Assembly (NCBI GenBank): GCA_016782225.1
Contig: JADDOW010000065.1
Span: 1-34,157, forward strand
Length of the DNA: 34,157 bases
Direction: 5' to 3'
Source of the DNA: Nitrososphaeraceae archaeon
Lineage (GTDB): Archaea; Thermoproteota; Nitrososphaeria; Nitrososphaerales; Nitrososphaeraceae
Below, in pieces: positions 1 to 34,157 of the stretch. Numbering within the stretch: the first letter of the stretch is position 1; every line of letters begins with the position of its first letter. Made by a program: the position numbers and the translations under genes. The notes beneath the pieces were generated by a model. The model worked only from the letters and a program-made list of their open reading frames with translations. It had not been told where the DNA came from and searched no databases.

Positions 1-37
1 CTTGTAATGTGGTATCTTTTATAAACCATGATTAAAA

Positions 38-1018
38 TCACACTAATATTGCATTTTTATCGTTTCCCTCTAACACATTAATTATATTTGTAGCGGCAAT
101 CTCTGACATTCTATTTCTCGTGCTATGGCTTGAACTCCCAATATGTGGTAACAAAATGACATTTTTCATTTTGATGAGTGGATTACTTTTCAATATTGGC
201 TCCTGTTCAAATACGTCTAACGCTGCTCCTGCCAGGTATTTGTTTCTCAGGGCAAAAACCAGATCTCTTTCTTTTATTATTTTTCCCCTGGAAATATTTA
301 TTAGGAATGCTGTTTTTTTCATAATTTTAAGATTTTCAATGTCTATTAGATGGTAACTGTCATCATTCAGAGAACATGAGATTACTATGTAATCTGCAAT
401 GGATATTAATTCCTTCAACTTACAGTACTTTGCTTTATTTTTTGTATTTTTGTCTATGTCAGTTCCTTGTACATTTCTTTTGTGGTAAATAATTTCCATA
501 TCAAACCCAGTCGCTCTTTTGGCCACTGCCTTGCCAATTTTTCCAAAACCTATTAGACCTAAAACTTTATTATGTATGTCAGTTCCTAGCATTAACTCAG
601 GGCACCAACCATTTTTCCATTTTGAATCTCTAACAAATTTGTCTGCCTCAACTACCCTCCTTCCTAAACATAATATCAAACCAAATGCTAAATCAGCGGT
701 TGTTTCTGTTAAAGTATTTCCGGTATAGCCTACTTTTATGCCTTTTTTATTGGCTGATTCGATATCTATGTGCTCATAACCTGTACTAAAGGTGCTTATT
801 ACTTTAAGGTTTGGCCCTGCAATGTCTATAATTTGTTTATCTATTTTGTCCTGTAATACGCATAAAATAGCGTCTATGTCTTTTACCTTTTTAATTAACT
901 CGTTCCTGTTTAAAGGCCTGTCTTTCTCATTGATTATTACATTATACCTTGATCTTAGGATTTCTATTCCATTTGTAGGGATCTTTCTTGTAATTAAAAC
1001 TGTGGGTTTGTTTAACAA
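38..1018 (-). CDS. D-2-hydroxyacid dehydrogenase (glyoxylate/hydroxypyruvate reductase type)
   Basis: NAD(P)-dependent D-2-hydroxyacid dehydrogenase that would reduce glyoxylate, hydroxypyruvate or a similar 2-oxoacid in the cytosol. The protein has 326 residues, normal for the family. The Rossmann dinucleotide motif GLIGFGKIG lies at about residues 154-162, and the family's Arg/Glu/His catalytic set is visible as R244 (NISRG), E273 (DVFEQEP) and H292 (PHIGS). The N-terminal substrate half carries FSTGYEHID at about 77-85. The gene opens with TTG, because no in-frame ATG lies close upstream. It is divergent from the AAA+ gene across about 115 bases. Exact substrate cannot be read from sequence; glycerate, glyoxylate and phosphoglycerate are all possible, although the short length lacks the ACT regulatory domain of many SerA proteins. 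Confidence 0.9.
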   Translation of the reverse strand: MLNKPTVLITRKIPTNGIEILRSRYNVIINEKDRPLNRNELIKKVKDIDAILCVLQDKIDKQIIDIAGPNLKVISTFSTGYEHIDIESANKKGIKVGYTGNTLTETTADLAFGLILCLGRRVVEADKFVRDSKWKNGWCPELMLGTDIHNKVLGLIGFGKIGKAVAKRATGFDMEIIYHKRNVQGTDIDKNTKNKAKYCKLKELISIADYIVISCSLNDDSYHLIDIENLKIMKKTAFLINISRGKIIKERDLVFALRNKYLAGAALDVFEQEPILKSNPLIKMKNVILLPHIGSSSHSTRNRMSEIAATNIINVLEGNDKNAILV

Positions 1019-1133
1019 TAATGGATTTTATTCTAAACAATATTTAATTTTGATGAATATAAAATGCCGGAAAAATGGAGTATTAATTATCATAAAACAA
1101 GTCTTATTACTTTGAATGTTATAGAAATGTGTC

Positions 1134-1937
1134 ATGTTTGATCATGTTACTGATGCGTATAGCAATAGGGGAATAAATGTAAAGAAAAGCCGAATCCCCG
1201 TTATGGGTAATTCCACTAAAAATGATTATGAGTTGGGTCATAATCATGAACTTGATGCTTTTTTGTCAAATAACGTACTTTTAGAAAACATTGTCGATAA
1301 TGACAATATAAAGAAAATTTTTCTTTTTGCTATAACGTCTAACTTACCTGTCCATATTTTAATTGTTGGTCCGCCAGGCTCTGCAAAAACTTTGTTTTTA
1401 ATGGAATGTATGAAACTCCCACGCTCATATTTTACTCTAGGCGGCCATAGTACAAAGGCTGGCATGATAGATTATCTATTTAAAAACAGGCCCAGAAACC
1501 TGATTATTGATGAGATTGAGTACATGCCAATTAAGGACCAAGCTGTACTATTGAGTCTAATGGAATCTGGAATATTGAGTGAAACGAAGTTTGAAAAGGT
1601 TCGGAAGTCTTCTATGAGGACCTGGGTTTTTGCATCATGCAATAACGAAAAAAAACTGTTGACACCTTTGTTGTCGAGATTTCTGGTCCTGTATTTTAAA
1701 AAATATACTTATGGGGCCTTTTTAAAAATAACGGAGAACATTCTCCTGAAAGACTGCAACCTTGGGCCGAAAATCTCAAATGAGATTGCCTATTTAGTCT
1801 GGAATAAACTAAAATCTAGAGATATAAGAGATTGCATAAAGATAGGTAGGCTTTCAAAAAGCATTGAGGATGTGAATTTAATTGTGAATGCTTTAAAACA
1901 AAACAAAAATAATACTGGCAATTTGTACGACAGTTGA
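1134..1937 (+). CDS. AAA+ ATPase, RuvB/MoxR-like, of unknown role
   Basis: A 267-residue protein with one AAA+ module. Walker A is GPPGSAKT at residues 79-86, Walker B is LIIDE at 123-127, sensor 1 is N170 in ASCN, and an SRF arginine-finger element follows at 181-183. About 45 residues before the module are unconserved, and the C-terminal 60 residues form a small lid-like helical region. It resembles clamp-loader/RuvB or MoxR ATPases, but no DNA-binding winged helix is evident, so no recombination role is claimed. It begins a run of four same-strand genes (next start 72 bases on) that includes CysRS-like, GNAT and HemB-like proteins. A chaperone or metal-insertion role for one of those proteins is possible by analogy with MoxR, but this is inference. 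Confidence 0.75.
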   Translation: MFDHVTDAYSNRGINVKKSRIPVMGNSTKNDYELGHNHELDAFLSNNVLLENIVDNDNIKKIFLFAITSNLPVHILIVGPPGSAKTLFLMECMKLPRSYFTLGGHSTKAGMIDYLFKNRPRNLIIDEIEYMPIKDQAVLLSLMESGILSETKFEKVRKSSMRTWVFASCNNEKKLLTPLLSRFLVLYFKKYTYGAFLKITENILLKDCNLGPKISNEIAYLVWNKLKSRDIRDCIKIGRLSKSIEDVNLIVNALKQNKNNTGNLYDS

Positions 1938-2009
1938 AAAATTTTTTTAAATTAAATTGTAAGTAAAAAAAATATAAAGTCAAAATGTGTAGTAGAACCA
2001 CACCTGAAA

Positions 2010-3140
2010 TTGAGAATTTTTATCTGTGGCCCAACACTCTATGAAAAGTGTCACATAGGCCATGCTCGAATCTTTATTTTCTTTAATTTTTTAATTAATT
2101 TCCATAGATTTGTTGGAGACTCGCCTGTTGCTATATTACAGCTAACTGATATTGACCATAAAATCTATCAAAAGAGCAGCAACAGCAATCACAAAACAGA
2201 AAAAATTGCCAATCTTCCTGACAAATACTTAATTTATCTTTTTAGAGATTTAGAAAATTTGCAAGTAGAACATAATTTTATTTACAGCCGTGTTTCTGAC
2301 TTTTTATCTTTAATTAAAAATGATGTTGCGGATATCCTGAGAACAAAAAGGGGATATTCTTATGCTGGGAATGTTTACTTGACTCTTGAGGATCCGATTG
2401 TTGGCTCCCTTGGGCTAACATCCGATGAAATTAATGATATGCCAATTGATATCTCTAGTGGGAAAAAGAACCAGAGGGATATACTGATATGGAACTCTGA
2501 GAATTTTTACCAAGAATATAAAAAAACTTATTGTAATGGCGAAAACAATGATACCATATTGACAACGGGCATTCCCGGATGGCATTTTCAAGATCATGAA
2601 ATAATAAAAAATGTTTTTAGCACCAAATACGATATCCATGGTGGAGCTAGAGAACTGTTATATCCTCATCACGAGTTCATTGATGAATTGTTTATCAAAA
2701 ATAATTCATATAATGGTAACTTGAACCAAAAAAACAATTGGGTTCATTTAGGGCTTGTAAATATTGATTCAGAAAAGATGTCTAATTCAAGTGGCAATAC
2801 TGTTTCCATTTCAGATGTTTTAAAAAGATACAGTCCAAATGCGATTAAAATCTTTTTTTTATCCAGAAAATATAAAGATGACGTCGAGTTTTCCATTGAA
2901 GGTCTTGACAGGGCCGATATAATTGACAAAATTATTGCAGGTTTATTGTTAAAAAAAGAAAATAATCGCCAACAATACAATTATTTAGAAAAAGAATATT
3001 TAAAGCAGTTTCTAAAGTTTATGCGTGACGATTATGACACTGAGTCATCCATAAGCCTCATCTTAAGAATAATTGATAAGCATCATAATCCGGTGTTGAT
3101 TGAAAGTATGGTCGGAATTCTTGGTCTCAAATATTATTAA
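2010..3140 (+). CDS. Cysteinyl-tRNA synthetase-like protein, MshC-like architecture, degenerate motifs
   Basis: Class I aminoacyl-tRNA synthetase fold of the CysRS family, 376 residues. CysRS signatures are visible: zinc-ligand C6 in CGPT, HIGH at 15-18, GIPGWH at 187-192, DIHGGARELLYPHHE at about 208-222, and a KMSKS-like KMSNS at 256-260. Three normally fixed positions differ. The cysteine expected after GWHxE is D195 (WHFQDH), the second KMSKS lysine is N259, and the TDIDD signature reads TDIDH at 46-50. The protein ends soon after a DDYDT segment (340-344), so it lacks the C-terminal tRNA anticodon-recognition region of true CysRS; this resembles MshC, the mycothiol cysteine ligase. The TTG start gives the family's usual beginning just before CGPT. 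It overlaps a tandem-GNAT gene. It may ligate cysteine or another amino acid to a small amine, or be inactive. Confidence 0.7.
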   Translation: MRIFICGPTLYEKCHIGHARIFIFFNFLINFHRFVGDSPVAILQLTDIDHKIYQKSSNSNHKTEKIANLPDKYLIYLFRDLENLQVEHNFIYSRVSDFLSLIKNDVADILRTKRGYSYAGNVYLTLEDPIVGSLGLTSDEINDMPIDISSGKKNQRDILIWNSENFYQEYKKTYCNGENNDTILTTGIPGWHFQDHEIIKNVFSTKYDIHGGARELLYPHHEFIDELFIKNNSYNGNLNQKNNWVHLGLVNIDSEKMSNSSGNTVSISDVLKRYSPNAIKIFFLSRKYKDDVEFSIEGLDRADIIDKIIAGLLLKKENNRQQYNYLEKEYLKQFLKFMRDDYDTESSISLILRIIDKHHNPVLIESMVGILGLKYY

Positions 3141-3957
3141 AGTTTTGAAAGATAACGAATTTAGTTTCTGTAGTAGTTGGCGTTCTAGAGTTTTAAATAT
3201 CGACAACAAGTTCTTTACATTGGTTAACAAAGACCTGCATGATGATTATTTTATAAACAGAACAGTAATCAATAAAAAATTTCATTTCATACTAAATGAC
3301 ATAAGCGAAATAGAAAAGTTGATGCATCCTTTACTTCAACTTTCGAAAGAGGAAAAAATGACTTTTAATTTGCATATAGGCTCAGATAAGTCTCTTTTGG
3401 AAGATTATTTGTTATGCAAAAATTTTAACAAAATTGATGAAGTATTGGGTTTGCATTACCCCAATTACTCTGAAGTGACCGTCTCAAATGTACCTGACAG
3501 TGCATTTAAACAAAAAGATCAATCTTTGAAGGTTTTAGTAGTTGATAATGCTGATTTGCTGAAAAAGTGGATAGAGGTCTACTGTTTATCCTTTGATATC
3601 GATAAAAGCAAAGAAACATCGATTTATCAGATATTGCTGAAAAAATTCAATATCTTTAAGTTTGTTTTTGCTGAAATAGGTGCTGTAGGGGAAAAAAATA
3701 AACAAATTGTAGGATGCAGCATCCTATACTTTCATAATGATTGCATTGCTTTGTATTGTTTAGGTACTCTGAAAGAATATAGGCACAAAAACATTGCAAC
3801 AAATATTATCAATTTTTCTATTGAATATGGCAGAAGGAAAGGTTGTGGAGTATTTGGTCTTCAAACACTTAAAAGCGATAATTTATTGTCTTTCTATCAA
3901 AAAAAGGGGTTTGTAAAAAGTTATAATAATAAGATATACAGGATCTTTAACCGTTAA
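3100..3957 (+). CDS. Tandem GNAT acetyltransferase-like protein (MshD-like layout)
   Basis: A 285-residue protein. The C-terminal half (about 145-280) is a recognisable GNAT domain: LGTLKEYRHKNIATNII at 221-237 matches the acetyl-CoA pyrophosphate-binding region, although the usual Arg-x-x-Gly-x-Gly/Ala reads RHKNIA, and LLSFYQKKGF at 262-271 is the typical final strand and helix. The N-terminal half ends in LLCKNFNKIDEVLGLHYP (104-121), which looks like the end of a second, degenerate GNAT domain. Such a decayed-plus-active tandem is the known layout of MshD mycothiol synthase. The TTG start at 3100 lies inside the upstream CysRS/MshC-like gene (41-base overlap), indicating translational coupling. 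The substrate is unknown; an amine made by the upstream ligase is the natural guess. Confidence 0.7.
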   Translation: MKVWSEFLVSNIIKVLKDNEFSFCSSWRSRVLNIDNKFFTLVNKDLHDDYFINRTVINKKFHFILNDISEIEKLMHPLLQLSKEEKMTFNLHIGSDKSLLEDYLLCKNFNKIDEVLGLHYPNYSEVTVSNVPDSAFKQKDQSLKVLVVDNADLLKKWIEVYCLSFDIDKSKETSIYQILLKKFNIFKFVFAEIGAVGEKNKQIVGCSILYFHNDCIALYCLGTLKEYRHKNIATNIINFSIEYGRRKGCGVFGLQTLKSDNLLSFYQKKGFVKSYNNKIYRIFNR

Positions 3958-3992
3958 ATTTAATACCAATACATTTTTACTTAAAAAATCTA

Positions 3993-4961
3993 TTGAATGT
4001 TTTTGATAATGTAGGTGATTTTATTTTTCCTATATTTGTTTATGAGTGTGAATCAAATTATCAGAATAGTTTAAGACTTCGAAACCTTAACGATTCTAAA
4101 GTTTTCATAAATAACATTCCTGTATTCATTCAAAAATTGATTGATTTGAAGATATGCAATATACTTATTTTTGGTATACCGGCAAAAAGGGATTCGTTTG
4201 GAGCCTCTTCGTTTGATAAAAACGGAATAACCCAAAATGCAATTAAAACAATCAAATCAAATTTTGGCAGCAGGGTAAATATTATTTCTGACGTGTGCAT
4301 TTGTCAATATAACACCTCTGGTCATTGTGGCATATATTGTGATGATGCTGCTAATAATTCAAATGAACCAAAAAAAAATATGAAAACCCTAAAAATAGAT
4401 AACGATAAAACCTTGAGTATATTGGGAAAGATATCATTAAGCTTATCCGAATCTGGAACAGACTTTATTGCTCCTTCCTCAATGATGGATGGCCAAGTAT
4501 TTTACCTAAGGAGAGTTTTGGAAAATAACGACTATGATGGCATTAAAATAATGAGTTATTCTTCAAAGCATAACTCTAGTTTGTATACGCCATTTAGGAG
4601 TAATAATTTTTTTAAATCCGATTTTATTGATAAATCTTCTTATCAAAATAGTTTTTATAATTTAAGCGAATCTGTTAGGGAGGTAATAATGGATATTGAT
4701 GAAGGCGCTGACTGGGTAATGATTAAACCCTCTTTATGGTACATGGATTTAGTAAAAATGATGAAATCATACACTGATACGCCGTTGGTCGTCCAAAACG
4801 TATCCGGAGAGTATGCGTTAGTAAAAGCTGCTGCAGATAATAAATGGCTCAACAAAACAGAGTGGTCTGCTTTATCTTTGATGTCTATGAGGAGAGCCGG
4901 AGCAGATAAGATAATCTCTTATTTTATTTTTGAATTGTTAAACAAATTGCTTGATAAATAA
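3993..4961 (+). CDS. Delta-aminolevulinic acid dehydratase family protein (HemB-like)
   Basis: HemB family; the known enzyme condenses two 5-aminolevulinate molecules to porphobilinogen. The 322-residue sequence retains both active-site lysines, K192 in IMSYSSKH and K245 in VMIKPSLWYMD, the zinc-site cysteines C102, C104 and C112 in DVCICQYNTSGHC, PSSMMDGQV at 161-169, PFR at 200-202, and VSGEY at 270-274. It should therefore be catalytically competent. It is more divergent than a typical HemB: the DPAN segment after YQ is lost, and a lysine-rich insert lies around 125-140. A TTG start is used, 35 bases after the GNAT gene. The neighbours are not heme genes, so it could be the cell's only HemB or a specialised paralogue; the window does not decide. 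Confidence 0.85.
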   Translation: MNVFDNVGDFIFPIFVYECESNYQNSLRLRNLNDSKVFINNIPVFIQKLIDLKICNILIFGIPAKRDSFGASSFDKNGITQNAIKTIKSNFGSRVNIISDVCICQYNTSGHCGIYCDDAANNSNEPKKNMKTLKIDNDKTLSILGKISLSLSESGTDFIAPSSMMDGQVFYLRRVLENNDYDGIKIMSYSSKHNSSLYTPFRSNNFFKSDFIDKSSYQNSFYNLSESVREVIMDIDEGADWVMIKPSLWYMDLVKMMKSYTDTPLVVQNVSGEYALVKAAADNKWLNKTEWSALSLMSMRRAGADKIISYFIFELLNKLLDK

Positions 4962-5002
4962 TTTGTAATAAAATAGTTAGTGCATTTTCAATATTTGTAT
5001 TC

Positions 5003-5431
5003 TCAAGTCTTTTTAGAGGATGAAACGATATGTCCACTTGTTGAATCTACATATATTTTTGTATTGTTAGTTGTGATTTCCCATGCGTAATGAATGCCCT
5101 CTGTTATTGGGGGCGTTGTGTTTCCAATTGCCTTTATGGTAGAACGATTGTCTTGGTCCAACAGATATACACTTCCATTACCTCTCACCATTACATATTG
5201 GTAAGTAAACCTATCTTTAACATCGTTGAAGGTAATGTCATTAATTTCACTAAGAGGGTATTTAAAAACTTCGTGCAACACTATGATAAATGCCTCCTCA
5301 GGCAAAAGCTCAATGGAATTAAATTTTGGATTCCCAAGTGAATTTAAAAAAAACATGTAGATTATTAATGTAAAGGCTATAGAAAACAAAAACAAAATTA
5401 AGATATTTATTTTGTTATTTTTACCATCCAT
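5003..5431 (-). CDS. Small membrane-anchored extracytoplasmic protein, possibly PepSY-like
   Basis: A 142-residue protein with one N-terminal hydrophobic segment at about residues 9-29, preceded by DGKNNK, then a soluble domain that would face outward. The end of the domain reads HYAWEITTNNTKIYVDSTSGHIVSS, split here as HYAWEITTNNTK and IYVDSTSGHIVSS, which is reminiscent of the Trp...Tyr-Val-Asp...Gly pattern of PepSY domains; this is a weak match. It runs convergently to the HemB-like gene and starts about 100 bases before tRNA-Tyr on the opposite strand. No enzymatic motif is seen. Function is unknown; anchoring or inhibition of an extracellular enzyme would follow if the PepSY reading is right. 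Confidence 0.6.
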   Translation of the reverse strand: MDGKNNKINILILFLFSIAFTLIIYMFFLNSLGNPKFNSIELLPEEAFIIVLHEVFKYPLSEINDITFNDVKDRFTYQYVMVRGNGSVYLLDQDNRSTIKAIGNTTPPITEGIHYAWEITTNNTKIYVDSTSGHIVSSSKKT

Positions 5432-5498
5432 ATGGTTTGTTAAATTTATGGTAATAATATATTGATTTATTTAACTATAAATTCAATTTTACGATTAG

Positions 5499-5510
5499 AA
5501 TATATATAAT
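5499..5510 (+). promoter_or_regulatory. Probable TATA box of the tRNA-Tyr gene
   Basis: An AT-only element (aatatatataat) centred about 26 bases upstream of the first tRNA nucleotide, preceded by purine-rich gattag that could serve as BRE. Spacing fits archaeal TBP/TFB promoters. Other AT-rich stretches nearby make the exact box uncertain. Confidence 0.45.
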
Positions 5511-5568
5511 AAATTTTTAAAATAAAATATCCCGCGGTAGCTCAGCCTGGTAGAGCTTTCGGCTGTAG

Positions 5569-5624
5569 TTGTTGGCAACTAATTGCTAACCAATATCAGC
5601 CTATCAGGCTTACATTCAGCAGTA
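5569..5624 (+). other. tRNA-Tyr intron 1 (anticodon loop, position 37/38)
   Basis: A 56-nt intron. A bulge-helix-bulge can be drawn: CTGT (5563-5566) pairs with GCAG (5619-5622), leaving three-nucleotide bulges A-G-T and T-A-A. Cleavage after the second base of each bulge joins G37 to A38 and restores a 7-nt anticodon loop. The intron contains an internal hairpin around 5567-5583 (TAGTTG...CAACTA) and a second short one (AGCC...GGCT, 5598-5610). Ends are inferred from structure. Confidence 0.8.
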
Positions 5625-5645
5625 ACCGAAGAGTCGCAGGCTCAA

Positions 5646-5676
5646 ACAAAAAATGAAATATCGTTTTTTGGAGCAA
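5646..5676 (+). other. tRNA-Tyr intron 2 (non-canonical, in T-loop)
   Basis: A 31-nt insertion in the T-loop. GCTC (5640-5643) pairs with GAGC (5671-5674), and CAAAAAA (5647-5653) pairs with TTTTTTG (5664-5670). AAA bulges sit at 5644-5646 and 5675-5677, a relaxed bulge-helix-bulge. Cutting after the second A on each side leaves the 7-base loop CTCAAAT between perfect T stems. The boundaries could slide by a few bases because CAAA is repeated at both ends. Confidence 0.8.
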
Positions 5677-5691
5677 ATCCTGCTCGCGGGA

Positions 5692-6418
5692 TATATACAT
5701 GCTGTTGTTGTTGTTGCTTTTTGCCTTTATGTTAATTGGTATGTGGCTCATTTTACATTCTATGCGATAATTTTTATTTGCGGTATTGGTAAGTGAATGT
5801 TGGGTAGAATAACAAGGTTTATCTGCCAACTAAAATTCTTCAGGACTATGATATGAATTTATCGTGAGTGTTCTAAGGATAATAATGAATCATTATCTTA
5901 ATTTTTGGGCCTAATTGATACTTTTTGTGTTGCATTAGGACAACTGGATCTATATTCAATTGTGTACGTAAATCTTATTTTAGTGAACATTCACGTATTG
6001 TCCTCGCTGCATTTATGCGCAGTGGGCATCTGCTTTCATCATGGCGGTCATAAATGATCCATATGACTAATTTTAATTGATTTAGTTTTCATTGTGTTTG
6101 TCTTTATCATCTTAAGCATATCATGATTTGAAATTAGAGAAATTTCGCCCCTATCTTCAACTTTTCCAAATGTTCGTTTGTATTGCTCATATCCTGCCTT
6201 CAATTGGCACAAAACCATATGATAAACAATCATTTGTCTAGCCAAGATAATGCGTTGTTACTTCAGTTAGACTAATCAAGGTATTTCTGATCGCAAAGGT
6301 TCATTAGTTTTAAAAATCCAATAACCCTTTACATTTGAATTTTAGATTTTGCGTTTTGTTTTGTGTCCAGTGTTTTCAGAATTCAAAAGAATATATTCGT
6401 TATTATGTGAAAATTAGT
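5692..6418. other. Intergenic stretch without a convincing gene
   Basis: No long ORF on either strand has recognisable protein character. A very short hydrophobic reading frame (5699-5770, 23 codons, five leucines in a row near the start and a terminal Arg) begins 8 bases after tRNA-Tyr, but it is too short to call. A small palindrome ATAATGA-A-TCATTAT lies at about 5884-5898. Minus-strand ORFs of 65-77 codons here show no family signal. Confidence 0.5.
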
Positions 6419-6490
6419 GATGCCAATGATGACGATGAAGAGCCGTCTGATTTTTATGCTAATGACGAAGATTATGAGTGCTGAGGCATC
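6419..6490 (+). ncRNA. C/D box sRNA (2'-O-methylation guide), likely tRNA-Met C34 guide
   Basis: The 72-nt segment has every element of an archaeal C/D box guide RNA in order. A terminal stem GATGCC (6419-6424) pairs perfectly with GGCATC (6485-6490). The C box is ATGATGA (6426-6432), D' is CTGA (6447-6450), C' is ATGACGA (6462-6468) and the D box is CTGA (6481-6484). The D' guide is 14 nt (6433-6446) and the D guide 12 nt (6469-6480). The D guide AGATTATGAGTG is complementary to a sequence containing ACUCAUAAUC, the anticodon loop expected of an elongator tRNA-Met. The D+5 rule places the methyl on C34, a modification known in other archaea to be sRNA-guided. The D' guide target is not identified. 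The same bases also read as an acidic peptide, which I regard as fortuitous. Confidence 0.85.
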
Positions 6491-6683
6491 AACTATAATA
6501 TGAGTTTTTATTTTAGGCATAGAAAAATAATCAAGTCCAAATCGATTCTTAAGTTGTAAGATCTGTTAATGGATAGTCTATTCTATAATAGAGCCATTTA
6601 CATCAAAAGATTGCCAATTTACTTTATTTAGACCTGTTATAAAATTATATAACGTGCAACTTTTCTTTATAATATAAAATTTA

Positions 6684-7352
6684 ATGAATTCCTTACAAAA
6701 GTTTATTCTTGGTTGCATTTATTGTAATAATTTACATGAAGGACCAGACTCTAGTTTTATTTTGCCTTACCTTGAAAATAAACTCAATTTAGGTAATGAA
6801 TTTTATATTGACAACATTATTAATTTGGAAAAACAAGGGTATATAAGAATAAAGAGAAATGAACCAGACACAATAAAACCTAAACAAATTGTTTGTTGTC
6901 TGAGCGAACTAGGTCGTTCAAAGATAAAGGTTGTTTTTGTGGGTGGAGTTTTTGATTTACTACATCCTGGTCATATTCACACTTTAAAATCAGCAAAGTC
7001 TTTTGGGGATGTTCTTGTTGTTGTCGTTGCTACTACTTCTACGGCTTTGAAATTGAAGAAAAATAGAAATATTTATCATGATGAAAAACAAAGACAAGAA
7101 TTGGTTGCATCATTATCGTTTGTAGATTTGTCAATTATTGGAAAAGAGGGTAGACTATATGATACTGTGTCTTTTGTAAAACCTGATATAATAGCTTTGG
7201 GCTATGATCAAAAACATGATGAGAAGGAAATACAAAAGAATTGCTTAGAACGAGGGATGGAATTGGATGTCATCAGACTATCTTCTCCGATTCCTCGAAT
7301 AAAAAGCACTATGATAAAAAGAAGCCTAGGTAATTCTTTTTATGATATTTAA
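6684..7352 (+). CDS. ribL: Winged-helix/nucleotidyltransferase fusion, probable FAD synthase (RibL)
   Basis: A 222-residue protein. Residues 1-80 look like a winged-helix domain (FILPYLENKLNLG...NLEKQGYIRIK). Residues 81-222 are a cytidylyltransferase-like domain with GGVFDLLHPGH at 87-97 (HxGH nucleotide-binding motif), EKQRQELVASL in the middle, and RIKSTMIKR near the end, corresponding to the family's C-terminal ISSTxI-type motif. Archaeal RibL adenylylates FMN to FAD with ATP. The gene's last four bases overlap the convergent end of riboflavin kinase, which makes FMN, and this strengthens the flavin assignment over glycerol-3-phosphate or ethanolamine-phosphate cytidylyltransferase. The N-terminal HTH suggests feedback or autoregulation, or may simply have been retained as a fold. 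Confidence 0.75.
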   Translation: MNSLQKFILGCIYCNNLHEGPDSSFILPYLENKLNLGNEFYIDNIINLEKQGYIRIKRNEPDTIKPKQIVCCLSELGRSKIKVVFVGGVFDLLHPGHIHTLKSAKSFGDVLVVVVATTSTALKLKKNRNIYHDEKQRQELVASLSFVDLSIIGKEGRLYDTVSFVKPDIIALGYDQKHDEKEIQKNCLERGMELDVIRLSSPIPRIKSTMIKRSLGNSFYDI

Positions 7353-8095
7353 TCCAATTCTTTTAACTCAATTGTTACAATGTCCCCATTTTTTAAATTT
7401 GCTGTTTCTTTAATGCATACTGGAGAGATAACTTCAACTAAACTGTTGTTATGGTGTGTTCTTTCTAAAACCAGTATGGATGATTCTATTTCCATCTTTT
7501 CATAATTTTCTTTGTTGTTTTTCCAAACTTTGTCATTTTCTTTGGTTCGGGGAATTAAAATTGTTGGATAGCATTTAACCCATCCAAATGTCCTGTTTTC
7601 ATCCTTAAAGCCGTGAATGTGGATGGAAGGATAGCTTGTTATTTCTCTTTTGATGTCTTTATAAATTTGTTCTTCCAGTTTTACGTTTAAAGTGCCAGGA
7701 TAGGGTTCGTATCCTAATTTTTCCCTAAATTGATCTTTGTACCCTTTTTTTGACATGTAGTATGAACCCTCTCCCATACCCGTAACAATTTTTCCTTTGA
7801 TTATTACTCTTTTACCTCTGGAGCTATCTATTGCTGTTTTCATCATACCATGTAGTTCTTTTATGACCTCAAATCCTTCCTGTGTTACTTTTATCTTGAA
7901 TTTCTTATTGTTTTTAATTCTTTCAATTAAGTTGTCTTTTTCTAATTCAATCAATATCTTTGAAGCTGTTTGTTGAGAGCGTTGTATGACTTTACTTATT
8001 TGACCACTTGTTATTTCAGTATGGGTTTCCTTGGCACCTAATGATAGTAAGTGAGCCAAAGTTAAAAAATGAAAATAATTTAAATTACCTTCCAT
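7349..8095 (-). CDS. ribK: CTP-dependent riboflavin kinase with N-terminal winged helix
   Basis: Archaeal riboflavin kinase phosphorylates riboflavin to FMN using CTP. The 248-residue protein has an N-terminal winged helix (about residues 1-85, with QISKVIQRSQQTASKILIEL as the recognition region). The kinase domain follows from about 95, with GKIVTGMGEGSYYM (101-114) and PYPGTLNVKL (131-140), both hallmarks of the RibK beta-barrel. The HTH-RibK fusion is known from other archaea, where it can act as a flavin-responsive regulator. The start overlaps the end of dnaG by 11 bases, so the two are probably co-transcribed. The 3' end overlaps the convergent ribL-like gene by 4 bases. Confidence 0.92.
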   Translation of the reverse strand: MEGNLNYFHFLTLAHLLSLGAKETHTEITSGQISKVIQRSQQTASKILIELEKDNLIERIKNNKKFKIKVTQEGFEVIKELHGMMKTAIDSSRGKRVIIKGKIVTGMGEGSYYMSKKGYKDQFREKLGYEPYPGTLNVKLEEQIYKDIKREITSYPSIHIHGFKDENRTFGWVKCYPTILIPRTKENDKVWKNNKENYEKMEIESSILVLERTHHNNSLVEVISPVCIKETANLKNGDIVTIELKELD

Positions 8096-9461
8096 TATTG
8101 CTATGGTTAATCAAGCCTATATCGGAAAAGGTTTTTATGCGAATTTCTGAAATTGGTTTTTTTATGTTGCTTGTTCTATGCCCTATTATATATTGAATCC
8201 CTGCTTTGTTAGCTGCTTCTATTAATCTTTGGGTAATTATTCCATCTAAAACCAATAGTTTTCCACCCTGTGAATTTGATATTCTTTTCACAATGTCAGA
8301 AACAGGTACTTTTATCATTGCTTTCATTGAATTGTCAAAGATTACTGCTTCTAATGTTTCATTGATTTCTGGGAATATTTGCTTTATGGTTGAAATGATT
8401 ACCTCATCTTCCTTTATGGGTGATGTATTTTTGTCTATGTTCGCGTATGTGATTTTATTATTGTTATATTCTACAGACGCTTTGTTTTGTTGATTGTTGA
8501 TGGGTTTGGTGTTCATGTCAATCATATGTATTTGATTTTGGTTTATTGCCGATTGCACATTGTTTCGTGCCTGATACTGATTTTCTGAGTTTGAACTATT
8601 AGATGTGTTACTATAAATGTTCTTAATGTATTGTTCTACATCCTTTAGTATTTCTGAAATCTCTAAAGGAGTGCACTCTTCGACTTCCCTACCCGCTGGT
8701 GCTCGATATACTCTGTCTATTTTTACTAACCCTTGCAACTCTTTTAATATTAAATCACCAGCTCTATCTCCATCAATAAAAGCAACAACTCTTTTGCCAT
8801 GTGTTAGTTTTAATATTGTTTCGTCAATCTTTGCACCTTCAATTGCTATTGAATTTTCATATCCTGCTCTAAGGAGGTTTATTACATCTGCCCTTCCTTC
8901 TACCAAAATAATCCAATCAGAATCAAATACTCCTACTCCGCATGCTAATTGAGCCTTGCCAAAAGTAGTAAGTCTGCCTGGTTTGCTTGCGTCATATACA
9001 TCCTTTAACATTTCCTCTCCTTCGCTTATTGTTTTTGTTGCCCATTCTTGTACGATTTTTTTTGCTCTATCTACTATGATTTTCTTTTTGATTGCCCTTA
9101 TATCATCAATTCCAATTAATGAGAATTTGGCTTGAAAAGGACCAACTTTGTCAATACTTTCGATTGCAGCAGCTATTAGAGCAGCCGTAGATATGTCTGT
9201 GCTCATGGGGATTAAAGCGTCGCCTTTTGCGGAATTCGACTTAGAATCTACATTAACTTCAATCCTTCCAACTTTGGATACTTTTTGTAATTCGTTTAGG
9301 TTCATTTCTGGGCCTAACAAGCCTTCCGTTTGCCCAAATATAGCTCCAATAATATCGGCCTTTTCTACTAAGCCATCAACATCAAATTTTAACTTTACAT
9401 GATACTTAACAATGCCTGTATTTGGCATCTTTATTACTTCGTTATTAATTTTATTTATCAT
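8085..9461 (-). CDS. dnaG: Archaeal DnaG (TOPRIM primase-like, exosome-associated)
   Basis: A 458-residue archaeal DnaG. The N-terminal domain contains IIGAIFGQTEGLLG (37-50), diagnostic for the family. The TOPRIM domain follows with E188 (VEGRADVI) and the D230-x-D232 pair (FIDGDRAGD). A low-complexity Asn/Gln/Ser linker (about 281-345) leads to a C-terminal domain (about 356-458) of the type that contacts exosome caps in other archaea. In Sulfolobus the protein has weak primase activity and is also an exosome subunit with poly(A) preference. Two starts are possible: the ATG at 9461, or an internal ATG at 9428 giving MPNTGIVKYH, which fits the usual family start better. It is followed by ribK with an 11-base overlap. 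Confidence 0.95.
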   Translation of the reverse strand: MINKINNEVIKMPNTGIVKYHVKLKFDVDGLVEKADIIGAIFGQTEGLLGPEMNLNELQKVSKVGRIEVNVDSKSNSAKGDALIPMSTDISTAALIAAAIESIDKVGPFQAKFSLIGIDDIRAIKKKIIVDRAKKIVQEWATKTISEGEEMLKDVYDASKPGRLTTFGKAQLACGVGVFDSDWIILVEGRADVINLLRAGYENSIAIEGAKIDETILKLTHGKRVVAFIDGDRAGDLILKELQGLVKIDRVYRAPAGREVEECTPLEISEILKDVEQYIKNIYSNTSNSSNSENQYQARNNVQSAINQNQIHMIDMNTKPINNQQNKASVEYNNNKITYANIDKNTSPIKEDEVIISTIKQIFPEINETLEAVIFDNSMKAMIKVPVSDIVKRISNSQGGKLLVLDGIITQRLIEAANKAGIQYIIGHRTSNIKKPISEIRIKTFSDIGLINHSNNGR

Positions 9462-9598
9462 ATTTAGATGATGTATTTAATACATTACCTACCTTCATTA
9501 ATCTTTTTATTTTAAGATAAATTAGAGTGTTTTTCTACAAAATTAAATATATTTTATGTTTATATTTATATATCCATTATTTTTTATATTAATGCTAT

Positions 9599-10048
9599 TT
9601 ATTTTATCTTTTCTGATATGGTGATATAAAATGATTTCATTTCTTCAATTTTTTTTACTCTTCCCTTGGTGATTTTTAGCAATTTTTTTTTATAATACAG
9701 ATCAATAAATTTGCCATTGGTCTGTGACAATATTTTTTTTGTAATTGCCTTTCCTTTTTGGTCTGCGTCTAAAAGTAATATTAGTTTTTTATAGTTTGCA
9801 GAACAATAGTCCACAAAATCAGTTGTACCTTTAAAGTTATGATATGCTTTTAGGTTACCTTTAAACCCTAAATAATTCAAAGCATCGATATCTTTTTTGC
9901 CCTCTACAACAACTATCGAATTCTTGAGAGACTCATTATTTAATGAGCTTATAAAGTTGTTTAATTCTTCTATTGCAGTTTCTCTATATTCTTTATTCAT
10001 GGATAATGACTTTGTTACGAGCCAACTCTCTTCATCTTTGAGCCGCAT
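9599..10048 (-). CDS. Small stand-alone TOPRIM protein
   Basis: About 149 residues when started at the ATG encoding MRLKDEESW; a TTG three codons earlier (10057) is also open. The core is a minimal TOPRIM fold: IVVVEGKKDID (catalytic Glu), then LILLLDADQKGK with the Asp-x-Asp pair, and a basic C-terminal tail. Small TOPRIM proteins of this kind (including RNase M5-like and OLD-related ones) cut or bind nucleic acids, but the exact role of the archaeal form is not known. The start lies inside the 3' end of the upstream zinc-ribbon membrane gene, so the pair is translationally coupled. It follows the same strand and order as dnaG and ribK, suggesting a shared nucleic-acid context. Confidence 0.75.
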   Translation of the reverse strand: MRLKDEESWLVTKSLSMNKEYRETAIEELNNFISSLNNESLKNSIVVVEGKKDIDALNYLGFKGNLKAYHNFKGTTDFVDYCSANYKKLILLLDADQKGKAITKKILSQTNGKFIDLYYKKKLLKITKGRVKKIEEMKSFYITISEKIK

Positions 10049-10317
10049 CTTGGACAAGAAGATTGATCGTGTTTAGTGCCACAATTCATACAATAATAAC
10101 TAATTGAACTTCCTGAGCCGCCAAAAACAGAACCAGACATTCCCATTTTTTTCATGGTTCTATTTCTTATGTAATAACTTAGCATAATGAATACAATTAT
10201 TATAATTGGTAATGAAAAGGGAAAAGGTATTAAGAATGAAATGCCCAAACTTATTCCTAAAGAAATTCCTATCCACATTAATTGCTGTGATAAAAATTGC
10301 CTGTTATTGCCTATCAC
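10015..10317 (-). CDS. Two-helix membrane protein with C-terminal zinc ribbon
   Basis: A 100-residue protein. Two adjacent hydrophobic segments (about 13-30 and 33-50) form a hairpin in the membrane, joined by a Pro-Phe-Pro turn. A Gly/Ser-rich linker (59-73) leads to a C-terminal zinc ribbon with C76-x2-C79 and C88-x2-C91 (MNCGTKHD, CPRCGSK). The ribbon should be cytoplasmic. Such zinc-ribbon membrane proteins are common in archaea without assigned function. It overlaps the mini-TOPRIM gene by about 34 bases, suggesting co-expression. Partner and role are unknown. Confidence 0.7.
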   Translation of the reverse strand: MIGNNRQFLSQQLMWIGISLGISLGISFLIPFPFSLPIIIIVFIMLSYYIRNRTMKKMGMSGSVFGGSGSSISYYCMNCGTKHDQSSCPRCGSKMKRVGS

Positions 10318-10393
10318 TGTATATCATTGATACTAATAAAAAACATTATATTTAAAATCTTTCCTCTTTTCTAAATTTTATTTTTAACTTTGA

Positions 10394-10720
10394 TCAATTA
10401 TATTCTGCATAATATTTATAGCGTTTCTCAACATCTTTATTTTTTCCGTCTAATACGATTTGAATCTGTTGTTTTAATTGATTCATTGAGTAGTTTTTAA
10501 ATTTCACTCCTTCATCTGTATCTGGAAACTTGGATAACGTATTCTCAAAATCCTTCATAAAGGTGACTACCATCTCCCTAAACTCGTCTTTTGTTGGGGT
10601 TTTATGGTTATTTACTTTAAACCATGAAACAGCTAATTGTGATGAGTAGATTTTCGCTAAATCTTCTGTAACCCTGTCAATTTCAAAAAAATCCGCCATT
10701 ATCTCGTAAAAACTAGGCAA
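10394..10720 (-). CDS. Hypothetical small helical protein
   Basis: A 108-residue soluble protein beginning MPSFYEIMADFFEID, mostly predicted helix and mixed charged, with no cysteines, no signal peptide and no membrane segment. I do not recognise the family. It lies upstream of the zinc-ribbon/TOPRIM pair on the same strand with a 76-base gap that contains an AT-rich, promoter-like stretch. Its amino-acid composition looks like a real gene rather than a shadow, and nothing competes on the other strand. Confidence 0.55.
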   Translation of the reverse strand: MPSFYEIMADFFEIDRVTEDLAKIYSSQLAVSWFKVNNHKTPTKDEFREMVVTFMKDFENTLSKFPDTDEGVKFKNYSMNQLKQQIQIVLDGKNKDVEKRYKYYAEYN

Positions 10721-11476
10721 TCCTTATTAAAATTTCTATTGTATTCTTAGTTAAGGTCTGTCATATTGCAATTATGTACCTTAAGTAACCTGTATTTCTT
10801 TTGTGTGTATATTAAAAAATACCATAAACACAAATATTACGGCTAGATTGCATTTGGATTAATACTATGGTATGTGTCGTTGAAATATTTTAAAATCTCT
10901 ATAGTTTGTCAAAATAAGTCCCATTTCCATTGGATGTAGATACTAAAGCATAAACATTATGTGGCATCGTACAACAAAAAGAGGGTTTTTGAATCTATGG
11001 TTAGATGCACTAATTTAAAGGTGGTTATAGCGCTTGGGCCTGAAGTTGCATTTGACATGTAAATAAATAACTAATGCAGTGAGGATAACAAAGAATCTAA
11101 ATTTGTTATCATGACGTTGTTTTTTACATTTGGCATTGTCAAATAATGTGGCGAATGATCTTATTCAGCCGATCCGGAAAGACTACTACATTCGCCTCTA
11201 GTTTGTGCAGTTTATTTGAACAAATGAGTCATTCGCCGTGTTTGAGAAAAGCATTGTAGGGTGAACTATGCAATATTTGAAAGATAATCTGAAAGTATTG
11301 GTTATTTCTTTTTTTGCATAGGTGGCAAATGCAAATTAAAGAAAGCAAATAACGGTTTAATCTATTTAATTTTATCAAAATAAAGAAGATGCACAAAAAT
11401 TAAAAGAGCCTCTCCATGCCCTGCCTGGAGAATGCGAATAGAAAGATAAAAATGGGTTTGAATATTCTCAACAGAT
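10721..11476. other. Intergenic stretch with inverted repeats, no gene seen
   Basis: No ORF of gene-like character on either strand. GATAACAAA (11084-11092) and TTTGTTATC (11102-11110) form a 9-bp hairpin. GGCGAATGA (11150-11158) is the exact reverse complement of TCATTCGCC (11229-11237), and a third related copy CATTCGCC lies between them at 11189-11196. This could be a structured RNA, an operator set or remnants of a mobile element. The last 100 bases probably hold the L40e promoter. Confidence 0.45.
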
Positions 11477-11644
11477 ATGCCTATAACAGATGTAATAAAA
11501 AAACAAATAGCTCAAAAAAGACGACTATTTTTCAAGATATGTTTTAAGTGTGGAGCAAAAAACCCAATTGGATCAGATAGATGTAGAAAATGTCATGGAA
11601 ACCAGATGCGTTTAAAAAACAGGACATTGGGTGCAAAAAAATAG
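11477..11644 (+). CDS. rpl40e: Ribosomal protein L40e (eL40)
   Basis: A 55-residue zinc-binding ribosomal protein of the large subunit. The sequence starts MPITDVIKKQIAQ and carries four cysteines in C22-x2-C25...C36-x2-C39 (FKCGAKNP, CRKCHG), the conserved L40e zinc ribbon, followed by the basic tail RLKNRTLGAKK. Length matches archaeal L40e (about 50 residues). In eukaryotes the equivalent is made fused to ubiquitin; here it is free, as in archaea generally. It stands alone, about 100 bases before the radical SAM gene, with AT-rich sequence upstream. Confidence 0.93.
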   Translation: MPITDVIKKQIAQKRRLFFKICFKCGAKNPIGSDRCRKCHGNQMRLKNRTLGAKK

Positions 11645-11751
11645 TTTTTTTAACCATGTCGCATCAATTTGCTTAATTCTTTACTAATTCTTTTCAAATA
11701 GGAAACCTTTAATTATCTTTTTCTATTCATCAATCTAAGATAACGATTAGT

Positions 11752-13476
11752 ATGAAATACCCAAAAGTTGTTTTGACTGCTGACAGAACTTTAATGTCTC
11801 CTTATAGAGGAATCTCACTTGCATCTTTTTTTGGCTGTGCCCCAGCTCTTGATATAAACCGTAGTCATGATTCCTTTTGGTATAAAGTTCTAGGTAATCA
11901 GGTAACTCCTAAATTACTTTTTGATTTTATTTGCAATCCAATTGGCCATGTAAATGGACGGGCTAGTTATGCTCCTTATGGCCTAAGAAAGATTGAAGCG
12001 TCATTGTTGAGGGATGGTTATTCGAAGGAAGATGTGGTAGTTGCCCATCCTGATTTTGTTGAAAAGTTTATAGGCCCTGAAACTGAATTTGTAGGAACTT
12101 ATGAAATGGATCCGTTAGGAATGGGTCCAGTTACCATGACTTTTACCTATGGACGAAAACAAATGTCCTATGATGAGTATTATAATAGAGATTTACATCG
12201 TAAAATTAACAAAGCAAAGGAAAAAAACAAGAGCAAAGCCAAGGTTGTGGTTGGGGCTTCAGGCACTTGGCAATATAATTATGATCCTGCAAAAATCGAA
12301 GAATACGGGCTATATGCTATTATGGAGGGTGACCTCGGTGGTATTGGACCTGAAATTGATGGGGCTGGAAGAATCTTTTTTGATGCTATAATAAATAATG
12401 AATTAGAAACAGCAAATCCTTTTAAAAAGTCGAAATTTAGAGTTGAAGTTAAAGAATTTAACAGAAAAGATAGGAAATACCATGGACGATTTATCCATTA
12501 TTCTGACGAACCTGATGTAGACGAAATACCCAATATTGTTAATCCCAGCATGCACGGCATGATTGAAGTAATGAGGGGATGCGGTAGGGGCTGTAAATTT
12601 TGTGATGTTACATTGAGACCATTAAGATATTACCCTGTGGAAAAGGTACAAAAAGAAATAGAAGTCAATATGAAGTATGGTGGCTTAAAAAATGCTTGGA
12701 TCCAAAGTGATGATATTTTTGTTTATGGCTTAAATCCAAGGACAACAAAAAACATGCAACCGAATAGGGAGGCTCTTGAAGAGCTTTTCAAAGGGATTAT
12801 GGAAACGGGTGTTGAGCATACAAATCCTACACATGGAACGCTCGCAGGTGCAATTGCCGATGAAAAGCTAATTCCAAGCCTTTCTAAAATTATAAAATCT
12901 GGTCCAGGAAACCATATTGGTGTACAATGTGGTTTGGAAACGGGGAGTATTAGGTTAATTGGTAAATACGCCGATAGGAAACTTGCGCCTTATAAACCCT
13001 CTGAATGGCATTGGGTAGTTAAAGAAGGTGTGAAGACACTTAACGAATACTATTGGGTGCCTGCATTTACCCTTATTATGGGACTTGATAATGATGAAAG
13101 TGCAGATGACAGCTGGGAAACAATTCAGTTAATTCATCAATTAGAAAAAGAGCAACCTGACTCTAAATTTACTGTTACACCATTAACCTTTGTCCCGATC
13201 GGATTGCTTGAGAAATCCGAATTTTTTGATATTGGAAATACCATGGATCCCGCAAAATTAGGAGTCATGTATAAAACATGGCAACACAATTTTAAATATG
13301 CGATCCACAAATTTATGCATAAAGTAGGTCAGAACGATCCTTTAAAGAAATACTTTTTTGCTTCTTTGGCAAAGACATTGGGTGGAGTCCCATTAAACGC
13401 AATGGAAAAGTACGCTAGGCGAAAAAGCCCTGAGCATGAAAGGGTGATCGAAAAAATCAAAGCGCAATACGCTTGA
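11752..13476 (+). CDS. Radical SAM protein, COG1032-like, candidate GDGT ring synthase
   Basis: A 574-residue radical SAM enzyme. The [4Fe-4S] ligands are C277, C281 and C284 (RGCGRGCKFC). About 270 residues precede it, beginning VVLTADRTLMS and containing APYGLRKIEASLL (74-86) and a GTYEMDPLGMGP stretch (115-126). This region resembles the N-terminal domain of archaeal COG1032 proteins, sometimes annotated as B12-binding. From memory of the family, the same N-terminal pattern occurs in archaeal Grs proteins that put cyclopentane rings into GDGT lipids. Nitrososphaeria make ringed GDGTs including crenarchaeol, so this role fits, but other methyl-transfer or C-C bond chemistry is possible. It is convergent with an HTH/B12-like regulator. 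ATG start; the AT-rich 100 bases before it should hold its promoter. Confidence 0.8.
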   Translation: MKYPKVVLTADRTLMSPYRGISLASFFGCAPALDINRSHDSFWYKVLGNQVTPKLLFDFICNPIGHVNGRASYAPYGLRKIEASLLRDGYSKEDVVVAHPDFVEKFIGPETEFVGTYEMDPLGMGPVTMTFTYGRKQMSYDEYYNRDLHRKINKAKEKNKSKAKVVVGASGTWQYNYDPAKIEEYGLYAIMEGDLGGIGPEIDGAGRIFFDAIINNELETANPFKKSKFRVEVKEFNRKDRKYHGRFIHYSDEPDVDEIPNIVNPSMHGMIEVMRGCGRGCKFCDVTLRPLRYYPVEKVQKEIEVNMKYGGLKNAWIQSDDIFVYGLNPRTTKNMQPNREALEELFKGIMETGVEHTNPTHGTLAGAIADEKLIPSLSKIIKSGPGNHIGVQCGLETGSIRLIGKYADRKLAPYKPSEWHWVVKEGVKTLNEYYWVPAFTLIMGLDNDESADDSWETIQLIHQLEKEQPDSKFTVTPLTFVPIGLLEKSEFFDIGNTMDPAKLGVMYKTWQHNFKYAIHKFMHKVGQNDPLKKYFFASLAKTLGGVPLNAMEKYARRKSPEHERVIEKIKAQYA

Positions 13477-13492
13477 TTTCAAATTTTATTAT

Positions 13493-14392
13493 CTATTTTA
13501 CCTCATTCTCAATTATGCTGATTAGCGAAGCTATATCATATATAAAATTTCCTTTGATTTTATTTTCAAATTTTTCAATTATTTTTTTTGTAGAAAAGAC
13601 TATTGTTTTGACTTTATTTGCCTGTTCTATTTCACCTACTGCTGCAGATAGGAATTTTATCGACATTTCGTTGTAGGAAATTATACATATACAGATTTTT
13701 TCTTTATTTCTATTCAATAACTTATTTATGTATCTCTGGAAATCGATATCAAAAAATGGGTCAATATATTTCTCTACGTTTCCAATGACTGTAGAGTTGA
13801 TTTTAATCTTTTTAGCGTAAATGTTTATAATACTGCATATAGGCAAAGAATCATCATCACCTGCAACAATTACAAGTAACATGTTCCTGTGAATGCTACT
13901 TTCATGAATTACATTGCAGTTTCTTAACAGGCCTAAAGATTCTGTTAGGTTTGTTATCAAATGGATCTTCTCTGTTTTTCCGATTTTTCCCCTGTTATGT
14001 AGTTCGAAAAGAGTATTTAAGACTGGAAGGCAAATATCTATAATGATTTTCTTTAAATTAATTTGTTTATTTAATATGCTTAGTATAATGTTCTGAGATA
14101 TCTCTTTATCCCCGTTTATTAGAGATATTATTAATTTTTGCTGCAATTCGATATAATTTTCGTCTTTTGTGTCAAAATTTACTATTCCTGGATCCAAGAA
14201 CCAAAAATTGACTGAACCGATTTTTTTTCTATTGATGATTTTCTGAACGTATAATATATCGAGATATTTCGAAATAGTAATTCTATTTGTTCCTATTTTC
14301 TTTGATATTTCTGTACTAGACATAGGGTTGTTATTCCTAAGTAGTTCTATTACCTCCTTTTGAATATCTGATAAATTATATCTCTTATACAT
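13493..14392 (-). CDS. Winged-helix regulator with cobalamin-binding-like sensor domain
   Basis: A 299-residue protein with three parts. Residues 1-70 are a winged helix (MSSTEISKKIGTNRITISKYLD at about 24-45, given here as MSSTEISKKIG and TNRITISKYLD). Residues 82-160 form a helical bundle with LIISLINGDKEISQ and LPVLNTLFELHNRGKIG, the pattern of the cap domain found in CarH-type and methionine-synthase B12 modules. Residues 170-299 look like a Rossmann-type B12-binding domain. The cobalt-ligand motif Asp-x-His-x-x-Gly is not present; the equivalent site reads AGDDDSLPI. It may therefore bind another ligand or bind B12 without histidine. It is convergent with the radical SAM gene (16-base gap), so the two may be functionally related. 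Confidence 0.65.
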   Translation of the reverse strand: MYKRYNLSDIQKEVIELLRNNNPMSSTEISKKIGTNRITISKYLDILYVQKIINRKKIGSVNFWFLDPGIVNFDTKDENYIELQQKLIISLINGDKEISQNIILSILNKQINLKKIIIDICLPVLNTLFELHNRGKIGKTEKIHLITNLTESLGLLRNCNVIHESSIHRNMLLVIVAGDDDSLPICSIINIYAKKIKINSTVIGNVEKYIDPFFDIDFQRYINKLLNRNKEKICICIISYNEMSIKFLSAAVGEIEQANKVKTIVFSTKKIIEKFENKIKGNFIYDIASLISIIENEVK

Positions 14393-14461
14393 TGCCTATT
14401 TCTTTATCTAGAAATGATCAAGTGTACAAGATATTTAAGTGATAAAAAAATACTAATTATA

Positions 14462-15148
14462 TTATGATTTGAATGCTGACGCTAACTCAAATATTTTTTC
14501 ATACCAATTACTTGCTTTGGTGATACTGCTAGAAACCAGTATTCCTTTTGCTCCATACTCTAATGCCATTTTAACATCTTCATTTTTATTTATTCCTGCT
14601 CCACAAATTAATTCAGATATTTGACCTTTCGTATTTACCATCTGTTTGCATTCGCGAATTAAGAACGGTTTTTCGGATGAGATTGATTTCTGGGTACCAA
14701 TCAATTCTGGTGGCTCTATTGCAATATAGTTGGGTGTAAGCTCTAGAATTTCCTTTAATTCTTTAGTTGTTTTTACGCATACGAAAGACAACAAATTTAA
14801 TTCTTTTAGTTTTTCTATTAATTGCTTTATTTCCGTTATTTCTATTGGGTGTTCACTATGATTGATCAATGAACCCGCGGCCCCTACCTTATCTATTATT
14901 TCAGGTAAATAGTATCCAGTCGTAGACCCGGGCTTTTTTAAATCAATGTGCTGCGATATAACTTTTAGATTGGTCTGTTTTACTATCAATGCTAAAGAGG
15001 GTTGTGGGGGTGAAACGATAATCTCAACATCTAGCCTCTCACTAACCTTCTCTGCATCCTTTACAAGTTTTATTGTGTTGTCCCCCGATGTTTCCAAGTA
15101 ATTCTTTAGGTTGATGATTAGAGGGCCATCTTTCTTAATTTTCATCAT
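14462..15148 (-). CDS. tpiA: Triosephosphate isomerase (archaeal type)
   Basis: Interconverts dihydroxyacetone phosphate and glyceraldehyde 3-phosphate in gluconeogenesis. The short (about 228-residue) archaeal form shows the N-terminal lysine in NLKNY, the catalytic histidine in LINHSEH, the catalytic glutamate in IAIEPPELIGT, the phosphate-binding loop ICGAGINK, and GAKGILVSSSI. I start it at the first ATG (MMKIKKDGP); a TTG two codons upstream is also open. It lies directly downstream of the fructose-bisphosphate aldolase/phosphatase gene on the same strand with only a few bases between them. The two enzymes act consecutively, turning triose phosphates into fructose 6-phosphate. Confidence 0.95.
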   Translation of the reverse strand: MMKIKKDGPLIINLKNYLETSGDNTIKLVKDAEKVSERLDVEIIVSPPQPSLALIVKQTNLKVISQHIDLKKPGSTTGYYLPEIIDKVGAAGSLINHSEHPIEITEIKQLIEKLKELNLLSFVCVKTTKELKEILELTPNYIAIEPPELIGTQKSISSEKPFLIRECKQMVNTKGQISELICGAGINKNEDVKMALEYGAKGILVSSSITKASNWYEKIFELASAFKS

Positions 15149-15157
15149 TAGCAATTA

Positions 15158-16240
15158 TTACTTGAATTTTTCATTTAGTTTTGAAATTCTTGCCTCGTAT
15201 CCTTTATTATATTCAAGCTCGTCTGGAACCAAAGTAGCTGGATGGACAAATCCTTGTACCCTTATCATCATAGCTCTTTCAACTGCCATCATCCTCTGAT
15301 AATCCCAGTCTGCGGTACCAAAGCCGTCGTGAGGTCCTGTAAATTTACCATTGTGCATACTGAATAACAAACATGAAACTATTGGGATTGAATAATTTAG
15401 ACTTGCAGCAGAGTTAAGTTTTATTGGCATCAAGGGCATATGATGACTTCCTCTTGTGTTTCCTGCTACAATGTGTGATTCATTAAACGCACTTCCAGCT
15501 TCTTCTGTTGCAGGGAAGTTTTTCTGAGTCCTAACGATTGATATTGGGTCATCTTTTCCCACATATGTGCCAGCAATATTGTGCAGCCTGTCGGTAGATG
15601 ATGAAACTATTTGTTCCCCATTATGAGACAAAACTGAATGCACTACATATCTTCCCGGATACATGAGCGCAGCTTCAATTTCGGGTTTATCATTCCATAG
15701 TTTTAGATCTGCAATCTTTCCGGTCATTACATCCATAATCCTAAATATTGATCCCTTAGCCAATTCCTCGTTTATAATCAGTCCTGTATTGCTTCCGGTA
15801 TCTACAAACATTCTCCAAAAGGGAAAATTGTATGCCCCTGGTTCAGTTTTATCAGCTGCAAAGACGCAAAATACTTCGCTTGGTCTCTCTTCCATTTCTA
15901 TCTCGGCAACACCAGGTCCCATGCCTTTTACGTTTCCAGAAAATGAATCTTTTAGCAAATCTTGACCGGCTCCATAAAGCCCTTGCTCTTTTGCAAGTTT
16001 GGTTCCCTCAGTAAAAGCGTCCCATGCTAGTTTGTGTATTTCCTTATTGTCCACGCCTAAAGTATGACTCATTATAATGTGAATGTCATCGCCCGTGTAT
16101 CCAATGTATTTGTCAATAAGCATTCCTTTTCCGTTTTCCATTACGTAATCTTTAACAGTTTGAACTAATTCATCACTGGGTCTAGTGTGTCCTCCTATAC
16201 CTCCAATATCTGCCTTTATTGCTGAAACCGTTATTTTCAT
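15158..16240 (-). CDS. fbp: Bifunctional fructose-1,6-bisphosphate aldolase/phosphatase
   Basis: The archaeal gluconeogenic enzyme that condenses triose phosphates to fructose 1,6-bisphosphate and dephosphorylates it to fructose 6-phosphate in one active site. The sequence opens MKITVSAIKADIGGIGGHTRPS, the family's signature start, and includes FSGNVKGMGPG, RMFVDTGSNTGL and GPHDGFGTADWDYQRMM. It has about 360 residues from the ATG at 16240; a TTG two codons earlier is unlikely to be used because the family begins at this methionine. It forms an operon with tpiA. The 240 bases upstream (16241-16485) hold no gene and should carry the divergent promoters. Confidence 0.97.
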   Translation of the reverse strand: MKITVSAIKADIGGIGGHTRPSDELVQTVKDYVMENGKGMLIDKYIGYTGDDIHIIMSHTLGVDNKEIHKLAWDAFTEGTKLAKEQGLYGAGQDLLKDSFSGNVKGMGPGVAEIEMEERPSEVFCVFAADKTEPGAYNFPFWRMFVDTGSNTGLIINEELAKGSIFRIMDVMTGKIADLKLWNDKPEIEAALMYPGRYVVHSVLSHNGEQIVSSSTDRLHNIAGTYVGKDDPISIVRTQKNFPATEEAGSAFNESHIVAGNTRGSHHMPLMPIKLNSAASLNYSIPIVSCLLFSMHNGKFTGPHDGFGTADWDYQRMMAVERAMMIRVQGFVHPATLVPDELEYNKGYEARISKLNEKFK

Positions 16241-16485
16241 AAACAATTTGCCTTTAATGCTCTTTAAAAATTTTGTGCAAGTGTTTTATTTAATGTGGTG
16301 CTCTTTTGGTGTGCCCATAAAAACTTGATATGCTTGTTATAACCTATTGGGATATCATGGATATACTTGAAAATGAATTGCTGTTACCATAATTTTAATT
16401 AAATATTGAATCTTTTTACTGCATTTGGGGTTCTTGTTGCCAAAAAAAGTAACTAATAAATACCCATTATTTTTACTTTACTACT

Positions 16486-16743
16486 ATGCGTGATGCAAAC
16501 TTAATCAAAATTATGATTGAAGAACGTGCTTTAGTAAAACTAATCAAAACCATAGGTGAGAAAGAGTACTCTACCAGAGACCTGTTGAAAAAACTTGGCG
16601 CATATGGGTATGGGCATAAGTTATTGATCAAAGCAGAGGATAGGGGATTAGTAGAGAGAAGCAATGTTAAAAATAAAACCTACAACAAATTAACAAAAGA
16701 AGGCAAGAAAATAATAAAATTAGCTAAAGAGATAGGCGTCTAA
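16486..16743 (+). CDS. Small winged-helix DNA-binding protein
   Basis: An 85-residue basic protein consisting of a single winged helix. EYSTRDLLKKLGAYGYGHKLL is helix 2 to recognition helix (about 25-45; seen as EYSTRDLLKKL then GAYGYGHKLL), and LVERSNVKNKTYNKLTKEGKKII is the wing and last helix (seen as GLVERSNVKNK then TYNKLTKEGKKII). The pattern matches small thaumarchaeal MarR/PadR-like regulators with no sensor domain. It lies 81 bases upstream of argG on the same strand; an AT-rich promoter-like stretch and a short hairpin (CTCTT...AAGAG) lie between, so it is probably a separate unit. The target is unknown. Confidence 0.65.
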   Translation: MRDANLIKIMIEERALVKLIKTIGEKEYSTRDLLKKLGAYGYGHKLLIKAEDRGLVERSNVKNKTYNKLTKEGKKIIKLAKEIGV

Positions 16744-16824
16744 ATCAATACAATATTTATATTAAATTTTATTTATCCTCTTAACAAAAGAGTTAAATTA
16801 TTTACTGTATTACGCTCGCCTGCT

Positions 16825-18012
16825 ATGAATAAAGTTATACTTGCCTTTTCGGGAGGACTGGATACCTCTGTATGTGTGAAATATTTACAAAAATTACACA
16901 ACTTGGATGTAATTACATTAACTGTTGATGTAGGACAAGATGATGATTTTGATGAAATTGAGAAAATCTCTTCGGATTTAGGATCAATTGATCACATCTA
17001 TATTGATGCCAAGGAAGAATTCGTTAACGAATACGTTGCGCCTGCAATAAAAGCAAATGCTTTGTACCAGCAAGAATACCCACTTGCAACTGCTATTGCT
17101 CGTCCCTTGATTGCAAAGAAGTCTGTAGAGGTAGCTAAAAAACACGATGCTACATCAATTGCTCATGGATGTACAGGAAAGGGGAACGATCAAATTCGTT
17201 TTGATATTACTATCAAATCACTAAATCCTAGTATAAAGATCATCGCACCCATTCGTGATCTTAACCTTACTAGGGATAAAGAGATAGATTTCGCTAAAGA
17301 AAACGGTATTAAAATAAGTGAAATATCAAAAAAATACAGTATTGATAAAAATTTATGGGGTAGATCGATAGAAGGGGGTATTCTTGAAGTTCTCGGAAAT
17401 GAACCATTGAAAGATGCTTTTGAATATGTTAAATTCGATAATAATTCTGTTGGTAATGTTGAAATAGGTTTTAAAAATGGAGTACCAGTATCCATAAACG
17501 GTAAAAGAGAAGAATTGCCACCTTTGATAGACAAACTAAATCGTATAGCTGGTTCATTTGGGATAGGTGTTGTTGATCACATTGAGGACCGTGTAATAGG
17601 GATAAAATCAAGGGAGGTATATGAGGCCCCTGCTGCTTTAATCCTTATACGCGCTCACAAAGATCTTGAAAAACTCACATTAACAAGTCATGAACTTCGC
17701 TTTAAGGCAATGGTGGAAGAGCAGTGGTCATGGCTAGCTTACTCCGGATTATGGTTAGACCCATTACTTTCAGATCTCAATCAGTTTATAGAAAAAACTC
17801 AAGAGAGAGTGACAGGAAAAATAAAGGTTAAAATGCATAGTGGATATTATAGGGTAATAGGGAGAGAATCAAAATTTTCATTGTATAACAAAGATATTGC
17901 AACCTATTTGTCAAATTCAAATTTTGATCAAACTATGGCTAAAGGGTTTGTAGAACTGTGGGGTTTGCCATCCATAACTGCCAATACTGTAATTTCAGAT
18001 AATAATGCATAA
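16825..18012 (+). CDS. argG: Argininosuccinate synthase
   Basis: Joins citrulline and aspartate with ATP to make argininosuccinate in arginine biosynthesis. The 395-residue protein has the PP-loop AFSGGLDTSV (8-17), HGCTGKGNDQIRFD (about 114-127) and GRSIEGG (about 178-184), all diagnostic. It is the first gene of the arginine/lysine block; argX starts 2 bases after its stop. Its ATG is preceded by an AT-rich promoter region (aatatttatatta near 16752) and a hairpin. Ornithine carbamoyltransferase and argininosuccinate lyase are not in this window. Confidence 0.97.
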   Translation: MNKVILAFSGGLDTSVCVKYLQKLHNLDVITLTVDVGQDDDFDEIEKISSDLGSIDHIYIDAKEEFVNEYVAPAIKANALYQQEYPLATAIARPLIAKKSVEVAKKHDATSIAHGCTGKGNDQIRFDITIKSLNPSIKIIAPIRDLNLTRDKEIDFAKENGIKISEISKKYSIDKNLWGRSIEGGILEVLGNEPLKDAFEYVKFDNNSVGNVEIGFKNGVPVSINGKREELPPLIDKLNRIAGSFGIGVVDHIEDRVIGIKSREVYEAPAALILIRAHKDLEKLTLTSHELRFKAMVEEQWSWLAYSGLWLDPLLSDLNQFIEKTQERVTGKIKVKMHSGYYRVIGRESKFSLYNKDIATYLSNSNFDQTMAKGFVELWGLPSITANTVISDNNA

Positions 18013-18014
18013 AA

Positions 18015-18887
18015 ATGGTTAAATTATGTATTTTCTTTGATAAATTGCGTTTCGAAGAAAAATCCCTCTATGATACAGCTATAAAAAACGGAATTGATTG
18101 CAATCTAGTTGATTCTAAGAACGTTATTTTAAATACAGAATATCTGAGCTCAAATGATTTACGTTTTGGGGAGATGATATTACAAAGAAGTATCAGTCAT
18201 TTTAGAGGACAGTTCTTAACGGTTTGTTTGGAAATGCTAGGGTATGATGTGATAAATAATTCAAAAATAGGGGAAATTTGTGGAAACAAATTGTTAACTT
18301 CTATGGTTTTAAAAAAAAATAATGTTCCTACACCAAAATCCATTTTTTCGTTTAACTATGATTCAGCTTTTAACATTATTGACGAGCAGAATTTAGAAAA
18401 AACCCCACTAGTTTTCAAACCTATATTTGGATCTTGGGGCAGAGGTGTATTCCCTGTTAGAAATAAGGAGGTGGGAAAGATGATTGTTGAAATGAGGCAG
18501 GAGAATCCAAGTACATTTTCGAACATTTATTATTTTCAAGAACTGGTTGACAGGCCGCCAAGAGATATTAGGTGTATAGTATTAGGAGAACAGGTTGTGG
18601 CTGCTATCTACCGTTATTCATCCAGTGAAGAATGGCGAACAAATGTTTCAAGGGGTGGAAAAGCTGAAAAGATAAATATAACATCCGAGTTGGAAGATGT
18701 TGCTGTTAAAGCCGCAAATGCGGTTGGAACCGGTGTTTTAGGAATAGATATGATGGAGGATAAAGAACATGGGCTGTTGGTCCATGAGGTAAACAACACT
18801 GTGGAATTCAAAGGGGCCAGCTCTGCTACTGATATCGATATAGCAAAATTAATAATTGAATACATGATGGATACATACAAAAAATAA
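18015..18887 (+). CDS. argX: Glutamate-LysW ligase ArgX (RimK/ATP-grasp family)
   Basis: ATP-grasp ligase attaching an amino acid to the C-terminal residue of carrier LysW. The 290-residue protein shows the ATP-grasp signatures FKPIFGSWGRGVF (134-146), ELVDRPPRDIRC (176-187), AAIYRYS (196-202) and HEVNNTVEFKG (257-267). Two paralogues exist in the window. This one adjoins argG and precedes argC, and reads NNTVEFKG where the second (23989-24873) reads NNTTEFKN, which is closer to Thermus LysX (as I recall it). I therefore assign glutamate specificity (ornithine/arginine branch) here and aminoadipate specificity to the other. The split is inference from context and this segment; either could be bifunctional. 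Confidence 0.85.
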   Translation: MVKLCIFFDKLRFEEKSLYDTAIKNGIDCNLVDSKNVILNTEYLSSNDLRFGEMILQRSISHFRGQFLTVCLEMLGYDVINNSKIGEICGNKLLTSMVLKKNNVPTPKSIFSFNYDSAFNIIDEQNLEKTPLVFKPIFGSWGRGVFPVRNKEVGKMIVEMRQENPSTFSNIYYFQELVDRPPRDIRCIVLGEQVVAAIYRYSSSEEWRTNVSRGGKAEKINITSELEDVAVKAANAVGTGVLGIDMMEDKEHGLLVHEVNNTVEFKGASSATDIDIAKLIIEYMMDTYKK

Positions 18888-19013
18888 ACCACTCTTATGT
18901 AACTACCAAAAATTTAAATGAGGATTGTTTGACGGTTTATTATTTATGAGATTCTGCATTGATAATATATTTTTCAACGGTAAAAATAACTGTCCCAACG
19001 TGAGGGTATCTAC

Positions 19014-20066
19014 ATGAAGGTTGGAGTGATTGGAGCATCTGGATATGTGGGTGGAGAGTTATTACGTCTTTTAGTTACCCACCCTGAAATAGAGATTTCG
19101 ACTGTTACGTCAAGACAACAGGTTGGAGAGTATGTTCATAGAGTCCATCCAAGTTTGAAAAATTTCATTACTTTGACATTTTCCGACATGAATCTAGACA
19201 AAATAACAAATTCATGTGACTTGGTATTTGTTTCTGTCCCCCATGGAAAATCCAATAAAATTATCAATGATTTGCTAAAAAGCGGGGTAAAAATAATAGA
19301 CCTTTCTGCAGACTTTAGACTTAAGGATCCTCAAGATTATGTGAAATGGTATGGGTGGGAGCATCCATTTCCTGATTTATTGTCAAAATCCGTGTACGGT
19401 GTACCTGAATTTCACCGAGATGAGATAAAAAATGCCAAATTGGTTTCCTGCCCGGGCTGTATGGCAGTTACGTCATTGCTTGCATTAAAACCATTAATAG
19501 AAAATGATTTAATTGATACGGATCATATTATTGTTGATAGTAAGATAGGATCATCAGGAGCTGGCGCAAAATCAAATGCAGGGACACATCATGCTCTCAG
19601 ATATGGTGTGGTTAGACCTTATAAACCAGCAAAACATCGTCATACTGGGGAAATAGAGCAAGAATTAGGTCTTCTCTCTAAAGTTAAGGTTCATGTCAGT
19701 ATGACCCCCCATGCAGTTAATTTGGTGAGAGGTATATTGACTACTAATCATGTGTTTTTAAAAAAGCCGTTAAATGAATTAGAGTTATGGAAAATTTACA
19801 GAAATGCCTATAAAGATGAGATGTTCATAAGGCTGATAAGGGACAAAAACGGCTTCTATAAGTTTCCAGACCCTAAATTTGTGGTGGGTTCAAACTTCTG
19901 CGATGTTGGATTTGACATCGATGAGGGTAACAACAGGGTTGTGGCTCTTTCAGCATCTGATAACCTTATGAAAGGCGCTGCAGGGTCTGCAATACAAAAC
20001 ATGAACGTAATGTTCGGATACGATGAAATGGCGGGTCTGAAACTTACTCCGCTTACACCAGTATGA
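19014..20066 (+). CDS. argC: LysW-glutamyl/aminoadipyl phosphate reductase (ArgC/LysY)
   Basis: NADPH-dependent reductase converting the LysW-bound acyl phosphate to semialdehyde. The 350-residue protein has the Rossmann start VGVIGASGYVGGELLRLL, the active-site cysteine in VSCPGCMAVTSL, and GSSGAGAKSNAGTHHA. Only one such gene is present beside two ligases, so it should serve both lysine (LysY) and arginine (ArgC) synthesis, as shown in Sulfolobus. Its 3' end overlaps the kinase gene by 4 bases (ATGA). The 126 bases upstream of it contain AT-rich sequence and could hold a promoter separate from that of argG. Confidence 0.95.
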   Translation: MKVGVIGASGYVGGELLRLLVTHPEIEISTVTSRQQVGEYVHRVHPSLKNFITLTFSDMNLDKITNSCDLVFVSVPHGKSNKIINDLLKSGVKIIDLSADFRLKDPQDYVKWYGWEHPFPDLLSKSVYGVPEFHRDEIKNAKLVSCPGCMAVTSLLALKPLIENDLIDTDHIIVDSKIGSSGAGAKSNAGTHHALRYGVVRPYKPAKHRHTGEIEQELGLLSKVKVHVSMTPHAVNLVRGILTTNHVFLKKPLNELELWKIYRNAYKDEMFIRLIRDKNGFYKFPDPKFVVGSNFCDVGFDIDEGNNRVVALSASDNLMKGAAGSAIQNMNVMFGYDEMAGLKLTPLTPV

Positions 20067-20863
20067 TTGTTATTAAGTTAGGCGGAAGTGTTGTAGAGGG
20101 ATTACATTCTTCTATATTGGATGATTTTGCAGAGTTATATAAAACGGAAAAAATTGTTGTAGTCCATGGTGGAGGGAAAGATGTTACAAATGTTGCCACC
20201 CGGATGGGCAAAGAACAAAAATTCATAGTGTCACCAGAGGGTAAACAAAGCAGATATACCGATAAAGAGACATCAATGATATATACCATGGTTATGTCTG
20301 GAAAGGTAGGCAAAAACATAACTGCCATGTTATCTAGTAAGGGTATACTATCAGCTGGGATAACTGGAATAGATGGCGAAACTATCAGGGCTATAAGAAA
20401 AAAAAAATTAGTTATTTTAAATGAGAATGGAAGGAAAATGATTATTGATGGCGGATATACTGGTAAGGTTTCCTGTGTCAATTCTAAACTAATAAATGTT
20501 TTATTGGATAGTGGCTATCTGCCTGTGATCTCTCCTATAGCTCTAGGCGAAGGGTATGAATTCTTAAATATTGATGGCGATAGAGCTGCTGCAAACATTG
20601 CTGGTGCATTAAAATCGGACATTGTTATTTTTATAACAAACGTAAGTGGGTTAATGATGGAAGAACGGTTGATTAATAATCTCACTTTGGATGAGGCTAC
20701 TAAATTATTGCCTAAAATTGGTCCCGGTATGGAAAAAAAAGTGTTGGCTAGTACAGAAGCATTAACTTTAGGTGTAAAAAAAGCAATAATAGCATCGGGC
20801 TCGGTTAAAAACCCTATTTTTTCTGCCCTAGCACATGATAATTGCACGGTGATAATGAAATGA
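20063..20863 (+). CDS. argB: LysW-glutamate/aminoadipate kinase (ArgB/LysZ)
   Basis: Amino-acid kinase family enzyme phosphorylating the side-chain carboxylate of LysW-bound glutamate or aminoadipate. The 266-residue protein begins IVIKLGGSVVEG, followed by VVVHGGGKDVTNVA, and has the LNIDGDRAAANIAGAL and FITNVSGLM motifs. It starts inside the stop of argC (ATGA) and ends with ATGA overlapping the aminotransferase start, so three genes are tightly coupled. A single copy implies use in both pathways. The family's standard start MIVIKLGG is retained. Confidence 0.95.
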   Translation: MIVIKLGGSVVEGLHSSILDDFAELYKTEKIVVVHGGGKDVTNVATRMGKEQKFIVSPEGKQSRYTDKETSMIYTMVMSGKVGKNITAMLSSKGILSAGITGIDGETIRAIRKKKLVILNENGRKMIIDGGYTGKVSCVNSKLINVLLDSGYLPVISPIALGEGYEFLNIDGDRAAANIAGALKSDIVIFITNVSGLMMEERLINNLTLDEATKLLPKIGPGMEKKVLASTEALTLGVKKAIIASGSVKNPIFSALAHDNCTVIMK

Positions 20864-22056
20864 ACTCCGTTGTAGACGAGGAACATTTTGTAGGTAATAT
20901 TTATCAGCGATTTCCTGTGAATGTGGTTAAAGGCAAAGGATGTAGCCTTTGGGATACAGATGGGAGAGAATACGTTGACTGTATGGGGGGATATGGGGTT
21001 GCTTTAGTAGGTCATTGTAATGATAGGGTTGTTAACGCAATCAAAAGACAGGCGGAACAGCTTATAACTTGCCATATGTCTTTGTATAATGATTCAAGGC
21101 TAGAGTTTCTCAGCAAACTTTTTACAATTGCGCCCAAAAGCCTAAACAGAGCGTTTTTTTCCAACAGCGGAACCGAATCCGTTGAAGCTGCTATTAAATT
21201 CTCAAGAAAATATACCACAAAAAAGGGTATCATTGCATTGAACGGATCTTACCATGGGAAAACGTTTGGTGCGTTGTCTGTTACGTACAATGAAAAATAT
21301 CGTAAATCCTTTATGCCATTGTTAGATGGTGTTTATTTCATATCTTACAGTGATCTTGAGGGACTCGATGACATAATCCACAATCCGAATAATAATATTG
21401 GAACTATAATCGTCGAACCTATACAAGGTGAAACGGGAATTATAGTTCCGCCAGAAGGTTTTCTAAAAAAACTACGTGATATATGTGATAAGTATAGTTT
21501 GGTATTGATTTTTGATGAGATTCAATCAGGTTTGGGCAGAACTGGAAAGATGTGGGCAGGCCAACATTGGGGTGTAGAACCTGATATTATGTGCCTGGCA
21601 AAGGGAATAGCAGGAGGGGTGCCAATGGGTCTTACGCTTGCCCGTTCTGAAATTCTCGATTGCATTAAAGTTGGGGAGCACTCATCAACATTTGCGGGGA
21701 ATCCACTTGCCTGTGCTGCGGGCTCTGCAACAATAGATTCATTGGTGGATGATAACTTGGTTGAAAATTCAAAAAGAATGGGGTTGATTTTTAAAGAAGG
21801 TCTATTGCGTTTAAAAGAAACTCATAAAATCATTCGAGATGTCCGAGGATTTGGAATGATGTTGGGGATAGAGATGAAATTTGATATCAAAGATATACTT
21901 TTTGATGGCATAAGAAACGGTATTTTGTTGTTATATTCGGGCAGGAACATTTTGAGGTTGCTTCCACCTTTGGTAATGGATGAAGATATAGCCAAAAAAT
22001 CAATTAATCTGATCGATAATTTAATCACTAGTGAGGAGAAAAGGCGAGATGTCTGA
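20860..22056 (+). CDS. argD: LysW-aminoadipate/glutamate semialdehyde aminotransferase (ArgD/LysJ)
   Basis: PLP-dependent class III aminotransferase converting LysW-bound semialdehydes to lysine or ornithine, with glutamate as donor. Signatures are FFSNSGTESVEAAIKF, GSYHGKTFGALS, LIFDEIQSGLGRTGK and the PLP lysine in CLAKGIAGGVPMG. I start it at the ATG that overlaps the argB stop as ATGA (398 residues); the frame is open to a TTG six codons earlier (20842), but that is less likely. Its 3' end overlaps the Lrp-type regulator by 8 bases. One copy for two pathways matches the pattern of argC and argB. Confidence 0.95.
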   Translation: MNSVVDEEHFVGNIYQRFPVNVVKGKGCSLWDTDGREYVDCMGGYGVALVGHCNDRVVNAIKRQAEQLITCHMSLYNDSRLEFLSKLFTIAPKSLNRAFFSNSGTESVEAAIKFSRKYTTKKGIIALNGSYHGKTFGALSVTYNEKYRKSFMPLLDGVYFISYSDLEGLDDIIHNPNNNIGTIIVEPIQGETGIIVPPEGFLKKLRDICDKYSLVLIFDEIQSGLGRTGKMWAGQHWGVEPDIMCLAKGIAGGVPMGLTLARSEILDCIKVGEHSSTFAGNPLACAAGSATIDSLVDDNLVENSKRMGLIFKEGLLRLKETHKIIRDVRGFGMMLGIEMKFDIKDILFDGIRNGILLLYSGRNILRLLPPLVMDEDIAKKSINLIDNLITSEEKRRDV

Positions 22057-22483
22057 AAACCTGAATTCCATAGATGAAAAAATTATCCGAATTTTAAAAA
22101 ATGATTCAAGAAAATCATTTGTAGAAATTGCTAATGACATTGGAATGTCGGAATCTGCTGTTAGGCGTAGAGTGAAAAACATGCAGGATATTGGGGTAAT
22201 AAAAAAATTCACAATTGATATGGGGGCGTCTAATAAGACTAGTGCGATAACCCTGATATCTGTAAGCTCTGCAGCAGATACATCTAATGTTTCAAATCAG
22301 CTTTTGGGCCTCAAGGGTGTTGATGTGGTTTATGAAATAACTGGGCAATATGATATTGCCACCATAATTGTTGCCCCCACAATTTCAGAAATAAACTCCT
22401 ACATTGATGAAATTCGAAAAATAGATGGCGTTTCTGACACAAACACTGTGATAATACTGAGAACACTAGTTAATTCACCCTAA
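22049..22483 (+). CDS. lysM: Lrp/AsnC-family regulator, LysM-like
   Basis: A 144-residue feast/famine regulator from the ATG at 22049, which follows the purine-rich GTGAGGAG; a GTG 6 codons earlier is also open. Residues 1-55 form the HTH (VEIANDIGMSESAVRRRVKNM, read as VEIANDIGMSE and SAVRRRVKNM), and the remainder is the RAM ligand-binding domain (VYEITGQYDIATIIVAP). In Sulfolobus, LysM is an Lrp-type protein encoded within the lysW pathway and responding to lysine. Position here, as the last gene of the argCBD run and just before the homocitrate synthase promoter, supports the same role. The 33-bp palindrome immediately downstream is an obvious candidate binding site. The specific effector is inferred. 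Confidence 0.85.
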   Translation: MSENLNSIDEKIIRILKNDSRKSFVEIANDIGMSESAVRRRVKNMQDIGVIKKFTIDMGASNKTSAITLISVSSAADTSNVSNQLLGLKGVDVVYEITGQYDIATIIVAPTISEINSYIDEIRKIDGVSDTNTVIILRTLVNSP

Positions 22484-22506
22484 TGTTGTTATGCATCTTT
22501 AATAAT

Positions 22507-22545
22507 AACAATATGTGATGAATTTCATCACATATTGTTTTTTTT
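22507..22545 (+). terminator. 33-bp near-perfect palindrome plus T8 run (terminator or operator)
   Basis: AACAATATGTGATGAA (22507-22522) and its exact reverse complement (22524-22539) flank a single T, and eight Ts follow (22538-22545). It sits 23 bases after the Lrp gene and about 40 bases before the TATA box of homocitrate synthase. A hairpin with T run would end the upstream operon; a dyad of this length is equally suited to a dimeric or octameric Lrp-type protein. Confidence 0.6.
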
Positions 22546-22549
22546 ACGC

Positions 22550-22568
22550 AAACAATATTGTTTTTTTT
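22550..22568 (+). terminator. Second short palindrome with T8 run
   Basis: AAACAATATTGTTT (22550-22563) is self-complementary and runs into eight Ts (22561-22568). It repeats the AACAATAT...ATTGTT ends of the larger palindrome just upstream, so both may be bound by the same protein or act as paired terminators. Confidence 0.45.
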
Positions 22569-22578
22569 ACCTATAACA

Positions 22579-22587
22579 TTTATAAAT
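22579..22587 (+). promoter_or_regulatory. TATA box of homocitrate synthase operon
   Basis: TTTATAAAT about 30-38 bases upstream of the ATG at 22617. Transcription would begin close to the start codon, giving a leaderless or nearly leaderless mRNA for lysS-lysW-lysX-lysK. Confidence 0.6.
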
Positions 22588-22616
22588 TAAACGATAACAG
22601 TGTTAATGACCATAAT

Positions 22617-23825
22617 ATGTCTCTAAATTCGGATGATCCTAATTATTTTGCTCATATCTATAATGATTCTGAACGAGATAAGAAAAATATTAGGATATTA
22701 GATTCCACTTTAAGGGAAGGTGAACAACATCCAGGAGTTTCATTTTCTAACAAGCAAAGAATCCAAATCGCATGGATGCTCGACTCCTTTGGAGTAGACC
22801 AAATAGAAATAAGCCCAATAGTTTCATTGGATCATCGAGAAGCTACAAAAATAATTATCAAACAAGGCCTAAAGGCTGACATCGTGGCACATGTTCGCGC
22901 AATAAAATCCGATGTTGATGTCGCCATCGATTGCAATGCTACATGGGTGGCAACCTATCTTGGTATTTCGGACATCCACTTAAAATCCAAATTACGGATA
23001 TCTAGGGAGGATGCTAAAATTAGAGCTTTGGAGGTTGCTGATTATATCAAGTCTCATGGGTTAAAGTCCAGGTTTACGATGGAAGATGCAAGCAGAACAG
23101 AGCCGGGATTTCTTTTGGATATGTGTAAGGAAATGAGTAACTGCGGTATAGATAGGATCAGTATTCCAGATACTGTGGGAATTATGAGGCCTCGAGGTAT
23201 GTATAATATTGTAAAATTGGTCCACCGCCATATTAATAATTCAAAAACCTCACTGGATGTCCATTGCCATAATGATGTTGGATTAGCCCTATCAAATGCC
23301 TTGTCAGGATGTGAAGGTGGCGCAGATCAAATTCATACCACCATAGATGGAATTGGTGAAAGAACAGGAATACCTACTCTGGCAGAGACCGCTGTTGTAT
23401 TGAGCCTCATATACAAATCCAATAATGATTTTAGGTTACATATGCTAAAGGATCTGTCAAAAACTATTTCTGATTATACTGGAATACCTATTCATGAATC
23501 CAAACCATTGGTAGGCGATAGTTCCTATAAGCATAAGGCCGGAACGCATCTTGCCGCAATTTTGAGAAATCCATCGGCTTATGAGATAATCGAACCAAAA
23601 CAGGTAGGCAATAGGCGTAAAATTGTCTTTGGCGAGCTATCGGGAAAAAATGGCTCTGCATATCTTTTATCCATTTTGGGATTAGGTTCATCAAAGGAAA
23701 ATGCTGAGTCTTTAGCAAAGGGATTAAAAGAATTACGCATGGGTGATATTCTTGAATTGTATTTGGATGAAAAATTGGAGAGAAAAATACTTAATGAGGG
23801 TTATATGAAGACAAATAAGGATTAA
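22617..23825 (+). CDS. lysS: Homocitrate synthase, first step of aminoadipate lysine pathway
   Basis: Condenses acetyl-CoA with 2-oxoglutarate to homocitrate. The 402-residue protein has the HMGL-type TIM barrel: ILDSTLREGEQHPGVSF (R and D of the active site), SIPDTVGIMRP, and the metal-binding HCHNDVGLALSNAL, followed by a C-terminal regulatory-type region containing KAGTHLAAILRNP. The frame stays open 34 codons upstream, but that extension crosses palindromes and T runs and lies before the TATA box, so the ATG encoding MSLNSDD is the start. lysW begins 2 bases after the stop. Isopropylmalate synthase is the alternative for this family, but the lysW-lysX neighbours favour homocitrate synthase. 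Confidence 0.9.
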   Translation: MSLNSDDPNYFAHIYNDSERDKKNIRILDSTLREGEQHPGVSFSNKQRIQIAWMLDSFGVDQIEISPIVSLDHREATKIIIKQGLKADIVAHVRAIKSDVDVAIDCNATWVATYLGISDIHLKSKLRISREDAKIRALEVADYIKSHGLKSRFTMEDASRTEPGFLLDMCKEMSNCGIDRISIPDTVGIMRPRGMYNIVKLVHRHINNSKTSLDVHCHNDVGLALSNALSGCEGGADQIHTTIDGIGERTGIPTLAETAVVLSLIYKSNNDFRLHMLKDLSKTISDYTGIPIHESKPLVGDSSYKHKAGTHLAAILRNPSAYEIIEPKQVGNRRKIVFGELSGKNGSAYLLSILGLGSSKENAESLAKGLKELRMGDILELYLDEKLERKILNEGYMKTNKD

Positions 23826-23827
23826 GA

Positions 23828-24001
23828 ATGACAAAAGTTAATTGTATTGAATGCGACGCAGTAATTCCAATACCTGATGACTCAATGCAAGGAGAGATCG
23901 TTACCTGCCCGGATTGTGGAGAGAGTTTTGAATTGGTAAAAACCGGTGACGAGTTTAGCATAAAGCCTGCACAAGTAGTTGGAGAAGATTGGGGACAATA
24001 A
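23828..24001 (+). CDS. lysW: LysW amino-group carrier protein, ending in Gln
   Basis: A 57-residue acidic carrier protein that protects and presents alpha-aminoadipate or glutamate during lysine and ornithine synthesis. The zinc ribbon is C6-x2-C9 (CIECD) and C27-x2-C30 (CPDCGESFE), and the C-terminal signature is VGEDWGQ. In characterised LysW proteins the last residue is Glu (EDWGE), whose gamma-carboxyl is the attachment point; here the codon is CAA (Gln) followed directly by TAA. It begins 2 bases after lysS, and the last 13 bases overlap lysX. A single LysW would serve both ligases in this window. It is too short to stand out in routine ORF finding. Confidence 0.95.
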   Translation: MTKVNCIECDAVIPIPDDSMQGEIVTCPDCGESFELVKTGDEFSIKPAQVVGEDWGQ

Positions 24002-24873
24002 AGATAGGGGAAGAACAGTCTTCTTCACTCTATATTCTTTTTGATAGCATTAGATGGGAAGAAAAGTCAATAATTGAATCTGCAAAAAAAAACAATATCG
24101 ATTTAAAACCGATCGATTGTAAAGAACTTATTTTGTTTTTGAATAGTGAAACTAAAGAATTTAAAGATAAAGTTGTCTTACAGCGATGTATAAGTTATTT
24201 TAAAAGCATTCATTCTACTGCTGCACTGGAAGGGCTTGGAGCACAAATGATAAACACCCTTTATACTTCTATAATGTGTGGCAATAAATTATTCTCTCAT
24301 ATGGAACTTCAAAAGCAAGGAATAGTTACTCCAAATGCCTTTTGCTCTTTCTCCCCATCATCTGCGATTGAAGGAATCCATCGATTAGGCTATCCTGCAG
24401 TGATTAAACCAACCATTGGAAGCTGGGGACGATTGATTGGCCTGTTAAATGACGAAGAAGCTGCCAAAGCTGTTTTGGAGGATCGTCAACACATGTTTCC
24501 AATCTACCAAATAAACTATATTGAAGAATTCGTTAAAAGGCCGCCAAGAGATATACGTGCAATTGTTATAGACGATCAAGTGGTAGCTGCCATATACAGA
24601 TATTCGGGCAAAAATGAATGGAAAACAAATATGGCGTTGGGGGGCCATGCCGAAGCCTGTCCCATAACGAAAGATCTGGAGGATATTTGTATTAAATCCG
24701 CAAAAATTTTTAAAGGTGACATAGTAGGTGTTGATTTGATGGAAAATGAGGTCCATGGTTTATTAGTTCATGAAGTAAACAACACAACTGAGTTCAAAAA
24801 CACTGTAAGAGTTACTGGGATTGATATACCGTCGTTGATTGTTGATTACATGATTAAAATTTCCAAAAAATAG
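23989..24873 (+). CDS. lysX: Alpha-aminoadipate-LysW ligase LysX
   Basis: ATP-grasp ligase, 294 residues, paralogue of the product of 18015-18887. Signatures are IKPTIGSWGRLIGL (139-152), EEFVKRPPRDIRA (179-191), AAIYRYS (200-206) and HEVNNTTEFKN (261-271). The NNTTEFKNTVRVTGIDIP segment is closer to Thermus LysX than the argX paralogue is (recalled, not aligned), and the position between lysW and lysK supports aminoadipate as substrate. The only in-frame start near the conserved ILFDSIRWEEK beginning is a TTG that overlaps the lysW 3' end by 13 bases. GGAG lies just before it inside lysW, so translation is probably coupled. It would load the C terminus of LysW. Confidence 0.87.
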   Translation: MGTIKIGEEQSSSLYILFDSIRWEEKSIIESAKKNNIDLKPIDCKELILFLNSETKEFKDKVVLQRCISYFKSIHSTAALEGLGAQMINTLYTSIMCGNKLFSHMELQKQGIVTPNAFCSFSPSSAIEGIHRLGYPAVIKPTIGSWGRLIGLLNDEEAAKAVLEDRQHMFPIYQINYIEEFVKRPPRDIRAIVIDDQVVAAIYRYSGKNEWKTNMALGGHAEACPITKDLEDICIKSAKIFKGDIVGVDLMENEVHGLLVHEVNNTTEFKNTVRVTGIDIPSLIVDYMIKISKK

Positions 24874-24878
24874 CAAAT

Positions 24879-26003
24879 ATGGTTTCTCCAGCCTTTGCTA
24901 TAAAGTTATTACAGAACTCGTTGGAAATTTATTCGCCATCTAGATCAGAATCAAAACTTGCAAATTTTTTAAAAGATGTTTGCATGGATCTTGGGTTTGA
25001 GCAAGCAAATATTGATAGCGTGGGAAACATCATTGCAATAAAAGGGACCGGGGATCCTGTAATATTACTTTGTGGTCATATGGATACAGTTCCAGGTATT
25101 GTTCCAGTCCGTCTAGATGGTGATTATATGTATGGCAGAGGCGCCTCAGACGCAAAGGCGCCTTTAATTTCTATGTTATTGAGTGCCGCTGATTTTCCTA
25201 AACAAACTGGAACTATAATTTTTGCTGGTGTAGTTGATGAAGAAGGCAATGCCACAGGCATAAAAAACCTTGTTAAAGACAAAAATTTAAGTCCACATTA
25301 TGCTATTTTTGGTGAACCAAGCGGGATTGATAATATTACTATTTCTTATAAAGGTCGTTTAGAGATTCGTTTGCTGTGTGATGTAAATAACAGTGCGCAT
25401 GCAAGTGCGCCATGGCTTTCTTTGAATGCTATCGAGGAAATTTATAGTATATGGAATAGCTTAAAAAATGTTTTAGACAACATTGATGTCAATACAACTA
25501 AAAATAAGGCAAACATTGTAAGTTACAGCATAACCGAGGTAAGTGGGGGATCAAGTCATAATGTTACTCCTCAAAAATGCAGAATGACTATTGATATTCG
25601 AATACCTAACAGCCTATGTTGCGATGATGTTTTGAATTTATTGGATATGAAAATCAATGAAATTACAAAAGAGAAGGGTACAATAATAATTAAATATCAT
25701 GTAGAGGACAAAACAGAACCTTTTCAAGCAAATGCTTCTTCCCCTTTAGTGAGATCCCTGGTATTGGCAATCTTGGAAAACAGAAAAAGAAGACCTTTAT
25801 TGTTAAGAAAAACCGGAACAGGGGATATGAATATTTTGGGTAACGTGTTAAATATACCTGTGGTCACATATGGTCCTGGAGACCCGCACACATCTCATAC
25901 AGCGGATGAGAAGGTATACATCAAAGAATATCTGACTGGCATAGAAATATTTAAAAATACTGTATCTCATATGATACGATTGCATAGGAATTTACAAAAA
26001 TAA
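24879..26003 (+). CDS. lysK: LysW-lysine/ornithine hydrolase LysK (M20 family)
   Basis: Releases lysine (and ornithine) from LysW, the last step on the carrier. The 374-residue M20-type metallopeptidase shows the metal ligands H67 and bridging D91 (CGHMDTVPG, GRGASDAKAP), the catalytic and ligand E121-E122 (DEEGNATG), E146 (FGEPSG) and the final histidine in PGDPHTSHTADE near the C terminus. The dimerisation domain lies between. It starts 5 bases after lysX and closes the lysS-W-X-K operon. One deblocking enzyme for both pathways again fits the shared-enzyme scheme. The ArgE/DapE family is the alternative by homology; context decides. Confidence 0.92.
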   Translation: MVSPAFAIKLLQNSLEIYSPSRSESKLANFLKDVCMDLGFEQANIDSVGNIIAIKGTGDPVILLCGHMDTVPGIVPVRLDGDYMYGRGASDAKAPLISMLLSAADFPKQTGTIIFAGVVDEEGNATGIKNLVKDKNLSPHYAIFGEPSGIDNITISYKGRLEIRLLCDVNNSAHASAPWLSLNAIEEIYSIWNSLKNVLDNIDVNTTKNKANIVSYSITEVSGGSSHNVTPQKCRMTIDIRIPNSLCCDDVLNLLDMKINEITKEKGTIIIKYHVEDKTEPFQANASSPLVRSLVLAILENRKRRPLLLRKTGTGDMNILGNVLNIPVVTYGPGDPHTSHTADEKVYIKEYLTGIEIFKNTVSHMIRLHRNLQK

Positions 26004-26102
26004 TCTCACAAGCAATAATTATTCAGTTCTTTTCCTTCCTTAATTGATATTGGTGAATACATACACAAATAAATTATAACAATATACCGTATTTAACAAT
26101 CA

Positions 26103-27212
26103 ATGCTCTGTTTAATAGGTGTGGGAATAAATGAATATGGTTCTTTGAGTTCTGGCTCTATTGAGATATTGAAAAACAGTGATATGGTGTATATAGAAAG
26201 ATTTACTGGATTTTTATCAAACGAATTTTTAGAAAAAGTAAGAAGTGTTGTGGATGATTATGGAGTTTCACGCCAAAAAAAAAGGATTGCGGTTCAATTA
26301 GTAAAAAGATGGTTTGTAGAGGATGGAAGGCAAATATTGGAAAATTCATTAAAAGAAAATGTAAGTATATTGATTTACGGTGACCCTCTAATCGCAACCA
26401 CCTACAATGATCTTCTTGTTAGGGCTAAAAAGCAATCCATACCCTATAAAGTAATTCATTCCTCATCTGGAATTACGTCACTAATAGGTGAGTCTGGACT
26501 GCATTATTATAAATTTGGGAAAATGGTTACTATTATGTCTGATCCAATGTCGTCAATAACCGTATACGATACCATATATAATAATATATGTCTTGGATTA
26601 CATACTCTGATTCTGACGGAGTATAACAATGATTCTGAAAATGATGGTTTAAGCCCCTACAGTCCCTCCCCTTTTTTTCTTTCTCCAAAAAAAGTTTTTG
26701 ATCTCCTACTGGAAAGAGAAAATGAATTAAAACTACTCAATTTGTCTGAAAACTCTTTTGTAATTGTGGCCTATAAAATTGGAACTGAGAGCTCGAAAGT
26801 AATATGTGGGAAAATAAAGTCTCTGATGAATATTGAGTTTGAGGGCGGCCCTAATTCTATAATTATTCCTGGTACTTTACATTTTACTGAAGTTGATTCC
26901 ATTAAAAACTTGACTGTTGTGTTGGACGATCCTATAGATAACTCTGCCAAAATCGATAGACTGTCCAATAGGATGTTAGACAAATACATTCCAAATGCAA
27001 AAAAAGCATTATCTGCCTTATCGTTATTAATAGAAGAAGATATTACTATTAAAAAAGAATATTCTGTTGTTTTGGAAAATGCTGAAAACTATCTTTACGA
27101 TGCTGAAAATTTTTATAAGCAAGGTAGAACGGAACTCGCAATTCTCAGTGTTGGTTATGCTGAGGGTTTAATTGATTCTATTCGATTCCAAAAAGGCATG
27201 GACCCATGGTAG
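26103..27212 (+). CDS. dph5: Diphthine synthase fused to DUF357 domain
   Basis: Methylates the modified histidine of elongation factor 2 on the way to diphthamide. Residues 1-270 are a tetrapyrrole-methylase-fold diphthine synthase: LIGVGINEYGSLS (4-16), the SAM-site GDPLIATT (93-100), SSGITSLIGESGLHYYKFG (121-139) and IPGTLHFTE (255-263). Residues about 285-365 form a second domain, helical, with DKYIPNAKKALSAL and ENAENYLYDAENFYKQG, matching DUF357. In other archaea DUF357 is a free-standing neighbour gene, so this looks like a fusion. A loop with DGLSPYSPSPFFLSP (181-195) replaces a shorter family turn. It stands 99 bases after lysK with its own AT-rich promoter region. Confidence 0.92.
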   Translation: MLCLIGVGINEYGSLSSGSIEILKNSDMVYIERFTGFLSNEFLEKVRSVVDDYGVSRQKKRIAVQLVKRWFVEDGRQILENSLKENVSILIYGDPLIATTYNDLLVRAKKQSIPYKVIHSSSGITSLIGESGLHYYKFGKMVTIMSDPMSSITVYDTIYNNICLGLHTLILTEYNNDSENDGLSPYSPSPFFLSPKKVFDLLLERENELKLLNLSENSFVIVAYKIGTESSKVICGKIKSLMNIEFEGGPNSIIIPGTLHFTEVDSIKNLTVVLDDPIDNSAKIDRLSNRMLDKYIPNAKKALSALSLLIEEDITIKKEYSVVLENAENYLYDAENFYKQGRTELAILSVGYAEGLIDSIRFQKGMDPW

Positions 27213-27274
27213 TATATGAAAATACTTTTTTATATACAATAGTTTAGAATTGTTAATAGAATATTTTCTCAAAT

Positions 27275-28846
<1,572 letters not shown>

Positions 28847-28847
28847 C

Positions 28848-28867
28848 TTTGCTTTGCTTTGCTTTGC
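28848..28867 (+). repeat. Four TTTGC pentamers
   Basis: Four exact tandem copies of TTTGC begin 2 bases after the stop of the KaiC-like ATPase gene. Probably a slippage product with no coding role; the pyrimidine-rich RNA could aid termination. Confidence 0.85.
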
Positions 28868-28953
28868 TTCTCAGTTGTACATTGTGTCTCTTTAGGTGAA
28901 AATGATCCAAATATCTAAATATCTTTATTTGATTGCTTTGATTATTATTTTCT

Positions 28954-29895
28954 ATGTCTGATTTCTTCTCTGTTTTAGATTATAAGTTTCAAGACTTTGT
29001 GGATGCAATTGTTAAAACCACAAAAATACACGATGATCAAAGAACCCGGGGCGTTGTCTCAAAAATCGGCATATTGTCTGGACACTATATCAATTTCCAA
29101 ATTCCACACAATCTTGTAGTTGTTGGTGATATACATGGCGATTTTGTCGCTTTGGAGAAGATAATGGAGGGGATAAATTTTAAAGATTTTTTAAAAAACG
29201 AATCTAACATCTTAATTTTTTTAGGCGATTATATTGATAGGGGTGCGTATTCCATTGAAGTTTTGCTTTTTCTTTGCAAACTAAAAATTCTATACCCTGG
29301 CAATGTCTTTTTATTGAGGGGCAATCATGAATCATATGACCGTTTTCCATTCTCCTCTTATGATTTTTATTCCAATCTAGTCAATAAAGTTGGAAAACCA
29401 ATTGATACCCTGTACAACAACACCATTTTGCCATTTTTTGAATCTTTGTTTTTGTTTTGTGAAATAAGCGGGTTTTCTATTTTAACTCATGGTGGCTTGC
29501 CTGTTATTGAAAATCCTTTGTTTTTCAGAAATTATAAATCTCATTTATCTAATTCATTGGAAAATAACGCCTTGCTGGAGGAGATCTTATGGAATGATCC
29601 ACGGGATTTACCAGATAATAAGAGTTGGAGTTTTTCCAATCGGGGATTAGGAAAATATTTTGGTATTGATGTGACAAATATGTGGTTATCAAATACAGGG
29701 TGCAAGTTCCTTTTAAGAGGACATGAGCCCTGTCGGGGTTATAAGCTAATTCATGAAAATAAAGTTCTCACCATTTTTTCATCCAAAGCCCCATACCCAA
29801 AGTTTGAATCATCGTATCTGAAAATTTCACAAAAGGAGATTGTTGAAATAAACGGCGATGGCTCCTCAATCTCACAATATGTTCATATTGTTTAA
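28954..29895 (+). CDS. PPP-family serine/threonine protein phosphatase
   Basis: A 313-residue metallophosphatase of the eukaryote-like PP1/PP2A family. All core motifs are present in order: GDIHG (58-62), GDYIDRG (91-97), RGNHE (122-126), HGG (179-181), LWNDP (212-216, replacing the usual LWSDP), RGHE (255-258) and VLTIFSS (271-277). It is cytosolic, with no signal or membrane segment, and has a 50-residue N-terminal lead-in. It would dephosphorylate Ser/Thr on proteins; Ap4A hydrolases of the same superfamily are shorter and lack this full set. It is not in an obvious operon; the next gene is convergent TFB. Target proteins are unknown. Confidence 0.93.
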   Translation: MSDFFSVLDYKFQDFVDAIVKTTKIHDDQRTRGVVSKIGILSGHYINFQIPHNLVVVGDIHGDFVALEKIMEGINFKDFLKNESNILIFLGDYIDRGAYSIEVLLFLCKLKILYPGNVFLLRGNHESYDRFPFSSYDFYSNLVNKVGKPIDTLYNNTILPFFESLFLFCEISGFSILTHGGLPVIENPLFFRNYKSHLSNSLENNALLEEILWNDPRDLPDNKSWSFSNRGLGKYFGIDVTNMWLSNTGCKFLLRGHEPCRGYKLIHENKVLTIFSSKAPYPKFESSYLKISQKEIVEINGDGSSISQYVHIV

Positions 29896-29925
29896 TGACG
29901 CGTTTTTTCTCTTTAGATATTTATG

Positions 29926-30846
29926 TTACATTTCAATTTTGGTTTTGATCTCTTTGCACCTTTTTCTTAGTGAAACTGTCGAGATTTCTGCAACTTGACA
30001 TATTTCTACCTGCCTCAAAAATTCATTGCAGTTTTGTGATGCTAAATATATTATCGAGCCCGCAAGAGCACGGGGGTTTTTCCCAATTGATATTCTACAT
30101 TTCTGGGCCATTGAAAAAATCCTTAAAGCCTCTCTTTTGGTTTTTTCGCTCATCTGTAATCTATTGCAAATTAAAGTAACGTAGTCTGGACCATGAAGCA
30201 CAGGCATCTGCAATGAGAGCTCCTTTAAAATCAATTTATAGTGGGACATTATATCCTTTGTAGTTATATTACAGGCATTAGCGATGTCTGTTATAGTCTT
30301 AGGTGTTTCAGTTTCACGGCAAGCTGCATAAAGCGCTGCCCCAACTAACCCCAAAGTCGATCTTCCCTTGGCCAGTTTTTTTATCGCTGCCTTTCTGTAT
30401 ATGTATGCCGCTCCCTCGATTACAGCCTGACTTAGATACAATTTGTCGCCAAAGTTGTTTAATAGCTTTAATGCCTTCTCCAAATTTCGGGAAATTGAGT
30501 CGTTTAATTGTGCCCTGTTGTTCCAAGTCCTTAATCTTTGCATACTGTTTTTTTGCGATGGTTCTAATGCTTTGCCCCTTGCATCTGTATCGCCAATGCC
30601 AATAAGGGTAGACAACCCTTTGTTATGTACCGCAAGCGATTCAGGCATGCCGGTCCTTGTCCTGTCTGTATACCCTGAATTATTTCTATAATTCCCACTT
30701 GAGTCTGTATTAGGATCCTGCTTTGAAACACAACCACAAGAAGAACAAACATACTCAAAAGAGACATTATCAAAAATAACAGAATCACTATTGCAATATT
30801 CGCAAACTATTGGCTTTGAATTCCCCACATTGCCTTCTTGCTGCAT
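29926..30846 (-). CDS. tfb: Transcription initiation factor B (TFB)
   Basis: Recruits RNA polymerase to TBP-bound promoters. The 306-residue protein has the N-terminal zinc ribbon C15-x2-C18 and C34-x2-C37, a B-finger/linker containing GMPESLAVHNKGLSTLIG (about 65-82), and two cyclin-like repeats (about 110-200 and 205-300) with AALYAACRETETPKTITDIA and AGSIIYLASQ. All parts are complete. Nitrososphaeria usually carry several TFB paralogues; this window shows one, so it cannot be said whether it is the main factor. It is convergent with the phosphatase and divergent from the glycosyltransferase gene. Confidence 0.96.
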   Translation of the reverse strand: MQQEGNVGNSKPIVCEYCNSDSVIFDNVSFEYVCSSCGCVSKQDPNTDSSGNYRNNSGYTDRTRTGMPESLAVHNKGLSTLIGIGDTDARGKALEPSQKNSMQRLRTWNNRAQLNDSISRNLEKALKLLNNFGDKLYLSQAVIEGAAYIYRKAAIKKLAKGRSTLGLVGAALYAACRETETPKTITDIANACNITTKDIMSHYKLILKELSLQMPVLHGPDYVTLICNRLQMSEKTKREALRIFSMAQKCRISIGKNPRALAGSIIYLASQNCNEFLRQVEICQVAEISTVSLRKRCKEIKTKIEM

Positions 30847-30942
30847 AAAATATTGATCACTATTTTATTACTTATAAAAGTTATTATTTATGCTTTTTCT
30901 AAGACTTTAACGATGCTAATTTAGTGATGAATCATATTTCCA

Positions 30943-32400
30943 ATGGGAAAAAAATTTATGGATTTCATAAAACGATTAAATTATTATAAAAGGGTAATTA
31001 TACTCTCTTTATTGATTGATAACCCTGCGCTTTTGATTGCTACAGTTGTATGGATATTCTTTATACCTCGTGCCATTACTTTATTTTATCGATTCATTAA
31101 AAATAACAAAAGGTTTATTGAAAAAGATTTGAGACGAATTCCCAATGATCCAAAAATTATTTTCCAAATAACCACTCGTTCCGCAACAAAAACCTCTGTA
31201 GTAAAAAGAGGGATAAACTCGATCATTGATTCATGCAACAAAATTAACTATTTCAAATACGAAATATTTGTTGTAACGGAAGATTTCAATGACACTAACA
31301 CATTGAATTCCTCTTTGTGCACTGTTGTGTGTGTGAGTAAAAAATTCAGTCCTAATGCAATAAAAAAAGGTAGGGCTTTGCAATATGCGGTGGAATTCAG
31401 ACGAAAAAAGCGTAAAAATTCTTCTGATTATTGGGTGTTTCATATGGATGATGAAAGTTATGTTGTCCCGCAAACTGTACTTTCATTGCTAAAGTTTATC
31501 CGTGAAAAAAGAGGGGTTGCCGCAGAGGGTCCAATTTTTTATCCATTAAAATTTGAGATTGCAAACAGAATCACTGCCTTGGCAGAATCACCGAGGTCTT
31601 TTGGTTGTTTTGAATGCGTCACTCACATGAATAACCCACCTCCTATACACATGCATGGCAGCAATCTGTTGGTGCGATCTGATATTGAAGATGCAATTGG
31701 ATGGGAATTTGGCCCGATTCTGGCCGAAGATCAGAGATTTGGATATGAAATTTTTAAAAGATACGGAAAACACTCCATGGGTTGGCATGGAGGGATTGTG
31801 TTGGAGCAACCGCCTTTAAATTTAAAGGATCACTTTATGCAGAGAAGAAGGTGGATAATAGGCAATTTACAGAACATTGAAAGTTTTTCCAAATTCTTTA
31901 AATTGCGTTTAATCTACAAATGTCTCTCTTTCTTTTTGTCCTTTATTTCTGCCACAATATCACTATCCTTAGCTTTTTACATAAATATCCCTAAAATATC
32001 TAATATTTTTTCTTACATTAGCTTTGATTGGTCCTACAACATTGGTTTTGACTTTTCAGTTTGGTTTGACAGAATAAACAACATCTTAAATTCCTCTAGT
32101 GATGTTTTCAAACCGTTAACTAATATTCAGGTTTTTGACAGTAGCCTGGGCCTGATACTGTTATTTACAAGTGTGATTTGGTTATTATCCTATCAGATTG
32201 GGCTTTTCTTAAATCTTAGGTATGCGAAAATAAGTTTCGTAAAAAGGATGTACTTACACCTTCAAACCTTTTTGTTAGCTCCATTAATAGGGTTAGTAGA
32301 ATCTTTTCCTGCCTTTTATTCTGTAATAGAGTATTATTTTTCTAAATATGTTAGAAAAAACAACCTCAAGTTTTTAGAGTTCTATGTTGTAAAAAAATGA
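30943..32400 (+). CDS. Membrane glycosyltransferase family 2, egghead-like
   Basis: A 485-residue processive-type GT2 enzyme. An N-terminal membrane helix (about 28-50) precedes the catalytic domain with the metal-binding HMDDES (167-172), HMHGSNLLVRSD (236-247), the AED catalytic-base motif (261-263) and QRRRW (300-304), the QxxRW motif. Three or more C-terminal membrane helices follow (around 315-347, 390-425 and 440-465). The set resembles the egghead/BRE-3 group, which transfers a sugar from a nucleotide donor to a lipid; in archaea this could build membrane glycolipids or surface glycans. ATG start at MGKKFMDF; the frame extends no further. No other glycan genes flank it. Confidence 0.85.
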   Translation: MGKKFMDFIKRLNYYKRVIILSLLIDNPALLIATVVWIFFIPRAITLFYRFIKNNKRFIEKDLRRIPNDPKIIFQITTRSATKTSVVKRGINSIIDSCNKINYFKYEIFVVTEDFNDTNTLNSSLCTVVCVSKKFSPNAIKKGRALQYAVEFRRKKRKNSSDYWVFHMDDESYVVPQTVLSLLKFIREKRGVAAEGPIFYPLKFEIANRITALAESPRSFGCFECVTHMNNPPPIHMHGSNLLVRSDIEDAIGWEFGPILAEDQRFGYEIFKRYGKHSMGWHGGIVLEQPPLNLKDHFMQRRRWIIGNLQNIESFSKFFKLRLIYKCLSFFLSFISATISLSLAFYINIPKISNIFSYISFDWSYNIGFDFSVWFDRINNILNSSSDVFKPLTNIQVFDSSLGLILLFTSVIWLLSYQIGLFLNLRYAKISFVKRMYLHLQTFLLAPLIGLVESFPAFYSVIEYYFSKYVRKNNLKFLEFYVVKK

Positions 32401-32505
32401 AGGGCGAATAATTCATCTCTCATTCATGTCGTGTTATCTGTATCTTAGAATAGATTGTCAATAATTGAGATTATTTAAAATTTTTCTATTTAATTGTATT
32501 TTTAT

Positions 32506-32608
32506 TGGTGGAGGAGGTGGGATTCGAACCCACGAACCCCTGAAGGACGGGATTTCTCCTTGTAAAATCTTGAGTCCTGCGCGTTTGACCAGGCTACGCG
32601 ACTCCTCC
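32506..32608 (-). tRNA. tRNA-Leu (CAA) with 15-nt intron and encoded CCA
   Basis: On the minus strand a class II tRNA begins GGAGGAG at 32608 and ends CTCCTCC-A at 32509, followed by an encoded CCA (32506-32508). The D-arm contains TAGCCTGGTCAAA, typical of tRNA-Leu. The T-arm is GTGGG-TTCGAAT-CCCAC, and a long variable arm lies before it. The anticodon CAA is at 32572-32570. A 15-nt intron lies after position 37. The anticodon stem CAGGA/TCCCG has one A-C mismatch at the second pair. An ORF on the plus strand across this region is not a gene. Confidence 0.92.
32554..32568 (-). other. tRNA-Leu(CAA) intron
   Basis: A 15-nt intron at position 37/38. CTCA of the anticodon loop faces GGAG at the intron end (three pairs and one A-G), leaving bulges A-G-A and A-A-A. 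Cutting after the second base of each restores the loop CTCAAGA. It is near the lower size limit of archaeal tRNA introns. Confidence 0.75.
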
Positions 32609-32738
32609 TTGAGTGGAGATATTAGTTTGCCTTCATTATTTTTATTCCTTTTGATCATTATATCTATTCTGTTGTTATATGATACCTGCAATAAATGAAA
32701 AAATTTAATATTCATTAAAATAAGACATATTCAAAAAT

Positions 32739-33038
32739 ATGAGTATGAATATTAGTGAGCTAACTAATGATATGAGACATGTGACCGTTGAGGGTACTGT
32801 AGAAAAAATAACTGAGCCAAGAACAGTAAACTTAAGAGCAGGGGGCTCAGCACAGGTTGCTGATGCCATAATTGCTGATAATACAGGGAATATAAAACTA
32901 TCTCTGTGGGATGATCAGATAAAAATGATCAAAGAAGGAGATAAAATTTTAATAGAGAATGGCTACACTCAAGCATTTAGGGGAGAAAATAGCCTTAACA
33001 TAGGACGTTATGGGAAAATAACTGTTTTAGATGCATAA
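32739..33038 (+). CDS. Single OB-fold nucleic-acid-binding protein (SSB/RPA-like)
   Basis: A 99-residue protein that is almost entirely one OB fold: VTVEGTVEKITEPRTVNL (strand 1 and loop; 20-37), VADAIIADNTGNIKLSLWDDQ (strands 2 and 3; seen as VADAIIADNTGN, IKLSLWDDQ), and the final strands GDKILIENGYTQAF and LNIGRYGKITVL. The pattern is that of archaeal RPA/SSB domains, which bind single-stranded DNA; the Trp in SLWDD is a usual stacking residue. No acidic C-terminal tail is present, unlike Sulfolobus SSB. It is a monocistronic-looking gene 130 bases from tRNA-Leu, with AT-rich leader. RNA binding is equally possible. Confidence 0.85.
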   Translation: MSMNISELTNDMRHVTVEGTVEKITEPRTVNLRAGGSAQVADAIIADNTGNIKLSLWDDQIKMIKEGDKILIENGYTQAFRGENSLNIGRYGKITVLDA

Positions 33039-33601
33039 CTAATTAATATGATTTCAAAACCTTTTGTTCCCTTTCCTTTTTTTTCATTAAATTTCCTCCA
33101 GAAAACATCAAAATTCATCGCTAGTATTTTATTACAATGGTATTCATAAGTTTCCTGAATAGATCTTAACTTTATCTTTGTAAAAAACTCTATAATATGC
33201 TGAAAGATGTTGATCTGTTTATCCTTTCTAATTTGTTAAAAAATCATATCTTTTAATTCAATATCCTTCTAACTCTTCCAACTATCATCTCAAAAAAGTA
33301 ATAAACAATATCTAAATACCATTCAATTATTTTTTAAATACTTGGTTATGTTTTACAATTTGGTAACTAACTATCCATTTAGATTTTTGATGTTGTAACG
33401 CGTTATTTATGATCTTTGCGTGTAAATGCAAAAATTCATTTATATGTTTATAATAATTATTTCATTCGAACCTGAATCCTATTGCTTGTCCTCTTTGTTT
33501 ATAACAACATTCTGTCTATTTCTTATTCTATATGTTCTCGAAACGTTTTAGTTGACATTTTATATTAAATCCCTTTATTGTGTAGGCAACAATGAATTGT
33601 A
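33039..33601. other. AT-rich intergenic stretch, nothing recognised
   Basis: No ORF with protein character on either strand and no tRNA or C/D box arrangement. Several T-rich runs follow the OB-fold gene (33063-33115) and may end its transcript. The last 60-100 bases before 33602 should contain the promoter of the secreted-protein gene. Confidence 0.5.
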
Positions 33602-34157
33602 GTGAAAATCCGTTTAATTTTCAGTATGTTGATTGTTCTCTTAACTTTTATTATACTGAATAACTTGAATCATTTGAACTCCTTCGGCATTTCAGATCCC
33701 TCTTTCAACGTAAAAATTATACATCCATACAAAAACGATACCCTAAGCAACAAAGAAAATATTTTGGTAAAGGGGATCTCATCTTATGATTCTAGTCAGG
33801 AATGCTCTGTTTCACTTATAGTAAATAATAAAAAACCCTACTTTTTAGTTACGCCTAAAGGGAATAATGGGACCAGTGACTTTACGCAATGGGAATTTGT
33901 CATAGATAAAAACTCTTCAAAACACAAGCTGAATCAAGACGGTGTTAATAAAATAACTGCAAAGAATTATTGTTTGAAAAATTTATCCTCTACGTTTTAT
34001 AGCATCTTTTTCAATCTATCCTCAACAATTGATAGTTTTAAACAGGTTAATGTCGGAGAAAATGCGATTACTTCTGTAAGCGCCACTTCTGCCGCTCCAT
34101 CAAACGCCACTTCTGCCGCTCCATCAAACGCCACTTCTGCCGCTCCATCAAACGCCA
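33602..34157 (+). CDS. Secreted or anchored protein with octapeptide repeats, 3' end cut by window
   Basis: Partial gene, open to the window end (185 codons visible). The GTG start at 33602 gives a basic n-region (MKIRLIFS) before a hydrophobic core (MLIVLLTFIIL), a better signal peptide than the ATG at 33626. A stop two codons upstream of the GTG limits the start. Residues about 35-150 look like an extracellular beta-sandwich (VKIIHPYKNDTLSNKE, ILVKGISSYDSSQECSVSLIV), similar to thaumarchaeal surface proteins with Ig-like modules. Then repeats of Ala-Thr-Ser-Ala-Ala-Pro-Ser-Asn begin, suited to O-glycosylated linkers. The rest of the protein is not visible, so its function cannot be stated. 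Confidence 0.75.
   Translation, partial: MKIRLIFSMLIVLLTFIILNNLNHLNSFGISDPSFNVKIIHPYKNDTLSNKENILVKGISSYDSSQECSVSLIVNNKKPYFLVTPKGNNGTSDFTQWEFVIDKNSSKHKLNQDGVNKITAKNYCLKNLSSTFYSIFFNLSSTIDSFKQVNVGENAITSVSATSAAPSNATSAAPSNATSAAPSNA
34082..34157 (+). repeat. 24-bp tandem repeats, at least three copies
   Basis: Three exact 24-bp units (34082-34105, 34106-34129, 34130-34153) and the first four bases of a fourth at the window end. Each encodes ATSAAPSN in frame. The perfect identity at DNA level suggests recent expansion by slippage or recombination. The GC-richer repeat contrasts with the AT-rich surroundings. Confidence 0.93.

Follow-up and report, generated by a model that had tools for sequence, protein, structure and literature searches.

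Box C/D sRNAs are an ordinary class of housekeeping RNA in archaea, and their k-turns depend on L7Ae for folding. One of their tRNA targets is the wobble base of elongator tRNA-Met, whose Cm34 is C/D-guided both in haloarchaea, by sR-tMet acting on the elongator pre-tRNA-Met (Joardar 2011, as cited in PMC4033218), and in humans (PMC6601510); a sequence-only reading of the present locus had likewise taken Cm34 of this tRNA to be sRNA-guided in other archaea. For Pyrobaculum, tRNA-targeting sRNAs are reported whose second guide has no target (Lui 2018, summarised in PMC7994747).

In the window, the whole 34,157-nucleotide stretch of DNA analysed, positions 6419-6490 are read with high confidence as encoding an archaeal box C/D sRNA that guides 2'-O-methylation of C34 of elongator tRNA-Met and of C2510 (E. 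coli numbering) of 23S rRNA (Table 1). With it, this soil ammonia-oxidising archaeon very probably directs methyl groups to the wobble base of tRNA-Met and to the ribosome near its catalytic centre. The locus was unannotated, as the sequence-only reading had it. No open reading frame of at least 60 aa overlaps 6419-6490, and no Rfam family reached its gathering score there. The haloarchaeal sR-tMet (RF02163) shares the box C/D architecture, the D-guide core UAUGAGUG before box D, the tRNA and the N+5 position, but scored 23.1 bits vs. a gathering score of 50; the remainder of the D guide differs (CCCUAUGAG vs. GAUUAUGAG), and the aligned Rfam consensus lacks the GAAGAGCCG D' guide. By its guide, the sRNA would function like sR-tMet while falling below the membership score. 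Archaeal sR41 (RF01126) has the architecture and the D-guide core UAUGAG in common (24.0 bits vs. a gathering score of 54), but its D' half differs and its consensus is without the rRNA guide GAAGAGCCG. Human SNORD97 / SCARNA97 act on the same nucleotide, C34 of elongator tRNA-Met, with the same fibrillarin-based chemistry (PMC6601510), but are eukaryotic RNAs of other sequence and size (SNORD97 model, 19 bits here vs. 45). The best Rfam score was 28.9 bits, for the plant family snoR77Y; boxes and letters of the stem are shared with it, but the alignment has a 10-nt gap where the guide lies, and it was rejected as generic C/D resemblance. No description of this sRNA or of its target pair was found in the sources searched; guide RNAs of such kind are known.

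Table 1. Coordinates of the features of the sRNA locus, with the basis of each assignment.
Feature	Position	Strand	Basis
Putative archaeal promoter, BRE/TATA-like AAAAGAATATATT	6385..6397	+	centre lies about 25 nt ahead of the sRNA 5' end
Box C/D sRNA gene, whole	6419..6490	+	anatomy, no overlapping ORF, conservation, covariance model
Terminal stem, 5' arm GATGCC	6419..6424	+	complementary to 6485-6490; covariation across 31 orthologues
Box C ATGATGA	6426..6432	+	read directly; conserved in the 31-orthologue alignment
D' guide CGATGAAGAGCCGT, 14 nt	6433..6446	+	core 6437-6445 GAAGAGCCG, antisense to 23S rRNA CGGCUCUUC; G6442 (N+5) faces C2510
Box D' CTGA	6447..6450	+	read directly; invariant in the 31-orthologue alignment
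D'-C' spacer TTTTTATGCTA	between D' box and C' box	+	read directly
Box C' ATGACGA	6462..6468	+	one deviation from RUGAUGA; conserved as TGA-N-GA
D guide AGATTATGAGTG, 12 nt	6469..6480	+	its core, 6470-6479 (GATTATGAGT), is complementary to the elongator tRNA-Met anticodon arm; G6476 (N+5) faces C34
Box D CTGA	6481..6484	+	read directly; alignment
Terminal stem, 3' arm GGCATC	6485..6490	+	pairs with 6419-6424; covaries

The gene is intergenic and 72 nt long, with four boxes in the order C-D'-C'-D, two guides and a perfect 6-bp terminal stem, to which a seventh pair (T6418-A6491) can be added; it reads GATGCC / A / ATGATGA / CGATGAAGAGCCGT / CTGA / TTTTTATGCTA / ATGACGA / AGATTATGAGTG / CTGA / GGCATC. 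The boxes, the 12- and 14-nt guides and the stem of the sequence-only reading agreed with this layout base for base. When the box order C-D'-C'-D was written as a regular expression with archaeal spacings, it matched the two strands of the window once, at 6419-6490, and gave 0 matches in 300 first-order simulated windows. Four traits by which an archaeal box C/D RNA is recognised were found: ordered boxes with guides of about 9-18 nt, a terminal stem beside the C/D k-turn kept by compensatory change, a guide that pairs over at least 9 bp with a stable RNA and sets N+5 against the target nucleotide, and genes for L7Ae, Nop5 and fibrillarin in the genome. The fold proposed earlier as a check for paired k-turns was run on the isolated strand; its stability was not significant (z = -0.83), and it was set aside as uninformative because k-turns are stabilised by protein.

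By DNA similarity, the gene occurred as one copy per genome in 15 of 15 genomes searched of its own genus, Ca. Nitrosocosmicus, and orthologues were present in 31 of the 61 relatives searched; genomes named as Candidatus Nitrosocosmicus and as Nitrososphaera are among the records that hold the double-guide pattern. When 31 distinct orthologues were aligned, TTATGAG, GAAGAGCCG and box D' proved invariant, as did parts of boxes C, C' and D; the D'-C' spacer varied freely in sequence and length. The terminal stem covaried (92% of cells paired vs. 33-48% in slid controls), with both sides changed in 5 of 7 pairs, which amounts to compensatory change. With a covariance model, matches were obtained in 183 of 250 genomes for the order and in 128 of 150 for the class, or 119 of 124 when good genomes alone are counted; the weakest matches may be to other sRNAs of the C/D kind. 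Complete genomes without a match to the model also occur in the order, e.g. G045, G059 and G211. In G045, the 23S sequence just before CGATGTCGGCTCTTC (L088) is entirely different from that of relatives and may be the end of an intron or insertion.

The organism's own genome encodes an intron-less tRNA-Met of the elongator type (L003; CAU call by ARAGORN), whose anticodon arm reads UUCGACUCAUAAUCGAA. Its loop is GACUCAUAAUC, the complementary sequence without which the sequence-only reading would not have stood. The core of the D guide pairs with ACUCAUAAUC of this tRNA through 10 Watson-Crick bp (-13.6 kcal/mol), and the fifth base before box D lies opposite C34, both as had been proposed. 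No equal all-Watson-Crick match to the D guide was found elsewhere among the recovered tRNAs, a set without identified initiator and Ile(CAU) tRNAs, either of which may be a further substrate; the sole longer run requires G-U pairs. The N+1 base pairs with neither target in this species. Among relatives whose tRNA-Met was read, the anticodon arm was unchanged, and the invariant D-guide core TTATGAG reaches the distant families f9, f13, f18, f21 and f22; in one genus with an altered D guide (GGTTATGAGT) pairing is kept through a G-U. In G032 and G025, a roughly 15-nt intron adjoins the anticodon loop in the elongator tRNA-Met gene (L144 and L145), and the unspliced ACTCATAATCT lengthens the pairing with the guide.

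The D' guide, whose target the sequence-only reading had left open, was aligned to rRNAs and matched 23S rRNA around C2510. No 23S gene was found in this assembly by the Rfam LSU model or by exact pattern, and the target was therefore read from 23S genes of the same genus. There the guide matches UCGGCUCUUC, its core being antisense to CGGCUCUUC within the conserved 23S stretch CCUCGAUGUCGGCUCUUCC; two rRNA stretches from the genus, of about 8.4 kb, offer no better all-Watson-Crick match than the 9 bp so formed. The nucleotide faced by N+5, C2510 in E. coli numbering, is four bases past U2506 of the peptidyl transferase centre. Guide and target changed together: in family f9, all 10 genomes checked have CGGCUUUUCC in 23S rRNA, a change of C2512 to U, and the guides carry GGAAAAGCC or a close form (G-to-A), as read in 9 of those 10 and in one further f9 genome. 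In f2, f3, f4, f13, f18 and f22, CGGCUCUUCC in 23S rRNA goes with the guide GAAGAGCC (7 of 7 genomes with an exact 23S match). This covariation, which in f9 may be one evolutionary event, is the strongest evidence for the predicted D' target, and makes the family a clean case of guide-target coevolution. Helices 90-93 are a methylation hotspot in archaea (Dennis 2015; main text of PMC4644070), so that Cm2510 would be unsurprising in its place; no text naming Cm2510 was found in the sources searched, which covered PMC4644070 by its main text.

The two guides have had different histories. The D' guide is kept, and D guides differ, in f2, f3, f4, f10 and f20 of the class and in f25 elsewhere in the phylum. 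In f25, an undescribed sRNA (L239-L246) shows the same D' guide, GAAGAGCCGT, ahead of its D' box at 8 of 8 loci read, together with an analogous terminal stem, but its D guide is unrelated (e.g. ..ATGGGGAAC..), so that a tRNA-Met C34 target is absent there. Persistence of the D' guide where the D guide has been replaced indicates that the rRNA guide is the more deeply conserved function; comparison of the guides suggests that targeting of tRNA-Met C34 is a common yet replaceable second one. The wider conservation of the D' guide likewise argues for a dual tRNA/rRNA guide and not for one of tRNA-Met only. In G051, the D guide GATCTTGAGT would fit the loop of tRNA-Leu(CAA) instead. In f4 (L201, L202), the 23S guide is retained with GAATATCGAG as D guide, and the tRNA target must therefore have changed.

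It is tentatively suggested, with somewhat more doubt than belief, that this class-wide sRNA of ammonia-oxidising and related archaea is a modular guide, in which the half for 23S C2510 stays the same through much of the class and in one other family of the phylum, and the half for a C34 tRNA is exchanged from lineage to lineage (tRNA-Met CAU here, tRNA-Leu CAA in G051). If true, such a guide contrasts with the targetless second guide reported for tRNA-targeting sRNAs. Weak matches outside the class (f27, f34, f48 and f56), also with GATCTTGAGT as D guide, were rejected as orthologues and taken as other sRNAs. These C/D-like sRNAs (L247-L251) apparently target tRNA-Leu(CAA), to whose anticodon loop GATCTTGAGT fits at C34.

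Retention of the D' guide beside differing D guides would also be expected of a real C/D sRNA selected for its 23S guide alone, the tRNA-Met complementarity being incidental or a contact without methylation. This is considered very improbable, as TTATGAG is invariant in the 31 orthologues and extends to the distant families while the adjacent spacer is free, and as N+5 falls exactly on C34, the position methylated through C/D RNAs in haloarchaea and humans. Slightly harder still to credit is a C/D sRNA that methylates tRNA-Met only and meets 23S rRNA by chance or as a folding chaperone; the pairing of only 9 bp with 23S rRNA in this species would suit it, as would the targetless second guides reported for Pyrobaculum (PMC7994747), but no part of the RNA is conserved as widely as the D' guide, which changes together with 23S rRNA in f9.

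That box-like words came together by chance in an AT-rich intergenic stretch, or that the locus is a decayed pseudogene, would accord with the lack of an Rfam match at gathering score. This has next to no probability: it is already contradicted by the comparative evidence, i.e. class-wide conservation, a covarying stem and guide-target covariation, and the simulated windows yielded nothing similar. An sRNA guiding methylation at both tRNA-Met C34 and 23S C2510 is thus the preferred reading.

For such an RNA, the genes of the protein partners are present. Fibrillarin and Nop5 are encoded side by side on the contig that carries the window (58.0-59.6 kb); a gene of the L7Ae family is located on a different contig. 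The candidate promoter AAAAGAATATATT is retained at the loci of the genus and the flanking upstream sequence diverges; this conservation and its likeness to an archaeal BRE/TATA point to a promoter role. Bacterial promoter and terminator scans were set aside as not applicable to archaea. The sRNA gene would probably be transcribed from this promoter of its own, L7Ae would bind the RNA at the C/D and C'/D' k-turns, and Nop5 and fibrillarin would be recruited to it. In the assembled particle, 2'-O-methylation would be directed by the D guide to C34 of elongator tRNA-Met, and by the D' guide to C2510 of 23S rRNA, a nucleotide of the strand that runs from the peptidyl transferase centre (U2504-U2506) to helix 90.

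Ammonia-oxidising archaea thereby gain one specific and testable predicted modification of a tRNA wobble base and one of 23S rRNA by the peptidyl transferase centre, and the sRNA adds a family absent from Rfam, for which a working covariance model is now at hand. Well-supported targets for both guides, tRNA and rRNA, in one deeply conserved sRNA are a departure from the pattern reported for Pyrobaculum (PMC7994747), in which the second guide is targetless.

Two tRNA genes of the window were observed in passing. At 32509-32608 (-), tRNA-Leu(CAA) has a 15-nt intron in the anticodon loop. At 5531-5691 (+), a tRNA gene (CCCGCGGTAGCTCAGCC... TCGCGGGA) with two intron-like interruptions was missed by ARAGORN and Rfam, and gave tRNA-Tyr(GUA) on trial splicing. 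A tRNA 5' half upstream of the sRNA recurs in a similar position in many relatives, and the neighbourhood of the sRNA is therefore syntenic.
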